From Bradyrhizobium guangzhouense (GTDB lineage Bacteria > Pseudomonadota > Alphaproteobacteria > Rhizobiales > Xanthobacteraceae): a DNA stretch of 64,000 nucleotides. The notes under the pieces are model-generated. The model searched no databases, was not told the DNA's origin, and worked only from the letters and a program-made list of their open reading frames with translations. The stretch spans positions 2,666,001 to 2,730,000 of the forward strand of contig NZ_CP030053.1 of NCBI RefSeq assembly GCF_004114955.1, read 5' to 3'. The translations under genes and the position numbers were made by a program. Positions 1 to 64,000 of this stretch are shown here, in pieces. Position 1 is the stretch's first letter, and the number at the start of each line of letters is the position of its first letter.

Positions 1-92
1 GCGTCGATGAGGGCTTGGATCAGTGTCTTCAAACAGAGCTTCAGGCTTTTCGGACGCCCGAGACGAACGCTGAACCAGAAAGTGAACTGAGA

Positions 93-1292
93 ATGTCCGG
101 CACCGACAAGACCAAGGCAGGGCACGCCATCGACGGTCCCATCGTGATCCTGGTCGAGCCGCAGCTCGGGGAGAACATCGGCATGGCCGCGCGCGCGATG
201 GGCAACTTTGCCCTGAGTGCCCTGCGCATCGTCAACCCCCGCGACGGCTGGCCGAACATTGCCGCACAGCGGGCCGCCGCCGGCGCCGACCACATTCTGC
301 AGAAGGTCGAACTGTTCGACACGGTGGAGCAGGCGGTCGCCGACCTCGATTTGCTGTTCGCCACCACCGCGCGCCCTCACGACCAGGCCAAGCCGGTGGT
401 CGGGCCGGAAGCCGCAGCCAGCGAGATCGCCGGGCATATTGTGGCCGGCGGCAGGTGCGGCATCCTGTTCGGCCGCGAGCGCTGGGGCCTCACCAATGAG
501 GAGGTCGGGCTCTCCAACCGCATCATCACCTTCCCGGTCAATCCGGGCTTCGCCTCGCTCAACCTCGCCCAGGCCGTGCTGCTGGTCGGTTATGAGTGGT
601 TCAAGCAGGCGACGGCAGGCGCGCTGCCGCACGGCATGCCGGAACGTTCCGAGCGCGCCTCGCAGCACCAGATGCAGGCCTTCTTCGACAATCTCGTGCG
701 CGAGCTCGACCGCGTCGAATTCCTGCGCCCGGCCGAAAAGCGCGACACCATGCTCGTCAACCTGCGCAACATCTTCAGCCGGATGGAGCCGACCAAGCAG
801 GACATGCACACCCTCCATGGGGTGGTGATGGCGATCGCGGAGGGACGCAAGGGCCCGGCCAAGGGCGGCGTACTCGATGGCGAGCAAGCCACCCGCCTGC
901 GCGCGCTGCTCGCCGAGCATGGGCAGGCCGGCGGCGCACCCGATAGCGGCTCGACCGTGCGCGGCCTCGCGCGCTTGCTCCGCCGCAACCCGACGGATGC
1001 CGAACGCCTGCTCTGGCAGGCGCTGACGCGCGACCGCCGCTTCGCAGGCCAGTTCAAGCGCCAGACGCCGGTCGGCCGCCACATTCCGGACTTCGTCTCG
1101 TTCCCGCATCGGATCGCGATCGAGCTGGTGAACCCGGGCGAGGGTGAGCCGATTGCCGCCGACCGCGCGTTGCGGCGCGCGTGGTTGGAGGCGCGGGATT
1201 ATCGCGTGCTGGAGATTCGGGCTGCGGATGTGGAGCGGGATCTCGAGGCGGAGCTGGTGCGGCTGCAGGGGATGGTGGAGCAGAGTGCGTAA
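93..1292 (+). CDS. TrmJ/SpoU-type RNA 2'-O-methyltransferase fused to DUF559 domain
   Basis: The first 240 residues or so form a SpoU-family (SPOUT) methyltransferase of the TrmJ type, expected to methylate a ribose 2'-OH in tRNA using S-adenosylmethionine. Visible marks are the N-terminal VEPQLGENIGMAARAMGNF block, the mid-domain GILFGRERWGLTNEEV and the knot motif FPVNPGFASLNLAQAV. After a linker the C-terminal ~105 residues (RNPTDAERLLWQAL, then a GRHIPDFV-type block) match DUF559, a domain related to very-short-patch-repair endonucleases. The DUF559 half reads IAIELVNPGEG where family members usually have a longer D-x-G-G-x-H-type segment, so nuclease activity is doubtful. The start at 93 is chosen because homology begins just after it; an open frame continues upstream to 15. 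About 399 residues, against about 250 for TrmJ alone. Confidence 0.85.
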   Translation: MSGTDKTKAGHAIDGPIVILVEPQLGENIGMAARAMGNFALSALRIVNPRDGWPNIAAQRAAAGADHILQKVELFDTVEQAVADLDLLFATTARPHDQAKPVVGPEAAASEIAGHIVAGGRCGILFGRERWGLTNEEVGLSNRIITFPVNPGFASLNLAQAVLLVGYEWFKQATAGALPHGMPERSERASQHQMQAFFDNLVRELDRVEFLRPAEKRDTMLVNLRNIFSRMEPTKQDMHTLHGVVMAIAEGRKGPAKGGVLDGEQATRLRALLAEHGQAGGAPDSGSTVRGLARLLRRNPTDAERLLWQALTRDRRFAGQFKRQTPVGRHIPDFVSFPHRIAIELVNPGEGEPIAADRALRRAWLEARDYRVLEIRAADVERDLEAELVRLQGMVEQSA

Positions 1293-1293
1293 T

Positions 1294-1386
1294 TCACTTG
1301 CCCGGCTGGTCCAGGAACGCATAGAGCGTCGCGATCCTGCCATCCTCCAGAGTAATGACGTCCCATCTGATGGTCACAGGGGGATC
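1294..1386 (-). pseudogene. C-terminal remnant of a SnoaL/NTF2-like protein
   Basis: Reading the minus strand, the last ~29 codons before the stop at 1294 encode ITLEDGRIATLYAFLDQ. This resembles the conserved final strand of SnoaL-like (nuclear transport factor 2 fold) proteins. Upstream in the same frame the sequence stops looking like the family, and no start or cone-shaped domain can be found, so this looks like the surviving tail of a deleted gene. The identification rests on one short motif. Confidence 0.45.
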
Positions 1387-1437
1387 GTGCGTCTCACATT
1401 TACGACACGACGGGGTCTGTCGCGGGCCGTTCGCGCG

Positions 1438-1478
1438 CTGATCGATCATCTCGCGGCTGGTTTTTCTAGAACGTTGGT
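1438..1478. repeat. Short imperfect direct repeat, copy 1 (of 2)
   Basis: A segment starting CTGATCGATCATCT and ending near ACGTTG matches the segment at 3330-3370 in the same orientation at roughly four fifths of 41 positions. The two copies bracket the degraded, hypothetical-rich stretch from 1480 to 3330. Confidence 0.6.
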
Positions 1479-1653
1479 GTCGTGGGTGGACTAGCCGAGC
1501 AAACGCAATTCGCGCCTCCGCTCGTCTAGGCGACGGGGCTCCGGACACTGGGGCGCTAGGGTGGCAATTGCCGCCGATTAGAGCGGGATGGCGTGGACCT
1601 ATTCGTTTGACAGCCCGATCGCACGTTGCGCGAACCGCGCTATGCCGGGGTCG

Positions 1654-1905
1654 TCAGAAGATCGAGTAGTCGATTCCATTCTTTTTCAAGTCATGAACGA
1701 AATCGTCCGGGACTCTCGGAAAGTGGCAACGATTCCGCCCATCCGGCCCATGCATCGGGAGTTCGGCATCCACATGAAGTTGAAGTTCGCCTAGCTGCTT
1801 CGGCGGCCGTAGTGCGCGCTGGCGTTCACTCCATAGAGTTTGAACTCTGCGCTCGTCAAAAGCATCAACTGAGATGTTCAAGCCAACAAACTCCCCGTGA
1901 GGCAA
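1654..1905 (-). CDS. Hypothetical protein, doubtful
   Basis: An 83-codon minus-strand frame beginning at TTG. The C-terminal half (LHVDAELPMHGPDGRNRCHF, then VPDDFVHDLKKNGIDYSIF) reads like a real globular protein end, but the N-terminal part does not look as coherent and there is no clear ribosome binding site. It may be a decayed gene tail. I recognise no family. The rest of 1387-2031 holds no gene I can support. Confidence 0.3.
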   Translation of the reverse strand: MPHGEFVGLNISVDAFDERRVQTLWSERQRALRPPKQLGELQLHVDAELPMHGPDGRNRCHFPRVPDDFVHDLKKNGIDYSIF

Positions 1906-2031
1906 TTATAATATCACTTATCCCGGCGGAGCGTTACGTCAGGGCTGCATAAAGGTGTGGATATAGGCTTGAAGTGACTTGTAGTATGCGGCAGCTCAAG
2001 CCTGAGTCGAGCTAGATGGAGTTTGAGTCGA

Positions 2032-2343
2032 ATGACCGGACCGCAACAAGTCTATAGTCAGCCGGCGCGGAATGCGGAAGAACTCCGCCGGCGCAGCGTT
2101 CGCCCGATACACAGCGGTCATATTTGGCACGGCACCGATCAGATCGGTTGGATCGAGAATGGCGGCGTGTTCAGCGTCGCGACGAAGAAGAAGTTTGCGA
2201 TGCTCGACGACGACGGCAATCTGTACGACCTGAATGGTCAGTCACTGAATTTAAGCCTTCAACAGGTCAATAGCGGCGGTCGCCTCGGGCCGGACAATCA
2301 TGCACACGCCGTTGCGCGCTTCAAGGAACTCGGAGATGGCTAG
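2032..2343 (+). CDS. Hypothetical protein
   Basis: A 103-residue protein of unknown function starting MTGPQQVYSQPARN; a TTG nine bases upstream (2023) is an alternative start. The middle (IGWIENGGVFSVATKKKF, then DDDGNLYDLNGQSL) is rich in short beta-strand-like turns with Gly and Asp, suggesting a small beta-sheet protein. No signal peptide or membrane segment. Its stop overlaps the start of the next gene by 8 bases, so the two are probably co-transcribed. The locus lies in a stretch with lower GC than its neighbours, consistent with an acquired or fast-evolving segment. Confidence 0.5.
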   Translation: MTGPQQVYSQPARNAEELRRRSVRPIHSGHIWHGTDQIGWIENGGVFSVATKKKFAMLDDDGNLYDLNGQSLNLSLQQVNSGGRLGPDNHAHAVARFKELGDG

Positions 2344-2560
2344 CTCTCAGCCGATCATGGAAGTCCAAGTCTTCCAGCACCCTAAAGGCCATGTCTTGGG
2401 AGTCTTTAGACTAGGCGATCCCCGACCGGGCAAGGTGAACGCCTATTCGGCGGCAATGCCGATTGTTGAAGCACTTGAGTGCGCGTTGAAGATCGCACGG
2501 TCCAGGTCGGCCGATGTCGTGGTCGACGATCCGCACGGGCGCTTGTTCTGGAGACACTAG
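2336..2560 (+). CDS. Hypothetical protein
   Basis: A 74-residue protein starting MASSQPIMEVQVFQHPKGHV, unknown function. The ATG at 2336 overlaps the end of the preceding gene by 8 bases (translational coupling), which is why I prefer it to the in-frame ATG at 2300. Predicted fold: short beta-rich N-terminus and one helix (IVEALECALKIARS). No family recognised. Confidence 0.45.
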   Translation: MASSQPIMEVQVFQHPKGHVLGVFRLGDPRPGKVNAYSAAMPIVEALECALKIARSRSADVVVDDPHGRLFWRH

Positions 2561-2577
2561 CGCAGTGCTGCGAGCGC

Positions 2578-3060
2578 TCATACCTTCAAGACGTATTGCA
2601 GAGCCGGCTGCCCCGAAAGTTCGTCCGTTACCGCGGTTGGCTCTTTAGATATCGTTGCGGCCGCGAGACGCTTCGATGGCTCATTCTCTACGCTGACGAT
2701 GGCCTCAACATAAAACGATTTGATTTTTGCGTCTCGCGCTAATCCTTGCTTCAATTCGGCTATCGCGGCCGCGACAAGGCGTTTGGCGTGGCCCTTGCGG
2801 CGGTACTCCCTTGCGACAGCCACGCCAGCCTGAAAACAAGGTAGCCCGTTCAAAAGCTGGGCGGGGACCATTTGAACCAAGCCCACCACTTTCTTCCCGT
2901 CCAGCTTTGCATAGGTCATACGATTTACGCCAGGCGCGGGGTGGTCGAGATGGACGATGAGCTCCCGATCCAATGCACCTTTTTGCACGATTAATTCTCC
3001 GTCGCGCAGCGCCCGCTGAAATGACGGTAGAGAGTCGTGCGGGTCAGTCATTTGCGGCAA
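2578..3060 (-). CDS. GNAT-family N-acetyltransferase
   Basis: A 160-residue protein with the acetyl-CoA binding motif A of GNAT enzymes, GVAVAREYRRKGHAKRLV (the R-x-x-G-x-A pyrophosphate loop), preceded by a beta strand ending in a small hydrophobic segment (KVVGLVQMV). It should transfer an acetyl group from acetyl-CoA to an amine, but the substrate cannot be told from the sequence. Start is either the ATG at 3060 or the one three codons later (MTDPHDS). It converges on the hypothetical pair upstream, leaving only 17 bases between stops. Confidence 0.7.
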   Translation of the reverse strand: MPQMTDPHDSLPSFQRALRDGELIVQKGALDRELIVHLDHPAPGVNRMTYAKLDGKKVVGLVQMVPAQLLNGLPCFQAGVAVAREYRRKGHAKRLVAAAIAELKQGLARDAKIKSFYVEAIVSVENEPSKRLAAATISKEPTAVTDELSGQPALQYVLKV

Positions 3061-3251
3061 GGTTTTCTCCGGGCGCCGAGTTCAAGCAAATATATAACAT
3101 CCGGCGTCGCTCAACGCTACGTGGCGTTCCGTTCTTATGCTGGCTTCGCCTCACGGTCTCTCCCGAATGGTCAGTCTCTCTCTGCGGCCTAATTCAAACT
3201 ACGACGCGCGCCCAAGCTGCACTTCGCGCGGCGGCGCGAAGCGCGGTCGGC

Positions 3252-3331
3252 GTGCGTAACCCATCACTTCTGTTTCTGCAGAGACGAACGGTGGTGGATT
3301 ACGCCTTCGGCTAATCCACCCTACGAGATCT
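3252..3331. repeat. Interspersed palindromic repeat, family A (copy 1)
   Basis: The stretch GTAACCCATCACTTCTG ... GGATTACGCCTTCGGCTAAT ... CACCCTACGAGATCT is closely matched by 35931-36005 in the same orientation. Complementary arms (ggtggatt-type and aatccacc-type) allow a hairpin around GCCTTCGGC. It lies immediately upstream of the cynS promoter. Together with 3061-3251, where I see nothing else, it fills the gap before cynS. Confidence 0.7.
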
Positions 3332-3370
3332 GATCGATCATCTGGCGGCGGGGTTTTCCAGGACGTTGTC
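3330..3370. repeat. Short imperfect direct repeat, copy 2 (of 2)
   Basis: Same orientation and about 80 percent identical by eye to 1438-1478; begins CTGATCGATCATCT and ends GGACGTTG. See the first copy. Confidence 0.6.
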
Positions 3371-3392
3371 CTGAAGCCACGAGCCTCATTTA

Positions 3393-3410
3393 TTGGCACG
3401 TTTCGTGCCT
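3393..3410 (+). promoter_or_regulatory. Candidate sigma-54 (RpoN) promoter of cynS
   Basis: TTGGCACG, then TTTC, then GTGCC gives the invariant GG-N10-GC arrangement of a -24/-12 promoter, with GG at 3395-3396 and GC at 3407-3408. TTGGCACG is a full match to the -24 consensus; the -12 box is weaker (GTGCC instead of TTGCA/T). Predicted transcription start is near 3420, 35 bases before the cynS ATG. The same bases also form a 6-3-6 inverted repeat, GGCACG-TTT-CGTGCC. Confidence 0.6.
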
Positions 3411-3454
3411 CCGAAAGCGGCAGGCGGCAAATGCCTAGCGACGGAGACCATGAC

Positions 3455-3937
3455 ATGAAACGCGAAGACCTCACCGAGAAGCTGCTCGACATCAAGCGCG
3501 AGAAGGGCTGGAGCTGGAAATACATCTGCGAAAAAATCGGCGGTTATTCCGAGGTGCTGATAACAGGCGCGATCCTCGGCCAGATGAAGCTGACGAAGCC
3601 GCAGGCTGCCAATGCCGCCGAGCTGTTCGGCCTGTCGAAGGCCGAGACGTCGATGCTGAACGAGACACCGATGCGCGGCATGCCGATGCCGCCGACCGAC
3701 CCCCTGATCTATCGTTTCTATGAGCTGGTGATGGTCAACGGTCCGGCCTGGAAGGCGTTGATCGAAGAGGAATATGGCGATGGCATCATGTCGGCGATCG
3801 ACTTCGACATGGTGATGGAACGCTTGCCGAATCCGAAGGGCGATCGCGTCAAGATCACGATGTCAGGCAAATTCCTGCCGTACAAATATTACGGCGCCAG
3901 CGGCAACGTGCCGGAGTACGGCTTCAAGGAAGGCTGA
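3455..3937 (+). CDS. cynS: Cyanate hydratase (cyanase)
   Basis: Converts cyanate and bicarbonate to ammonia and two CO2, detoxifying cyanate and supplying nitrogen. The 160-residue protein has the N-terminal helical domain (KREDLTEKLLDIKREKG) and the conserved C-terminal dimer domain. The catalytic residues line up at Arg87, Glu90 (YRFYELV) and Ser113 (GDGIMSAIDF), with the same spacing as Arg96/Glu99/Ser122 of the E. coli enzyme. The start MKREDL is chosen over an in-frame ATG at 3431 because of a GGAG at 3443-3446 and the family length (156 in E. coli). No cynT carbonic anhydrase or cynX is adjacent. The sigma-54-like promoter just upstream suggests control by nitrogen supply. Confidence 0.95.
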   Translation: MKREDLTEKLLDIKREKGWSWKYICEKIGGYSEVLITGAILGQMKLTKPQAANAAELFGLSKAETSMLNETPMRGMPMPPTDPLIYRFYELVMVNGPAWKALIEEEYGDGIMSAIDFDMVMERLPNPKGDRVKITMSGKFLPYKYYGASGNVPEYGFKEG

Positions 3938-3944
3938 GGCCCTT

Positions 3945-4026
3945 CGTCATTGCGAGCGAAGCAATCCAGAATCTTTCCACGGCGGCAGTCTGGATTGCTT
4001 CGTCGCAAGAGCTCCTCGCAATGACG
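3945..4026. repeat. Interspersed palindromic repeat, family B (copy 1)
   Basis: Long imperfect palindrome starting CGTCATTGCGAGCGAAG and ending CTCGCAATGACG, with the core AATCCAGAATCTTT ... GGCAGTCTGGATTGCTTCG. A near-identical copy occurs at 26778-26858. It lies between the convergent cynS and purB ends and could act as a transcript-end hairpin. Confidence 0.85.
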
Positions 4027-4036
4027 ACGAGACATG

Positions 4037-5467
4037 TCAGAGGATCGCGCCGGGCGTGTACTTGGCAGCCTCGGGCTTTGCCTTGGCCAGCGCGTCCACC
4101 TGCTCAGCAAAATAGTCGACCTGAGCGCCGGCATCGCCGGAATTGGCGCGGCCGTGATCGAGCACTTGGGCGAGCTCGGCTTCACTGAGGCCGAGGCGCT
4201 GGTCGGCGGCGAGGCGCTTGAGCAAATCGTTCTGCACGATCTTGCCGGTGCGCAGGTCTCTGATGGCAGCGACGGCGTGCTCCTTGATCGCCTCATGCGC
4301 GCCTTCGCGGCCCGCGCCCTTCTTCACTGCTTCCATCATGACAGTGGTGGTGAGCAGGAAGGGCAGGTACCGATTCAGCTCGGTCGCGACGACCGCGTCG
4401 AATATTTCCATCTGGTCGAGCACCGAGAGCAGGGTCTCGAGCAGGCCGTCCATGGCGAGGAAGGCATCGGGCAGCATGACGCGGCGGACCACGGAGCAGG
4501 AGACGTCGCCTTCGTTCCACTGATCGCCGGCAAGCCCGGCGGCCATCGCGAGATAGCCCTTCAAGACGACATGCAGGCCGTTGATGCGCTCGCAGGAGCG
4601 GCTGTTCATCTTGTGCGGCATCGCGGAGGAGCCGACCTGGCCCTTGGCAAAGCCTTCGCTGGCAAGCTCATGGCCCGCCATCAGCCGCAGCGTCTTGGCG
4701 AAATTGCCGGGACCGCTGGCAAGCTCGGTCAGCACGCTGACGGCGCGGAAGTCGAGGCTGCGCGGATAGACCTGGCCGACCGCATCGAAGCTCCTGGGCA
4801 GGCCGAGATGGACGAGGATGCGCTGCTCGAGTGCGCGCGCCTTGCCGGCATCGCCGTTGAACAGGGTGATCTGGTCGAGCCGCGTGCCGACCGCGCCCTT
4901 CAGACCGCGCGCGGGATAGCTGTCGAGCACGCTGACGAGGCTCTGATGCGACACCAGCATCTCCTCGCCGAACATGGCGATGCGCTTGCCGAGCGTGGTG
5001 ACCTGCGCGGCGACGTTGTGCGTGCGCGCCGTGAACGGCATGTCGCGGAATTGCTTGGCGTGCCTGGCAAAGCGAATCAGCGCGGCGATGCTCTTGGTCT
5101 CGACCAGCTGGAGACCGCGATAGACCTGCAGCTGCTCCACGTTCTCGGTGAGGTCGCGGCTGGTCATGCCCTTGTGCAGGTGCTCGTGACCGGCGAGATC
5201 GCAGAACTCCTCGATTCTAGCCTTGACGTCGTGGCGGGTGATGCGCTCGCGCCGCATGATGGAGGCGAGGTCGACCTGGTCCTTCACGCGCTCGTAAGCC
5301 TCGATCACGCCATCGGGCACCGGGATACCGAGATCGCGCTGCGCCTTCAGCACGGCGATCCAATAGTCGCGTTCGAGGCGAACCTTGCCTTCGCCGCTCC
5401 AGATGGCGCGCATCGCGGGCGAGGCATAGCGTTGGGCAAGGACGTTGGAGATGTGATCCTGTGACAT
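4037..5467 (-). CDS. purB: Adenylosuccinate lyase
   Basis: Catalyses two steps of purine synthesis: SAICAR to AICAR plus fumarate, and adenylosuccinate to AMP plus fumarate. About 476 residues from MSQDHISNVLAQRY; fumarase/aspartase-superfamily landmarks include HKGMTSRDLTEN near residue 100, TARTHNVAAQ with the catalytic His, and the flexible signature loop GSSAMPHKMNSRSCE around 280. The length and the large C-terminal helical part fit the longer eukaryote-like PurB class rather than the ~430-residue Bacillus type. The frame is open further upstream to 5542, but homology starts at 5467. It lies next to purC/S/Q/L but is transcribed in the opposite direction. Confidence 0.95.
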   Translation of the reverse strand: MSQDHISNVLAQRYASPAMRAIWSGEGKVRLERDYWIAVLKAQRDLGIPVPDGVIEAYERVKDQVDLASIMRRERITRHDVKARIEEFCDLAGHEHLHKGMTSRDLTENVEQLQVYRGLQLVETKSIAALIRFARHAKQFRDMPFTARTHNVAAQVTTLGKRIAMFGEEMLVSHQSLVSVLDSYPARGLKGAVGTRLDQITLFNGDAGKARALEQRILVHLGLPRSFDAVGQVYPRSLDFRAVSVLTELASGPGNFAKTLRLMAGHELASEGFAKGQVGSSAMPHKMNSRSCERINGLHVVLKGYLAMAAGLAGDQWNEGDVSCSVVRRVMLPDAFLAMDGLLETLLSVLDQMEIFDAVVATELNRYLPFLLTTTVMMEAVKKGAGREGAHEAIKEHAVAAIRDLRTGKIVQNDLLKRLAADQRLGLSEAELAQVLDHGRANSGDAGAQVDYFAEQVDALAKAKPEAAKYTPGAIL

Positions 5468-5561
5468 GCCGCCCATTTGGCACCGCCAGGAGCCGGCTGC
5501 AAGCCCGGGAGCGTGAGGGGTGGATGGGCCTTCCATGCCCATCCCCCGCCCACCGTTGAGA

Positions 5562-5885
5562 TTACGTGCCGGCCTTCACCTCGGCCGCCGCGACCGCGAT
5601 CAGCTCGCTCATCTTGGCCCGAATCGCCTGCTCGGTGAGGGCCACGTTCCTGGCGGCGAAATCGGCCATGACCTTGCGCAGGACGTCGCCATCGCCGGCC
5701 TCCTCGAAATCGGCGGCGACCACCTCCTTGGCATAGGCGGCGGCGGCTTCGCCCGTGATTCCGAGCTTTTCGGCCGCCCACAGACCCAGCAGCCGGTTAC
5801 GGCGGGCCACCGCCTTGAATTTTTGCTCCTCGTCGAGGGCAAACTTCTTCTCAAAGCCTTCTTCGCGCTTGTTGAATTCGCTCAT
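5562..5885 (-). CDS. DUF1476 protein, F1-ATPase inhibitor zeta-subunit family
   Basis: A 107-residue helical protein starting MSEFNKREEGFEKKFALDEE. The motif FNKREEGFEKKFAxDEE is the hallmark of DUF1476, whose Paracoccus member (zeta subunit) inhibits ATP hydrolysis by the alphaproteobacterial F1Fo-ATP synthase. Membership is clear from the sequence; the inhibitory role is transferred from the Paracoccus protein. The start is set where the conserved N-terminal inhibitory segment begins; the upstream in-frame codons to 5951 look non-coding. Between purB and the divergent purC. Confidence 0.85.
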   Translation of the reverse strand: MSEFNKREEGFEKKFALDEEQKFKAVARRNRLLGLWAAEKLGITGEAAAAYAKEVVAADFEEAGDGDVLRKVMADFAARNVALTEQAIRAKMSELIAVAAAEVKAGT

Positions 5886-6220
5886 GCGTCTTCCGATTCC
5901 TCCGGGGGGCTGCTGGACGTGGCGGCCCTCGTTGCGAGGGCCCCCGCGCATGCCTAGATAGAGGGCAGGATCGGCGAAACAACGAGCCGTAAAGCCGCAG
6001 GCAAGGTGGTATAAGTCAGCGTCGGATGGGCCGGATCGATTGTGCTGGGACAGCCAATCGGATAGGTTGCCTAAAGGCTTGGTTCCCGTTCTGTTTCCCT
6101 TGGCGTTTCCAGGGATTGAGATGGGGTTCCAGGTCGTTCACGGCAGCTCCGCTGTGGGTCGTAACCTGGTAACCGGAGCACACCAAATACATGGATTTCA
6201 ACAAAACACGGTACATCCCA
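5886..6220. other. Intergenic region between DUF1476 gene and purC
   Basis: About 335 bases separating divergent genes, so it must hold the start signals of both. I see no convincing -35/-10 pair, riboswitch fold or repeat here. An in-frame ATG at 6191 ([10 protein letters not shown]) with a GGAG about a dozen bases before it could extend purC upstream. Confidence 0.4.
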
Positions 6221-6988
6221 ATGAGCCGTCGGCGTCGCATTTATGAAGGCAAGGCAAAGGTTCTGTATGAAGGCCCGGAGCCCGGTACCCTGATCCAGCA
6301 CTTCAAGGACGACGCCACCGCGTTCAATGCCAAAAAGCATCAGGTGATCGAGGGCAAGGGTGTCCTCAACAACCGGATCTCGGAGTACCTGTTTCAGCAC
6401 CTCAACGACATCGGGGTGCCGACCCATTTCATCCGCCGTCTCAACATGCGCGAGCAGTTGATTCGCGAGGTCGAGATCGTGCCGCTCGAGGTGGTGGTGC
6501 GGAACGTCGCCGCCGGCTCGCTGTCGCAGCGCCTCGGCATCGAGGAGGGCACCCAGCTGCCCCGTTCGATCATCGAGTTCTATTACAAGAACGACCAGCT
6601 CAACGACCCCATGGTGTCGGAAGAGCACATCACCGCGTTCGGCTGGGCCACGCCCCAGGAGATCGACGACATCATGGCGCTCGCCATCCGCGTCAACGAT
6701 TTCCTCACCGGCCTCTTCCTCGGCATCGGCATCCGCCTCGTCGACTTCAAGATGGAGTGCGGCCGCCTGTTCGAGAACGAGATGATGCGCATCATCGTCG
6801 CCGACGAGATCTCGCCGGACAGCTGCCGTCTCTGGGATATCAAGTCGAACGAGAAGCTCGACAAGGATCGTTTCCGCAGGGATCTCGGCGGCCTGCTCGA
6901 GGCCTATACCGAAGTCGCAAAGCGCCTCGGCATCCTCATGGAGAACGAGCGCCCGCAGGGCACGGGTCCCGTGCTGGTGAAGAGCTGA
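6221..6988 (+). CDS. purC: Phosphoribosylaminoimidazole-succinocarboxamide (SAICAR) synthase
   Basis: Joins CAIR and aspartate with ATP to make SAICAR, step 7 of purine synthesis, the substrate of the neighbouring PurB. About 255 residues starting [18 protein letters not shown]; the EGKAKxxY ATP-binding start, the [10 protein letters not shown] block and the [10 protein letters not shown] / [13 protein letters not shown] signatures of SAICAR synthetase are all present. An alternative start lies ten codons upstream at 6191. purS follows after 13 bases, so this is the first gene of a purC-purS-(small gene)-purQ operon. Confidence 0.95.
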
Positions 6989-7001
6989 GAGGAATATCGA
7001 C

Positions 7002-7244
7002 GTGAAGGCACGTGTTACCGTTACCCTGAAGACCGGCATCCTCGATCCGCAGGGCAAGGCCATCGAAGGCGCGCTGAAGTCGCTCGGCGTGGACGGCGTC
7101 GCCAGCGTCCGCCAGGGCAAGGTGTTCGACATCGAGCTCGCCGGCGCCGACAAGGCCAAGGCCGAAGCCGCGCTGAAGGACGCCGCCGACAAGCTGCTCG
7201 CCAACACCGTGATCGAGAACTACGCGATCGAGATGAAGGCATAG
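7002..7244 (+). CDS. purS: FGAM synthase subunit PurS
   Basis: Small bridging subunit of the three-part formylglycinamidine ribonucleotide synthase (PurS-PurQ-PurL), which moves ammonia from PurQ to PurL. 80 residues, GTG start with AGAGGA upstream; the pattern MKARVTVTLKTGILDPQGKAI then VDGVASVRQGKVFDIEL is typical PurS. The small-subunit form matches the ~736-residue small PurL encoded downstream. Confidence 0.93.
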   Translation: MKARVTVTLKTGILDPQGKAIEGALKSLGVDGVASVRQGKVFDIELAGADKAKAEAALKDAADKLLANTVIENYAIEMKA

Positions 7245-7255
7245 GGGTTGGCAGA

Positions 7256-7510
7256 ATGGCCGACGTCACTGCGGAATTGATGTTCGAAGTGATGAAGTCG
7301 ATTCAAGCACGGCTTGCGCAGGTGGACGGCAAGATCGACGAAATGAATCAGAGTTTGCAAGCTTTGCGAGTTTCGCAAAATGCGACCCGTCAGGAGATTA
7401 CGGGCGTTTTTCAGGAAATCGCGAGCGTTCATGCGACCCTCGTACGACATGAGGGGCGACTTGATCGAATCCAAAAACGTCTCGAACTGAGCGGCGCACC
7501 TACATCATGA
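7256..7510 (+). CDS. Small coiled-coil protein within the pur operon
   Basis: An 84-residue protein of unknown function between purS and purQ. Almost the whole length has a heptad pattern ([39 protein letters not shown], then [18 protein letters not shown]), predicting a long amphipathic coiled coil. It has no signal peptide or membrane segment. Its TGA overlaps the purQ ATG (ATGA at 7507-7510), and it starts only 11 bases after purS, so it must be translated from the same message. It resembles small coiled-coil proteins annotated as hypothetical in related genomes; any role in the PurSQL complex is guesswork. Confidence 0.75.
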
Positions 7511-8208
7511 AAGCTGCCATCCTCGTTTTCCCTGGAATTAATCGCGAGCGCGATATGGCGCGCGCGCTGAAGCTCATCTCGGGCCATGAGCCGGCGATGG
7601 TGTGGCATGCCGAGACCTCGCTGCCTGCTGGCACCGACCTCGTGGTCGTGCCCGGCGGTTTCTCGTATGGCGATTATTTGCGCTGTGGCGCGATCGCGGC
7701 GCGGGCGCCTGTAATGGATGCGGTGCGCGGCTATGCGGCCAAGGGCGGCCTCGTGCTCGGCGTCTGCAACGGTTTTCAGATCCTCTGCGAGTCGGGTCTG
7801 CTGCCGGGCGTGCTGATGCGCAATGCGCGGCTGAAATTCATCTGCAAGGACGTGCATCTGCGCGTCGAGCGTTCCGATACCCCGTTCACCCGCGGCTACA
7901 ATGCCGGCCAGGTGATCCGCGTGCCGGTGGCCCATGGCGAGGGCAATTACGAGGCGGATGAAGAGACCATCAAGCGGCTCGAGGGCGAGGGGCGTGTGCT
8001 CTATCGCTATTGCTCGGCCGAGGGTGTGGTCGACGAGGCCAACAACATCAACGGCGCGGCGCATTCCATCGCCGGCATCGTCAACGATGGGGGCAACGTG
8101 CTCGGCATGATGCCGCACCCGGAAAACCACGTCGAAGACATCATGGGCTGCACCGATGGCCGCGGCCTGTTTGCAGGCCTCACCGCGCATCTGGAAAAGG
8201 CCGCCTGA
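7507..8208 (+). CDS. purQ: FGAM synthase glutaminase subunit PurQ
   Basis: Class I glutamine amidotransferase that supplies ammonia to PurL. 233 residues; the nucleophile is Cys87 in [12 protein letters not shown], and the His/Glu of the triad are H203 and E205 in MMPHPENH. N-terminal [16 protein letters not shown] and the [13 protein letters not shown] oxyanion strand are as in the family. It overlaps the preceding coiled-coil gene by 4 bases. Confidence 0.95.
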
Positions 8209-8257
8209 TTTCTGTCGGTGCTAACCAAGCGCCCGCTCGCCGCGAGGAGCCGCCGAG

Positions 8258-8737
8258 CTATGCGTTCGGCTGAGAGAGCGGCTTTCGCTTCACCCGCTTG
8301 ATCGTCCCGGAGAAGGTGAACAGCGGGCGGCCGGCAGATGCCAGCTTGCCCCGCAGGAAGATCAGCGAGCCGCCGGCGCGGGAGACGTCGCCGGTGCATT
8401 CGACCAGCTCGCCCTCGCGGGCCGCATCGAGGAAATCGCAGGCGAAATTGGTGGTCACGGCCGGGCTGTCCAGCTCGTGGGTGGCGATTGCGAACAGGCA
8501 ATAATCGGCGAAGGCCATGAAGCAGCCGCCATGGACGTTCCCGGAGCCGTTGAGGTGCTTCTTCTCGACCCGGAAGGCGCAGCGGACGCTGCCGTCGTCC
8601 TCGACCTTGTGCCAGAACGGGCCGATATGGCTCTCAAAACTGTCGCGAATCCAGGTCCGCCAACCGCTGAATTCGCCCTCGGTGGCGACATGCAGGTCGG
8701 GCCGGCGGGGAGCGGGGACTTTGGTCAATTCGTGCAA
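8258..8737 (-). CDS. PaaI-family hotdog thioesterase
   Basis: A 159-residue protein with a single hotdog fold, likely an acyl-CoA thioesterase of unknown substrate. The catalytic-loop motif [16 protein letters not shown] (H-G-G with following helix) and [21 protein letters not shown] are the typical PaaI/YbgC-like landmarks. It lies on the opposite strand between purQ and purL and interrupts what would otherwise be a continuous pur cluster; its 3' end faces the purQ end. Confidence 0.8.
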
Positions 8738-8923
8738 GGAAATAGGGCCTTCAATTACGGGTCTTCAGCCCTTAAATCCGATCCGTCAGCGCCTTGCAAT
8801 TCCCGATCGCCGCCGACCCACCTTGCAAAACGTGGGACAGCGGGAAAATGCGCCATAAAGGGCTTTTCGAAGCCGTCCGATCTTCCTAAGAACGGCAAAA
8901 CGCCGCCGAAAGCCCCTGAAGCC

Positions 8924-11134
<2,211 letters not shown>

Positions 11135-11183
11135 GGCGACCGCCGCATTCTCCGGCGCAATCACGAGCAGGAGAGGGCGTGCC

Positions 11184-12398
11184 CTACAAGACCCGCGTCG
11201 CGCCGGGAATCGTCCGCAAGGCGGCTGTCACGGCCCAGCTGAAAATCACCGTCATCACGAACACCGTCAAAGCCTTCACGACGGCAGGCAGATTGTAGTC
11301 GAACAGCCAGTATTGCAGCCACAGCGTGATCGGGTAGTGCACCAGGAACATGCCGAAGGCGGCGGATTGCATCGGATCGAGCAGCATCGCTGAGCCCGAC
11401 TGCCTGAATCGCTGGAAGAAGGCCAGGATCAGAAACATGATGGCCACGCTGAAGACGGTGACGTTGAGCGCGTAGATTCCTTCATACCAGTTCGGCTGTG
11501 GCGACGGATTGCCGAGTATCTGTCGCTTGATGAAGATCAGCACCCACAGCAGGCAATACGGAACGATCGCCAGGACCAGCCACTCCCAGCTCACCTTGGC
11601 CATCCTGCCCTCAGCCGAGAGCAGTCCGCGATCCATATTGGCAACGCCGATGCCGGCGCCGAAGAAGAAGTAGGTCGCATAGAGCATCACGCGCCCATGC
11701 TGGACCGAAAACGGCCCGAACTCGAACCAGCTGCTGGGTCCGAAATACATCAGCCCGGGGACATAGAACGCGGCGCTGACGGCCAGCATGACCGCGAAGA
11801 ATTCCGCGGGTCGGCGCCGTCCGCGCACCGAGAGGCGGTTGATAGGGTCGAGCAGGTTGGGCCAAATCCGGTACAGGAGGCACGCGATCAGGTCGAAGGC
11901 GAACAAGACCCAGAGGAACCAGATCGGCCCCGATGGCCACGGGCCTTGCGTGATCGTGGTCCACCAGAACTGCGAAAAGCCGATCTCGGGATTATTCCGC
12001 AGCGAGATGGCGTAGTAGGCGATCGGAATGACCGAGAATGCGCAAACCACGAAAGGGATGCCGAGCCGGCGGACCCGGTCTTCCAGATAGCTCGCCGGTC
12101 CCTTGCGGGCGATTCCCGACCACGCGAACAGCCCCGACAGGAAGAAGAACATCGCCATGAAGAAACTGTCGGTGGCGAGCACGATCATGTCGAAGCCGAA
12201 GAAGAACTTCGGGTCGGTATGACCGAAATAGGTGTAGGGGATGACGGCATGATGCAGCAGCACCACCAGCGTCAGGAAGGTGCGGGCGCGGTCGAGCGAT
12301 AAATTGCGCGTCTTGGCCTTCGGCTCGGCATGCGTCTCTGCGCTCATCGTCGCAGACGTTGACATCGTTGTCATGGTCGCCCCAATCGCGTTTCCCAT
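11184..12398 (-). CDS. Acyltransferase-3 family integral membrane protein
   Basis: A roughly 400-residue polytopic membrane protein of the OafA/OpgC-like acyltransferase-3 family, which transfers acyl groups to exported sugars or glycans. After a short N-terminal tail the sequence starts with LSLDRARTFLTLVVLLHHAV, where the R-x(10)-H pair expected for the active site is visible; about ten hydrophobic segments follow, including FFLSGLFAW and FGMFLVHYPITLWLQYW. The substrate is unknown. Several ATGs near the N-terminus (12398, 12374, 12365, 12347) could be the start. Gene stands alone, converging on purL. Confidence 0.8.
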   Translation of the reverse strand: MGNAIGATMTTMSTSATMSAETHAEPKAKTRNLSLDRARTFLTLVVLLHHAVIPYTYFGHTDPKFFFGFDMIVLATDSFFMAMFFFLSGLFAWSGIARKGPASYLEDRVRRLGIPFVVCAFSVIPIAYYAISLRNNPEIGFSQFWWTTITQGPWPSGPIWFLWVLFAFDLIACLLYRIWPNLLDPINRLSVRGRRRPAEFFAVMLAVSAAFYVPGLMYFGPSSWFEFGPFSVQHGRVMLYATYFFFGAGIGVANMDRGLLSAEGRMAKVSWEWLVLAIVPYCLLWVLIFIKRQILGNPSPQPNWYEGIYALNVTVFSVAIMFLILAFFQRFRQSGSAMLLDPMQSAAFGMFLVHYPITLWLQYWLFDYNLPAVVKALTVFVMTVIFSWAVTAALRTIPGATRVL

Positions 12399-12558
12399 CC
12401 CGGCTGGACCCTGCCCCCGGGAACCCGATTCAGCAGGCGCAGTTTGCGCCGCGACATTCTTCCATCGTGCCCCAGGAACCAGTTCCGCGCAACGCGGTTA
12501 GCGTTCCCGAAACGGTGAGTGGCCGCCGATTGAGGCGGCCAATGTTGCGGAGCTGGCG

Positions 12559-12732
12559 ATGACGATCCTGAAATGGGCATTGATATTCCTGCTGATCTCG
12601 ATCGTGGCCGGTGTGCTCGGCTTCACCGGCATTTCGGCCGCGTCCGCCGACATCGCCCGCTTCCTGTTCTACGTCTTCGTCGTGATTTTCCTGGTGTTAC
12701 TTGTCCTCGGGCTCACGGTCTTCAGGGCGTGA
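12559..12732 (+). CDS. DUF1328 small membrane protein
   Basis: A 57-residue protein starting [20 protein letters not shown] and ending in VLGLTVFRA. It has two hydrophobic helices separated by [14 protein letters not shown], which is the DUF1328 (YtjA-like) signature. The function of the family is unknown; members are small inner-membrane proteins. Confidence 0.85.
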
Positions 12733-12741
12733 CCGCAGGAC

Positions 12742-12825
12742 TCATTCCCGGGCGCGCGAAGCGCGAACCATGGCGCGCAGTTGCGCACCTGTGCTCGGGT
12801 CGTTCGCGCCATCCCTGAATGACGG
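12742..12825. repeat. Interspersed repeat, family C (single copy)
   Basis: Begins CATTCCCGGGCGCGCGAAG, contains the palindrome GGCGCGCAGTTGCGCACC and ends with CCTGAATGACGG. The layout (CATTCC ... GAATGACGG ends plus inner GC palindrome) is that of short repeats common in this group. It lies between the DUF1328 and DUF427 genes. Confidence 0.5.
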
Positions 12826-12834
12826 TATCAGCGC

Positions 12835-13194
12835 TCAGCCGACTTCCTCGATCTTCACCTTGTCCGGATAGAAAGCGAGATGGCCTGAAATCTCCGTCAT
12901 TGCGGGGAAGGGCGTCTCATAGGTCCAGATGGCGTTGTCGAGCGTCTTGCCGTCGGCCTTGATGCTGTAATAGCTGGCGTCGCCCTTGTAGGGGCAGTGG
13001 GTGGTGCGCTCGGTGCGCTCCAGCAGCGCCATGTTGGCATCTTCTCGCGGCAGATATTGCACCGCCGGATATCTGGCCTCCTTCAGCGTCAGCGCCTTGG
13101 AGCTCTCGGCAATCACGATGTCGCCCGCCGTCACGCGGACGCGGCGGGGGTTTTGGGTGATGGTGATGGGGTGGTCGGGGCCTGGAAGCTTCAT
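12835..13194 (-). CDS. DUF427 domain protein
   Basis: A 119-residue cytosolic protein starting MKLPGPDHPITITQNPRRVR. The block YLPREDANMALLERTERTTH followed by CPYKGDASYYS is diagnostic of DUF427, a small beta-barrel-like domain of unknown function. Upstream in-frame codons to 13233 do not match the family. Divergent from bolA. Confidence 0.88.
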   Translation of the reverse strand: MKLPGPDHPITITQNPRRVRVTAGDIVIAESSKALTLKEARYPAVQYLPREDANMALLERTERTTHCPYKGDASYYSIKADGKTLDNAIWTYETPFPAMTEISGHLAFYPDKVKIEEVG

Positions 13195-13404
13195 GATTTC
13201 GCGCCTTTTCGATCGATCCGCCGCTCGCGGCACTTTGTCGTGCCTTTATCCTGATGGGATCAGGGATATAGTGTCTGAAGGCGTGACGTAGAAGGCCGTT
13301 CACGCTAAGTTTGCCCCTGCCGGCAAGCGTGGCTTTACGAACCCGGGCTCCGGCAAACGATTCGACGCTGAGCCTGTCAGCCGACCACAAGGAGTAAGAG
13401 CCGA

Positions 13405-13641
13405 ATGCCCATGGACGCCCACGATATCGAGGCGATGATCAAGGCAGCGATCCCCGATGCCGAGGTGACCATCCGTGACCTCGCCGGCGATGGCGACCAC
13501 TATGCCGCGACCGTGATCTCGGAATCCTTCCGCGGCAAGTCCCGCGTCCAGCAGCATCAGATCGTCTATCGGTCCCTGCAGGGCCAGATGGGCGGCGTGC
13601 TGCATGCGCTGGCGCTGCAAACCGGCGTACCAAGTGCTTGA
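13405..13641 (+). CDS. BolA family protein
   Basis: A 78-residue BolA/IbaG-type protein starting MPMDAHDIEAMIKAAIPDAE with AAGGAG a few bases upstream. The fold marks are GDGDHYAATVIS and the helix-loop with RVQQHQIVYRSL (conserved His for cluster ligation to a CGFS glutaredoxin). BolA proteins form [2Fe-2S] complexes with monothiol glutaredoxins in iron regulation and cluster delivery; the partner grxD lies 3.8 kb downstream on the same strand with other genes in between. Confidence 0.88.
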   Translation: MPMDAHDIEAMIKAAIPDAEVTIRDLAGDGDHYAATVISESFRGKSRVQQHQIVYRSLQGQMGGVLHALALQTGVPSA

Positions 13642-13680
13642 CTAGATTGCAGCTGACCTGATCTCACGACGGGGACCCTG

Positions 13681-14875
13681 ATGGCTGCGGACAATCCGCG
13701 CGGTGCGATGTTTCGCGTCATCGTGCCGAACCAGCCCAGCCGCGTCACCAATGCCGAGCTGTTCTTCGACCTCGTCTTCGTCTTCGCGGTCACGCAAGTT
13801 TCGCACACGCTGCTGAACCACTTCACGCCGTCGGGCGCGCTCGAGGTCACGCTGCTGTTCCTGGCCGTGTGGTGGGTGTGGGTCTACACGGCCTGGGTCA
13901 CCAACTGGCTCAACCCCGACCTGACGCCGGTCCGCATCCTGATCTTCCTGATGATGCTGGGCGGCCTCGTGCTGTCGACCACGATCCCGACGGCCTTCGA
14001 TGGCCGCGGCCTGTGGTTCGCGATCGCCTACGCGGCCATGCAGGTCGGGCGGACCGCCTTCTGGCTGTTCGCGACCCCGCGCCATCGCACTGCTGTCCGG
14101 CACAATGCGATCCGCATCCTGGTCTGGCTCTGCGGCTCCGCGGTGTTCTGGATTCTCGGTGGCCTCGCCCATGGCGAGGCGAGGCTGTGGTTCTGGAGCG
14201 CGGCGCTCGGAATCGAATACGTCTCGCCGGCGGTCCGCTTCTGGGTCCCGAAACTCGGCTTCTCCTCGGTCGAGGCCTGGGCCGTCGAGGGCGGCCACAT
14301 GGCCGAGCGCTGCGCCGGCTTCATCATCATCGCACTCGGCGAAGCCGTCGTCGTCAACGGCGCGACCTTCGCCGAGCTGACTTGGAGCGCGGACAACATT
14401 CTGGCTTTCGTCGCGTGCCTAGTCGGGAGCATCGCGATGTGGTGGGTCTATTTCCACAAGGGCGCCGAAGCCGGCTCCGAGGTGATCTCGAAAGCGGCCG
14501 AATCCGGCCGGGTGGCGCGGCTCGCCTATACCTATCTGCATATGCCGATCGTCGCCGGCATCATCCTGACCGCGGTCTCGGACGAACTGGTGCTGAAGCA
14601 CCCGACCGGGCATTCCGATCTCCGCACCATCGTCAGCACGATCGGCGGGTCCCCTGGTGTTTCTGGTCGGCACCATCCTGTTCAAGCACTCGATCCGCGG
14701 CTTCCTCCAGCTCTCCCACGGCATCGGCATCATCCTGTTGCTGGCGCTGTGGTGGTTCGCCGCCGATCTCTCGCCGCTCTGGCTGACGGTCGCGACGAGC
14801 GTGATCATGATCGTCGTCGCGGTGTGGGAGTCGGTGTCGCTCGGATCGAAGCCGGAAGAGGCCAGGGAGCGCTGA
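13681..14875 (+). pseudogene. Low-temperature-requirement A (LtrA) family membrane protein, frameshifted
   Basis: A polytopic membrane protein of the LtrA family (RVTNAELFFDLVFVFAVTQVS, then AERCAGFIIIALGEAVVV are hallmark blocks). The reading frame is intact to about 14650 and then goes wrong: at the GGCGGGTCCCCTGG stretch one extra base moves the family-like C-terminus (FLVGTILFKHSIRGFLQLSH, ending SKPEEARER at 14875) into the next frame. Removing one base at 14648-14653 would restore IGGPLVFLVG. As written, the original frame runs on to 15009 with unrelated sequence overlapping egtD. Either a recent mutation or an assembly error. Function of the family is not established. Confidence 0.85.
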
Positions 14876-14888
14876 GGCGCCGGAGCTT

Positions 14889-15860
14889 CTACTCCGCCGC
14901 CTCCAGCGCATGCACCGAGAACATCTTCGCGGAGTCCGTCCAGCTTTCGCGCACCCGCCAGCCGGCGCCTTGCGCCAGCGCAGCGAAGCGATCGAGGCTG
15001 TATTTGTAGCTGTTTTCGGTGTGAATGCTCTCGCCCGGCCGGAACGAGAAGCTGGTGCCGAGCAGGCGCACCGTCTGGTTCTTCCGGCTGATCAGATGCA
15101 TCTCGATCCGGTGCCGGTCGTGATTGTAGATCGCGCCATGGGTGAAGGCCGACAGGTCGAAATTGCCGCCGAGCTCGCGGTTGATCCGCACCAGCACATT
15201 GAGATTGAACCGTGCGGTGACGCCTGCGGCATCGTTATAGGCGGCGTGGAGCAGGCGCTCCTCTTTCTCGAGGTCGGCGCCGATGATCATCTGCGCGCCC
15301 TTGCCCAGGATCTGGCGGGCACTCCTCAGGAAGGCCTGCGCTTCATGCGGCTCGAAATTGCCGATGGTCGAGCCCGGGAAGAAGCCGACCTTCGGCATCG
15401 ACGCGACCGCCTTGGGCAGCTCGAACGGCGTGGTGAAGTCGGCGGTCACCGGATAGATGCCGAGCGAGGGGAAGTCGCGCTTGAGCCCGTTGGCCTGCGC
15501 TTGCAGGAAGTCGCCGGAGATATCGACCGGCACATAGGCGGCGAATCTGGACTGGTTCAGCAGCAGGCGGACCTTTGTGGTCGCGCCGGCGCCGAATTCG
15601 ACCAGCGCCGCATTCTCGGGAATGATCTTTGCGATCTCGCTGCCGCGCTCCTTCAGGATCGCAAGCTCGGTGCGCGTCGGATAATATTCCGGCAATCGCG
15701 TGATCGCCTCGAACAGCTCCGATCCGGTCGCGTCGTAAAAATACTTCGGCGACAGCTTTTTCGGCTGCTGCGAGAGGTCCTCGATGGCCTCACGGGCGAA
15801 AGCGGTGGTCTGTTCGTCGGGGAGATGGGCTTCGGCCAAAGCGCTGGCGTGCACATTCAT
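14889..15860 (-). CDS. egtD: L-histidine N-alpha-trimethyltransferase EgtD
   Basis: Makes hercynine from histidine with three S-adenosylmethionine, the first step of ergothioneine synthesis. 323 residues; SPKYFYDATGSELFEAITRL and PEYYPTRTE at the start, the SAM-binding LVEFGAGATTKVRLLL, and FFPGSTIGNFEP are the characteristic EgtD/DUF2260 motifs. Lies 51 bases downstream of egtB in the same direction, forming an egtB-egtD operon. Confidence 0.92.
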   Translation of the reverse strand: MNVHASALAEAHLPDEQTTAFAREAIEDLSQQPKKLSPKYFYDATGSELFEAITRLPEYYPTRTELAILKERGSEIAKIIPENAALVEFGAGATTKVRLLLNQSRFAAYVPVDISGDFLQAQANGLKRDFPSLGIYPVTADFTTPFELPKAVASMPKVGFFPGSTIGNFEPHEAQAFLRSARQILGKGAQMIIGADLEKEERLLHAAYNDAAGVTARFNLNVLVRINRELGGNFDLSAFTHGAIYNHDRHRIEMHLISRKNQTVRLLGTSFSFRPGESIHTENSYKYSLDRFAALAQGAGWRVRESWTDSAKMFSVHALEAAE

Positions 15861-15911
15861 GATACTCTCCTGAACGCGCTGTCCGGCGCGTATTCGTCGT
15901 CGGATGAGAAA

Positions 15912-17159
15912 CTAGAAATAGTCCGCGAGCCGCAACCCCGTGAATTGCCAGCGGTGGTGCGGATAGAAGAAGTTGCGATATGTGACGCGGCTATGACCGT
16001 CGGGGGTCGCCAGCGAGGAGCCGCGCAGCACCAGCTGGTTGACCATGAACTTGCCGTTGTACTCGCCGAGCGCGCCTTCGACGGCGCGGTAGCCGGGGTA
16101 GGGCGAATATGACGAACGCGTCCATTGCCAGACGATGCCGAAGGCATCGTTGAGCTGCCTGGTGCGGGCCGCGACCTCCCATTCCATCTCGGTCGGCAGA
16201 TGCTTGCCGGCCCAGCGCGCAAACGCATCGGCCTCGTAATAGCTGATGTGGCAGACCGGCGCGTCGGGATCGACCGGCTTGACGCCGGCAAGCGTCATCA
16301 CATGCCACTGCCCGTCCATCTCGCGCCAATGGCCCGGCGCCTGCCAGTCTTCCTTGCTGGCCGCGGCGAAGCCGTCCATCAGCCACAGCGTCGCACGCTG
16401 ATAGCCGCCGTCGCGCATGAAGGCGAGCCATTCGCCGTTGGTGACGAGATTGCGCGCAATCCTGACCGGGCCGACCAGGGCGCGATGCGCCGGCTTCTCG
16501 TTGTCGAAATGAAAGCTGTCGTCGACATGACCGACGGTGTGGATGCCTTCGTTCAGCGTCAGCCAGTCCTCGGCGGCGCGCGTCGCAGCCGGAAAACGCC
16601 AATCCCTGTCATAAGCGGGATAGACCGGGTTCTGCGCGAAGGCGTGCAGGATATCGGTGAACATCAGTTCCTGATGCTGCTGCTCGTGGTTCAGCCCGAC
16701 CTCGACCAGAGGCGCGATCTCGCGGAGCTTGTCCTCGCCGGCCTCGCGGAAGAATTTGACGACGGCCGCATCGACATGGCTGCGATAGGCGCCGACCTCG
16801 GTGGCGCTGGGCCGCGTGATGTCGCCGCGATGATTGCGGGCGTGGCGGGGGCCGGCGCTGACGTAATAGGAATTGAACAGGAAGGCGAAGTCGGGGTGGA
16901 ACGGTCGGTAGCCCGGCGCATGCTCGCCGAGCAGAAACTGCTCCCAGAACCAGGTGGTATGGGCCCGGTGCCATTTCGCCGGACTTGCGTCCGGCATGGA
17001 CTGGATCTGCTGGTCCTCCGGCGACAGCGGGGCGGCCCGCCGCTCAGTCTCGGTACGGACGGCCAGAAACCCGCTCTCCAGCGCCTGCGCGAGGCCGCCA
17101 GGGGCGGCCGATGGTGACGAAAGCGGCGGATCGGCCGTAGCGGAGGCTTGTTTCGTCAC
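15912..17159 (-). CDS. egtB: Sulfoxide synthase EgtB
   Basis: Non-haem iron enzyme that joins hercynine and a thiol (cysteine or gamma-glutamylcysteine) using O2. About 415 residues: N-terminal DinB-like domain with iron-ligand motifs KWHRAHTTWFWE and NHEQQHQELM, then a C-terminal FGE-sulfatase domain (GEWLAFMRDGGY, PVCHISYYEADAFARWAG, LPTEMEWEVAART). The GTG at 17159 is chosen as start because GGAG lies six bases before it; an ATG 19 codons upstream lacks this. EgtC/EgtE partners are not in the window, suggesting a short pathway or genes elsewhere. Confidence 0.92.
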   Translation of the reverse strand: MTKQASATADPPLSSPSAAPGGLAQALESGFLAVRTETERRAAPLSPEDQQIQSMPDASPAKWHRAHTTWFWEQFLLGEHAPGYRPFHPDFAFLFNSYYVSAGPRHARNHRGDITRPSATEVGAYRSHVDAAVVKFFREAGEDKLREIAPLVEVGLNHEQQHQELMFTDILHAFAQNPVYPAYDRDWRFPAATRAAEDWLTLNEGIHTVGHVDDSFHFDNEKPAHRALVGPVRIARNLVTNGEWLAFMRDGGYQRATLWLMDGFAAASKEDWQAPGHWREMDGQWHVMTLAGVKPVDPDAPVCHISYYEADAFARWAGKHLPTEMEWEVAARTRQLNDAFGIVWQWTRSSYSPYPGYRAVEGALGEYNGKFMVNQLVLRGSSLATPDGHSRVTYRNFFYPHHRWQFTGLRLADYF

Positions 17160-17450
17160 GTTTTTCTCCAGACAGGACAAGAGAACGTTGTTGGCGAGAC
17201 CGGGTTCCAAAACCAAGGTTCGTCCTAGATAGGCGCTCCGTTACGGTATGAAAGTCCTCCCCGGTGATGATATTCGTGTCATCATGCAATGGCGTCGGGG
17301 CCGCCCCGGCCTGATGTCCAGGGATCGCTCTTTGCCATTTTACTTTGGATGCACAACGGTTTGGGCTACATATATAGGCAGGTATCGGGTTAGATCGGCT
17401 GAGCCGGCCCGGATTGACAGGTGAGGGCTCTGCCCCAGAAGGACACGGAT

Positions 17451-17777
17451 ATGAGCATCGCGGAATTCATCGACAACGAAGTGAAGTCGAACGACGTGGT
17501 TCTATTCATGAAGGGGACGCCGCAGTTTCCGCAGTGCGGTTTCTCCGGCCAGGTCGTGCAGATCCTCGACCACGTCGGTGTCGGCTACAAGGGCCTCAAC
17601 GTGCTCGAATCCGCCGAGCTCCGTAACGGCATCAAGGAATACTCGAACTGGCCGACGATCCCGCAGCTCTATGTGAAGGGCGAGTTCATCGGCGGCTGCG
17701 ATATCGTGCGCGAGATGTTCCAGGCCGGCGAATTGCAGCAGCTCTTCTCCGAGAAGGGCGTCGTCGTCGCGGCCTGA
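17451..17777 (+). CDS. grxD: Monothiol glutaredoxin, Grx4 family
   Basis: A 108-residue glutaredoxin with the CGFS active site (Cys29 in [10 protein letters not shown]) and glutathione-binding [19 protein letters not shown]. It binds a [2Fe-2S] cluster with glutathione, often with BolA, and helps in iron-sulfur delivery. Start MSIAEFID is preceded by AAGGA. The macrodomain gene follows after three bases, so the two are co-transcribed. Confidence 0.93.
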
Positions 17778-17780
17778 TCC

Positions 17781-18332
17781 GTGACCGCGCTGACGCGTCG
17801 CATCGGCGAGGTTCAGCTCGACGTCGTCGTCGCCGACATCACGAGCCTCGGCGTTGACGCCATCGTCAACGCCGCCAATTCGTCTCTTCTTGGCGGAGGC
17901 GGCGTCGATGGCGCGATCCATCGCGCGGCCGGCCCCGACCTGGTCGCCGAGTGCCGCATGCTCCACGGCTGCAAGACGGGCGACGCGAAGATCACCAAAG
18001 GCTACCGCCTCAAGGCCGCCCACGTGATTCACACGGTTGGACCGGTCTGGAACGGTGGTACGCTGGGTGAGGACGATCTGCTCGCGGCCTGCTATCGCCG
18101 CTCGATAGAGCTTTGCGGGAAGCACAAGCTGTCCTCGGTCGCATTTCCCGCGATTTCGACTGGGATTTTCCGCTTTCCCGGGGACCGGGCCGCGAAGATT
18201 GCGATCGATACGACCGTTCAGGCCCTGCCGGCCGCGCCGTCGGTCGGCCACGTCATATTCTGCTGTTTTTCGGAGGCCAGCGCCGTCCTCCACACGGACG
18301 TCTTGGCACGGCACGGCAGCCCTTGTGCCTGA
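17781..18332 (+). CDS. Macrodomain protein, O-acetyl-ADP-ribose deacetylase type
   Basis: A 183-residue single macrodomain (YmdB-like) that should bind ADP-ribose and remove O-acetyl or ADP-ribosyl groups. Conserved blocks: [21 protein letters not shown] (the N-A-A-N ... G-G-G-V-D-G loop with catalytic Asn and Asp), [12 protein letters not shown] and [15 protein letters not shown] start immediately after grxD. Some related proteins regulate RNase III, but that cannot be read from the sequence. Confidence 0.9.
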
Positions 18333-18377
18333 CGACGCGCCCAGTACACTTCGCCAGCCATGTTCCGGGGAGGGGAT

Positions 18378-19664
18378 ATGATTTCACGTTTTGCACTGAC
18401 TGCGCTGGTCTGCGGCGCGCTTGTTTCGTTGGGCACGATGTCGCTTGTGCGCGCGGAGGGCACCTACGAGATTCCGGCTGGCGCGCATTTCAATCAGGAC
18501 AAGCTCGCCAAGGTGAGTGAGTTCTTCAAGAACGAGGTCGCGACCGGCAAGATCGCGGGCGCAACCGTGCTGATCAACCAGCACGGCAAGCCTGTCTATC
18601 ACGAGGCCTTCGGCGTGCAGGACGTGGTCAGCAAGGCGCCGATCACCGACAAGACCATCTTCCGCCTGTCGTCGCTGACCAAGGTGATCACCTCCGTTGT
18701 GGCGATGCAATTGATCCAGGACGGAAAGATCAAGCTCGACGATCCGGTCTCGAAATACATTCCCTCGTTTGCAAATGTGAAGGTCGGTGAGGAGAAGAAG
18801 GCCGCGGACGGCGCCAAGACGCTCGAGCTGGTACCACTAGCCCGGCCGATGACGGTAAAAGATCTGATGACTCAGACCTCGGGCATTACCTACGGCTTCT
18901 ATGGCGACAGCCTCGTTCGCCAGGCCTATCGCGCCGCCAACATCTATGCCGGCGATTTCGACCTCGCCGAGTTCGCCGAACGCATCGCAAAGCTGCCGCT
19001 GCACAATCAGCCGGGTGCGCTGTGGCAGTACGGCCATTCCACCGACATTCTGGCGCGGATCATGGAGATCGTGTCTGGAAAGTCATTGTTCGAACTCGAG
19101 AAGGAAAAGCTGCTTGGTCCGCTTGGTATGACCGATACAGGCTTCTTCGTCACCGAACCGGAGAGGCTGAAACGGCTCGCCCAGCCGCTGCCGAACGACA
19201 GCAATTTCCGGGTTGGCCGCGAGTACAGGACTGAGGTTCGCCAGAAATGGGAATCCGCCAGCGGCGGCATGGTGTCGACCATGGCGGACTTTTCGCGATT
19301 TGCGCAGATGCTGGTCAACGGCGGCAGTCTCGACGGCAAGACCATTCTCAAGCCCGAGACGTTCAAGCTGATGACGACCGACCAGATCGGCCCGGACTCC
19401 GGCGTCGATCGCGACTATTTCTACTTCCCCGGCGACGGATTCGGTTTCGGCCTTGGGTTTGCCGTGCGCACCGATCCCGGCAATGCCAAGCCGCCGCCGC
19501 CCGGCGACCTCGGGGAATTGAAGTGGGACGGCGCCAGCGGTTGCTATTTGGTGATCGATCGCAAGCAGGACATGTTCTTCGTGCTGCTGGAGCAGACCCC
19601 GACCGAGCGGCAGCGCGTCCAACGGACATTGAAGCAACTGGTCTATGAAGCCATGGAGAACTGA
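18378..19664 (+). CDS. Serine hydrolase, class C beta-lactamase-like, exported
   Basis: A 428-residue protein with a signal peptide (MISRFALTALVCGALVSLG ending near VRA-EG) and the penicillin-binding/beta-lactamase fold. The nucleophile motif S-x-x-K is in RLSSLTKVIT and the Y-x-S/N motif in WQYGHSTDIL. GGGGAGGGG lies just before the ATG. Function is likely an esterase or peptidase in the periplasm rather than antibiotic resistance. Only one base separates it from the next gene, a close paralogue with the same layout. Confidence 0.85.
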   Translation: MISRFALTALVCGALVSLGTMSLVRAEGTYEIPAGAHFNQDKLAKVSEFFKNEVATGKIAGATVLINQHGKPVYHEAFGVQDVVSKAPITDKTIFRLSSLTKVITSVVAMQLIQDGKIKLDDPVSKYIPSFANVKVGEEKKAADGAKTLELVPLARPMTVKDLMTQTSGITYGFYGDSLVRQAYRAANIYAGDFDLAEFAERIAKLPLHNQPGALWQYGHSTDILARIMEIVSGKSLFELEKEKLLGPLGMTDTGFFVTEPERLKRLAQPLPNDSNFRVGREYRTEVRQKWESASGGMVSTMADFSRFAQMLVNGGSLDGKTILKPETFKLMTTDQIGPDSGVDRDYFYFPGDGFGFGLGFAVRTDPGNAKPPPPGDLGELKWDGASGCYLVIDRKQDMFFVLLEQTPTERQRVQRTLKQLVYEAMEN

Positions 19665-19665
19665 C

Positions 19666-20928
19666 ATGTTCGGGCGCCGCGCGCTCGTCGCGGCGCTCGT
19701 TATCTTGTTCGGTGTGGTCGGTGCGCAAGCAGGCTCTGAGAGCCGCGCGCACAGCTTTACGCCTGATGGACTCGCCAAAGTCTCCGATTACATCAGGAAC
19801 GAGATCGCGACCGGCAAGATTCCGGGCGCGATCCTCCTGCTCCAGCAGCACGGCAAGCCGGTTTATTACGAGAATTTCGGCGTCCGCGATGTCGCGACCG
19901 AGATCTCGATGAGCGCGGATACGATCTTCCGGCTCTATTCGATGTCGAAGCCGGTCACCGCAGTCCTGGCGATGATGCTGGTCGAGGAGGGCAAGCTCGC
20001 AATCAGCGATCCCGTCTCGAAATACATTCCGGCCTTTGCCGACATGAAAGTCGGCGTCGAGAAGAAAGCCGAAGACGACAAGGTGTCGCTGGAGCTGGAG
20101 CCGCTCAAGCGCGCGGTCACGATCGAGGACCTGATGCGCCATACCTCCGGGATTCCTTACGGCTATTATGGCGGAGACCTGGTGAACAAGCTCTATGCAG
20201 ACGCCGGTCTGTTCGACAACAAGACTTTGACCAATGCCGAACTGGTCGCGAAGATCACCACATTGCCGCTCGCCGAACAGCCCGGCACGATCTGGGACTA
20301 CGGCCTCTCGATCGACGTGCTCGGCCGCATCATCGAGGTGATATCGGGGAAATCGCTGTTCGCGTTCGCGAAGGAGCGGCTGCTCGATCCGCTCGGGATG
20401 AAGGACACCACGTTCTATGTCGCCGATCCCGCCAAATGGCCGCGCATCGCCGAGCCGATGCCGCAGGATCGCGTGCTCAGTCCGATGGCAAAGGTGCGCG
20501 ATATCAGGAAAACGCTGCGGTGGGAGTCCGGCGGCGGCGGCCTGGTCGGCACCATCGGCGACTATGCGCGCTTCGCGCAGATGCTGGTCAATCGTGGCAC
20601 GCTCGACGGCCGACGCTATCTCAAGCCGGAAACCATCGCCTTGATGGCATCGGACCACGTCGGTCCCGAAACCCATGTCGAGCGTGACAGGAATTTTTAT
20701 CCGGGCGAGACCAGCGGCTACGGCCTCGGCTTCGCCGTGCGTATATCGGTTCCGGCGGGTACGTCGTGGCCGCTTGGCGAATATCGCTGGGATGGCGTCG
20801 GCGGCACCTTCTTCTTTGTCGATCCCGAAGACGATCTGTTCGGAATCTTCATGGTGCAGACGCCGTCGCAGCGCGGCCGAATTCAGCTCGCGCTGAAGAC
20901 CCTGATCTATCAGGCGATGGGGCGGTAG
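19666..20928 (+). CDS. Serine hydrolase, class C beta-lactamase-like, second tandem copy
   Basis: A 420-residue exported paralogue of the previous gene: signal peptide MFGRRALVAALVILFGVVGA, nucleophile RLYSMSKPVT (S-x-x-K) and WDYGLSIDVL (Y-x-S). Blocks such as SDYIRNEIATGKIPGA, ISDPVSKYIPAFADMKVGV and the C-terminal WDGVGGTFFFVDPEDD match the neighbour, so the pair came from a duplication. Divergence is high, so it is not recent. Probably translated with the first copy from one message. Confidence 0.85.
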   Translation: MFGRRALVAALVILFGVVGAQAGSESRAHSFTPDGLAKVSDYIRNEIATGKIPGAILLLQQHGKPVYYENFGVRDVATEISMSADTIFRLYSMSKPVTAVLAMMLVEEGKLAISDPVSKYIPAFADMKVGVEKKAEDDKVSLELEPLKRAVTIEDLMRHTSGIPYGYYGGDLVNKLYADAGLFDNKTLTNAELVAKITTLPLAEQPGTIWDYGLSIDVLGRIIEVISGKSLFAFAKERLLDPLGMKDTTFYVADPAKWPRIAEPMPQDRVLSPMAKVRDIRKTLRWESGGGGLVGTIGDYARFAQMLVNRGTLDGRRYLKPETIALMASDHVGPETHVERDRNFYPGETSGYGLGFAVRISVPAGTSWPLGEYRWDGVGGTFFFVDPEDDLFGIFMVQTPSQRGRIQLALKTLIYQAMGR

Positions 20929-20942
20929 CGTTCGCCGCCGCC

Positions 20943-21029
20943 GTAGCCCGAATGAAGCGAAGCGCAATCCGGGAGGATTGTCCCGCGAGGTGAGAACCCC
21001 GGATTTCGCTTGCGCTCCATCGGGGCTAC
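20943..21029. repeat. Interspersed palindromic repeat, family D (single copy)
   Basis: Starts GTAGCCCGAATGAAGCGAAG and ends CTCCATCGGGGCTAC, the ends being imperfect reverse complements; an inner GGAGGATTGTCCCGCGAGG separates the arms. It lies between the convergent beta-lactamase-like gene and threonine aldolase and could fold as a transcript-end hairpin for both. Confidence 0.75.
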
Positions 21030-21038
21030 GTCACCCAA

Positions 21039-22121
21039 CTACGCTCCCCGAGCGATTTCTCGCACGTAGCCGATCGTCTCCTCGATCTGGCTCGCATTGA
21101 CGTCGAGATGGGTGCAGGCGCGGATGCGGCCGTCCATCATCGCGAGCGTCACGCCGCGCTGGCGCAGGGCTGCAACCATCTTGTCGCCGGGGATGCCGGC
21201 GCCATCAGGCTTGAAGAACACGAGGTTGGTCTCGGGCTCCTGTACCTCGATGCCCGAGATCTGCGACAGACCGCGGGCGAGGGCGCGCGCATTGGCGTGG
21301 TCGTCGGCAAGGCGCTCGACGTGATGGTCGAGCGCGTAGATGCAGGCAGCCGCGCAGATTCCGGCCTGCCGCATCGAGCCGCCGAGACGCTGCTTCCATT
21401 GCCAGACCGCGTCGATGAATTCGCGGGTGCCCGCGAGCACGCCGCCGATCGGTGCGCCGAGACCCTTGGAGAAGTCGATCCAGGCCGAATCCCAACCCGC
21501 GGTCATGTCGCGCGGCGAGATTCCGCTCGCCACCGTCGCGTTCAGCAGGCGCGCGCCATCCATGTGCGTGACGAGGCCGTGTTGCCTGGCGATCGCGACG
21601 ATCTCGTCGAGCGCGGCCTTCTTCCAGATCGTGCCGCCACCGATATTGGCGGTCTGCTCGACGCTGACGACGGTCTGTGGCGGCTGGTAGCGCGTGCGCG
21701 GGTGCAGAGCTTTGCGGAGCGTCTCCGGCGTGAACTGGCCGTCGGGCCCCTTGAGCTGCGTCACCTGGAAGCCGCCGATCGCGGCATGCGCGCCGCCTTC
21801 GCGGGCGATGATGTGCGCGGTCTCATGCGCCAAAATCTCGTCGCCGGGACGACAATGCACCAGCGTCGCGGTGACATTGCACATCGTGCCCGAGGGCATG
21901 TAGACCGCGGCTTCCTTGCCCATCAACTCCGCGACGCGCTCGCACAGCGTATTCACGGTCGGATCGTCGCCGACCTGCTCGTCGCCGACATCGGCCCGCG
22001 CCATCGCCTCGCGCATCGCAGCCGTCGGCCTGGTCTGCGTGTCCGAGAGCAGATTGATGCGCACCGGCGGCGCCTTGGGGTCGAAGGGGGGAGGGGTGTA
22101 GAGCATGGTTGATCTCGTCAT
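21039..22121 (-). CDS. Low-specificity L-threonine aldolase
   Basis: PLP enzyme (fold type I, GntG/LtaE group) that cleaves threonine or allo-threonine to glycine and acetaldehyde. 360 residues; LLSDTQTRPTAAMREAM with the substrate-binding start, VGDEQVGDDPTVN, the HMDGARLLNA block and the Schiff-base Lys219 in DFSKGLGAPIGG are all seen. 35 codons of extra N-terminus compared with shorter homologues are absent, so length is normal. The toxin gene lies directly upstream in the same direction. Confidence 0.88.
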   Translation of the reverse strand: MTRSTMLYTPPPFDPKAPPVRINLLSDTQTRPTAAMREAMARADVGDEQVGDDPTVNTLCERVAELMGKEAAVYMPSGTMCNVTATLVHCRPGDEILAHETAHIIAREGGAHAAIGGFQVTQLKGPDGQFTPETLRKALHPRTRYQPPQTVVSVEQTANIGGGTIWKKAALDEIVAIARQHGLVTHMDGARLLNATVASGISPRDMTAGWDSAWIDFSKGLGAPIGGVLAGTREFIDAVWQWKQRLGGSMRQAGICAAACIYALDHHVERLADDHANARALARGLSQISGIEVQEPETNLVFFKPDGAGIPGDKMVAALRQRGVTLAMMDGRIRACTHLDVNASQIEETIGYVREIARGA

Positions 22122-22126
22122 TTCAT

Positions 22127-22423
22127 CTAGTCGAACAATTGCGGTCTGATGCCTTGCGCGCCGTGAAGGACGGCACGGATTTCGACGTGGTCGGGCTGTA
22201 CCGTGTAGAAAATCAGATGTGATTGGAAGCGGAAACGTCGGTAGCCTGCCGCGAGTTCATCTACTTGCTGGCCGATTAGAGGAAAGTCGGCGCGAAGTTC
22301 GAAGGATCGGATCAAGCCGGCGTAGTAGGCCTCGGCCTGATATTTGCCGAACCGGCTTTCGCTGAAGTCGTAAATGTCGATCAGATCGGCTCGGGTACGC
22401 TCCGACAGCCGGTACTCAGCCAT
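22127..22423 (-). CDS. ParE-family toxin (RelE/ParE superfamily)
   Basis: A 98-residue protein starting MAEYRLSERTRADLIDIYDFSE with the ParE pattern A-x-x-D-L-x-x-I-y-x-y-(x)9-A, the core helix AEAYYAGLIRSFELRAD, and the C-terminal strands YRRFRFQSHLIFYTVQPDHVEIRAVLHGAQ. ParE toxins block DNA gyrase; this specific target is assumed from the family. The preceding gene (antitoxin position) overlaps its start by 8 bases. Confidence 0.85.
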   Translation of the reverse strand: MAEYRLSERTRADLIDIYDFSESRFGKYQAEAYYAGLIRSFELRADFPLIGQQVDELAAGYRRFRFQSHLIFYTVQPDHVEIRAVLHGAQGIRPQLFD

Positions 22424-22631
22424 GGCGGCGTTGAGCAACACGTTGGCGCGCTACGGCGAGGATGTCGTCCGGCGTGTCCGAGGTGAAGGTGTTGCAATCG
22501 GGCTGAGCGAATAGCGCTTGATATCGGCGGACCTGCTCATCACGGGGGAGCTTGGCCCACGCCTCAAGCTCGGCTTCGGTCGGTGTTGCCGAGGGAGTGA
22601 TATTGGCGAACTGGTCGGTCGTCTGGGACAT
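22416..22631 (-). CDS. Probable antitoxin partner of the ParE-type toxin
   Basis: A 71-residue acidic protein (MSQTTDQFANITPSATPTEA) directly upstream of and overlapping the toxin gene, the usual antitoxin-first arrangement. It does not show the ribbon-helix-helix N-terminus of classical ParD; rather there is a helix LEAWAKLPRDEQVRRYQAL and a C-terminal DDILAVARQRVAQRR. It is assigned by position, so the antitoxin role is inferred. Confidence 0.6.
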   Translation of the reverse strand: MSQTTDQFANITPSATPTEAELEAWAKLPRDEQVRRYQALFAQPDCNTFTSDTPDDILAVARQRVAQRRHG

Positions 22632-22650
22632 TGAGAGGCATCTTAACACA

Positions 22651-22680
22651 ACAAAAAGGCCCCGGAAACCGGGGCCTTTG
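22651..22680 (-). terminator. Rho-independent terminator of rpsD
   Basis: Read on the minus strand: CAAAGGCCCCGG-TTT-CCGGGGCCTTT followed by TTGTTGTG, an 11-base GC-rich stem and a T-run. It lies 23 bases past the rpsD stop and just before the antitoxin start. Confidence 0.85.
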
Positions 22681-22702
22681 AGCAGTGGATCGCACAGAGA
22701 TA

Positions 22703-23320
22703 TCAGCGCGAATAGAATTCGACGACCAGATGGGGCTCCATCTGCACCGGGAACGGCACGTCGGAGAGGCCGGGGATGCGCACGTATTTGGCGGTCATCT
22801 TGCCGTGGTCGACTTCGAGATAGTCGGGGGTGTCGCGCTCGGGAAGCTGGCTGGCTTCGAGAACGTGGGCGAGCTGCTTGGAGGCTTCCTTGACCTCGAC
22901 GACGTCGCCGATCTTGACCTGGTAGCTCGAGATGTTGACCTTGCGGCCGTTCACCTTGATGTGGCCGTGATTGATGAACTGGCGGGCGGCGAAGATCGTC
23001 GAGACGAACTTGGCGCGGTACACGACCGCGTCGAGACGACGCTCCAGCAGGCCGATCAGGTTCTCGCCGGTGTCACCCTTGAGGCGGCTCGCCTCGACAT
23101 AGATGCCGTGGAACTGACGCTCGCTGATGTTGGCGTAGTAGCCCTTCAGCTTCTGCTTGGCGCGCAGCTGCACGCCGAAGTCCGAAAGCTTGCCCTTGCG
23201 GCGCTGGCCGTGCTGGCCGGGGCCGTACTCGCGGCGGTTCACGGGGCTCTTCGGGCGGCCCCAGATGTTCTGGCCCATACGGCGATCAATCTTGTACTTC
23301 GCCTCACTGCGCTTAGTCAT
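22703..23320 (-). CDS. rpsD: 30S ribosomal protein S4
   Basis: Primary 16S rRNA-binding protein needed for 30S assembly. 205 residues from [20 protein letters not shown]; the [21 protein letters not shown]-terminal region and the S4 RNA-binding domain ([20 protein letters not shown], then [18 protein letters not shown]) are complete. GAAGAGGA precedes the ATG. It lies alone here rather than in an alpha operon, as is usual in Rhizobiales, and has its own terminator. Confidence 0.97.
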
Positions 23321-23519
23321 CGCGTCCTCTTCGGTTGCATGGTTTGAGGAAACGCGCCCTCCTGTGTGACGGGATGAGCCCGGCACCGACAGGTCCGATC
23401 CCCAAAGCTCAAGGGACCAGACCACGGGTCGCGAAACGCTTCGCGGGCCGAAACCGGCCCGCGAGCAGGCGGCTTTTAGTGGAGTTTGGGGTTCGCTGTC
23501 AATGCGAATGGCCCCGGAA

Positions 23520-24287
23520 TCATGCCCCGACGGCCCGGATCGGCTTGGCGCCTGCCGCGCGCAATTCGGCAGCAATTTCAGTGTTCAGGGCCTGTTCTAG
23601 TCGGGTCAGGACCCGGGCGATGGGGGCAGCGTCCGTGACCCGGTGGTCCCAGCGGATCACGACATGGATGGTCTGGTCCGGCTCGACAAGGCCATAGCTG
23701 ACTATGAACGGGCCGGGCGTGATGGGGTGGAGCTCGCCGCCGCCATAGGCGGCCACCGAGCTCACCGCGAAGCTGCCGAACCAATTGCCGCGCTGCCGGC
23801 CGAAATTGAGGCCCACCGCCCAGGACAGGCGCCGCAACGGCAGCGGTAACCGGGTGACCCGCATGATCTTGCGGAACATGGGAACATCTTCGACCGGGGC
23901 CGTCTTGGCGCGTCGGATCTCATGGTCGACCGCGGCCAGCGTCATGGCCTCGGGGGCCGCGATTCGCTGCGGCATGACGCATTCCTCGCCATCCTCGAGC
24001 CGGGCGATCGCTACCGACGCCACGCTGTCGGGGAGCTCGTAGAGCGTCGGCCAGGGCCATTTGGCGTAGACGGTGCGCAGCACCGGCTCGTCCCTGGCCA
24101 CCAGGGCGAATGCCTTGACGAACATCGCCGCCCAGCCGACCGGCGCCATTGCGGCCGCGCGGGCCTCCAGCAGGGGGCGGATATTGAGCGAGCGGGAGAG
24201 CGACACGAAGGGCACGCCCATCGAGGCGTACATCAGGTCGATGATCAGGCGACGCGGCAGGGAAATGTTCTTGGGCTGACCGCGCAT
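23520..24287 (-). CDS. 2-oxoacid dehydrogenase E2-like acyltransferase domain protein
   Basis: A 255-residue protein resembling only the catalytic domain of dihydrolipoyl acyltransferases (chloramphenicol-acetyltransferase fold), with no lipoyl or E1/E3-binding domain. The end contains [20 protein letters not shown], which corresponds to the E2 motif D-H-R-x-x-D-G with Gly replaced by Ala; the His is kept. Start [14 protein letters not shown]. Function unknown, perhaps acyl transfer to a small molecule. No pyruvate dehydrogenase genes nearby. Confidence 0.65.
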
Positions 24288-24385
24288 CGTTCTTTCGGTT
24301 CCCGCGGACTGACATGGGGGGCGAGAGGCGGCCGACCCTAGCAGCACTGCCGTTCCCGGCAAGCCTCAAGAGCCGGGACCGATGC

Positions 24386-25159
24386 TCAGCGCCTGATCCC
24401 GTCGAACGCCGCCATGATGCCGCGCTGGAACAGCGACCAGTCGAACCCGAGCGCGATCGCGCGGTAGCCGCGGTCGATGAGCTGGTTGGCCTGCTCGGCG
24501 CTGCGCGCCACGCCGCCGATCGGTACCCCGCTTTTGAGAATCCCGGCCTCGGCCCGCGCGATCAGCGCCAGTAACTCTGGATCGTCCATCTGGCCGCGCT
24601 TGTTGATGGAGGTGGCGAGATCGCCGGGGCCGATGACGGCAACGTCGATGCCTGGGGTCGCCATGATCTCGTCGATGCGGTTGACGGCATCGACATGCTC
24701 GATGGTGATCATGCAGATCATCTCGTCGTCGGCTGACGCCATGTAGTCGGGCATCGACTGGCCCCAGCGGAACGGCGCGTGGAACGGTCCCCAGAGCCGG
24801 TCGCCGCGCGGCGGGTAGCGCACGCTGCGCACCGCCTTTTCGGCATCGTCGCGATTAGTGATCATCGGGAAATTGATGCCGAAGGCGCCGATATCCATCG
24901 GCGCTTTCGCAAGCCAGGGCTCGTTCGCCGCGATGCGCACCAGAGGCGTGCATGGCGTGCCGGTCGTCGCTGCGATCATCGCATGCGCTTCGGTGAGCCC
25001 GATCGGGCCGTGCTCGAGATCGACGATGATCCAGTCGAGCGAGCGCGCCATGATCTGGACCATCTGCACGCTCGGGATCGTTGCGATCGCGCCGAAGGCG
25101 GGGCGGCCTTCGCTCCATAATTGGCGAAGGCGGTTGAGCGGCTTTGCGGGGACCGACAT
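24386..25159 (-). CDS. HpcH/HpaI-family aldolase
   Basis: A 257-residue class II pyruvate aldolase (HpaI / citrate-lyase beta-like TIM barrel), cleaving 2-keto-4-hydroxy acids. Motifs: DWIIVDLEHGPIGLTEAHAM (metal and catalytic residues), PLVRIAANEP, GPFHAPFRWGQSMPDYM and the metal ligand region MITIEHVDAVNRIDEIMAT followed by DVAVIGPGDLATSI. Substrate not predictable. Alone between the E2-like gene and murI. Confidence 0.82.
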   Translation of the reverse strand: MSVPAKPLNRLRQLWSEGRPAFGAIATIPSVQMVQIMARSLDWIIVDLEHGPIGLTEAHAMIAATTGTPCTPLVRIAANEPWLAKAPMDIGAFGINFPMITNRDDAEKAVRSVRYPPRGDRLWGPFHAPFRWGQSMPDYMASADDEMICMITIEHVDAVNRIDEIMATPGIDVAVIGPGDLATSINKRGQMDDPELLALIARAEAGILKSGVPIGGVARSAEQANQLIDRGYRAIALGFDWSLFQRGIMAAFDGIRR

Positions 25160-25220
25160 GGGATGACCTTGCGCGAGCTGACGATGGCGAAGCCTAGCAG
25201 CGCCTCGCGTCCGCGAAAAG

Positions 25221-26018
25221 TCAGGCGACTGCGCGCCCGCCGAAGAATGGCGTCAGCGTGGCGCTGAGGCCATGCACGCGGTTCGATGTGAAAATCATTT
25301 CGGCGCCGGACGGCGCGATGCCGCTTGTCGGCGCACCCAGCAGGTCGGAAACGCGGCGGGCGATAGCTGGCGCCGGGTCGATCCAGTCCACCGGCCAGGG
25401 CGCAAGCCTTTTCATCCGGTCGAGCAGCAGCGGATAATGCGTGCAGGCGAGCACCACCGTGTCGGTGCGTGCGCCTGCGTCCGCGGCATCGCCGACGAAG
25501 CAGGGGGTGAGCTCGGCGAGGATGTCGCCGTCGCTGATCGCCTGGCCGCTGAGCTCGGCTTCAGCGAGCGAGGCAAGCTCGGGCGAGCCGACCAGCGTCA
25601 CCTCGCAGCCCTGCGCGAAATCGCGGATCAGTGCCTTGGTGTATTCGCGCTTCACCGTGCCCTTGGTGCCGAGCACCGAGACGCGGCGGGTCTTCGAGCG
25701 GGCGCAGGCCGGCTTGATCGCCGGCACCGTGCCGACGAAGGGCACGGAATAAGCGGCCCGCAGATGCGATAGGACCAGGGTGGACGCCGTGTTGCAGGCG
25801 ACGACGACGAGATCAGGATCATGGGCGCCGATCAGCTCCCCCATCAGTGGCACGACGCGGGCGATGATTTCGTCCTCGCTGTGATGGCCATAGGGGAAGA
25901 AGGCGTCGTCGGCGACGTAGGTGTAATGCGCGTCCGGGCGCGCGGCCACGACCTCACGCAGCACGGTGAGGCCGCCAAGACCGGAATCGAATACCAGGAT
26001 CGTCGGGGAGTTGGTCAC
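25221..26018 (-). CDS. murI: Glutamate racemase
   Basis: Makes D-glutamate for peptidoglycan. 265 residues; the two-base mechanism cysteines are Cys75 in VVVACNTAST and Cys192 in VVLACTHYPLL, with the N-terminal LVFDSGLGGLTVLREV and YVADDAFFPYG blocks. 25 aa between stop of the aldolase and this stop indicates it is its own unit, though co-orientation would permit co-transcription. Confidence 0.92.
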   Translation of the reverse strand: MTNSPTILVFDSGLGGLTVLREVVAARPDAHYTYVADDAFFPYGHHSEDEIIARVVPLMGELIGAHDPDLVVVACNTASTLVLSHLRAAYSVPFVGTVPAIKPACARSKTRRVSVLGTKGTVKREYTKALIRDFAQGCEVTLVGSPELASLAEAELSGQAISDGDILAELTPCFVGDAADAGARTDTVVLACTHYPLLLDRMKRLAPWPVDWIDPAPAIARRVSDLLGAPTSGIAPSGAEMIFTSNRVHGLSATLTPFFGGRAVA

Positions 26019-26187
26019 GTCGCTACCTTAAGCCCGCCATGGTTACCATTCGGTTTTTGGGGCGGTTTTGCGGCGAGAACGGCCCGCGTCCCAGTTTGGA
26101 GCGATTCAATTTCACGTCGGCCGCCTGGACCCGCTATCAGCCATGCTGCACAGCGATTGGGACATCCGTAAGTTTTCGGGAGCCGAC

Positions 26188-26739
26188 ATGATCAGAAACA
26201 CGACGAACGGCTGGGGGAGCGTTGCCCGGTGGTTTCACTGGGGCCTGGCTCTGGCGATCATCGGCATGATCGGCTTCGGCTGGTGGATGAACCATATCCC
26301 GCCGCGTGCCGACAGGTTCTTCTACCGCTCGATCCATGCCGATATCGGCTATGTGATCCTGCTGCTCACGGTGCTGCGCCTCGCCTGGCGCGCCATCAAC
26401 CCGACGCCGGCGTTGCCGGCCGAGTCCTTGCGCTGGCAGAAGATCGCGGCCCGTGTCAGCCAGGGCGGGCTTTATCTCGTCGTCATCCTGGTCGCGATGC
26501 TGGGTTGGGCGCATTCGGGTGCGCGCTCGCCCAACTATTCCGACTTTTTCGGCCTGTTCAACGTGCCGCAATTGACCTCTCCGGACAAAGCCGCGGCCGG
26601 CGCCTATGAGGATCGGCATATCTTCTTTGCCTATGTGCTGCTGGCGCTGATCGTAATCCACTTCGTCGCGGCCCTCTGGCACCACTTCATCCGCCGCGAC
26701 CGCGTCGTCGCGCGCATGGTGACGGACGAGGTGGGGTAG
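26188..26739 (+). CDS. Cytochrome b561 family protein
   Basis: A 183-residue four-helix membrane haem protein. ARWFHWGLALAIIGMIGFGWW (helix 1 with haem-ligand His), then SIHADIGYVILLLTVLRLAW (helix 2, His), SQGGLYLVVILVAMLGWAHSG (helix 3) and DRHIFFAYVLLALIVIHFVAALWHHF (helix 4, two His) match CybB. It may move electrons from quinol to periplasmic acceptors or superoxide. Start at 26188 is set by GGGAG seven bases before. Confidence 0.85.
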   Translation: MIRNTTNGWGSVARWFHWGLALAIIGMIGFGWWMNHIPPRADRFFYRSIHADIGYVILLLTVLRLAWRAINPTPALPAESLRWQKIAARVSQGGLYLVVILVAMLGWAHSGARSPNYSDFFGLFNVPQLTSPDKAAAGAYEDRHIFFAYVLLALIVIHFVAALWHHFIRRDRVVARMVTDEVG

Positions 26740-26777
26740 GGGACGATGGAGGAGTTTTGGGCGCGCTCTCTCCACGT

Positions 26778-26858
26778 CGTCATTGCGAGCGCAGCGAAGC
26801 ACTCCAGAATCTTTCTGCAGGCGGCAGTCTGGATTGCTTCGCTGCGCTCGCAATGACG
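26778..26858. repeat. Interspersed palindromic repeat, family B (copy 2)
   Basis: CGTCATTGCGAGCGCAGCG ... CTCCAGAATCTTT ... GGCGGCAGTCTGGATTGC ... GCGCTCGCAATGACG; closely matches 3945-4026. The two ends are exact reverse complements over about 15 bases, so it can form a long hairpin between cytochrome b561 and the GST gene. Confidence 0.85.
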
Positions 26859-26908
26859 GGGTAGGATGCAGCGACGCGACTGACCCAGTTCGCCCGTAAG
26901 GAGACACC

Positions 26909-27550
26909 ATGCTCACCGTCCACCATCTCGGCAAATCGCAATCCGAACGCATCGTCTGGCTCTGCGAGGAGCTCGGGATTCCCTATGAGCTGAAGCGCTA
27001 TGCACGCGATTCCGTCACCATGCTGGCGCCGCCGGACTACAAGGCGCTACATCTTGTCGGCGCCGCGCCCGTCATCACCGACGGCGATCTGGTGCTCGCC
27101 GAATCCGGCGCCATCGTCGACTACATCATCGCCAAATATGGCAACGGCCGCCTCGTGCTCCGCACTGACGATCCCGACTTCGCGCAGTTCCTCTACTGGT
27201 TTCACTTCGCCAACGGCACCCTGCAGGCCGGCATGGGCCGGCTGATGCTGCTGAACCGGCTCAAGCTCGCAGATGACAATCCGATGCTGGTCGCGATCAG
27301 GGCGCGCGTCGACCGTGCCTTCGACCTTGTCGATGCGCGCGTGCGCGATGCCGAATATCTGGCGGGTGGCAGCTTCACCACGGCCGACATCATGACGGTC
27401 TTCACGCTCACCACGATGCGCTATTTCCAGCCCTATGACCTCGCGCGCTGTCCGAACGTGGTCAAATATCTCGGCCGCGTCAGCGCGCGCCCGGCCTACC
27501 GTCGCGCGATGGAGAAGGGCGATCCCGGCATGGCGCTGCTGCTCAGCTGA
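26909..27550 (+). CDS. Glutathione S-transferase family protein
   Basis: A 213-residue GST: N-terminal thioredoxin-like domain (MLTVHHLGKSQSERIVWLCE with the active-site Ser, then the cis-Pro region GAAPVITDGDLVLAESGAIV whose ES binds glutathione) and an all-helical C-terminal domain with the N-cap motif SFTTADIMTVFTLTTM. The SERIVWLCEEL start is of the beta/Ure2p-like fungal-type bacterial GSTs. Substrate unknown. AAGGAG lies eight bases before the ATG. Confidence 0.85.
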   Translation: MLTVHHLGKSQSERIVWLCEELGIPYELKRYARDSVTMLAPPDYKALHLVGAAPVITDGDLVLAESGAIVDYIIAKYGNGRLVLRTDDPDFAQFLYWFHFANGTLQAGMGRLMLLNRLKLADDNPMLVAIRARVDRAFDLVDARVRDAEYLAGGSFTTADIMTVFTLTTMRYFQPYDLARCPNVVKYLGRVSARPAYRRAMEKGDPGMALLLS

Positions 27551-27568
27551 GCCGCGCGCCGGCAGCGA

Positions 27569-28474
27569 TCATCTCGGCACATGCTTGGTTGCGCGTTCGA
27601 TCAGGTCGTTCAGCCGCGAGATGAATTTCGCCAGGATTGGCGAGGCATTGGCCTTGTGGTAGCCGACGACGAGGTCGATCGTCGGCGCCTTGCCCTTCAG
27701 CGGGCGGCTGACGACCGACCAGGGCAGGAAATTCTTGATATAGCCAGGCAGCAGCGCAAAGCCGCGGGTCGAGGCCACCATCGACACCGCCATGACGATG
27801 TTATCGGCCTCGTGCGCCGTTGAGATCGTTAGCCCGCTCTGGCGAACATAGGTGTTGATGATCTTGAGAAGCTCGGGCGCCGTCCCGGAGACGTTGACAA
27901 AGGGCGTGCCCTCCAACTTCCCCAGCTCGATGCGATCGAGCTTGGCCAGGCGGTGGTCGCTCGGCAGCACCGCGACGAGCGTCTCCTCGAAGACCGTCTT
28001 GTAGACGAGGTCGGCCGAGCCCGTCTCGCGCCGCATGAAGGCGAGGTCGAGACTGCCGCGCGTCAAACCCTCAGCCAGCACGGGTGAGAAATCGCTCGTG
28101 ACGGTGACATCGATGTTCGGCAACTCGTCGCGCAGCACGCGCATCGCCTCCGGCAACCAATCAATCTCCTGGCCGGTGAGGAAGCCGAGCGCAAAGCGCG
28201 ATTTCTCGGGGCGGCCGGCGCGCCGCGCCGCCTCGATCGCCGCATCGGCCTGTGTCAGCGCAAGGCGCGCGTGATCCAGGAAGGCTTTTCCCGCCGCCGT
28301 CAGCTCGACGCCATGCACGCTGCGGGCAAACAGCGGAACGCCGACCTCGTATTCGAGATCGCGGATCTGGCGGCTCAGCGACGGCTGCGCGGTATGCAGG
28401 CGCTTTTCGGCGGCGACCGTCAGGCTGCCTTCCTCGGCGACGGCGATGAAGTAACGGAGGTGACGCAGCTCCAT
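27569..28474 (-). CDS. LysR-family transcriptional regulator
   Basis: A 301-residue regulator: N-terminal winged HTH (MELRHLRYFIAVAEEGSLTV, then AQPSLSRQIRDLE) and a periplasmic-binding-like effector domain (FLTGQEIDWLPEAMRVLRDE, later IVMAVSMVASTRGFALLPGY). Start at 28474 is where all family members begin; 16 further codons upstream are open but not homologous. It is divergent from an SDR gene with a T-N11-A palindrome between them, so it most likely controls that gene and itself. Confidence 0.88.
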   Translation of the reverse strand: MELRHLRYFIAVAEEGSLTVAAEKRLHTAQPSLSRQIRDLEYEVGVPLFARSVHGVELTAAGKAFLDHARLALTQADAAIEAARRAGRPEKSRFALGFLTGQEIDWLPEAMRVLRDELPNIDVTVTSDFSPVLAEGLTRGSLDLAFMRRETGSADLVYKTVFEETLVAVLPSDHRLAKLDRIELGKLEGTPFVNVSGTAPELLKIINTYVRQSGLTISTAHEADNIVMAVSMVASTRGFALLPGYIKNFLPWSVVSRPLKGKAPTIDLVVGYHKANASPILAKFISRLNDLIERATKHVPR

Positions 28475-28553
28475 GGGCAAGGGCCTCTCAACACGGCGCG
28501 ACGAATGCGTGCCTTTTGGCAAACCTATCGCACGCGATGCGGTGTGTCCCTCC

Positions 28554-28570
28554 CATACCTATCAGGCATG
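28554..28570. promoter_or_regulatory. LysR-type operator (T-N11-A) between LysR and SDR genes
   Basis: CATACCTATCAGGCATG is a 17-base palindrome with one mismatched pair, and contains T-N11-A (T at 28556, A at 28568), the core of LysR binding sites. It lies 80 bases from the LysR start and 118 from the SDR start in the 213-base divergent region. Confidence 0.65.
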
Positions 28571-28687
28571 AGGGGCAACTAACAAAGTCTTGGCGGCAAA
28601 AGCCGGCTTTTCCTATTTCACGGGGGCGATGCTGCTGGCCCCAATCGAACCGGCTGCACCGGAAGAAACGCAAAACAAGGGATTCCC

Positions 28688-29434
28688 ATGACGTCGCCGG
28701 TTGTATTGATCACAGGCGCGCTCGCCGGTATCGGCCGGGCGACCGCCATTTCCTTCGCACGATCCGGCCACCGGGTGATCGTGTCTGGCCGGCGGGACGA
28801 TGCCGGGCAGGTATTGGCTGCGGAATTGCGCGACCTCGGCGCAGAGGCCGAATTCGTCAACGCCGATGTCCGCGAGGAAGTCGAGATTCGCGACCTCGTT
28901 GACAAAACGGTCGCGCGGTTCGGCCGCCTCGATATCGCGGTCAACAACGCCGGGGTCGAAGGCTCGCCCGGCCCGGTTTGGGAACAGACCGAGCAAAGCT
29001 ACACCGACATCTTCAACACCAACGTGCTCGGAACACTCCTCAGCATCAAACACGAGCTGCGTGTGATGAAGGCGCAAGGCGCGGGCAGCATCATCAACAT
29101 CTCCTCGACCATGGGCGAGCGGGGCGCGGCCAATCTGGCGCTCTACACTGCAAGCAAGCATGCCGTCGAAGGCCTGACCAAATCGGCAGCGCTGGAAGCA
29201 GCGGCTTTCGGCGTGCGCGTCAACGCGGTCGCCCCCGGACCGACGGATACCGCCATGCTCGATCGACTGACTGGTTCGCCGGAGAAGAAAGCGGCGTTTT
29301 ACGCGGCCGTGCCGCTCAAGCGCGGCGCGAGGCCGGAGGAGATCGCGAACGCGGTGCTGTTCGTCGGATCGGAGCAGGCCTCGTTCATCACCGGCCAGAT
29401 CATTCGCGTTAACGGCGGCAAGACCGCCAGCTAA
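28688..29434 (+). CDS. Short-chain dehydrogenase/reductase (SDR)
   Basis: A 248-residue classical SDR: cofactor loop VLITGALAGIGRATA (T-G-x3-G-x-G), NNAGV at 88-92 and the catalytic Ser/Tyr/Lys in NISSTMGERG and YTASKHAVEG. The sequence RVIVSGRRDD after strand 2 (an Arg instead of Asp) favours NADP(H). Ends VNGGKTAS. Substrate unknown. Downstream of the LysR operator; a second SDR gene follows after 51 bases with its own AAGGAG. Confidence 0.88.
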   Translation: MTSPVVLITGALAGIGRATAISFARSGHRVIVSGRRDDAGQVLAAELRDLGAEAEFVNADVREEVEIRDLVDKTVARFGRLDIAVNNAGVEGSPGPVWEQTEQSYTDIFNTNVLGTLLSIKHELRVMKAQGAGSIINISSTMGERGAANLALYTASKHAVEGLTKSAALEAAAFGVRVNAVAPGPTDTAMLDRLTGSPEKKAAFYAAVPLKRGARPEEIANAVLFVGSEQASFITGQIIRVNGGKTAS

Positions 29435-29485
29435 GCCGCGTCCGGTACGGGCGTCGTTGCCACCACGACAACAAGGAGAACGACC

Positions 29486-30232
29486 ATGACTGATCTCAAG
29501 GGAAAGACCGCTCTCGTCACCGGCGCTTCGCGCGGCATCGGTCGTGCCTCGGCGCTGGCGCTCGCGAAGCGCGGCGCGCAGGTGCTGGTGCATTACGGCC
29601 AGGGTGCCAAGGAGGCGGAAGCCGTCGTCGCCGAAATTCGCAAGAACGGCGGCCGCGCCGATGCCATTGGAGCCGATCTCGGCGCGCCTGATGGCCCGCA
29701 TCAACTGGCGAGCCGCGTGCGCGGCATCGTTGGCGACCGGCTCGACATCCTGGTTGCCAATGCCGGTGTCGCCAAGGCGGCCGTCATCGAGGAGACCACG
29801 ATTGCCGATTTCGACCGGCTGTTCGCCGTCAACGTCCGCGCGCCGTTCTTCCTGGTGCAGCAATTGCTGCCGATCTTGCATGAGGGCAGCAGCGTCGTGC
29901 TGGTCTCGTCACTCGCAGCCCGCGCGGTGGTCGGGACGCTGCCGGCCTATGCCGCGACCAAGGGCGCGATCGATACGCTGGTGAAGCATTTTGCGGCGGC
30001 GCTCGGCACGCGCGGCGTGCGCGTCAACGCGGTGGCGCCCGGCGTGGTGGGCACCGAGATGTCGTCCTTCACCAAGACCGATGCAGGACGCGACTACACG
30101 CTCGGCATGCAGACCTTAAAGCGTATCGCCGAGCCCGACGACATCGCCGACGCCGTCGCTTTCCTCGCGTCACCCGATGCGCGCTGGATCACCGGCGACA
30201 CCATCCACGTCGACGGTGGCTCGAAGCTCTGA
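29486..30232 (+). CDS. Short-chain dehydrogenase/reductase (SDR), second gene
   Basis: A 248-residue classical SDR: ALVTGASRGIGRASALALAK cofactor loop, VANAGVAK, catalytic Ser in VSSLAARAVV and Tyr/Lys in YAATKGAID; C-terminus GDTIHVDGGSKL. HYGQGAKEAE after strand 2 suggests NADP. Resembles FabG-like 3-oxoacyl reductases but without fatty-acid genes nearby, so substrate is open. Likely co-transcribed with the preceding SDR gene. Confidence 0.88.
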   Translation: MTDLKGKTALVTGASRGIGRASALALAKRGAQVLVHYGQGAKEAEAVVAEIRKNGGRADAIGADLGAPDGPHQLASRVRGIVGDRLDILVANAGVAKAAVIEETTIADFDRLFAVNVRAPFFLVQQLLPILHEGSSVVLVSSLAARAVVGTLPAYAATKGAIDTLVKHFAAALGTRGVRVNAVAPGVVGTEMSSFTKTDAGRDYTLGMQTLKRIAEPDDIADAVAFLASPDARWITGDTIHVDGGSKL

Positions 30233-30270
30233 GCCATGGCCGGGCGGCTGAAGCCATTCGGCTGCCTGGT

Positions 30271-31077
30271 TCACGCAATCTTGTTCGTGGTCGCGGCTTG
30301 CGCCGCGGCCAGCTGCTTCTGCAGGCGATCGATGTTCTGCAGCAGGCGCTGGCTGGTCAGCACCAGGAAGTAATAACCGAACTGCGGGTCCTGGAAGTAG
30401 ATCTCGAGCAGGCGGTCGTAGGTGATCGTGAGCACCTGGCCGTCTTCGATGCATTCGATCGTTCCGGTGCGGCGGTTGTCGGGCGTGAGGAAGCCGAGCT
30501 CGCCCATCAGCGCGCCGGGCCCGATCTCGACGCCGATCTCCTTGACCAGGAATTTCCCGGTCACGGTGAGCAGCATCTCCTGGGCCGGATCGCCGAGCTT
30601 GAACAGGGTGTCGCCGCGGCGATATTTGCGCTCGGTCATGAACGGCTTCAGCCATTCGATCGACATGTCGCCTTCGGCGGCATGGCGCGCCTTCTTGACC
30701 AGCTTGAGCATCTGCCGAAGCCGAAGGGCGTTGATCGGAAGCATCAGGAGATAGAGCAGGAACGTGGAGACGTTGGCGGAGAGCGCGCCGAAGATGGCGA
30801 AGAACGCGCAGCCGATCATGTTGGCGACGCGCAAGGGCACCATCGTCCGCATCAGGAGGGTGGCGACGAAGAAGCCGGCGCCGATCGTAGCGAATAGATT
30901 GGCCAGCGTGATGTTATGGACGAAGATCTCGAGCAGCCGGTTGAAGATCGCGTCCCAGGTGACGTTGTTGGGGTCGAGGCCCATCTGGATCAGGATCTTC
31001 GCGATCCTGAGATTGTCCGTGGCCGCATCGAGAATGCGGTCAAGGATGGAGGAGACGTCTACACTGCCGGACGGCAT
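30271..31077 (-). CDS. Membrane-anchored cyclic-nucleotide-binding domain protein
   Basis: A 268-residue protein. Residues 55-120 hold about three hydrophobic segments (NLFATIGAGFFVATLLM, VANMIGCAFFAIFGAL, VSTFLLYLLMLPINALRL), followed by a Crp-like cyclic-nucleotide-binding domain (FMTERKYRRGDTLFKLGDPA, then GVEIGPGALMGELGFLTPDN with the G-E-L phosphate-binding cassette) and a C-terminal helix. No HTH. The layout of three TM helices plus a cNMP domain is reminiscent of Popeye-domain proteins. May signal at the membrane in response to cAMP or cGMP; the output is unknown. Confidence 0.75.
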   Translation of the reverse strand: MPSGSVDVSSILDRILDAATDNLRIAKILIQMGLDPNNVTWDAIFNRLLEIFVHNITLANLFATIGAGFFVATLLMRTMVPLRVANMIGCAFFAIFGALSANVSTFLLYLLMLPINALRLRQMLKLVKKARHAAEGDMSIEWLKPFMTERKYRRGDTLFKLGDPAQEMLLTVTGKFLVKEIGVEIGPGALMGELGFLTPDNRRTGTIECIEDGQVLTITYDRLLEIYFQDPQFGYYFLVLTSQRLLQNIDRLQKQLAAAQAATTNKIA

Positions 31078-31329
31078 GGTACTATCCCTGCGTAAGGTCT
31101 TCAGTCCTGGTCGTTAGGCTCGAAACCTATAGCCGAAATCGAATGACGACCGCTTGAATGAAACCTTCGGTCGCCGTTCCGCAACAGGCAAATTTTAGCC
31201 CGAACCGGCGTTTCGGCAATTGCCCGTTCGTTGCGCGCATGATCCGGCCGCTCCTGTGATTCGGGCTGGCGCCGGTGGATTTCAGCGTCCGGGAGTGGCG
31301 CTCAGCGCCAAAAAGGGACAGGAGGTGGG

Positions 31330-32409
31330 TTACGGCTTGACGCCGGGCTGGATGACCTGCTGCTCGACGAGGGTCAGGTGCCCTGGCAGCGAACCAGCGC
31401 GCAGCTGCATGGCGACGCTGTTGGCCTCCTCCAGGGTGAAGTTGCCCGAGATCTGAACCGAGCCGCCGGTGATGGGCTCGCGGATCACGGGGGCCGAGAT
31501 GACCGTGTCGTCGAGCGCGATGGCGATGGGCTTGCCGATATTCTCTTCAGTGAGATGGGCGAAACGTCGCGTGCCGCGTCCGTTGAAGCGGAAGGAGACG
31601 ACCGGATCCTTCGTGCCGGGTGCGAAGCTAGGCGCGGCATTGCTGACGTCCTCGCCGTCGAGCGCGCTCTCCTTGGCGACCAAGTAGGGCCGCTTGTCCT
31701 TGAATCCGAGCAAGACCTCCGTGCCCTCGGGCGGTTTTCCGGATTGCGCCAGCTCCGGTAGCATCGAAACATCGACCTGGCGGAGGCTGACCTTGACTCT
31801 CCGGGCGAAGATCGCGGTGATGCGCTCGGGATCGGTCACGCCGGGCAGGAAGATGCGGATACGGTCAGGCCCGTCAGGGATGGCGCTGACAAGCTTGACG
31901 TCGGCATCCTTGAGGCGCTGCTCGATCATCGCGATGGAATCTCCGACCAGCTCGGCCAGCCGCGCCTTGGATGCGGCATCGGTGGGCGCGAGCCGGACCG
32001 TGTTGTCGCCGCCATCGGTCACGGAAACCGCATGCGATGGCACGCCTTCCGCGGCTGCGGCGAGCTTGCGCGCGAGCAGGTCGCGTCCCTTCGCGTCGGC
32101 GATCTTCACGTCGACTCCGCCGTCGCGGATCGCAAGATCGGAGAAGGCGATATGGCCGTCGTGCAAGATCTTGTAGACGTCGTCGCGCAGATCCGTGACG
32201 ACGCTCTCGCGCAGGCCCTCGCTGTCGACCTTGTAGATGATGCGCGACCCGCCCAGCTTCTCCATCTTGTCGCCGACGAAGGCTGCGATCTTTGCGCGTA
32301 GCTTGTCGAACTGGCCCTCAGCGAGCGCGGCGCGCGGCAGGGCGATCGCGATGGCGACCGAGACCATGACGGCGAGCCGTCCGGTTCGCTTCCTCAGGGC
32401 CCTGGTCAT
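31330..32409 (-). CDS. Exported SecD head (P1)-domain protein without membrane domain
   Basis: A 359-residue protein with a signal peptide (MTRALRKRTGRLAVMVSVAIA ... ALA-EG). The mature part resembles the periplasmic P1 region of SecD: a base with RIRIFLPGVTDPERITAIFA and a head with VSFRFNGRGTRRFAHLTEEN, GKPIAIALDDTVISAPVI and ISGNFTLEEANSVAMQLRAGS. It ends directly after GHLTLVEQQVIQPG where SecD would enter its six membrane helices. So it is a stand-alone exported SecD-like domain. Function unknown; it may assist late steps of export or be a repurposed periplasmic protein. Confidence 0.8.
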   Translation of the reverse strand: MTRALRKRTGRLAVMVSVAIAIALPRAALAEGQFDKLRAKIAAFVGDKMEKLGGSRIIYKVDSEGLRESVVTDLRDDVYKILHDGHIAFSDLAIRDGGVDVKIADAKGRDLLARKLAAAAEGVPSHAVSVTDGGDNTVRLAPTDAASKARLAELVGDSIAMIEQRLKDADVKLVSAIPDGPDRIRIFLPGVTDPERITAIFARRVKVSLRQVDVSMLPELAQSGKPPEGTEVLLGFKDKRPYLVAKESALDGEDVSNAAPSFAPGTKDPVVSFRFNGRGTRRFAHLTEENIGKPIAIALDDTVISAPVIREPITGGSVQISGNFTLEEANSVAMQLRAGSLPGHLTLVEQQVIQPGVKP

Positions 32410-32495
32410 GGTCTTCCTTACATATGTTGTGCGTGGTGTCGCACGAAGCTTGTGCCTGTCCTTGGTCCGCCCATCGCACGGGGAGGTTCATTGCA

Positions 32496-32524
32496 TTGAT
32501 AAAGGTTAAAATAAGTATTTTATA
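32496..32524 (+). promoter_or_regulatory. Sigma-70-type promoter of the nucleotidyltransferase module
   Basis: TTGATA, a 17-base spacer, then TTTATA, in an AT-rich patch unlike its surroundings. Predicted start is near 32531, ahead of the direct repeats at 32541-32574 and the gene at 32611. Confidence 0.6.
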
Positions 32525-32540
32525 TCAATAGCTTGTCTCC

Positions 32541-32574
32541 GTAACCGGGATACGAATTTGCGTGACCGGGATAC
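32541..32574 (+). promoter_or_regulatory. Tandem 13-base direct repeats, candidate operator
   Basis: GTAACCGGGATAC and GTGACCGGGATAC, identical at 12 of 13 bases, start 21 bases apart (two helical turns). They lie in the leader just after the predicted start site, a position typical for an autoregulatory operator of toxin-antitoxin genes. Confidence 0.6.
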
Positions 32575-32610
32575 ACGTGCTAGTTCAATACATGGTGGAG
32601 TAGGTGGTCG

Positions 32611-32955
32611 ATGGTCCCTGCGAACAAGCGCGTCAGGAAGTATCGCAGCCAAGGCGGCGCGGCCGATCTCGTGCGGGTCGAGGTGCTGATTCCGCCGGCG
32701 GCGCGCAACGAGATATTGGCTCTCGCCTCGCGCATGCGTGCCGAGCATCGGCGGATCAAGGAGCTGCAATCGCTGCTTGACAACGCACTCCGTCTCTACG
32801 GACCGCGCATCCTCGACAATGTCGATCTCGATCGGCTTCCCGATCTGCGCGCACGCGCCGCAGTCGCTGCTCGCGCCATGATCGATCGTGGCGACGCCAG
32901 GGCATTCGCGATGGGCAAGAAGATACTGGACCGCGTCAAGGCTGCGGAGAATTGA
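32611..32955 (+). CDS. Putative DNA-binding/antitoxin-like protein
   Basis: A 114-residue basic protein. The part LVRVEVLIPPAARNEILALA SRMR looks like the beta-strand plus helix of ribbon-helix-helix DNA-binding proteins, and the rest is helical (HRRIKELQSLLDNALRLY, RARAAVAARAMIDRGDARA). I do not recognise a named family. It sits one base upstream of a nucleotidyltransferase gene and behind a promoter with tandem repeats, which fits an antitoxin or repressor; this role is inferred from context. Confidence 0.55.
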   Translation: MVPANKRVRKYRSQGGAADLVRVEVLIPPAARNEILALASRMRAEHRRIKELQSLLDNALRLYGPRILDNVDLDRLPDLRARAAVAARAMIDRGDARAFAMGKKILDRVKAAEN

Positions 32956-32956
32956 G

Positions 32957-33778
32957 ATGGCGCTTAGCAAGTTGCAGAGCGATATTCTTCGACTGCTCGC
33001 CAAGAACCGGTCCGACAGCAGCGATCTTGCCGGTGGCTTGATGCTCAACAAGGATTGGGAGCGGCGATCTGATGACATCGATATCTTTCACGATACCGAC
33101 GAAGAGGTCACCGACAGCGCAAAGGCAGATATCGCCGTCCTCGATGCGGCCGGTTTCAAGACGCATCGCGATTACATCATCTATGGCTGCGTCGACGCCA
33201 CGATCTCACGCGATTCCGAAACGACGATCATCCAATGGTTTGCCGAAACGCGGATCCGGTTCTTTCCGCTCGTCAAGGACGAGCAATGGGGGGCTCGGCT
33301 TCATCAGGCTGATCTGGCTGTCAACAAGGTGCTGGCGGCCGCAGGCCGCTCGAAGGCACGCGATATAGCCGACATTGTTGCCATCGGCCGCGACTATTGT
33401 CCGCTCGGACCACTCGTGCTTGCCGCTGCTGGTAAGCCGCCCAACTTCTCCCCAGTGCGAACCCTGGACGAAATCCGTCGCCATGCGCTGTCGATTCCGG
33501 CCGAGGAGTTTGCCGTGGTGAGAGGACTACCGCTTGAATGGACGGCGGCTTTCATTCGCGACGAGGCGCTGCGGCTGATCGATGCTGCCCGCAGCTATGT
33601 GATGGCTGCACCCCCCGCACTGACGGGCATATTGGCCGTCGACAAGGCGAACGTACCGATCGAGATCTCGAATTCAGCACCTGCCGACGTGATCCTGCGA
33701 AAGGCGACTGCGGAGCCTGAGGTGATGCCGGCGCCGGCCGATTTCAACGCGATAGAATGGACGCCAGATCGCCCTTGA
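32957..33778 (+). CDS. Nucleotidyltransferase-like protein (AbiEii/MenT-like), putative toxin
   Basis: A 273-residue protein. Near residues 20-45 it has a G-G-L-M-L-N ... RRSDDIDIFHDTDEE stretch; the paired acidic residues in DDIDIF match the D-x-D metal site of the DNA polymerase-beta nucleotidyltransferase fold (AbiEii, MenT). The following blocks (LHQADLAVNKVLAAAGRSKA, RDIADIVAIG) resemble the family's conserved substrate-binding K-x-x-A ... R-D-x-x-D region. It follows the preceding small gene with one base between, as in two-gene toxin-antitoxin or abortive-infection modules. Activity and phenotype are inference. Confidence 0.65.
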   Translation: MALSKLQSDILRLLAKNRSDSSDLAGGLMLNKDWERRSDDIDIFHDTDEEVTDSAKADIAVLDAAGFKTHRDYIIYGCVDATISRDSETTIIQWFAETRIRFFPLVKDEQWGARLHQADLAVNKVLAAAGRSKARDIADIVAIGRDYCPLGPLVLAAAGKPPNFSPVRTLDEIRRHALSIPAEEFAVVRGLPLEWTAAFIRDEALRLIDAARSYVMAAPPALTGILAVDKANVPIEISNSAPADVILRKATAEPEVMPAPADFNAIEWTPDRP

Positions 33779-33954
33779 GCAGCTCGTGCGATACCGCCTT
33801 GCGCGCAAGCGGCGAGTTGCATCCGGCAATGGACGAACGCCAAATCATCGATCATTCTGGTTCCGCTCGGCCGGCCAATCGGCCGAGGCCCCCGCCGCAC
33901 CAAATGTCAAAAGACAGGCGGCGAGGGACTGGATCTGAGGGAGGACGGAATTCC

Positions 33955-35862
33955 ATGACGGGCATCCACGCGCTCGATCGGCTTATTGGCGATGATTATC
34001 CGGAGCTTTTGACGGACGCGGAGGTCCGGGCCTTCGAGCAGGTCCCGTATGCCGATCGGGTCGCGGCCGAGAGCACCTATGATGCCATCAGGCTCGGCGC
34101 CGCGCGCAACCCCGACGGCGCGGCGATCCAGTTTCTGCAAAATGCCGATCCCGCCGACACGCCTGTTGTGGTCACCTACCGCGACTTCATCGCGCGCGTC
34201 ACGCAGGCCGCCAACGTGTTTCACGCCCTCGGGGCGGAGAAGGGTGACGTCATTTCCTTCATGCTGCCGCTGCTGCCAGATGCCTTCGTGACGCTGTTCG
34301 GCGCCGAGGCTGCCGGCATTGCCAATCCCGTCAATCCGCTGCTCGAGCCGCACCAGATTGCGGAAATCCTGGAAGCGGCGAATACGAAGATCCTGGTGGT
34401 GCTCGGGCCGGTGCCGGGCACCGATATCTGGCAGAAGGTCGAGCAGATCCGCCCCTCACTCAAGCACCTCAAGGCGATCGTGCAGGTGGCGGGCGTCGGC
34501 GATCCGGAGCAGGGCATCTTTGCGTTCAATGATCTGATCAAGCAGCAGCCGGCGGACCGGCTTGTCAGTGGGCGCAAGATTCTCGCCAGCGACATCGCCG
34601 CCTATTTCCATACCGGCGGCACCACAGGCACGCCAAAGCTGGTGCGGCATACCCATGCCAACCAGGTCTATCAGGCCTGGGCGCTCGGCCTGCTGCTGAA
34701 GTCGAAGCCCGGCGCCAATCTGCTGTTCGGCATGCCGCTGTTTCACGTCGGCGGCTCGCTGACCCAGGTTCTGCTGATGCTATCGAGCGGCGGCTCGCTG
34801 GTCGTGCTGTCGCCGAGCGGCTGGCGCAATCCGAACGCGGTGAAGAACATCTGGGGCCTGGTCGAGCGCTTCAGGCCTGAGGCGCTGTCGAGTGTGCCGA
34901 CGGTGCTCGCCGCGACGCTCGCGGTGCCGCCTGAGAATGCCGACATCTCCAGCTTGAAATATGCAGCCGGCGGCGGCTCGGCGATCCCAGTCGCGGTGGG
35001 ATCTGCGATCCAGGACAAGCTCAAGCTGCCGGTGGTCGAGGTCTACGGCATGACCGAGACCTCGAGCGTGCACACGCTGGCTTATCCGTCTCGGCCGATC
35101 CGGCTCGGCTCGGTCGGCCTACCCATGCCTTACGCGCGCGTGCGCATCGTGCAACTCGATGCCGACGGCAATCTGATCCGCGACTGCAAGGTGGACGAGA
35201 TCGGCGTCGTCATCATGGCCGGGCCCGGCGTGTTCGGCGGCTATCTCAACGACGCCCACAACAAGGGCGCCTTCGTCGACAAGGTCTGGGTCAATTCCGG
35301 CGACCTCGGCCGGTTGGATGCCGACGGCTATCTCTGGATCACCGGCCGCGCCAAGGACCTCGTGATCCGCGGCGGCCACAACATCGATCCGGCCCCGATC
35401 GAGGAGATCATGTTCCGCCATCCGGCCGTCGGTTTTGCCGCGGTGGTCGGCCAGCCCGATGCTTACGCAGGCGAGCTGCCGGTCGGTTACGTGCAGTTGA
35501 AGCCCGGCGCGTCAGTCGAGCCGGGCGAGCTCGAAGCCTGGGTGCGCGAGCGCACGCCGGAGCGCGCCGCCGTCCCGGTGCAAGTCATCCCGATCGACCC
35601 GATGCCGGTGACCGGCGTTGGCAAGGTCTTCAAGCCGCAGCTGCGCTGGGACGCGGCGCAGCGCGTGTTCTCCAAGGTGTTGATGCCGCTCGTCGCGCGC
35701 GGCATCGACTGCAAGGTGAAGGTCGGCGCGCACGGCAGTCACGGCTCGATCGCGACGGTGACGCTCACGGGCCTGCCGGCCGATCAGCGCGAGGTCGTCG
35801 CCGGCGAGGTGCACACGCTGCTCGCGCCGTTCGTGATGCGGCACGAGGTGGTGCAGGCATAG
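33955..35862 (+). CDS. Acyl-CoA synthetase, AMP-binding family
   Basis: A 635-residue ANL-superfamily enzyme that activates a carboxylic acid to an acyl-AMP and then acyl-CoA. P-loop YFHTGGTTGTPKLVRHTH, then VEVYGMTETSSVHTLAYP, SGDLGRLDADGYLWITGRAK and the C-terminal catalytic-lysine region PVTGVGKVFKPQLR. The ~90 residues after this (KVKVGAHGSHGSIATVTL and following) exceed most family members. Substrate not predictable. GGAGGA a dozen bases before the ATG sets the start. Confidence 0.88.
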   Translation: MTGIHALDRLIGDDYPELLTDAEVRAFEQVPYADRVAAESTYDAIRLGAARNPDGAAIQFLQNADPADTPVVVTYRDFIARVTQAANVFHALGAEKGDVISFMLPLLPDAFVTLFGAEAAGIANPVNPLLEPHQIAEILEAANTKILVVLGPVPGTDIWQKVEQIRPSLKHLKAIVQVAGVGDPEQGIFAFNDLIKQQPADRLVSGRKILASDIAAYFHTGGTTGTPKLVRHTHANQVYQAWALGLLLKSKPGANLLFGMPLFHVGGSLTQVLLMLSSGGSLVVLSPSGWRNPNAVKNIWGLVERFRPEALSSVPTVLAATLAVPPENADISSLKYAAGGGSAIPVAVGSAIQDKLKLPVVEVYGMTETSSVHTLAYPSRPIRLGSVGLPMPYARVRIVQLDADGNLIRDCKVDEIGVVIMAGPGVFGGYLNDAHNKGAFVDKVWVNSGDLGRLDADGYLWITGRAKDLVIRGGHNIDPAPIEEIMFRHPAVGFAAVVGQPDAYAGELPVGYVQLKPGASVEPGELEAWVRERTPERAAVPVQVIPIDPMPVTGVGKVFKPQLRWDAAQRVFSKVLMPLVARGIDCKVKVGAHGSHGSIATVTLTGLPADQREVVAGEVHTLLAPFVMRHEVVQA

Positions 35863-35882
35863 ATAAGGCAGGCGCAGGAATC

Positions 35883-36005
35883 GTAGGGTGGGTTAGCTGA
35901 TCAGATGCACGAAGTGCATCTGATCAGCGTAACCCACCACTTCTGTCGCCGCTGCGGAGAAGAAGAGGTGGGTTATGCCTTCGGCTAACACACCCTGCGA
36001 GATCT
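35883..36005. repeat. Interspersed palindromic repeat, family A (copy 2), with perfect long hairpin
   Basis: At 35888-35937 the arms GTGGGTTA-GCTGATCAGATGCAC and GTGCATCTGATCAGC-GTAACCCAC flank GAA, a near-perfect 23-25 base-pair stem. This is followed by CACTTCTGTCGCCGCTGCGG ... GTGGGTTATGCCTTCGGCTAA ... CCCTGCGAGATCTC, which matches the copy at 3252-3331. It lies between the convergent acyl-CoA synthetase and M20 peptidase genes. Confidence 0.85.
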
Positions 36006-36020
36006 CACTTCGCAGTCGTT

Positions 36021-37190
36021 TCACGCCGGCATCGCGGTTTCGATCAGGCGCACCCAGAACGAGGCGCCGTGGCCGAGGATGTTGTCGTTGAAGACGTAGG
36101 CCGGGTGGTGGCACGCCGGGCTTTCGCCCATGCCCACCAGCACCATTGCGCCGGGGCGCTCTTGCAGCATGAAGGAGAAATCCTCCGCCCCCATCATCGG
36201 GATGATGCGGTCGTTGACGCGATCGGCACCGACGATGTCACGGGCGACGTCGGCGGCGACGCCGGCTTCGCGCGCATGATTGAAGGTTACCGGATACATC
36301 CGCGTGTATTTCGTCTCCGCCGAGCCGCCATAGGCGCGGGCGACGCTGTCGGCGACTTCGCCGATCCGGCGCTCGACGAGATCGCGCACCTCGGGATCGA
36401 GCGTGCGGACGGTGCCGCTGAGCTCGGCGGTCTCCGGGATGATGTTGAAGGCAGTGCCGGCGTGGAATTGCGTGATCGAGACCACTGCCGACTGCAGCGG
36501 ATTGACGTTGCGCGCGACGATCGACTGCAGCGCGCCCACGATCTGCGAGCCGATCAGGACGCTGTCGATGGCCTGGTGCGGGGTGGCGCCGGCGTGGCCG
36601 CCCTTGCCGCGGACGGTGATCTGGATGTTGTCCGATGAGGCCAGCAGCGGGCCCGGCGTAGTGGCGAAATGGCCTTCGGCGAGACCCGGCATGTTGTGCA
36701 TGCCGTAGACCTGGTCGATGTTCCAGCGCGTCATCAGCCCGTCCTCGACCATGGCCTTGCCGCCGCCGCCACCTTCCTCGGCGGGCTGGAAGATCATGAC
36801 CGCGGTGCCGTCGAAATTGCGCGTCTCGGCGAGGTACTTTGCCGCGCCCAGCAGCATCGCTGTATGGCCGTCATGACCGCAGGCGTGCATCTTGCCCGGG
36901 ATCTTCGAGGCGTAAGGCACATCGGCGGTTTCCATGATCGGCAGCGCGTCCATGTCGGCGCGCAGGCCGATGGCCTTGCCGGAGGCGGACTTGCGGCCAC
37001 GGATCACGCCGACGACCCCGGTGCGGCCAATGCCCGTCACCACCTCGTCGCAACCGAATTCGCGCAGTTTGTCGGCGACGATGCCAGCCGTGCGGTGGAC
37101 TTCGTAAAGCAACTCCGGGTTCTCGTGGAAGTCATGGCGCCAAGCGGCCATTTCGTCGGAGAGGGCGGCGATGCGGTTGACGATGGGCAT
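36021..37190 (-). CDS. M20-family amidohydrolase (hippurate hydrolase-like)
   Basis: A 389-residue zinc-dependent amidohydrolase (M20D group: HipO, IAA-amino-acid hydrolase). Landmarks: LRADMDALPIME, CGHDGHTAMLLG, IFQPAEEGGGG (catalytic Glu) and dimerisation-domain GKGGHAGATPHQAIDSV, then the C-terminal metal ligand region MMGAEDFSFMLQ. Cleaves an N-acyl group from an amino acid; the natural substrate is not clear. Confidence 0.9.
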   Translation of the reverse strand: MPIVNRIAALSDEMAAWRHDFHENPELLYEVHRTAGIVADKLREFGCDEVVTGIGRTGVVGVIRGRKSASGKAIGLRADMDALPIMETADVPYASKIPGKMHACGHDGHTAMLLGAAKYLAETRNFDGTAVMIFQPAEEGGGGGKAMVEDGLMTRWNIDQVYGMHNMPGLAEGHFATTPGPLLASSDNIQITVRGKGGHAGATPHQAIDSVLIGSQIVGALQSIVARNVNPLQSAVVSITQFHAGTAFNIIPETAELSGTVRTLDPEVRDLVERRIGEVADSVARAYGGSAETKYTRMYPVTFNHAREAGVAADVARDIVGADRVNDRIIPMMGAEDFSFMLQERPGAMVLVGMGESPACHHPAYVFNDNILGHGASFWVRLIETAMPA

Positions 37191-37453
37191 GGGTTTGGGT
37201 CCGTTTCTTCTTCAGGGAGCGGGCTAGCGTCGCCTAACGTACCGGCTGGTGTGGCGTCTTGGGTTCCGAGCGGCGAGCAGCGGCCTACGCGCGTGGCGCC
37301 GGCCAAGATGCTTTCTACGCCGTGATTTGGCGGAGGGGGAGGGCGGAACAAACGGCGCGGCAAGGTGGCATGGGATGATGGGGCTTAATAGGTATCATCG
37401 TCCGCGAGCGACGTGGCCTCGAGACTGGCGGCGGACCCCTGCAAATATTAGCT

Positions 37454-37496
37454 GTCAATCACGGATCATTGACTGACAGATATTGAAATCTGTCAG
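37454..37496. promoter_or_regulatory. Overlapping operator-like palindromes upstream of tetR
   Basis: A perfect inverted repeat of 9-base arms, CTGACAGAT and ATCTGTCAG, with the 6-base spacer ATTGAA (37473-37496). Next to it GTCAAT and ATTGAC, 8 bases apart, form a second, partly overlapping palindrome (37454-37473). The rest of the 448-base gap 37191-37638 holds only a small hairpin (GGACGC ... GCGTCC, 37518-37539). Confidence 0.7.
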
Positions 37497-37638
37497 CGAG
37501 ACGTGTATATCCGTTCGCGGACGCTCCGATTGGGCGTCCCGTGGTCATCCCTCCCGGGGAGCCTGAGGTCCGAACCATCTGCGGATCTCGGCGCGTAGTT
37601 TTGGGGGCGGGACCGCGGACGAATGGAGACCTAAGACA

Positions 37639-37740
37639 ATGACGACCGAAATCATCAACTTCACCGGCGCGATTGGGCATTGGCTCAATTTGCTGGTTGC
37701 GCGCCAGATCGCGGCGCAGGCTGCAAAACTGCCTCATTAA
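37639..37740 (+). CDS. Small 33-residue ORF upstream of tetR
   Basis: Encodes MTTEIINFTGAIGHWLNLLV followed by ARQIAAQAAKLPH, with GGAG a dozen bases before the ATG. The middle could form a short amphipathic or membrane-associated helix. It lies between the operator-like palindromes and the TetR gene on the same strand, so it is either a leader peptide or a small product of a TetR-controlled transcript. No homology recognised. Confidence 0.35.
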   Translation: MTTEIINFTGAIGHWLNLLVARQIAAQAAKLPH

Positions 37741-37833
37741 GGCGAGAGCTTTCCGAAACGACCGGTCAAGGGCGCTTCGGTGAGCATCCTTCGCCGGAAG
37801 ACCTTAGTCCTCGAGTGGGAACATGGTGCTGGC

Positions 37834-38418
37834 ATGAACGAAGCTGTTGTCTTGACGCCGGAGCGGATCCTCGAGGTGACCGAGGACGTCTTGCGGCGCT
37901 ATGGACTTGCCAAGGCCACCGTGGTCGACGTTGCCCGCGCGCTCGATGTGAGTCACGGCAGCGTCTATCGCCATTTCCCGAGCAAGGCCTCGCTGCGCGA
38001 AGCCGTCGCCAAACGCTGGCTCGACCGCATCGATGCACCGCTTCTGGCGATTGCGAACGAGCAGGGCCCGGCGCCCGACAGGCTCGATCGCTGGCTGCGC
38101 ACGCTGTTCGCGGCCAAGCGCTCGCGCGTGCTCGACGATCCCGAGATGTTCGACACCTATCTGACGCTGGCGCGCGAAGCCTGCGCGGCCGTCAAGTGCC
38201 ACAAGGACACCATGATCGACCAGATCGCGGCAATCCTGGCCGACGGTGTCAAGCAGGGCGAGTTCGCGGCTGATGACGTCAAGATGACGGCGCGCGCGCT
38301 GTTCGACGCGACCTGCCGCTTCCATCATCCGGCTCATGCCGACGAATGGAAGGATGCGGAGCTGTCGGCCCGTGTCGATGCGACGCTCGCGCTGCTGCTG
38401 CGCGGTTTGAAGGCGTAG
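37834..38418 (+). CDS. TetR-family transcriptional regulator
   Basis: A 194-residue repressor with the N-terminal TetR HTH (PERILEVTEDVLRRYGLAKA, then VVDVARALDVSHGSVYRHFP, then SKASLREAVAKRW) and an all-helical ligand-binding C-terminal domain with RLDRWLRTLFAAKRSRVLDD. A GTG 18 codons upstream (37780) is an alternative start. The palindromes 340 bases upstream are the best candidate operator; the target genes beyond itself and the small ORF are not obvious. Confidence 0.9.
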   Translation: MNEAVVLTPERILEVTEDVLRRYGLAKATVVDVARALDVSHGSVYRHFPSKASLREAVAKRWLDRIDAPLLAIANEQGPAPDRLDRWLRTLFAAKRSRVLDDPEMFDTYLTLAREACAAVKCHKDTMIDQIAAILADGVKQGEFAADDVKMTARALFDATCRFHHPAHADEWKDAELSARVDATLALLLRGLKA

Positions 38419-38426
38419 AGTCCCCG

Positions 38427-38735
38427 TTAGCTGACCCGTTTGCCCTGAAGCACAGCGCTGTGGCGGAGCGAGTGCGCGGCGGAGGTTTGCCTTCGTGGCT
38501 GAAAGTCGCCATTGGACGACGGCACGACCGGCGGACTCTCCGGATAGGCAGTGATCGCGATCTCAACGTCGTTCTTCGATCGCTTTCGAAGCCGCTCGAA
38601 TGTGAGTTCCTGATCCAGCGTGGGGCAGCGGAAGTGGACGACAGCGGTATCCGGCAGGCGGCAAAGCTCGTCGATGAGATCGCCGACCGTGATGATGGGG
38701 GGATGCGCGGCTGCCTTGTGATGACCCTTACTCAT
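38427..38735 (-). CDS. Hypothetical protein
   Basis: A 102-residue protein starting MSKGHHKAAAHPPIITVGDL. The first ~70 residues look folded (VGDLIDELCRLPDTAVVHFR, DVEIAITAYPESPP), the last 30 are rich in Arg and Ser and probably disordered. AAGGAG lies about 11 bases before the ATG. No family recognised. Convergent with tetR, 8 bases apart. Confidence 0.5.
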   Translation of the reverse strand: MSKGHHKAAAHPPIITVGDLIDELCRLPDTAVVHFRCPTLDQELTFERLRKRSKNDVEIAITAYPESPPVVPSSNGDFQPRRQTSAAHSLRHSAVLQGKRVS

Positions 38736-38844
38736 GACCCTCTACTCCTTCACTCAGCTAACAGGGACGGAATAGCCTCCGTTCCAATCCGCTCGGCAGA
38801 TTGAGAAATTTCATGTCACTCGAGGTATTGCGGCAGCGCTGCTG

Positions 38845-39495
38845 CTAAATTCGCGTCAGCCCGCAAGCCGCGGCGAGCCGCACCAGCTGCGCGTCCGTGC
38901 GCGCGCCGGTCTTGGTCTTGATCAGATAGTGGTAGTTCTGGACCGTCTTGACGCTGAGATTGAGCTGCGCTGCGATCTGCTCGGAGGTGGCGCCCCCCGC
39001 GAACTGGCGCAAAATCTCGATTTCGCGTTCGCCCAACTGATCCAGCGCTGATCCCGCCGACAGGCTGTCCTCGGCCAGCACACGTGCGATGTCGTCGCTC
39101 ATGGCGCGCTCGCCGCGCGCGACGCATCGGATCGCGTTGACGACCGCGGAGGGGGCGCTGCTCTTGGTGACGAAGCCGGACGCGCCGGCATTGAAGGCCG
39201 CTTTCACCAGCACGGCCTCGTTGTGCATGGTGAAGACGAGGATGCGCGCCCGCGGGTTGCGCGCGCGGATGTTGCGGATCGCCTCGAGCCCCGAGGCGCC
39301 CGGCATCGAGATGTCCATCACCACGACATCGGGGTCATGACTTTTGAAGGCGCCGTAGGCATCTGCGGCGTTGTCGGCTTCCGCCACGACATGGAGATCG
39401 CCCTGGCTTTCCAGCACGCGCCTGTAGCCCTGGCGGACGATCGGATGGTCGTCGACCAGGAGCACGGAGATGCCTGAAGTTGCGACCTCGCTCAT
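38845..39495 (-). CDS. NarL/FixJ-type response regulator
   Basis: A 216-residue regulator: receiver domain with DDHPIVRQGYRRVLES, phospho-acceptor Asp61 in DVVVMDISMPG and the Lys of FVTKSSAP, then a LuxR HTH (LGEREIEILRQFAGGATSEQ, IAAQLNLSVKTVQNYHYLIK). It lies 7 bases downstream of its sensor kinase gene, so the two form an operon. Its targets cannot be read here, though the divergent ExbB-like operon is one candidate. Confidence 0.9.
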   Translation of the reverse strand: MSEVATSGISVLLVDDHPIVRQGYRRVLESQGDLHVVAEADNAADAYGAFKSHDPDVVVMDISMPGASGLEAIRNIRARNPRARILVFTMHNEAVLVKAAFNAGASGFVTKSSAPSAVVNAIRCVARGERAMSDDIARVLAEDSLSAGSALDQLGEREIEILRQFAGGATSEQIAAQLNLSVKTVQNYHYLIKTKTGARTDAQLVRLAAACGLTRI

Positions 39496-39502
39496 GACAG
39501 CC

Positions 39503-40870
39503 TCACGCAGCAAGCGGAATCGTCGCGGCGACGCTGAGCCCGCGCCTCGCGGGCAGGATCGACAGCGAGCCGCCGGCCGCCGTGACGCGCTCGCGGATGC
39601 CGGTGAGGCCGAAGCCGGCGGAGCGCGCCACGCGCTCTGCATCGCCGCCGCCATCGTCCTCGACACGGATCAACAGCGCGCCATCCTCGCCGGCACAACG
39701 TTCGACGTGCAACGAGATCTCGCGCGCTGCACCGTGGCGCAGCGCATTGGTCAGGCATTCCTGGGCGACGCGATAGGCAGTGGTGGCGGCCGGGCCGCTG
39801 ATGTCGGTGAGGTCGCCTTTGAGATCGAGCTGGATCGTCGGCTGCGTCGCGCTCTGCGAGCGCCAGCTGTCGACGAGGTTGACGAGGCTCGCCTCGAGCC
39901 CGAGCTCCTCGGGCAGCGGATTGCGCAGCCGCTTCAGCGCATCGCGCAGCGAGGCCATCAGATGGTGCGTGGCCTGCGAGATCATGCGCGCATCCTGCGC
40001 GATGCCATTGTGGTCCTGCTGCGCGTTCGCGGTCTCGATCGTATTGGCGAAAGCGAGGATCGCCGAGAGATTTTGCCCGAACTCGTCATGCAGCTCGCGG
40101 GCGAGCGCGCGTCGTTCGTCGTCGCGGATTTCGATCAGGCGCCGTGTCAGCGCGGCGCGCTGTTCGGTCGCCTCTTTCAGCCGGCTGCCGAGCGCTTCGA
40201 CGGCGCGGCCGATCATCGCAAGCTCCATGGAGCGGAAGCGCGGCAGCTTTGTGCGATACTGGCCGCGCGCCATGCGTTGCAGGGCGGTCACGATGCTGCG
40301 TGCCGGCGCCAGCGTGTGCGCGATCGCAAGCGAAGCGAGCAGCGCGATCGCCGCCGCCATCAAAAGCGCAACGTCGATCACGTTCAGGATATAGTCCCAG
40401 GCGAGCGAGATTGAGGCGGCCTCATCCGGCGTCGCAACCACCGTTCCGGCGGCGGCGGCGCGTGGGCTGACGGGGCGCACCACCTCGGCGTGGCTGCCGA
40501 GGAAGGTTGGAACGATGGCGGCGAACCAGCGCGGCGGGGTCCGGCCGATCCCTTGGCTCTGGCCGCAGAGCGGCCTCTCGAATGCGGTGGCCGGCTGGAA
40601 CTCGACGCAGACACCGGGCGCAATCAGTTTCACCGTCTCCAGCGTGCGCCATTCGGGAACCGGCATGAGATGCTCCCGCATCCTGCTGCTGCGCAGCAAC
40701 AGCTCGTGCCAGTACAAGCCCTGGAGCGCCTGTGCGACCCGTTGTGCAGAGGCCGCCGTCGCGCGGTCGACGCTGCGATAGGCATCGAACGTGGCCCACA
40801 TGGTTGCCGCGCCCAGGCACAGCGCAACGATGAGAAGCAGACGGGCGACAAGCTGAAGCACGAGGCGCAT
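39503..40870 (-). CDS. Membrane sensor histidine kinase, HisKA_3 (NarX/DegS-like)
   Basis: A 455-residue kinase: TM helix 3-25, periplasmic sensor of about 130 residues, second TM 158-185, HAMP-like linker (APARSIVTALQRMARGQYRT), then HisKA_3 with phospho-His261 in ALARELHDEFGQNLSAILAF and an HATPase with GFGLTGIRERVTAAGG. The periplasmic part (WHELLLRSSRMREHLMPVPE) is not a known sensor by eye. Partner of the regulator downstream; faces the ExbB-like operon across a 199-base gap. Confidence 0.9.
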   Translation of the reverse strand: MRLVLQLVARLLLIVALCLGAATMWATFDAYRSVDRATAASAQRVAQALQGLYWHELLLRSSRMREHLMPVPEWRTLETVKLIAPGVCVEFQPATAFERPLCGQSQGIGRTPPRWFAAIVPTFLGSHAEVVRPVSPRAAAAGTVVATPDEAASISLAWDYILNVIDVALLMAAAIALLASLAIAHTLAPARSIVTALQRMARGQYRTKLPRFRSMELAMIGRAVEALGSRLKEATEQRAALTRRLIEIRDDERRALARELHDEFGQNLSAILAFANTIETANAQQDHNGIAQDARMISQATHHLMASLRDALKRLRNPLPEELGLEASLVNLVDSWRSQSATQPTIQLDLKGDLTDISGPAATTAYRVAQECLTNALRHGAAREISLHVERCAGEDGALLIRVEDDGGGDAERVARSAGFGLTGIRERVTAAGGSLSILPARRGLSVAATIPLAA

Positions 40871-41069
40871 GCGATCACCCCAAAGTTTGGTAGACTGAGC
40901 CTAACAACGCCGTCGCGCCTTGCCAATTGTAGGGTTTGGGCTCGATTGCAGCTCGGGCAAATTTCCCAAGCCGGATTGGGCATGGGTCTTTGGACCTGAA
41001 GCGGCGGCTTTGATCTAATCGGGGTGGAAATATCGCAGGCTGGTCCCTGCAAGTCAGGAGCGGTGCAGC

Positions 41070-41855
41070 ATGAGTTCGGTGACGATTGGACCGATCGCGG
41101 GCTCGAATGCCGACCCATCCGAGCGCAGCGCGCTGTTGTTCTGGATGATCTTCACGGGGCTGTCGATCTTCGCAATGGTGCTGCTGTGGCGGTTTGGCCT
41201 GATCCATCTGATGCTGACATCGGACCGGACCTACATTTCGAGCGTGATCGCGGTGCTCTATCTCGTCACCTGCGGCCACTGCTTCCTGCGCACGCGGGCG
41301 ATTGCCCGTGAGGGTGCGGCCGCGCGGCGCTGCCGCGCGGTGCTGGCGGCGCCCGATGGCAGCAAGGCGCTCGATGCGCGCGCGACGACGTTGCCGCGCG
41401 GACTGGTGCGCGATCACATCGAAAGCCTCGTGACGAAAGCCGCAGCGCAGGATTACCGCCCGGTCGACCAGACGCTGCTGCTGCGGACGCTCGCCGACCG
41501 CTTGCGCGGCTCCAACGGGTTCGGCGCCTTCGTCTCCGACACGCTGATGAAGCTCGGCCTGCTCGGCACCATCATCGGCTTCATTATCATGCTGGCGCCG
41601 ATCGCGGGGCTGGATGCCGCCGACAAGGTCGCCATGCGCTCCTCGATGGGGCTGATGAGCGACGGCATGGCGGTCGCGATGTACACGACGCTCGCCGGTC
41701 TCGTCGGCTCCATCCTGGTCCGCATCCAGTACTACATGCTCGATGCCGCGACCCAGCGCGTGTTCTCCGATGCCGTGGTGCTGACCGAGACCTATGTGAC
41801 GCCGGTTCTCGAGCGCCAAGGCGCTGGAACTAAAGGCGCCGGAACGCCGTCATGA
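41070..41855 (+). CDS. MotA/TolQ/ExbB-like proton-channel protein
   Basis: A 261-residue inner-membrane protein: TM1 at 21-47, TM2 at 55-73, a cytoplasmic segment, then paired TM3 (LMKLGLLGTIIGFIIMLAPI, 159-178) and TM4 (SDGMAVAMYTTLAGLVGSI, 197-215). The G-L-L-G-T-I-I-G and M-x-x-A-M-x-T-T-L-x-G-L patterns are the MotA/TolQ/ExbB channel signature. These proteins form H+ or Na+ driven stators that move a partner across the periplasm. It is the first gene of a five-gene set; the next gene starts inside its stop (ATGA), and takes the place of an ExbD/TolR/MotB partner. No ordinary ExbD or TonB gene is nearby. Confidence 0.8.
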   Translation: MSSVTIGPIAGSNADPSERSALLFWMIFTGLSIFAMVLLWRFGLIHLMLTSDRTYISSVIAVLYLVTCGHCFLRTRAIAREGAAARRCRAVLAAPDGSKALDARATTLPRGLVRDHIESLVTKAAAQDYRPVDQTLLLRTLADRLRGSNGFGAFVSDTLMKLGLLGTIIGFIIMLAPIAGLDAADKVAMRSSMGLMSDGMAVAMYTTLAGLVGSILVRIQYYMLDAATQRVFSDAVVLTETYVTPVLERQGAGTKGAGTPS

Positions 41856-42538
41856 TGGATGATTTCGGCCTCTATCCGCGCGAGGAGCCGTTCGATCCGC
41901 TGGGCGTGATGCTGTTCAAGGCGCTCCAGGTGGTCGCCTTCCTGTTCTTCCTCGCGCTGCTCGCGGTCTCGCCCGATGCCAAGGAGGGCAAGATCGACTC
42001 CAAGGCCGAGTTCATGATCACACTAGACTGGCCGGACAATCATCCCGACGATCTCGATCTGTTCGTGCAGGATCCCGCCGGCAACATCGCCTGGTATCGC
42101 CACCGCGAGGCCGGCTTCCTCACGCTCGATCGTGACGACCGCGGCGGGGCCAATGACTTCATCGTGGTCAACGGCAAGAAGATCGCTTCGCCCATCCGCG
42201 AGGAGATCGTCACGCTGCGGGGCATCCTGCCCGGCGAATACACCGTCAACGTCTCGCATTTCGTCGCCACGACCGGCGAGCCCGTGACGGCCAATGTGAA
42301 GGTGCAGAAGCTCAACCCGACCGCGCAGGTGATCTTCGACAACAAGTTCACGCTCGACCACACCGGTGACGAGAAGACCGCGGTGCGGTTCCGGCTCGAT
42401 GCCGAAGGCAAGGTCATCGATGTCAACCAGCGGCCGAAATCGCTGATGGAGACCTTTCGCAGCACCTGGCGCAATGGGGCCGATCTCGACCCGAGGACCG
42501 GTGTGAGCAGGAACGCGACGAGGATCCGCCGTGATTAA
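41852..42538 (+). CDS. One-TM protein with periplasmic DUF2135/YfaP-like beta domain
   Basis: A 228-residue protein with a short cytoplasmic tail (MMDDFGLYPREEPFDPLG), one TM helix at about 20-40 and a periplasmic domain from ~50. The latter contains FMITLDWPDNHPDDLDLFVQ then DPAGNIAWYR, the D-x-D-L-x-V-x-x-P-x-G pattern of DUF2135 (YfaP) beta-sandwich proteins, and GILPGEYTVNVSHFVATTGE. Topology (short N-tail, single TM, periplasmic part) is the same as ExbD/TolR, so it may be the partner of the channel protein. Overlaps both neighbours (4 and 8 bases). Confidence 0.7.
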   Translation: MMDDFGLYPREEPFDPLGVMLFKALQVVAFLFFLALLAVSPDAKEGKIDSKAEFMITLDWPDNHPDDLDLFVQDPAGNIAWYRHREAGFLTLDRDDRGGANDFIVVNGKKIASPIREEIVTLRGILPGEYTVNVSHFVATTGEPVTANVKVQKLNPTAQVIFDNKFTLDHTGDEKTAVRFRLDAEGKVIDVNQRPKSLMETFRSTWRNGADLDPRTGVSRNATRIRRD

Positions 42539-43136
42539 TCTGCAGACGGTCATCCTCTCGCTGTCGGTCGCCTATGCGGTGATCGGAGCGCTCCTGCTGG
42601 TCGTGCTGGTCTACGCGCGGCTGCACTGGTCGCTGAAGGCGGTCGCGGTGGTCGTAACCAGCGCCTTCTACGTCGTGAGCTTCACGGAAATGCGCGGGCT
42701 GCTCGGCTGGGCCAGCAGCGAGCGGCTGCCGACCGCCTTCAAGCTGCTCAAGGCGCGGATCGTCGAGCCGCATTCGCTGGCGGGCGATCCCGGCTCGATC
42801 TATCTGTGGGTCGAGGAACTCGATGAAGATCATCGTCCGAGCGGCATTCCGCGGGCTTTCCGCGTCCCCTACAACGACACCCTGGCCGACAAGACCCATG
42901 CGGCGGAGAACGAGATTGCCGCGGGCCATCCGCAAGGCGGGCGTGCGGCGGACTTTGGCGGCGGCGAGGGCAGCCTGATCGACATGGTCCGGGAATATGT
43001 GACGCCCAAGGCCGTCCTCGAGACCAGCGGCGGCGATTCCTCGACCGGGGAGTTCATTGCCCCGCCATCAGGCGCGCAAGGAGCTGTCTTCACGCCGCTG
43101 CCGCCACCCCGGATGCCGCCCAAGGACGAGCAATAA
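42531..43136 (+). CDS. Two-TM membrane protein of unknown function
   Basis: A 201-residue protein, GTG start overlapping the previous gene by 8 bases. Two TM helices at about 6-29 and 35-53, then a ~90-residue folded part (SIYLWVEELDEDHRPSGIPR, AFRVPYNDTLADKTHAAENE) and a Gly/Pro-rich tail ending in PLPPPRMPPKDEQ. The proline-rich end might span or touch another protein. No family recognised. Third gene of the ExbB-like operon. Confidence 0.7.
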   Translation: MINLQTVILSLSVAYAVIGALLLVVLVYARLHWSLKAVAVVVTSAFYVVSFTEMRGLLGWASSERLPTAFKLLKARIVEPHSLAGDPGSIYLWVEELDEDHRPSGIPRAFRVPYNDTLADKTHAAENEIAAGHPQGGRAADFGGGEGSLIDMVREYVTPKAVLETSGGDSSTGEFIAPPSGAQGAVFTPLPPPRMPPKDEQ

Positions 43137-43266
43137 GGCCGAGCAATAGGCTCCCCACCATTGCGGCGGCGTGGCGCTGGTCAACTGGCCTGCGCTGGCG
43201 CATCTTGTTGACCTCCCTCAAATTGGCTTTATCGGCTTCCAATAAGATGATGAGGGTGGAGGGTGT

Positions 43267-44007
43267 GTGCTTCTCGCTGTCTTCTCGGATATCCACGGCA
43301 ACCGGCAGGCGTTCGAGGCGTGCCTGAAGGTGGCCCGCGCCAGGGCTGCGGAGCGGTTCATCCTGCTCGGTGATTTCGTCGGTTATGGTGCCGACCCGGA
43401 ATGGGTCGTTGACACCGCCATGGATCTGGTCGCCCATGGCGCCGTCGCCGTGCGCGGCAACCATGACGAAGCCGTCAACACCACCACCGAAAGCATGAAC
43501 AACGAGGCTCAGATCGCGATCGAGTGGACCCGCGGGCGGCTCGACGCGGCGCAGCGGCGGTTCCTGGCTGAACTGCCGATGCTGGTGGAGGACAGCGATC
43601 GCCTGTTCGTGCATTCGGAAGCCTCGAGCCCCAAGCGCTGGCATTATGTCCGCTCGACCACGGATGCCGCCAAGAGCTTGATCGCAACGCCGGCCCACGT
43701 CACATTCTGCGGCCATATCCATCGGCCCGCGCTCTATTCGATGTCGGTGACGGCGAAGATGACGAGTTTCGTGCCCAAGACCGATGTGTCGGTGCAACTG
43801 CTGCGCGGCCGGCAATGGCTCGTGGTGCTCGGCTCGGTCGGCCAGCCGCGCGATGGCGACCCAGCCGCATCTTTCGTGCTGTTCGACACTGTCTCGTGCC
43901 AGGTCACCTATTGCCGCGTGCCCTACGACATCGCGAGCGCGGCAAACAAGATCCGCGAGAACGGCCTGCCGCCCTGGCTCGCCGACCGGCTGTCGCAGGG
44001 GCGCTAG
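43267..44007 (+). CDS. Calcineurin-like metallophosphoesterase
   Basis: A 246-residue phosphoesterase with GTG start. All metal-binding motifs are present: FSDIHGNRQAF (D-x-H), LLGDFVGYGADPEWV (G-D), VRGNHDEAVN (G-N-H-D/E), VHSEASS and FCGHIHRPA (G-H-x-H). Close in pattern to small PPP-like/YfcE-type enzymes; it may be a protein or nucleotide phosphatase. Only six bases separate it from the kinase gene, which makes a kinase/phosphatase pair attractive. A 130-base gap before it contains inverted GGTCAAC/GTTGACC and a weak -10-like TAAGAT, so a separate promoter is possible. Confidence 0.88.
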   Translation: MLLAVFSDIHGNRQAFEACLKVARARAAERFILLGDFVGYGADPEWVVDTAMDLVAHGAVAVRGNHDEAVNTTTESMNNEAQIAIEWTRGRLDAAQRRFLAELPMLVEDSDRLFVHSEASSPKRWHYVRSTTDAAKSLIATPAHVTFCGHIHRPALYSMSVTAKMTSFVPKTDVSVQLLRGRQWLVVLGSVGQPRDGDPAASFVLFDTVSCQVTYCRVPYDIASAANKIRENGLPPWLADRLSQGR

Positions 44008-44013
44008 AGGCCG

Positions 44014-45447
44014 ATGCCCAAATCCCTGATCAAGTCAGGCGCTGTCATCGACGGCTACACGATCGGCGAGTGCGTCCATGCCGGCGGCATGGCGACGCTG
44101 TGGACGGTCACCCATCCCGGTATCGATGGCCCGCTGCTGATGAAGGTCCCGCGGGCCTCCGAAGGCGAGGACCCCGCCGCGATCGTCTCGTTCGAGATGG
44201 AGATGATGATCCTGCCGCGACTCGCCGGCCCGCACGTGCCGCACTGTTATGGCACCGGCGATTTTGCGCACCAGGCCTACGCCGTGATCGAGCGCATTCC
44301 CGGCACCACGCTCTACAAGCGGCTGCCTGATCTGCCGCTGCCTTACGAGGAGGCGCGGCTGCTGGTTGCCAGGATCGCGGCTGCGCTCGCCGATCTGCAC
44401 CGCCAGAACGTGATCCATCACGACATCAAGCCGAGCAGCGTCATGTTCCGGGATAGCGGCGAGGCCGTGCTGATCGATTACGGCCTGTCGCACCACGATC
44501 ACCTGCCCGACCTGCTGCAGGCGGAGTTCCGTCTGCCTTACGGCACCGCGCCCTACATGGCGCCGGAGCGGCTGTTGGGCGTGCGCGACGATCCGCGCAG
44601 CGACCTGTTCTCGCTCGGCGTGCTGCTGTACTTCTTCACGACCGGCGAACGTCCGTTCGGCGAGGGCGAGACGCTGCGCGCGATGCGACGGAGGCTGTGG
44701 CGCGATCCGCATCCGCCGCGAAGCTTGCGCGCCGACTATCCGCCCTGGCTCCAGGAAGTGGTGCTGCGGTGTCTCGAGATCGAGCCGGTCCGGCGCTATC
44801 CGACTGCCACGCAGCTGGCCTTCGATCTCGCTCATCCTGATCAGGTCAGGCTGACCGCGCGTTCGGAGCGGATGAAGCGCGATCCCCTGAGCGTGGCCTG
44901 GCGGCGCCGTTTCAACCAGGATGCCGCGCAGCCGCGGGCGAAGCCGGATGTCGCCGAGCAGATCGCCTCGAGCCCGATCCTCGCGGTCGCGCTCGATACG
45001 GTGGAAGGTGAGCCGGAGCTGAACGAGGCGCTGCGCGTCACCACGGAGCGCATTCTCGCCACGCTGCCGTCAGCGCGGCTCGCTTGCATCAATGTGTTGA
45101 AGCTCAACCGCATCGCCATCGACAAGACGCTGGACGAGCAGGGCTCCAACAAGCATATCGATCGCCTGGTCGCGCTCCGGCATTGGGCGACGCCCCTCAA
45201 GCTCGACGAGAGCCGGCTGTCGGTTCACGTGCTGGAGGCGGTCGATCCGGCCACGGCGCTGCTGGAATTCGCCGAGGTCAACCAGGTCGACCACGTCATC
45301 ATCGGCGCCCGGCAGAGCTCATTCAGGCGCACATTGCTTGGCAGCGTCTCGGCCAAGGTGGCGGCGGAGGCGACCTGCACCGTCACCGTGGTGCGGCCAC
45401 CGCGGATGGCTGTTGCCAAACCGGACGCTGGCGTGGTGTGGGGCTAG
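44014..45447 (+). CDS. Ser/Thr protein kinase fused to a UspA domain
   Basis: A 477-residue soluble protein. Residues 15-270 are a Hanks-type kinase: Gly-rich loop HAGGMATLW, ATP-anchoring Lys44 (LLMKVPR), catalytic loop HHDIKPSSVM (H-R-D is H-H-D, Asp137; the usual Asn is Ser141), metal-binding D155-Y-G, and YMAPERL. Residues 318-462 are a UspA domain ending in VDHVIIGARQSSFRRTLLGS then VSAKVAAEATCTVTVVRP, the UspA nucleotide-binding loop. No TM segment. The Ser in place of the Asn after the catalytic loop might weaken Mg binding. Last gene of the five; likely phosphorylates a partner of the membrane complex or responds to stress via UspA. Confidence 0.88.
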   Translation: MPKSLIKSGAVIDGYTIGECVHAGGMATLWTVTHPGIDGPLLMKVPRASEGEDPAAIVSFEMEMMILPRLAGPHVPHCYGTGDFAHQAYAVIERIPGTTLYKRLPDLPLPYEEARLLVARIAAALADLHRQNVIHHDIKPSSVMFRDSGEAVLIDYGLSHHDHLPDLLQAEFRLPYGTAPYMAPERLLGVRDDPRSDLFSLGVLLYFFTTGERPFGEGETLRAMRRRLWRDPHPPRSLRADYPPWLQEVVLRCLEIEPVRRYPTATQLAFDLAHPDQVRLTARSERMKRDPLSVAWRRRFNQDAAQPRAKPDVAEQIASSPILAVALDTVEGEPELNEALRVTTERILATLPSARLACINVLKLNRIAIDKTLDEQGSNKHIDRLVALRHWATPLKLDESRLSVHVLEAVDPATALLEFAEVNQVDHVIIGARQSSFRRTLLGSVSAKVAAEATCTVTVVRPPRMAVAKPDAGVVWG

Positions 45448-45454
45448 GAAAGAG

Positions 45455-45646
45455 TCACGCCGCGTGTGCGGTGTGGACCGAGCGCTTGCGACGGATCGGC
45501 CAGGTGAAGTGCGGGCCGGCCTCGCCGTGATCCGCATTGCCGCCGAAGTACTGAATGATCTCACGGCAGGGCTCGCAGTTGAAGAGGTTACGCGACGCGG
45601 ACGCCTTGGTCATTTCCTTCAGGCAGTTCGGGCAGTGCGGTTTCAT
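45455..45646 (-). CDS. Small zinc-ribbon protein
   Basis: A 63-residue protein starting MKPHCPNCLKEMTKASASRN. Two C-x-x-C pairs (CPNC and CEPC, 19 residues apart) should hold one zinc. It ends WPIRRKRSVHTAHAA, basic. No family name recognised; small zinc-ribbon proteins of this type are often found in related genomes. Convergent with the kinase gene, 7 bases apart. Confidence 0.6.
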   Translation of the reverse strand: MKPHCPNCLKEMTKASASRNLFNCEPCREIIQYFGGNADHGEAGPHFTWPIRRKRSVHTAHAA

Positions 45647-45668
45647 TGGTTTAGTCCAAAAAAGAATT

Positions 45669-45848
45669 TCAATGCCGGCGCGGTGACCGGAACGGGTGGT
45701 CCAGGTCCACAGTCTCGGCGCCCGGATCGTCGTGCATGTCGCCGTCGCTGCGTTCGAGCCGACCGAAGAAATAGTCGAGGTTCGGATGCGGACGGCGCGG
45801 GATGCGACACCTGCGTTTCGGCTGACGCTTGACCAGGGAGATCTGCAT
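45669..45848 (-). CDS. Small basic hypothetical protein
   Basis: 59 codons starting MQISLVKRQPKRRCRIPRRP, then NLDYFFGRLERSDGDMHDDP. It starts 4 bases past the stop of the small membrane protein gene and would be translated with it. Compositional bias and the lack of an obvious ribosome binding site make it doubtful. Confidence 0.3.
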   Translation of the reverse strand: MQISLVKRQPKRRCRIPRRPHPNLDYFFGRLERSDGDMHDDPGAETVDLDHPFRSPRRH

Positions 45849-45852
45849 GGCG

Positions 45853-45978
45853 TCAGATCCGGTTGCGACGCGCCGAACGTGCCGGGACCCGCACCGGTCC
45901 GGCCGATGGGCCGAACACAACGAACGCACAAAAACCAATCCACAACGCCACGCCAGTCCAGACCAGGGTCGTCGTCAT
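45853..45978 (-). CDS. Small membrane protein, 41 residues
   Basis: Encodes MTTTLVWTGVALWIGFCAFV then VFGPSAGPVRVPARSARRNR-I: one TM helix followed by a basic tail. CAGGAG sits six bases before the ATG, a strong ribosome binding site. Function unknown. Confidence 0.5.
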   Translation of the reverse strand: MTTTLVWTGVALWIGFCAFVVFGPSAGPVRVPARSARRNRI

Positions 45979-46128
45979 GATGTGCTCCTGTCAAATCAGG
46001 CAGGAATCACTTGCGGTGATTTGCACGAATCAGGGAAGTCCGGACGAGTACGGGTCGCGGTTGCAATTTTAGGCATTGCGCGTCGCAACACCCGTAAAGG
46101 CCGCAGATTTGCGAGCGCGTAGTGCCCG

Positions 46129-46830
46129 TCAGATGGCCTCGCCGCGAGCCCCGAGCGCCGCGTTGCGGATCGCTGCAATATTATTCTTGTAGGCTTCCTG
46201 CGTGCCGCCCTTGAACACGGAGGTGCCGGCGACGAAGGCGTTGGCGCCGGCCGCTGCCAGCGCGCCCGCGACGTCGGGGCCGACGCCACCATCGACCTCG
46301 ATGTCAACGGGACGTCCCGCCGTCATCGCGCGAATGTCGCGGATCTTGCCGATTGCGGAGGGGATGAAGGCCTGGCCGCCGAAGCCGGGATTGACCGACA
46401 TCACCAGCACGAGATCGACGAGATCGACCACATATTCGAGCACGCTGATCGGCGTGCCCGGATTGAGCGAGACGCCGGCCTTCTTGCCGAGCGCGCGGAT
46501 GGCCTGGAGCGAGCGGTGCAAATGCGGACCCGCCTCGGCATGCACGGTGATGTGGTCGCAGCCGGCCTTGGCGAAGGCCTCGAGATAGGGGTCGCAGGGC
46601 GAGATCATCAGATGCGCATCGAACACCTTCCTGGTGTGCGGGCGCATCGCCTTGATGACGTCAGGGCCGTAGGAGATGTTGGGGACGAAGTGCCCGTCCA
46701 TCACGTCGAGATGGATCCAGTCGGCGCCGGCCGCATCCACCGCGCGGACCTCCTCGCCGAGCCTGGAGAAATCCGAGGCCAGGATCGAGGGCGCGATGGC
46801 CAGGGGGCGGTGGGCGAAAGCTTGGGTCAT
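46129..46830 (-). CDS. rpe: Ribulose-phosphate 3-epimerase
   Basis: Interconverts ribulose-5-phosphate and xylulose-5-phosphate in the pentose phosphate (and Calvin) pathway. 233 residues; [17 protein letters not shown], the metal-site [14 protein letters not shown] (His and Asp), [13 protein letters not shown] and the phosphate-binding VDGGV ... VAGTSVFKG are complete. Alone, with no cbb genes adjacent, so a housekeeping role is likely. Confidence 0.95.
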
Positions 46831-47081
46831 GGCGCTGTTTCCCGGGACGGCAAGGGCGAATGGCCTCGCCTAACATGGGCCTCACAGCCGGGCAATGCAG
46901 GGGCGGTGAGCTTCCTGTGGGCGGAAATTTCTGCCGCCGGCGGCATGAATTGCCGATGGTCCCGCTCCCCGCAAAGGGCGGACGGGCCGGATTTCATTGA
47001 GCTTTTTCGCTGGCACGACGCTTGCTGACCTCAATGGCCGGAACATTGGCCGCGGCATGCCGCATGGGTTGGAGTTGTGCA

Positions 47082-47885
47082 ATGTTGTTCGCGCTTGGTG
47101 CCGTCTCGACTGCGCTTGATGCCATTCAATCGCTGACGAGCTCGAAATCGTCCTCGACGCAGCAGACGGGATCGTCAGGAGGCGCGACCAATCCGTTTGC
47201 GATCGACAGCAGCAACAGCATCAGCAGTTCAACCAGCAGTGCAGCTCCGTCGGTGAATGCGGGCTACTATCCGCAGATCTCGCCGGACACGATGAATGCG
47301 TTGTTCGCAGCACAAAGCCAGTCGAATTCATCGACCGGTTCCACATCGTCGAGCGCGACCTCGACGAGCCGGGATGACGCGCTGAAGGATCTGTTCTCGA
47401 AGCTCGACGCCAATGGCGATGGCCAGATCAGCAAGTCCGAGTTCGAGAACGCGCTCGGCGCCGGCGGCACCAATCTGGCGCAGGCCGACGACGTGTTCTC
47501 CAAGCTCGATACCAACTCCGACGGCAGCGTCAGCCTCGATGAGATGTCCAAGGCGCTGAAGGGCGCCGGCCATCACGGCGGGCACCACCACGCCCACGCG
47601 GCGAGCGGCTCGGGCGATGCGTCGGGCAGCGGTTCGGATTCCTCGTCATCATCGTCGAGCGGCGGGTCGACCTCGACCACCACGACCGGCGCCGACGGCT
47701 CGACCACCACCACCGTCACCTATGCCGACGGTTTCAAGATGACGACGACGGTGCCGGGCGCTTCCAGCTCGCAAGGCGGCGCCGGCGGCGGCAATTCGCC
47801 TTATGACTGGTTCGGCCAGATGATGCAGCGCCAGGCCCAGACCGCAGCGGGCTCCGCAGCCTCATCGATGTCGATGAGCGTGTAA
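47082..47885 (+). CDS. EF-hand domain protein, Ser/Thr-rich
   Basis: A 267-residue protein. After a Ser-rich N-terminus there are two EF-hands, FSKLDANGDGQISKSEFENA and FSKLDTNSDGSVSLDEMSKA, each with the D-x-N/D-x-D-G loop for calcium, followed by a His-rich patch (HHGGHHHAH) and a Ser/Thr/Gly-rich tail. GGAG seven bases before 47082 sets the start; other in-frame ATGs lie upstream (47022, 47034). No signal peptide of normal type is seen. Likely calcium-binding, secreted or surface role uncertain. Confidence 0.8.
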   Translation: MLFALGAVSTALDAIQSLTSSKSSSTQQTGSSGGATNPFAIDSSNSISSSTSSAAPSVNAGYYPQISPDTMNALFAAQSQSNSSTGSTSSSATSTSRDDALKDLFSKLDANGDGQISKSEFENALGAGGTNLAQADDVFSKLDTNSDGSVSLDEMSKALKGAGHHGGHHHAHAASGSGDASGSGSDSSSSSSSGGSTSTTTTGADGSTTTTVTYADGFKMTTTVPGASSSQGGAGGGNSPYDWFGQMMQRQAQTAAGSAASSMSMSV

Positions 47886-47901
47886 GCGCGCGTCCACTGT
47901 C

Positions 47902-48002
47902 GTCGCCCGGCTCGACCGGGCGACCCAGTCCGCCGCGGCGTCTCGCTTCAATGACAATCGCTTCTGGAATACTGGATCGCCCGGTCTTCGCCGGGCGATG
48001 AC
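47902..48002. repeat. Interspersed palindromic repeat, family E (single copy)
   Basis: Two related hairpins, GTCGCCCGG-ctcga-CCGGGCGAC (47902-47924) and ATCGCCCGG-tcttcg-CCGGGCGAT (47976-47999), with a linker containing CAATGACAATCGC. The paired CCCGG stems at ends of a ~100-base unit are typical of short repeats in this group. Lies between EF-hand and P1 peptidase genes, which converge. Confidence 0.65.
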
Positions 48003-48036
48003 ACCTGCCTTGAGGAGAGAACGCGCCTTCCCCTCA

Positions 48037-49032
48037 CTAGCCAAACCGGTCCTTCCACGCGGGCTGCGCGCCGGGGAACGGCAGCGCGGTCGCGTTGTAG
48101 ACGCCGCGGGCGATGGCGCGGGCGACCACGTTGGCGGCGACCATGCCGAGCTCGGTGAGGCCAACGATTGGATCGATCGGCTTGGCGCATGTCGCGGCGG
48201 CGAACAGCACGTCACCATCGGTCGGGGCATGCACCGGATAGATCGCGCGCGCAAAGCCGGTATGCGCGATCATCGCCAGCCGCTTGGCCTGGGGCTTGGT
48301 CAGCACCGCATCGGTGACGACGATGCCGATCGTGGTGTTCTCGCGCTCGGTTGCGGCAGGGCCGCCCTTGATGCGCAGCTTGAGCATGTCATCGGCGAAT
48401 GTGCCGGGCAGTCCACGGCCGCCGAACTCGCCGCCGACCTCGAACGGTGCCGCCCAGAACCACGGTCCGTCGCCGACGGTGGCGCTGCCGACGGCATTGA
48501 CGGCGATGAGCGCTGCGACCTTGACGCCGCCGCTGGTGACGGCGGATGCCGACCCGAGCCCGCCTTTGAACGTCGCGGTGGTGGCTCCAAGGCCCGCACC
48601 GACGCTGCCGAGCGCAAACTCGCTTCCGGCTGAGGCGGCTGCGGCATAGCCGAGATCGCGATAGGGCGCGAAGCGGCCCCATGCCTTGTCGCCGCCGTTG
48701 AGCAGATCGAACAGGATCGCACCCGGCACGATCGGGATCAGCGCCTCGCGGACGCGGAAGCCGCGGCCCTGCTCGGCGAGCCAGGCCTGGATGCCGCCGC
48801 CGGTCTCGATGCCGAAGGCAGAGCCGCCCGACAGCGCGATCGCGTCGACGCGCTCGACCGTATTGGCAAGGCCGAGCAGCGCGTCCTCGCGCGTGCCGGG
48901 GCCGCCGCCGCGGATGTCGATTGCCGCAACCGCCGGCTCATCGAACACGATCGCCGTCGCGCCAGACGCAAGCTTTGCGTCATCGGCGTGGCCGACGCGG
49001 ACGCCGGCAATATCGGTGAGGAGGTTTTTCAA
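48037..49032 (-). CDS. P1-family peptidase (DmpA/NylC-type, self-cleaving)
   Basis: A 331-residue Ntn-like enzyme that processes itself into two chains. N-terminal GVRVGHADDAKLASGATAIV, then GGGPGTREDALL, ALSGGSAFGIETGGGIQAWL are P1 landmarks. The expected cleavage site is Asn232-Thr233 in ERENTTIGIVVTDA, with Thr as nucleophile. Could be an aminopeptidase or amide hydrolase. Single gene. Confidence 0.85.
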   Translation of the reverse strand: MKNLLTDIAGVRVGHADDAKLASGATAIVFDEPAVAAIDIRGGGPGTREDALLGLANTVERVDAIALSGGSAFGIETGGGIQAWLAEQGRGFRVREALIPIVPGAILFDLLNGGDKAWGRFAPYRDLGYAAAASAGSEFALGSVGAGLGATTATFKGGLGSASAVTSGGVKVAALIAVNAVGSATVGDGPWFWAAPFEVGGEFGGRGLPGTFADDMLKLRIKGGPAATERENTTIGIVVTDAVLTKPQAKRLAMIAHTGFARAIYPVHAPTDGDVLFAAATCAKPIDPIVGLTELGMVAANVVARAIARGVYNATALPFPGAQPAWKDRFG

Positions 49033-49089
49033 GGACGGCGCTCCATGCGGCTGGCACGGTCTCAGCGATAGCGCACGGGAGCGGCGCGC

Positions 49090-51912
49090 TCAACTCGCCA
49101 GCGCCGTCCTGAGCATCTTGGCGAGCTCCGACTTGCGGTAGGGCTTGGCCAGCAGCAGCACGCCGGAATCGAGCCGGCCATGGTGGACGATGGCGTTTTC
49201 CGTGTAGCCCGAGGTGAACAGCGTCTTCAGCTCCGGTCGCCGCCGTGTCGCCTCGTCGGCGAGCTGGCGGCCGTTCATGTTGCCGGGCATGATGACGTCG
49301 GTGAAGAGCAGATCGATGTCCCTGTCGGCATCGATGATGACCAGGGCTTCGGCGGCGTTGGCCGCCTCGAGCGCGGCATAGCCGAGGCTCTTGACCTGGG
49401 TCACCACATACTGCCGCACCAGCGCGTCGTCCTCGACGATCAAGATCTTCTCGTCTCCGCCGGCGATGGGCACGTTCTGAAGCTGCTCGTATTCGGTCTC
49501 CTGCACGCCGGTGGATCGCGGCAGGTAGATCTTCACGCTCGTGCCGTGGCCTTCCTCGCTGTAGATCTTGATGTGTCCGCCGGACTGCTTGACGAAGCCG
49601 AACACCATGCTGAGGCCGAGGCCCGTGCCCTTGCCGACCTCCTTGGTGGTGAAGAACGGATCGAACACCCGCTCCAGCAGCGCGGCCGGAATGCCCGAGC
49701 CGGTGTCGCTGACCGCGATCATCACGTAATTGCCGGCGACGACATCGGGATTCATGCTGGCATAGCCGTCGTCGAGGAAGATGTTGCGGGTCTCCAGCAC
49801 CAGCGTGCCGCCGTCGGGCATGGCGTCGCGCGCGTTCAGGGCGAGATTGAGGATCGCAGTCGAAAGCTGGCTCGGGTCGATCAGCGCCGGCCAGGCGTCC
49901 TCGGTGAGCTGCGGCATGATCGTGATCTGCTCGCCGAGCGTCGGATGCAGCAGCTTTGCGGCCTCCAGCACCAGCGCATTGACGTCGATCTCGCGCGGCT
50001 GGAGCGGCTGTTTGCGGGCGAACGCGAGCAGATGCTTGGTCAGCTGGGCGCCGCGCTCGGCGGCGTCGTCGATCAGCTTGGTGATGGCGGCAAGCTCGGG
50101 CCGGTCGGCGACCGCGTCCGCCAGAATGCCGATCGTGCCGGTGATGACGGTGAGCACGTTGTTGAAGTCGTGGGCGACGCCGCCGGTCAGTTGGCCGATG
50201 GAATCCATCTTCTGCGCCTGCCGGAACTGGGCTTCGGCAGCCTGCTTCTCGGTCAGGTCGCGGCCGATGAAGAAATGGCGCTTGACCGGTTCTGACCAGT
50301 TTCCAACCCAGTTCAGCGAGACCTCGTGACCGTCATAGTGGTAATAGCGCGCCTCGAAGCTGCGCTTGGTCTGACCGCGTCGCGCAACACGCATCTCTTC
50401 GCGCGTCCTGTCCAGATCGTCGGGATGGATGAACTCGGTCGCGCTGTGCCCGATCATGTCCTCGGGGCTGAAGCCGAGGATATCCTTCACGCTCGGGCTG
50501 ACCTGGATGAAATTGCCGTATCCATCGGTGACCAGGATCAGGTCCTGCGAGGTCTCGAAGATGCGCTCGCGTTCCTCGATCTCGCGGCGCAGCTTCTCGC
50601 GCGATTGCTTTTCCTCGGTGATGTCGTGGGCGATCTTGGAGGCGCCGATGATCTCGCCATTGTCCGATCGCAGCGGCGAGACGTTCAGGACGACATCGAT
50701 CTGCCTGCCGTCCTTGCGGATGCGGACGGTCTCGTGCTGCGCGATCGACTCGTTGCTGCTGATGCGGTTGAGAAGACCCCTGGCTTCGGCCTTGCGGTCA
50801 TCAGGCACCACGAGATAGATCGACTGGCCGATGGCTTCAGTGGCCGAATAGCCGAACAGGCGCTCGGCAGCCCTGTTCCAGCCCGTGATGCGGCCGTCGA
50901 GCGACTCGGTGATGATGGCATCGTTGGAGGATTCGACCACGGCGCCGTAGAGCGCGAGGCGCTTGCCGTAATAGTCGCGCTCGAACGCCGATTGCTCGCG
51001 CAGCCGGCCGAGGAGGCCGACCGTGGTTGCCTGGAGGCGGACGTTCTCGATCAAGAGCACGGCGAGCACGAAGCTCGCGGCGCCCAGGCCGTAGATGCGT
51101 CCGGCATAGAAGCCGAGGTCGTAGCGCGCGACATTGACGATGGCCGACAGCGCGATGTCGAACAGCCAGGCGCACATCGTGACCATCAGCCAGACGTCGA
51201 TCACGGTATGCGGCTTGCGGAACCACAGCGTGATGAGCGCCGCGAAGCTCAAGGACCAGATGAAGGACACGACGCCGATCATGGTGGCGGTGTAGCGACC
51301 ATCTCTCAGCATGACCGGCAGCAGATCGTGCCGCGCGGTGACGGTCCAGCCGACGAGGATCATCGCGACGATCACGCCGAGGGCAACGAACAGGATGGTA
51401 CGCCCGGTTGGTCCGTCGACCTTGTTGCCGCCGTTGCTATCCTTCAGCCATGCATAGGCCAGCACGAACAACGGGAATCCGCCGTGCCAGATCATGTACA
51501 GCCAGACCGTCGTCTGGGGGCCGGCGCCCAGCAGGCCGGTGGGCGAGAACAGTCCAGGAAAGGTGAGGGCATGGGTCACCGCCGCGGCTGCGGTGAACAG
51601 ATACCCGATCGAGAGCAGCAGCAACGCGCGGCTGCGCAGGACCGTGAATTGCGACAGCAGCAGAACCGCGGTAATGATGTCGCTGACGGCGAGCGCCGAC
51701 TGGTAGCTGGCCACGAAGGCCGGCACCTGGATCAGGGGGGTTCCCGCAAAGGGGACAATCAGCGCGAACAGGATCGCGGAGATACCGACGATCGCCAACG
51801 CTGCAGTGCGATCGCTCTGCGTGGCCGGCAAGGTCGAAAGGAATGTGCTTCGGTCGTTTCTGGCGTGCACGTTGACCTCTCGCAGGGGCAGCATGGGTAG
51901 TCCACGTGACTT
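49090..51912 (-). CDS. Hybrid histidine kinase: MASE4, PAS, PAS, HisKA, HATPase, REC
   Basis: A ~940-residue hybrid sensor. After 45 residues come eight or so TM helices of the MASE4 type (AALAIVGISAILFALIVPFA, WLYMIWHGGFPLFVLAYAWL), two PAS domains (AVVESSNDAIITESLDGRIT; QDLILVTDGYGNFIQVSPSV), HisKA with phospho-His in LTGGVAHDFNNVLTVITG, HATPase (GKGTGLGLSMVFGFV) and a C-terminal receiver with LLFTDVIMPGNM. Start is uncertain: ATGs at 51912 and 51894, or a GTG at 51870 with GAGAGG before it; the frame is open to 52014. Divergent from a single-domain receiver gene, a likely partner. Confidence 0.88.
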   Translation of the reverse strand, partial: KSRGLPMLPLREVNVHARNDRSTFLSTLPATQSDRTAALAIVGISAILFALIVPFAGTPLIQVPAFVASYQSALAVSDIITAVLLLSQFTVLRSRALLLLSIGYLFTAAAAVTHALTFPGLFSPTGLLGAGPQTTVWLYMIWHGGFPLFVLAYAWLKDSNGGNKVDGPTGRTILFVALGVIVAMILVGWTVTARHDLLPVMLRDGRYTATMIGVVSFIWSLSFAALITLWFRKPHTVIDVWLMVTMCAWLFDIALSAIVNVARYDLGFYAGRIYGLGAASFVLAVLLIENVRLQATTVGLLGRLREQSAFERDYYGKRLALYGAVVESSNDAIITESLDGRITGWNRAAERLFGYSATEAIGQSIYLVVPDDRKAEARGLLNRISSNESIAQHETVRIRKDGRQIDVVLNVSPLRSDNGEIIGASKIAHDITEEKQSREKLRREIEERERIFETSQDLILVTDGYGNFIQVSPSVKDILGFSPEDMIGHSATEFIHPDDLDRTREEMRVARRGQTKRSFEARYYHYDGHEVSLNWVGNWSEPVKRHFFIGRDLTEKQAAEAQFRQAQKMDSIGQLTGGVAHDFNNVLTVITGTIGILADAVADRPELAAITKLIDDAAERGAQLTKHLLAFARKQPLQPREIDVNALVLEAAKLLHPTLGEQITIMPQLTEDAWPALIDPSQLSTAILNLALNARDAMPDGGTLVLETRNIFLDDGYASMNPDVVAGNYVMIAVSDTGSGIPAALLERVFDPFFTTKEVGKGTGLGLSMVFGFVKQSGGHIKIYSEEGHGTSVKIYLPRSTGVQETEYEQLQNVPIAGGDEKILIVEDDALVRQYVVTQVKSLGYAALEAANAAEALVIIDADRDIDLLFTDVIMPGNMNGRQLADEATRRRPELKTLFTSGYTENAIVHHGRLDSGVLLLAKPYRKSELAKMLRTALAS

Positions 51913-52160
51913 CATTGGCCGGCAGCCTTGAGAGTCGGCCTTGGCGTGTCGGCCCTGGCCTCCATGGTAACCGGCTCTGGGCGCGTGTCCCGAGGGGATA
52001 TGCCCACGACTCAACCGAGGGTTACAGCTTACTTAACTCGGCCAGGGAATCGGAATAGGGAATCGGTAAGGTTGGCTTTACTGGACGGACCCATACTGCC
52101 TTGCGGTACGTCGCCGCTTGAATTGAACCAATTAATGATGCGAATCCGGGAGTTGTTCCC

Positions 52161-52547
52161 ATGCCCCGTGTCCTTGTTGTGGATGACCAGAAGGACGTCC
52201 GCGCCATGGTCTCGATCGTCCTTCGGGTCAACCATTATGACGTGGTTGAAGCCGAGAGCGGTGTCGCTGGCCTGAAGGCCTTTGGCGAAGAGGTTTTCGA
52301 CGCCGCCATTGTCGACATTTTCCTGACTGACACCAGCGGTATCGAGGTCATGGCCGCCATTCGTGAGCGGGTTCCCGGATTTCCGATTGTGGCGGTGTCG
52401 GGCATGACGACACTGGATTTCATCGGTGAGGCGCCGGGTCTCGATGGCGTGGTCTGCCTGCAAAAGCCGTTTCGGCCGAACGACCTGCTGCAAGCGCTCC
52501 GGAAGGCACAGGCAGCGGCGGGCGGCGAACTGTCTGCAGCCGTCTGA
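52161..52547 (+). CDS. Single-domain response regulator
   Basis: A 128-residue CheY-like receiver with no output domain: VLVVDDQKDVRAMVSIVLRV, phospho-acceptor Asp52 in AIVDIFLTD, Thr/Ser in AVSGM and Lys in CLQKPFRPNDLL. It is the likely phosphotransfer partner of the divergent hybrid kinase; 146 bases separate them. Confidence 0.88.
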   Translation: MPRVLVVDDQKDVRAMVSIVLRVNHYDVVEAESGVAGLKAFGEEVFDAAIVDIFLTDTSGIEVMAAIRERVPGFPIVAVSGMTTLDFIGEAPGLDGVVCLQKPFRPNDLLQALRKAQAAAGGELSAAV

Positions 52548-52555
52548 CCAGGCTT

Positions 52556-52590
52556 GCAAAAAGAAAACGCCCCGGCGAACCGGGGCGTTG
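52556..52590 (-). terminator. Rho-independent terminator of the substrate-binding protein gene
   Basis: Read on the minus strand: AACGCCCCGG-TTCG-CCGGGGCGTT followed by TTCTTTTTG, a perfect 10-base stem and T-run, 34 bases after the stop at 52624. The T-run is on the minus-strand side, so it mainly ends that transcript. Confidence 0.85.
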
Positions 52591-52623
52591 ACGTCAATCT
52601 GACCAAAAGGTCAGGTGCCTGTC

Positions 52624-53742
52624 TTAGGTGCCGTTGGCATTGAGCTCGGCGTAGCCGCCCTTGGCGTCCCACTTGTAGACGACATAGTCGATCTGCTTGA
52701 TGTCGCCCTTGGCGTCATATTCCAGCGGACCGAGCACCGTATCCCACTTGCCGGCCTTGATGGTCTCCATGACTTTCTTGGCATCGGTGGTGCCGGCCTT
52801 CTTGACGGCCTGCGACCAGACCTGCAGCGCGGCATAGGTGTAGAGCGTGTAGCCCTCCGGATCGATGCCCTTGGCCTTGAAGGCCTCGACGATCTTCTTC
52901 GCGGTCGGCTTGTTGCGCGGATCGGGACCGAAGGTGAACAACGTGCCTTCGCCGGCCGGGCCCGTGATCGAGGCGTATTCCTTGTCGGCCAGCGCGTCAC
53001 CCGACATCAGGATCGTCTTCATGCCCTGGTCGCGCATCTGGCGCAGGATCAGGCCGGCTTCCTGGTGATAGCCGCCGACATAGACGAGGTCGATGTTCTC
53101 CTTCTTCAGGCGCGAGACGATCGCGTTGAAGTCCTTGTCGCCCTTGTTGTAGGACTCATTGAGCTTCTCGGTGATGCCGGCCTTGTTGAGCGCCTTCTTG
53201 GTCTCATCCGCCAGACCCTTGCCGTAGGTGGTCTTGTCGTTGAGAATCGCGATGTTCTTGCCCTTGAAGTTCTTGGCAATGAACTGCGCCGCGATCAGGC
53301 CCTGCTGATCGTCACGGCCGCAGACGCGCGCCACGTTCCAGAGCTTGCGCTCGGTGAACAGCGGGTTGGTCGAGGCGGGCGTGATCTGGAGGACGTTACC
53401 GTCGGCATACGCTTCCGAAGCCGGGATCGACGACGACGAGCAGAAGTGGCCGGCGACGAACGGGATCTTCGCGCCCGCGATCTTTTCGGCAACCGAGCGG
53501 GCCTGCTTGGGATCGCAGGCATCGTCCTCGGCATCGAGCGCCAGCTTCTTGCCGGCAACGCCGCCGGCGGCGTTGATGTCGGCCACCGCCAGGTCGGCGC
53601 CGTTCTTCATCTGGCGGCCGAAGGCGGATTCGGTACCGGTCATCGGGCCCGCGACTGCGATGGTGAGGTCGTCTGCGAACGCCGCCGTCGACAGCGCAAC
53701 GGAAGCGCCGAATGCCAGACCGATGAGTGTCAGTGATTTCAT
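52624..53742 (-). CDS. Branched-chain amino acid ABC transporter substrate-binding protein
   Basis: A 372-residue periplasmic binding protein (LivK/LivJ family). Signal peptide MKSLTLIGLAFGASVALSTA ... AFA-DD, then LTIAVAGPMTGTESAFGRQM, LAVADINAAGGVAGKKL and VAGHFCSSSSIPASEAYAD. Start at 53742 with GAGGT before it. It is the last gene of the liv cluster, 150 bases after livF and with its own terminator. That gap carries an inverted repeat, so separate and stronger expression is likely. Confidence 0.9.
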   Translation of the reverse strand: MKSLTLIGLAFGASVALSTAAFADDLTIAVAGPMTGTESAFGRQMKNGADLAVADINAAGGVAGKKLALDAEDDACDPKQARSVAEKIAGAKIPFVAGHFCSSSSIPASEAYADGNVLQITPASTNPLFTERKLWNVARVCGRDDQQGLIAAQFIAKNFKGKNIAILNDKTTYGKGLADETKKALNKAGITEKLNESYNKGDKDFNAIVSRLKKENIDLVYVGGYHQEAGLILRQMRDQGMKTILMSGDALADKEYASITGPAGEGTLFTFGPDPRNKPTAKKIVEAFKAKGIDPEGYTLYTYAALQVWSQAVKKAGTTDAKKVMETIKAGKWDTVLGPLEYDAKGDIKQIDYVVYKWDAKGGYAELNANGT

Positions 53743-53838
53743 GAGATACCTCGCGGGTGATCGTCTGTGGGAGTTGCCGGGCAAGCCCGGTCCAAACCGG
53801 CGCCATTCTTCAATGAATTTTTCGAGAAGTCACCGGCA

Positions 53839-53874
53839 AAATACGGGCAATTGCAAAGATATCTCGCCGTATTT
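53839..53874. promoter_or_regulatory. Inverted repeat between livF and the binding-protein gene
   Basis: AAATACGG and CCGTATTT, 20 bases apart, in an AT-richer patch upstream of the binding-protein gene. Could be a regulator site or part of a transcript-processing hairpin in a liv operon. Confidence 0.45.
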
Positions 53875-53892
53875 GGCCGCACGCGAGGGCCG

Positions 53893-54629
53893 TCAGGCTT
53901 GCCGGCCGCCTTCCAGGTAGGCCGCGCGAATCTCGGGGCGCTGCAGCAACTCGGTGCCGGTCCCGGCCAGCGTGATCAGGCCGTTGACCATGACATAGCC
54001 GCGGTGGGCCAGTTTCAATGCATGGTTGGCGTTCTGCTCGACGATGAGGACGGTCAGGCCGTCCTGGCGGTTCAGGGTGCGGATCGCATCGAAGATCTGC
54101 CGCGCGATGAGCGGTGCGAGCCCCAGCGAGGGTTCATCCAGCATCAGCAGGCGCGGGCGGCTCATCAGCGCCCGGCCGATGGCGAGCATCTGCTGCTCGC
54201 CGCCCGACAGGGTTCCGCCGCGCTGCGTGACGCGTTCCTTCAACCGTGGGAACAGCGCGAACACGCGCTCCAGGGTGCTTTCCCGCTCCGCCTCCGTGCA
54301 ATCGGTGGCATCGGCGCCCATCTGGAGGTTTTCCGCGACGCTCATGCGCGGGAAGATGCGGCGGCCCTCCGGTGATTGTGCGATGCGCAGATGCGCAATC
54401 TGATGGGTGGGGACGGAGGAAATGTCTTTGCCGTCGAACAGGATCTGGCCGGCGCGGGCGCGCGGCTTGCCGAAGATCGTCATCATCAGCGTCGACTTGC
54501 CGGCGCCGTTGGCGCCGATCAAGGCGACGATCTCGCCGGCATTGATCTCGACGTCGACGCCTTTCAGCGCCTCGATCTTGCCGTAGGCGGCGCGCAAGCC
54601 GCGGATCGCGAGCAGGGGAGCGGCAGCCG

Positions 54630-54633
<4 letters not shown>
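53893..54633 (-). CDS. livF: Branched-chain amino acid ABC transporter ATP-binding protein LivF
   Basis: A 246-residue ATPase: Walker A GANGAGKSTLMM, signature TLSGGEQQMLAIGRAL, Walker B LLMLDEPSLGLAP. The GTG at 54633 overlaps the stop of livG (GTGA), a strong coupling; upstream open codons (to 54930) are out-of-frame shadow of livG. LivF and LivG form the cytoplasmic motor of the importer. Confidence 0.92.
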
Positions 54634-55459
<826 letters not shown>

Positions 55460-55463
<4 letters not shown>

Positions 55464-56785
55464 CCGTGGCCCTCCTTGACGAGGTCGGAGGAGATCGCCT
55501 GCGCCTTGGTCAGATACACGGTCGGCGCGCGATGGCCGATGATGCCGCGCGGCCGCCAGATCATGATCAGCACCATGGCCATGCCGAACACCAGCATGCG
55601 GTAGGTCTCGAGGCTGCGGAACAGCTCGAAGCCGCCGATCATGGTGAGGGCGGCGAGCGCGACACCGAGCTGCGAGCCCATGCCGCCGAGCACGACGATG
55701 GCGAGCACCAGCGCCGATTCCTGGAAGGTGAAGGATTCCGGGCTGATGAAGCCCTGGCGTGTTGCGAAGAACGCGCCAGCAAATCCACCGAACATCGCGC
55801 CGGTGGCGAACGCCGTGAGCTTCGTGGTCGTGGTGTTGATGCCGAGGGCGCGGCAGGCGACCTCGTCCTCGCGCAGCGCTTCCCAGGCGCGGCCGATCGG
55901 CAGACGGCGCAGGCGGATCGTCACCCAGTTGGTGAGCAGCGCCAGCGCCAGGATCAGATAGAACAGGAAGACGATGCGATGGGTCGGCGAGTAGTCGATG
56001 CCGAGCTTGGCGGCGAGCCCGTCATCGCTGTTGTCGAGCGGGATGCCGAACATGGTAGGGCGGGGGATGTCGGATATGCCGTTGGGTCCGCCGGTCAGAT
56101 CCTGCCAGTTGAGGATAACGAGCCGGATGATCTCGCCGAAGGCGAGGGTCACGATGGCGAGATAGTCGCCGCGCAGCCGCAGCACCGGAAAGCCGAGCAT
56201 GACCCCCCAGATCGCGGCAAGCATGCCGGCGAGCGGCAGGCAGACCCAGAACGACCAGCCAAAATTGGTGGCGAGCAGCGCATAGGAATAGGCACCCACC
56301 GCGTAGAAGGCGACATAGCCGAGGTCGAGCAGGCCGGCGAGCCCGACCACCACGTTCAGGCCCCAGCCGAGCATCACATAGGTGAGTACGAGGATGCCGA
56401 GGTCGAGGATATAACGCTGATTATAGAAGATCACTGGCACGAGCAGGGTGAAGACGAGCAGAGCCGGACCAAGGAAGCGGCCAGCCAGCGACAGGCTACG
56501 CTGGACCGGCGCTGGCACGAGCTTTTCCGCGCCGATCGGTCCGAGCCATTGCCGCAGCAGCTCGATGACGATGGAGCCGCCGAACACGAGGCCGACGATG
56601 GAGGCGAGATCGCCGAAGCGCGTCCACCAGGTCAGCTGGCCGTCGGAACCAGCCTCGGTGCGGATGCCGATCATCAGCGAGAACAGCACCAGCGCAACGC
56701 AAGCGCTGAGGAAGGCTTTTTTCAGGATGAACGGAATGCCCGCCGTGCGGCCGGCATGCGTGGTTTCGGTTGAAAGGGCTGTCAC
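55460..56785 (-). CDS. livM: Branched-chain amino acid ABC transporter permease LivM
   Basis: A 441-residue permease. The LivM core (LTYVMLGWGLNVVVGLAGLL then DLGYVAFYAVGAYSYALLAT; EDEVACRALGINTTTTKLTA) is preceded by about 110 residues with two more hydrophobic segments, as in E. coli LivM (425). The start is 12 bases after the livH stop. Confidence 0.92.
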
Positions 56786-56797
56786 GCGAGCGGCCCG

Positions 56798-57715
56798 TCA
56801 GACTTTTTCGACTTCGGGCCGACCAAGCAGACCGGTCGGCATGAAAATCAGCACGATGATCAGGATCGAGAAGGCGGCGACGTCCTTGTACTCCACCGAG
56901 AAATAGGCCGACCAGAAGGTCTCGATCAGGCCGATCGCGAGCCCACCCAGCACGGCGCCGGGCAGCGAGCCGATGCCGCCCAGCACCGCTGCGGTGAACG
57001 CCTTGATCCCTGCGACGAAGCCCATGAAGAAATCGACCTGGCCGTAATAGAGCAGGTACATCATGCCCGCGACCGAGGCGAGCGCCGCGCCGATCACGAA
57101 AGTCATGGAAATAGTTCGATCGACGTCGACGCCGAGCAGCGCGGCCATGGTCTGGTCCTGCTCGCACGCCCGCATGTCGCGGCCGAGGCGTGTCCGCGAG
57201 ACGAGCCAGGTGAACATGGCCAGCAGCACGATGGTGACCAGCACGACCATGATCTGCATGTTGGAGAGCTGCACCGCAAAGCCCTCGGGGCCTTCATGCA
57301 GCGTGTAGCCGCCCGTGATGATCGGCGGGACCGGCTTGACGCGGGCGCCTTGCGCCACTTGCGAATAGTTCGTCAGCACGAAGGACATGCCGATCGCCGA
57401 CAGCATCGGCGCGAGCCGGAAGGAGTGCCGCAGCGGCCGATAGGCGATGCGCTCGACGGTCCAGCCATAGAGTGCGGTGACCGCCATCGCGACCAGCAGG
57501 ACGAGCAGCAGGATCAGTGGGATCGCAGTCAGACCGAGCGAGACCAGGAGCAGGAAGGATATGAGTGCGATGAAGCCGCCGATCATGAAGATGTCGCCAT
57601 GGGCGAAATTGATCATGCCGACGATGCCGTAGACCATCGTGTAGCCGATCGCGATCAGACCGTAGATGGAGCCGAGCACGAGGCCGTTGATGAGCTGCTG
57701 GGCGAAATAATCCAT
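56798..57715 (-). CDS. livH: Branched-chain amino acid ABC transporter permease LivH
   Basis: A 305-residue permease, about eight TM helices: FAQQLINGLVLGSIYGLIAI, GYTMVYGIVGMINFAHGDIF (family signature) and AVLGGIGSLPGAVLGGLAIG then LIETF. First gene of livHMGF; its promoter lies in the 282-base gap to the divergent Gln-rich gene. Confidence 0.93.
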   Translation of the reverse strand: MDYFAQQLINGLVLGSIYGLIAIGYTMVYGIVGMINFAHGDIFMIGGFIALISFLLLVSLGLTAIPLILLLVLLVAMAVTALYGWTVERIAYRPLRHSFRLAPMLSAIGMSFVLTNYSQVAQGARVKPVPPIITGGYTLHEGPEGFAVQLSNMQIMVVLVTIVLLAMFTWLVSRTRLGRDMRACEQDQTMAALLGVDVDRTISMTFVIGAALASVAGMMYLLYYGQVDFFMGFVAGIKAFTAAVLGGIGSLPGAVLGGLAIGLIETFWSAYFSVEYKDVAAFSILIIVLIFMPTGLLGRPEVEKV

Positions 57716-57898
57716 AGGCTGCCGTTACCAAACATGACGTTGAAAGGGAGCGCTTCGAGAGAGTACTGACGTTTCTTCCCGGGCCCCGGCAGCCCCTTCT
57801 TCTTCCCGTTTTGTAACAGGAGGGAACTGGCGGCCGCAACTGGGGATGCCTTGGCATAAAGGCTTGTACAGAATTGATTTCGGTTGCGGTTGCCGGGT

Positions 57899-57926
57899 CC
57901 CGGTTCCGCACCTGCGAGGAACCGGG
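57899..57926. promoter_or_regulatory. Perfect inverted repeat in the livH / Q-rich gene divergent region
   Basis: CCCGGTTCC and GGAACCGGG with a 10-base loop. It could be an operator or, on the plus strand, a leader hairpin about 70 bases before the small Gln-rich gene. Confidence 0.5.
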
Positions 57927-57997
57927 TTCCGCAGAGCAACCAAAAACCCCGCCGGCAGTTGTCTCCCTACTGACGTCCAACAAGGGAGTTTTCCCCC

Positions 57998-58189
57998 ATG
58001 ACGAAGCAGCAGAACCAGAATCCGGGCCAGCAGAACCAGAGCCCCGGCCAGCAGCGCCCGGGCCAGCAACCGGGGCAGCAGCAAGGCGGCGGTCAGAAAC
58101 CCGGACAGCAGCAGCAGCACGATCCGATGCGCCAGGGCGACAAGCCCGGCCAGCAGCAGGGCGGCAAGCAGGACAACAGACTGGATTGA
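57998..58189 (+). CDS. Gln/Gly/Pro-rich small protein
   Basis: A 63-residue low-complexity hydrophilic protein starting MTKQQNQNPGQQNQSPGQQR, made of repeated G-Q-Q-(Q/N/P) units and ending KQDNRLD. More than a third is glutamine. AAGGGAG lies before the ATG and a strong terminator follows, so it is a real single-gene unit. It looks intrinsically disordered; hydrophilin-like stress protection is one idea but nothing in the sequence proves it. Confidence 0.65.
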   Translation: MTKQQNQNPGQQNQSPGQQRPGQQPGQQQGGGQKPGQQQQHDPMRQGDKPGQQQGGKQDNRLD

Positions 58190-58213
58190 ACGACCAGGGA
58201 GTAGCGTTGTGTG

Positions 58214-58240
58214 GGCCCCGCCGAAAGGCGGGGCTTTTTC
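58214..58240 (+). terminator. Rho-independent terminator of the Gln-rich gene
   Basis: GCCCCGCC-GAAA-GGCGGGGC followed by TTTTTC, 25 bases after the stop codon. Confidence 0.9.
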
Positions 58241-58366
58241 TTGGGATGAACCGCCCAGCCGGGCGATTAAGGTAAATAAAGGGTTTAAATTGCCGCCGCA
58301 GTCCGGTGCGAGTTAGCTCCCGGCAAAGCCTTACCTCGAAGGCGTGTAGACGAAGCGGGAAGCGGC

Positions 58367-58897
58367 ATGTTCAGGAATTGGCGGATCGGCTCGGTCAACG
58401 GCGCGCTGCTGGCGGCTTATTTCATCCCGGCCTGGACGATGGTCGCCTTCAACATCTTTGTGGCGCCAGTGCATGGCCTCTACGAACGGCCGAGCGTCGC
58501 CGTCGCGCTGTTCCTCAGCGACCAGCTGCAAATGTCCGGCCTGAGCACGGTGCGCGCCGCCTGGCTGCTGGCGCTGGGACGGCTGACCGTGGTGGGATTC
58601 TTCGCGATCTATCTCGCGCTTCTGGCCATTCCACGCACCCGCAGGAGCGGGGCCAGCGACGAGGCGCTCGGCATTGCGCTCGCGATCGGTAGCCTGATCT
58701 CGTTCGCGAGCATGGTGATGGCCTCGAAGGTCCACGAAATGGCGGCGCTGCGGCTCCACGCCACCGAGCTGCTGTTGCTGCTTGGCGCCGCGATCGTGCT
58801 GCTGATCGAGCGGCCGGCGGCAGCGCCGACAACGGTTGCCGTTCCGGATACCGCGCCGCTAGCCTTTGACGAGGCCGAGCTCCTGCACAATCGCTGA
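58367..58897 (+). CDS. Four-TM membrane protein of unknown function
   Basis: A 176-residue protein with four hydrophobic helices (LLAAYFIPAWTMVAFNIFVA; AAWLLALGRLTVVGFFAIYL; IALAIGSLISFASMVMASKV; TELLLLLGAAIVLLIE) and a hydrophilic C-terminus. No family recognised. Its last 39 bases overlap the convergent pcaC gene. Confidence 0.6.
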   Translation: MFRNWRIGSVNGALLAAYFIPAWTMVAFNIFVAPVHGLYERPSVAVALFLSDQLQMSGLSTVRAAWLLALGRLTVVGFFAIYLALLAIPRTRRSGASDEALGIALAIGSLISFASMVMASKVHEMAALRLHATELLLLLGAAIVLLIERPAAAPTTVAVPDTAPLAFDEAELLHNR

Positions 58898-59251
58898 CGC
58901 CTCCTTGACGGCGTGGTTCGCCGCCGGGACGCCGCAATAGATCGCCTGCTGCAGCAGGATTTCCTTGATGTCGTCGGGGGTGAAGCCGCCCTCCGCCAGC
59001 GCCGCGCGCACGTGCAGGCGGAATTCATCCCATTGTCCGAGCGCGACCATGGTGCCGATGACAAGCACGCGCCGCGTCCGCTCGTCGAAATGCGGCCGGG
59101 TCCAGATCTCGCCCCAGGCATAGCGCGTGATCATGTCCTGGAAATCGGTGTTGAAGGCGTTGCGGTTCGCGATCGATTTGTCGACCCAGGCGTTGCCCAG
59201 CACTTTTCGGCGTACGGTCATGCCGGCATCGCGGCGCTTCTGGTCGTCCAT
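58859..59251 (-). CDS. pcaC: 4-carboxymuconolactone decarboxylase
   Basis: Decarboxylates gamma-carboxymuconolactone to beta-ketoadipate enol-lactone in protocatechuate breakdown. 130 residues from MDDQKRRDAGMTVRRKVLGN; ITRYAWGEIWTRPHFDERTR and the catalytic AhpD/CMD helices (LHVRAALAEGGFTPDDIKEI, YCGVPAANHAVKEA) are typical. GGAGGAAG precedes the ATG. Downstream of pcaD in the same operon. Confidence 0.92.
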   Translation of the reverse strand: MDDQKRRDAGMTVRRKVLGNAWVDKSIANRNAFNTDFQDMITRYAWGEIWTRPHFDERTRRVLVIGTMVALGQWDEFRLHVRAALAEGGFTPDDIKEILLQQAIYCGVPAANHAVKEASAIVQELGLVKG

Positions 59252-59281
59252 GTTGCTTCCTCCGGTTGACGATGGGCGCAT

Positions 59282-60064
59282 TCAGCGCTGCGTCAAAAAT
59301 CCCACCACCGCGTCGGTGAAGGCGTGCGGCTGCTCGACATTGGAAATGTGGGCGGCGTCGATGATGGTCATGCTGGCGACGGGAATGTTGGAGCGGATCA
59401 GCTCGGCTGCCGAGATCGGCGTTGCCACGTCGTGGCGGCCGGCGATCACCAGCGTCGGGCTCTTGATCTTGGGCAGCAGCGCGCGCTGGTCGAGCGTCGA
59501 TAGCGCCTCGCAGCAGGCGAGATAGCCCTCGACCGGGGTGGCGACCAGCATCGCCTTCATCCTGGCGGTGATCCCGGGCTCGCGCTCGCGAAAATCCTGC
59601 GTCAGCCAGCCTGCGATCACGCCATCGGCCACCGCCGCGATGCCGCCCTTCTTCACGGCGTCGATGCGCTCCAGCCATTTGGTCGGCTCGGCATAGTAGC
59701 AGGAGGTGTTGGCGAGGATGAGCTTGCCGAATCTTTCGGGCGCGTTGGCGCCCAGCCATTGCCCGACCATGCCGCCCATCGATAGACCGCACCAATGCAC
59801 TTTCTCGATGTTGAGGTCGTCGAGGATGGCGAGCACGTCGCGGCCGAAGCGCTCCATCGTATAGGGGCCGGGCGGAACGTTGGACTTGCCGTGGCCGCGG
59901 CGATCGTAGCGGATGACGCGGAACACCTGCGTCAGCGCCTTCATCTGCGGCTCCCACATCTGCAGCGTGCAGCCGAGCGAGTTGGAGAGCATCAAGGTCG
60001 GCCCGCCGTCGCGGCCCTCGACGGAGACGTTGATCAGGCAACCGTCGGCATCGATCATGGGCAT
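59282..60064 (-). CDS. pcaD: 3-oxoadipate enol-lactonase
   Basis: Alpha/beta hydrolase that opens beta-ketoadipate enol-lactone to 3-oxoadipate. 260 residues; nucleophile Ser in WCGLSMGGMVGQWLG, acid Asp in GRHDVATPIS, catalytic His in DAAHISNVEQP. Start MPMIDADG with GGAG nearby. Order pcaB-pcaD-pcaC gives three consecutive steps; pcaGH (ring cleavage) and pcaIJF are not in the window. Confidence 0.9.
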   Translation of the reverse strand: MPMIDADGCLINVSVEGRDGGPTLMLSNSLGCTLQMWEPQMKALTQVFRVIRYDRRGHGKSNVPPGPYTMERFGRDVLAILDDLNIEKVHWCGLSMGGMVGQWLGANAPERFGKLILANTSCYYAEPTKWLERIDAVKKGGIAAVADGVIAGWLTQDFREREPGITARMKAMLVATPVEGYLACCEALSTLDQRALLPKIKSPTLVIAGRHDVATPISAAELIRSNIPVASMTIIDAAHISNVEQPHAFTDAVVGFLTQR

Positions 60065-60083
60065 GCGGCGTCTCCGTTTGTCT

Positions 60084-61439
60084 TTATTCGCGGTCGAGGT
60101 TGTCGAGCAGGCGATCAATCAAGGCCTGCGATGCGCCTTGATAGGCCATCGGCTCGAACAAAGCCGCAATTTTTTCCGGCGTCAGATGCGCAGTGACCTG
60201 CGAATCGGCCGAGAGCACCTCGCGCAGGTGCTTCTTCTCGGCGACCGCGCGCTTGCTCGCGGCTTCGATGAGGTGATGCGCGTCGCTCTTGCCGATCTTG
60301 TCGGCCAGCGCAAAGGTGACGGCTTCCGCCATGATCAGCCCGTGCGTCGCATCGAGGTTGCTGCGCATGCGCGCGGCATCGACGTCGAGGCCTTCGGCGA
60401 TGTCGACGATGGCGGCCAGCGCGCCCGATGTGACCAGCATCAATTGCGGCAGCGTCGGCCATTCCGCGTGCCAGGGGCCGGCGCTGCGCTCGTGGTCCTG
60501 CACCTGGGCGGCAAGAATCGTAGCAGTGAGCTGGGGAGCCATGGTCGCGCAGCCGAGCGCGCTTGCGGCTGCGACGGGGTTGCGCTTGTGCGGCATGGTC
60601 GAGGAGCTGCCGCGGCCTTCGCCGGCCGGTTCGAAGGCTTCGCCGACGTCGGTCTGCATCATCAGCGAGACGTCGCGTGCGATCTTGCCGCAGCTGCCGG
60701 CGAGAATCGCAAGGCTTGAGGCCGCTTCGGCGATGCGGTCGCGATGGGTGTGCCAGGGCGCATCCGGCAGCGGCAGGTTCAGCTCCTGCGCCAGCCGTTC
60801 GGATACCGCGAGCCCCTTGTCGCCGAGCGCTGCGAGCGTGCCGGCGGCGCCGCCGAATTGCAACGCGAGGCCCTCGCGGCGGAGCCGCCGCAGGCGGCAG
60901 CGGGCGCGGGCGAGGCTCGATGCATATTCGGCGGCCTTCAGCCCGAACGGCATCGGCAGCGCGTGCTGCAGCCAGGTCCGCGCCACCATCGCCGTGCTGC
61001 GATGGGCGCGCGCCAGCGCGGCAAAGCCCGTGATGGCGCGGCTGAGGTCAGCATCCAGCGCATCGATGGCGGCACGAAGCGTCAACATGGTCGCGGTGTC
61101 GATGACGTCCTGGCTGGTCGCGCCCCAATGCACGTAGCGGGCGGCCTCGACGTCGGCCTTGCCGACATTGGCGGTCAGCATCTTGACCAGGGGGATCGCG
61201 AGATTGCCGGACCGGGTCGCGGCCTCGGCCAGCGCGGCCACGTCGAAGCGATCGGCCTTGCAGACCGTTTCGATCGGCCCCACTGCCGACGGGGGGATCA
61301 CGCCGGTGGCGGCCTCGGCCCGAGCCAGGGCCGCCTCGAAATCGAGCATGTTCTGCAGCGTGGTTCGGTCGTCGCAGACGGCGCGCATGGCTGCGCTCGA
61401 CAGCATCGGCGCAAGCAGGGGGGAGAGGGCTGTGCTCAT
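60084..61439 (-). CDS. pcaB: 3-carboxy-cis,cis-muconate cycloisomerase
   Basis: Fumarase/aspartase-superfamily enzyme that makes gamma-carboxymuconolactone. 451 residues; SSAAMRAVCDDRTTLQNMLD (family start), the YVHWGATSQDVIDTA block and signature loop GSSSTMPHKRNPVAAASALG; same superfamily as purB at 4037. First gene of the pcaB-D-C operon, divergent from coxG. Confidence 0.93.
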   Translation of the reverse strand: MSTALSPLLAPMLSSAAMRAVCDDRTTLQNMLDFEAALARAEAATGVIPPSAVGPIETVCKADRFDVAALAEAATRSGNLAIPLVKMLTANVGKADVEAARYVHWGATSQDVIDTATMLTLRAAIDALDADLSRAITGFAALARAHRSTAMVARTWLQHALPMPFGLKAAEYASSLARARCRLRRLRREGLALQFGGAAGTLAALGDKGLAVSERLAQELNLPLPDAPWHTHRDRIAEAASSLAILAGSCGKIARDVSLMMQTDVGEAFEPAGEGRGSSSTMPHKRNPVAAASALGCATMAPQLTATILAAQVQDHERSAGPWHAEWPTLPQLMLVTSGALAAIVDIAEGLDVDAARMRSNLDATHGLIMAEAVTFALADKIGKSDAHHLIEAASKRAVAEKKHLREVLSADSQVTAHLTPEKIAALFEPMAYQGASQALIDRLLDNLDRE

Positions 61440-61620
61440 GTTGCGCAAGTCCGGGGGAGAGACCTAATCACCATGATCAGGCTCTGCCAATCCCTGACGA
61501 TCGGCACAAGACTTTTTGCAGGTGCGAATATGCATCCCACGTGACCGCGGGCTACCCTTTTCTTTGCGGCCTTCGTGCGTTACTTGAGCATCCCACCTTT
61601 TGCGATCCCGGAGGCACCCC

Positions 61621-62067
61621 ATGGCCATGACAATGAACGGCGAAGTCCAGCTTGCGGCGCCGCGCGAGGCCGTATGGGAGAAGCTCAACGACCCCGCTGT
61701 GCTGAAGGCCTGCATCCCCGGCTGCGAGGAGCTGGAGAAGACCGAGGACGGCGGCTTTCGCGCCACCGCGAAAATGAAGGTCGGTCCGGTCTCGGCGCGC
61801 TTCAAGGGCAAGGTGATGCTCTCGGATCTCGACCCGCCGAACGGCTACAAGATCTCGGGCGAAGGCGAGGGCGGGGTGGCCGGCTTCGCCAAGGGCGGCG
61901 CCGCGGTGAGGCTCGCCGAGAAGGATGGCGGCACGCTGCTTTCCTATGACGTCGAGGCGCAGATCGGCGGCAAGTTGGCGCAGCTCGGGCAGCGCCTGAT
62001 CAACGGCACCGCCAAGAAGCTGGCGGACGAATTTTTCGCGAATTTCGCCAAGGCGGTACAGGGCTGA
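61621..62067 (+). CDS. coxG: CoxG-family SRPBCC protein
   Basis: A 148-residue SRPBCC-fold protein starting MAMTMNGEVQLAAPREAVWE with GGAGG before it; ACIPGCEELEKTEDGGFRAT, KMKVGPVSARFKGKVMLSD and YDVEAQIGGKLAQLGQRLIN are the CoxG blocks. CoxG is a membrane-associated accessory factor of the aerobic CO dehydrogenase. First of the cox cluster, but a promoter and palindrome lie between it and coxS. Confidence 0.88.
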   Translation: MAMTMNGEVQLAAPREAVWEKLNDPAVLKACIPGCEELEKTEDGGFRATAKMKVGPVSARFKGKVMLSDLDPPNGYKISGEGEGGVAGFAKGGAAVRLAEKDGGTLLSYDVEAQIGGKLAQLGQRLINGTAKKLADEFFANFAKAVQG

Positions 62068-62101
62068 CGGCTCTTGCTTTTCGTCATGGCGCCTTGCGCC
62101 T

Positions 62102-62139
62102 GGGGCAATGTTGCCCCCGGCCATAATGGCCCATATGAT
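62102..62139 (+). promoter_or_regulatory. Promoter of coxS with overlapping palindrome
   Basis: TTGCCC (62111-62116), 17 bases, TATGAT (62134-62139) is a good sigma-70-type promoter. The palindrome GGGGCAA-TG-TTGCCCC (62102-62117) covers the -35 box, so a repressor or activator bound there would control it. The predicted start is near 62146, 60 bases before coxS. Confidence 0.65.
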
Positions 62140-62206
62140 GGGTTGGAATAATTATAAGAAAGAACCGCTTCGACGGGACCCGTCGGGGCGCTGACAGAGA
62201 GTGCTT

Positions 62207-62692
62207 ATGGCAAAAATCTCCCTCATCGTGAACGGCAATCCTGTTACCGGCAATGTCGACCCGCGCACGCTTCTGGTGCAGTTCCTGCGCGAGAATCTGC
62301 GCCTGACGGGCACCCATGTCGGCTGCGACACCTCGCAGTGCGGCGCCTGCGTCGTGCATCTCGACGGCAAGGCCGTGAAGTCCTGCACCACGCTGGCCGT
62401 GATGGCCGATGGCCACGAGGTCAAGACCATCGAAGGACTGGCTGCCGACGGCGCGCCGCTGCATCCGATGCAGGAAGCCTTCCGCGAGCACCACGGCCTG
62501 CAATGCGGCTTCTGCACGCCGGGCATGATCATGACCGCGATCGATATCGTGCACCGCAAGGGCCACGAGCTCGACGACCATACGATCCGGGAAGAGCTGG
62601 AAGGCAATCTCTGCCGCTGCACCGGCTACCAGAACATCGTCGCCTCGATCGCCGCCGGCGCGAAGGCGATGGCGAAATCCGATCTCGCGTAA
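62207..62692 (+). CDS. coxS: (2Fe-2S) small subunit of CODH-like molybdenum hydroxylase
   Basis: A 161-residue iron-sulfur subunit with two [2Fe-2S] centres: plant-ferredoxin type [20 protein letters not shown] (with the later SCTTLA Cys) and C-terminal [16 protein letters not shown] and [14 protein letters not shown]. Passes electrons from the molybdenum subunit to FAD. Belongs to the xanthine oxidase family; which substrate (CO, nicotine-like or others) depends on the large subunit, not found here. Confidence 0.92.
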
Positions 62693-62722
62693 CCGCGCGC
62701 CCTCCGCGATCAGGACACCCTC

Positions 62723-63529
62723 ATGTACGAATTCAAATACCACCGCCCCGGGACCGTCCGGCAGGCCGCCAATCTCCTGGTGAAGAACGAAGACGCCAAG
62801 GTGATCGCCGGCGGTCACACGCTGATTCCCGTCATGAAGCAGCGGCTTGCAAGCCCGCCGCATCTGGTCGACCTCTCCCATATCGAGGGGCTGAACGCGA
62901 TCGAGATGAAGGGCCGTTCGCTGGTGATCGGCGCCACCGCCAGGCATGCCGAGGTCGCGACCTCCGCCATCGTCGGTGAAGCCATTCCCGCGCTCGCCAA
63001 TCTCGCCAGCCAGATCGGTGATCCCGCGGTGCGCCACAAGGGCACGATCGGCGGCTCGCTCGCCAACAACGATCCGACCGCCGACTATCCGGCCGCGGTT
63101 CTCGCGCTCGGCGCCACCATCGTCACCAACAAGCGCCGCCTCAAGGCCGAGGAGTTTTTCCAGGGCCTGTTCTCGACCGCGCTGGAAGCCGACGAGATCA
63201 TCACCAAGGTGATGTTCCCGCTGCCGAAGAAGGCCGCCTATATCAAGTTCCGCAACCAGGCCTCGCGTTACGCGCTGGTCGGCGTGTTCGTGGCGCGGCG
63301 TCCGTCGGACGTGCGCGTCGCCGTCACCGGTGCCGGTTCGGACGGTGTGTTCCGCGTCGAGGCTTATGAGGAAGCGCTGAAGAAGCGGTTCTCGTCCAAG
63401 GTGCTCGAAGGCATCGATGTGCCGGCGGAAGGGCTGAACAGCGACATCCACGGCAGCGCCGAATACCGCGCGCATCTGATCGGCGTGCTGGCACGGCGCG
63501 CCGTCGACGCCGCCAATGCCAAGGAGTGA
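62723..63529 (+). CDS. coxM: FAD-binding medium subunit of CODH-like molybdenum hydroxylase
   Basis: A 268-residue FAD subunit: [20 protein letters not shown], the FAD-binding [19 protein letters not shown], and [20 protein letters not shown] then [12 protein letters not shown] (FAD pyrophosphate motif). Starts only 30 bases after coxS, so the large coxL gene (expected about 2.4 kb) does not lie between S and M as in the common S-L-M order. Confidence 0.92.
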
Positions 63530-63589
63530 GTGATTCTCACGCCTCGGCCAACCTTGTCCCGGTGAGGGCGTAGCGAGACTGGCTATTTC

Positions 63590-64000
63590 ATGACTTCAGC
63601 GACCCTGCCGGCATCGGTCGATGCGATGCTCGAACTCTTGACCTCGCGCGGCTATCTGGCCGAGCGGTCGCTGGCGACGGTGACATATCTCTCGCTGCGG
63701 ATGGGCCGGCCACTGTTCCTGGAAGGCGAGGCCGGCGTCGGCAAGACCGAGATTGCAAAGGTTCTCTCGGCCGCGCTGGGGCGGAAGCTGATCCGTCTGC
63801 AGTGCTACGAGGGCCTCGACGTCTCCTCCGCGGTCTATGAGTGGAACAGCGCCGCGCAGATGATCGCGATCCGGATGGCGGAAGCCGCCGGCGACACCGA
63901 TCGCGATCAGTTGTCGAGCGACATCTTTGCCGACCGCTACATGATCAAGCGGCCGCTGCTGCAGGCACTGGAGCCCGATGTCGCAGGTCCGCCGGTGCTG
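63590..64000 (+). CDS. coxD: MoxR-type AAA+ ATPase CoxD (partial, runs off the window)
   Basis: The first 137 residues are seen, starting MTSATLPASVDAMLELLTSR; Walker A is in LFLEGEAGVGKTEIAKVL, and the following LIRLQCYEGLDVSSAVYEWN is typical of the MoxR group. CoxD helps mature the CuSMo-type site of CO dehydrogenase. The 3' end lies beyond 64000. Confidence 0.88.
   Translation, partial: MTSATLPASVDAMLELLTSRGYLAERSLATVTYLSLRMGRPLFLEGEAGVGKTEIAKVLSAALGRKLIRLQCYEGLDVSSAVYEWNSAAQMIAIRMAEAAGDTDRDQLSSDIFADRYMIKRPLLQALEPDVAGPPVL

Follow-up and report, generated by a model that had tools for sequence, protein, structure and literature searches.

The window, a 64,000-nucleotide stretch of the Bradyrhizobium guangzhouense genome, carries a run of three overlapping membrane protein genes followed by a phosphoesterase gene and a kinase gene, with a likely two-component regulatory pair encoded divergently upstream (Table 1). 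A sequence-only reading of the window had described the five co-directional genes as a single envelope system. All five open reading frames lie on the forward strand where it had placed them, the three membrane genes overlap by 4 and 8 bases as it had noted, and the phosphoesterase and kinase genes are 6 bases apart, again in agreement, with 130 bases separating the TM2 gene from the phosphoesterase gene. Chance open reading frames are ruled out because the five frames are conserved across many genomes. The phosphoesterase and kinase identities were likewise borne out by Pfam (Metallophos_2, 7.5e-21; Pkinase, 7.6e-27, and Usp, 8.1e-14).

Table 1 Features of the locus, with positions counted from the first base of the window
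Feature	Position	Strand	Length	Basis and remarks
LuxR-type response regulator, probably paired with the histidine kinase	38845-39501	-		Pfam
HisKA_3 histidine kinase, divergent from the trio	39503-40870	-		Pfam
ExbBL, MotA/TolQ/ExbB-type channel subunit	41070-41855	+	261 aa	
DUFL, one-TM subunit	41852-42538	+	228 aa	Occupies the ExbD/MotB place
DUFL TM-helix motif	41894-41920	+		Alignment counts; separate origins
TM2, two-TM subunit	42531-43136	+	201 aa	GTG start; alignments, hydropathy, low-confidence model
Metallophos_2 calcineurin-like phosphoesterase	43267-44007	+	246 aa	GTG start; Pfam; own module with the kinase
Ser/Thr protein kinase fused to Usp domain	44014-45447	+	477 aa	Pfam; separate module

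The channel subunit is of the ExbB/MotA type, as had been proposed: ExbBL matches Pfam MotA_ExbB (PF01618) at 1e-8 with 35.4 bits against a cut-off of 22.9, and its relatives match the same family. Hydropathy analysis predicts four transmembrane (TM) segments (residues 21-39, 55-73, 162-180, and 199-217) and a large, presumably cytoplasmic loop at 74-161. MotA has four TM segments and ExbB three, and the count in ExbBL fits MotA rather than ExbB. Thr207 is found in all 70 grouped channel sequences of our alignment and Thr167 in 66 of them, the exceptions being Lys in L183-L185 and Asn in L187; both residues are present in the window's protein.

Hydropathy also agrees with the single TM segment assigned to DUFL and the two assigned to TM2 in the sequence-only reading; neither protein has a significant Pfam match, and no ExbD or OmpA domain appeared among the Pfam matches of DUFL up to an E value of 1. 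The description of the DUFL head as DUF2135-like held at the profile level, where a 57-sequence DUFL profile matched E. coli YfaP with a probability of 74 (E = 2.8e-5) over 73 columns that include the pattern D(L/V)DL.V..P.G..WY, but not at the level of the window's own protein, which has no Pfam DUF2135 match. A smaller profile of 31 sequences reached a probability of 17.5 against YfaP, and DUF2135 (PF09906) matched none of the 31 DUFL members; the best relative tested scored 17.2 bits against a cut-off of 22, and one relative matched DUF2135 at 0.0054, below the cut-off. We describe the head as DUF2135/YfaP-like and predicted to be periplasmic. Its predicted structure appears to resemble TerD; a sequence profile match to TerD was not found for DUFL, and Foldseek returned nothing at an E value of 0.001 or better. 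In TM2, alignments confirmed the proline-rich tail that had been pointed out, a conserved C-terminal stretch ending in ..PLP.P.(L/M)P.K, and the C-terminal domain is predicted to be periplasmic; the structure model is of low confidence (mean pLDDT 66.6).

The TM helix of DUFL carries a charge motif that varies between branches. A stator-type Asp near the start of the helix, at position 19, is present in 40 of the 57 aligned DUFL sequences, and proteins of the same genome that we read as TolR-, ExbD-, and MotB-like also have an Asp near the start of their TM helix. The window's protein instead has Asp15 (41894-41896), which sits just before the helix, Val19 (41906-41908), and Lys23 (41918-41920), leaving it with no acidic residue inside the helix. 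Ion conduction is not assured for this protein because the stator Asp is missing. The Asp15/Val19/Lys23 combination defines the window's branch (15/57 sequences), and Ala19/Lys23 occurs in 3 of the 19 second-class DUFL sequences, where it has a separate origin; loss of Asp19 with gain of Lys23 has arisen at least twice. The substitutions are Asp to Val or Ala at position 19 plus Asn to Lys at position 23, one helical turn beyond position 19. Asp15 is retained in all 18 sequences with Lys23, as would be the case were an acidic residue still required, and the pore residues Thr167 and Thr207 are retained in all 17 channel sequences paired with Lys23.

The locus consists of two modules, the membrane trio (41070-43136) and the phosphoesterase-kinase pair (43267-45447). 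The pair is itself a stable unit, its two genes being adjacent in all 30 kinase loci retrieved from the 33 matches, yet it lies beside the trio in only four of these, all from the window's genus. Neighborhood analysis, the check that the sequence-only reading had put forward, thus shows that the pair is not conserved next to the membrane genes, which counts against its assignment of the kinase and phosphoesterase to the membrane machine. In a set of 80 trio neighborhoods, which leaves out three genomes with linked modules (G024, G064, and G086) and 80 loci from close Bradyrhizobium, only the window's own neighborhood had the pair close to the trio; the other 79 did not. Both modules are present and unlinked in five genomes (G005, G043, G046, G050, and G080) and lie on different short contigs in G004; within the window's genus, three of seven genomes inspected (G105, G689, and G757) have the trio with no adjoining pair.

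The trio, by contrast with the five-gene set, is a conserved unit with stator-type anatomy, and the claim that the three membrane genes belong together held: the trio was complete in 74 of the 80 neighborhoods. It occurs in two bacterial classes and in genomes of 1.0 to 9.1 Mb. A similar histidine kinase gene was found in 10 of the 80 neighborhoods and a similar response regulator gene in 11. A quinoprotein marker lay within about 8 kb of the trio in 23 neighborhoods (group B, 12/20; group A, 4/15; group C, 2/20; unassigned, 1/5; second-class batch, 4/20) and was absent from the other 57. In L272 there is a ten-gene co-directional run with gaps of up to 72 bases that begins with a PQQ dehydrogenase gene (TIGR03075, 9.7e-240) and continues with genes for a PedF cytochrome, a solute-binding protein, a SoxYZ-like carrier (TIGR04557), a zinc metallohydrolase (TIGR04558), and a CXXCW protein (TIGR03865), followed by the trio and a DUF3108-like gene. 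Near the trio in L190, from the window's family, are genes for a PQQ dehydrogenase, a TIGR03874 cytochrome, Gfa, and a class III alcohol dehydrogenase; L197, from the window's genus, has TIGR04559 and TIGR04557, and L142 has matches to TIGR03863, 03864, and 03866 that are all below their own cut-offs. A different context recurs in the second class, with an L,D-transpeptidase, DUF302, and a VWA/FHA protein in L267 and YkuD also in L273.

We scored trio presence by its second gene (DUFL) and compared it with the presence of PQQ alcohol dehydrogenases using Fisher tests, all P values of which ignore kinship. In the window's class, the dehydrogenase was found in 27 of 31 genomes with strong DUFL matches against 73 of 354 others (P = 1e-13), and in 37/58 against 63/327 when weak matches were added (P = 3e-11); the weak-match genomes alone showed no significant co-occurrence (10/27, P = 0.13). 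Within the window's family, all 18 genomes with DUFL had the dehydrogenase, compared with 34 of 101 without (P = 5e-8), and the association persisted when counted by genus (9/9 vs 14/38, P = 6e-4), whereas the kinase, used as a control in the same family, gave 17/31 vs 35/88 (P = 0.11). The second class repeated the pattern (21/30 vs 6/50, P = 1.6e-7). No PQQ dehydrogenase reached the cut-off in 9 of the 30 DUFL genomes of the second class or in 4 of the 31 strong-match genomes of the first; DUFL is kept in genomes of 1.0-1.4 Mb with no such enzyme at the cut-off (G248, G924, and G1032). The trio lay within 10 kb of a PQQ dehydrogenase in 13 of the 59 scored genomes, where 1.0 was expected; in the genome that contains the window, 535 kb separate the trio from the closest PQQ dehydrogenase listed. 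In both co-occurrence and shared gene runs the trio behaves as a quinoprotein-associated accessory, though not in the window's own neighborhood or in the weak-match group.

Since the trio is kept together in two classes and is found mostly in genomes with PQQ enzymes, it is a good candidate for an ion-driven envelope machine for those enzymes. We propose, with a probability of about 0.5, that it forms a MotA/ExbB-type complex at the service of PQQ alcohol dehydrogenases in the periplasm, and that the kinase and phosphoesterase are separate from it. In such a complex, a ring of channel subunits would enclose the TM helices of DUFL, whose TerD/DUF2135-like head in the periplasm would be turned or pulled by the flow of ions, and TM2 would transmit this movement to a client through its outside domain and proline-rich tail. 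The work done might be quinoprotein maturation or the loading of metal or cofactor, or might serve an associated SoxYZ-like relay, and the histidine kinase and response regulator encoded divergently upstream may control the operon. In the window's branch, which keeps Asp15 but has Val at position 19 and a newly acquired Lys23, the charge pair may have been rewired, or the channel may be gated or idle. A more far-reaching version, which we offer tentatively and think rather doubtful, is that the trio represents an undescribed three-subunit ion-driven stator family dedicated to quinoproteins, in which a TerD-like head, perhaps one that binds calcium or lanthanide, supplies PQQ alcohol dehydrogenases with metal or cofactor or drives their SoxYZ-like relay, and in which the ion-carrying Asp was twice exchanged for a hydrophobic residue as a Lys arose one helical turn on, with the machine not lost.

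The trio could instead be a general envelope stator acting on the cell wall or outer membrane, its link to PQQ enzymes reflecting lifestyle or kinship. The recurrent second-class context with the YkuD L,D-transpeptidase, DUF302, and the VWA/FHA protein would fit this explanation, as would the 57 neighborhoods with no quinoprotein marker, the lack of association in weak-match genomes, and the retention of DUFL in small genomes with no PQQ dehydrogenase at the cut-off. It accords poorly with an association that holds inside a single family, though not for the kinase control there, that is repeated in a second class, and that extends to a trio inside the PQQ dehydrogenase run of L272; on balance we regard a general stator as possible but somewhat unlikely. 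For the window's branch, the complex might be a non-conducting scaffold, a sensor or anchor with its pore shut. The Asp15/Val19/Lys23 branch and the separately derived Ala19/Lys23 pair are what such a loss of conduction might leave behind, but the retention of Asp15 and of both pore threonines wherever Lys23 occurs argues against it, and we consider it improbable.

The original proposal, that the kinase-phosphoesterase pair controls the membrane complex through phosphorylation, draws on the five-gene synteny seen in 76 of 80 loci from close Bradyrhizobium (the other four are cut by contig ends) and on co-occurrence of DUFL with the kinase in the family (10/18 vs 21/101, P = 0.004, kinship ignored), which outside the window's genus stands at 6/13 (P = 0.05). 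Set against these are the restriction of linkage among the 30 kinase loci to one genus, the unlinked and pairless genomes described above, and the 130-base spacing between the modules. The data do not support a five-gene machine under phosphorylation control, which we judge very improbable.

Ion-driven stators power flagella, the TonB and Tol systems, and one phage defense. If the proposed role in PQQ enzyme function is true, the trio would be a further stator family, set apart by its head domain and by the presence of a third subunit, PQQ dehydrogenases would be a new client, and two protein families with no Pfam or NCBIfam match over the cut-off would gain a first testable function. To our knowledge, the route by which metal and PQQ reach periplasmic dehydrogenases and the role of the "quinoprotein relay" genes are unsettled, and a putative motor encoded in the same run offers a concrete lead on both. 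The separately arisen Asp-to-Val/Ala plus Asn-to-Lys substitutions amount to a natural experiment in stator conduction; if the twofold Asp exchange with Lys gain is true, it would show how the charge can be relocated while the machine is preserved.

The sequence-only reading had known of no described system with this gene set, and our searches of the open-licence literature brought up none; those for ExbB with DUF2135, DUF2135 alone, and the Bradyrhizobium kinase combination yielded no paper; this does not establish absence from print overall. In several genomes the trio lies near over-cut-off TIGR03075, 03865, 03874, 04557, 04558, and 04559 genes of the ped/exa, lut, and "quinoprotein relay" clusters. 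The main text of the lut cluster paper contains neither "ExbB" nor "MotA" (PMC7391723), and "ExbB" is absent from the main text of the ped cluster paper (PMC12997753). The Zorya defense system was considered and rejected: ExbBL matches ZorA weakly in the shared pore region (NCBIfam, 0.0028, 16.6 bits against a cut-off of 500; PADLOC, 1.6e-6) and does not reach the length of any listed ZorA model, which range from 383 to 1063 positions, and DUFL and TM2 have no PADLOC match. DUFL resembles YfaP in its profile match, differing in that it scores under the Pfam DUF2135 cut-off and that the annotated neighbors of yfaP, unlike those of the DUFL gene, hold no channel gene. With MotA-MotB and ExbB-ExbD/TolQ-TolR, the trio shares a channel subunit over the MotA_ExbB cut-off, a partner with one TM segment and an outside domain, and, in most relatives, an Asp near the start of the partner's TM helix. 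Unlike those pairs, it has a DUF2135/TerD-like head in place of an ExbD, TolR, or MotB domain, adds a third, two-TM subunit, and, in the window's branch, dispenses with Asp19.

We propose that the first three genes of the locus (the trio) encode an ion-driven complex of the cell envelope, with PQQ alcohol dehydrogenases as its clients, a reading to which we assign about even odds (probability ~0.5). The stator part of this reading comes from the anatomy of the proteins, and the quinoprotein part from the company that the genes keep. On re-examination, the five open reading frames, their overlaps and their spacing matched the description in the sequence-only reading. The head of gene 2 is predicted to be periplasmic, and the C-terminal domain of gene 3 probably lies outside because the loop between its two hydrophobic segments is basic. 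The step served could be metal or cofactor loading, relay, or transport.

Features of the window and of fetched loci (L-numbers), each in its own coordinates
Feature	Sequence	Coordinates	Strand	Remarks
Gene 1	window	41070..41855	+	MotA/TolQ/ExbB-type channel protein; four hydrophobic segments, basic loop between segments 2 and 3
Gene 2	window	41852..42538	+	one hydrophobic segment and a head
Gene 3	window	42531..43136	+	two hydrophobic segments, C-terminal domain, conserved Pro-rich tail
Gene 4	window	43267..44007	+	calcineurin-like phosphoesterase
Gene 5	window	44014..45447	+	Ser/Thr kinase fused to Usp
HisKA_3 histidine kinase and LuxR-type regulator	window			divergent from gene 1
Protein with two EF-hand-like loops (read by eye)	window	47022-47885		1.6 kb past the kinase; similar genes keep near an epimerase gene in L064 and L198
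Apparent CO dehydrogenase cluster	window	61600-64000		window's end; CoxG-, CoxS-, CoxM- and MoxR-like genes, named by eye
DUF3108-like gene	L275	8837-9556		lipoprotein-like
DUF3108-like gene	L272	8985-9689		lipoprotein-like
Three tandem PQQ dehydrogenase genes	L193	10020-15928		adjoin the trio
117-162 aa protein	L190	12287-12640		near the trio in four family genomes (L190, L192, L193, L197); start looks secreted; no Pfam or NCBIfam match in L190
Transpeptidase context, second class	L267	6084-10601		domains named here
Transpeptidase context, second class	L273	5635-9253		L,D-transpeptidase domain (YkuD) named here

The trio was followed through 80 neighbourhoods of up to 16.5 kb, all picked for holding gene 2. 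Besides the window, 40 were drawn from the class sample, 19 from the samples of the family and the phylum, and 20 from a second class, that of genome G516; three of the batch of 19 (L183-L185) come from the family of G516 and so belong to the second class too. Subunit profiles, each made from 52 to 57 sequences of this set, found all three members in 74 of the 80. The trio was incomplete in L140, L151, L157, L186, L200 and L201, with L151 and L157 cut by contig ends. Of 385 class genomes, 58 carry gene 2, 31 of them with a strong match (E 1e-60 or better) and 27 with a weaker one; the corresponding counts were 13 of 299 in the phylum and 30 of 274 in the second class. Three genomes (G902, G922 and G1013) hold gene 2 twice, one of the G902 copies lying near PQQ genes, and a division of labour between copies is possible.

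Gene 2 served as the trio's marker, and TIGR03075 matches at E 1e-100 or better were called as PQQ alcohol dehydrogenases. On this basis, the dehydrogenase occurred in 27/31 strong-match genomes of the class against 73/354 others (p 1e-13; these and the following p values are from Fisher tests ignoring kinship), and in 37/58 against 63/327 when weak matches were included (p 3e-11); weak matches by themselves gave 10/27 against 90/358 (p 0.13). Within the family it was present in all 18 gene-2 genomes against 34/101 (p 5e-8), or in 9/9 against 14/38 when counted by genus (p 6e-4), and the kinase, taken as a control, gave 17/31 against 35/88 (p 0.11). The association recurred in the second class (21/30 against 6/50 in a comparison set lacking gene 2, picked at about every fifth listed genome; p 1.6e-7). 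A listed PQQ dehydrogenase lay within 10 kb of gene 2 in 13 of 59 scored genomes, where genome sizes predict 1.0. Quinoprotein-system markers were found in 23 of the 80 neighbourhoods. Grouped by gene 2 residues 15, 19 and 23, these were 12/20 in group B (Asn23), 4/15 in group A (Asp/Val/Lys, the window's group), 2/20 in group C (Asp19 with Leu or Val 23), 1/5 unassigned and 4/20 in the second-class batch. The nearest listed PQQ gene in the window's own 8.1-Mb genome is 535 kb off, so the assignment here rests on its kin.

Locus L272 holds a co-directional run, with gaps of at most 72 bases, that encodes, in order, a PQQ methanol/ethanol dehydrogenase (9.7e-240), a PedF-type cytochrome, a solute-binding protein, a SoxYZ-like carrier, zinc metallohydrolase 1, a CXXCW rhodanese protein, the channel, the one-TM and two-TM proteins and a DUF3108-like protein. 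In L190, from the window's family, genes for a PQQ dehydrogenase, a methanol-related cytochrome (TIGR03874), Gfa and a class III alcohol dehydrogenase lie at a distance of 2-3 kb from the trio, and in L197, from its genus, zinc metallohydrolase 2 and a SoxYZ-like carrier are near the trio, with a PQQ dehydrogenase 20 kb away. Locus L142 has matches to TIGR03863, 03864 and 03866, each below cut-off; the TIGR03863 match is truncated where the locus ends. In L190, L272 and L278 the dehydrogenases carry Asp at the D-Y/F-D position, which we take to be a lanthanide mark, and are presumably xoxF-like, whereas those of L153 and L154 carry Thr there; judged from these residues, the trio may therefore serve dehydrogenases of both metal types. 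A DUF3108-like gene occurs in 14/80 neighbourhoods, often directly after the two-TM gene, and is the fourth run member in a number of genomes; none lies near the trio in the window.

The sequence-only reading had suggested that the kinase and phosphoesterase belong with the membrane genes to one phosphorylation-controlled machine, a claim that distribution and linkage do not support: the pair and the trio are two modules. Both were present in 76 of the 80 sequence-closest loci, the other four being cut by contig ends, in a set that is nearly all Bradyrhizobium and thus over-represents close relatives. Among 119 genomes drawn evenly from the family, gene 2 occurred in 18, the kinase (E 1e-60) in 31 and both in 10; the two were neighbours in 4 of these 10, all from the window's genus. 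In five (G005, G043, G046, G050 and G080) they lie megabases apart or on separate contigs with kilobases of flank, and G004, which holds both on two short contigs, was counted neither way. In three of seven genomes examined in the window's genus (G105, G689 and G757) the trio is present but the pair does not adjoin it, and among the 80 neighbourhoods, a set that omits the family draw's three other linked genomes, the window alone has the pair near the trio. Of 33 kinase matches, 30 loci were fetched, and in every one the phosphoesterase adjoins the kinase. Counting against two modules, the kinase accompanies gene 2 in the family more often than chance predicts (10/18 against 21/101, p 0.004), and outside the window's genus it is in 6/13 gene-2 genomes (p 0.05), both values ignoring kinship.

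In several second-class genomes the gene order is L,D-transpeptidase, DUF302 protein, trio and VWA/FHA protein, and genes for a histidine kinase and an NtrC-type regulator are close by. This order recurs, with variations, in L262, L263, L267, L268, L271 and L273, and the domains were identified in L267, the transpeptidase domain also in L273; the two-TM gene is duplicated in tandem in L271 and L273. No steady neighbour was recognised among the neighbourhoods of group C, the most distant branch, and a PQQ dehydrogenase is present in its loci L156 and L157. Given these contexts, the trio could act as a general machine, its main client being quinoprotein metabolism.

The transmembrane helix of gene 2 varies in its charged residues. 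Asp19 is found in 40 of 57 rows and Asp15/Val19/Lys23 in 15, the window among them; the remaining two are Glu15/Ala19/Asn23 and a row gapped at all three positions. Second-class rows have Asp15/Asp19/Asn23 (16/19) or Asp15/Ala19/Lys23 (3/19). Lys23 is thus accompanied by Asp15 but never by Asp19 (18 of 18 rows), and the channel's Thr167 and Thr207 are retained in 17/17 Lys23 channel rows. TolR-, ExbD- and MotB-like proteins encoded in the same genome have the usual Asp. In a head-only tree (55 rows, transmembrane columns excluded), Lys23 rows from the two classes did not group as a single clade (AU test, p 0.0004, for a group named after seeing the first tree), and the N-terminal part of gene 2 may have been exchanged between lineages. 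Another natural change of pore charge is seen in L183, L184 and L185, where the channel has Lys for the pore Thr at 167 and its partner retains Asp19.

We found no described system with this gene set in the parts of the open-licence literature available to us. In one report, lanthanum represses a MotA/TolQ/ExbB protein together with calcium methanol dehydrogenase genes (PMC6277846), which provides a lead to a possible connection with the trio.
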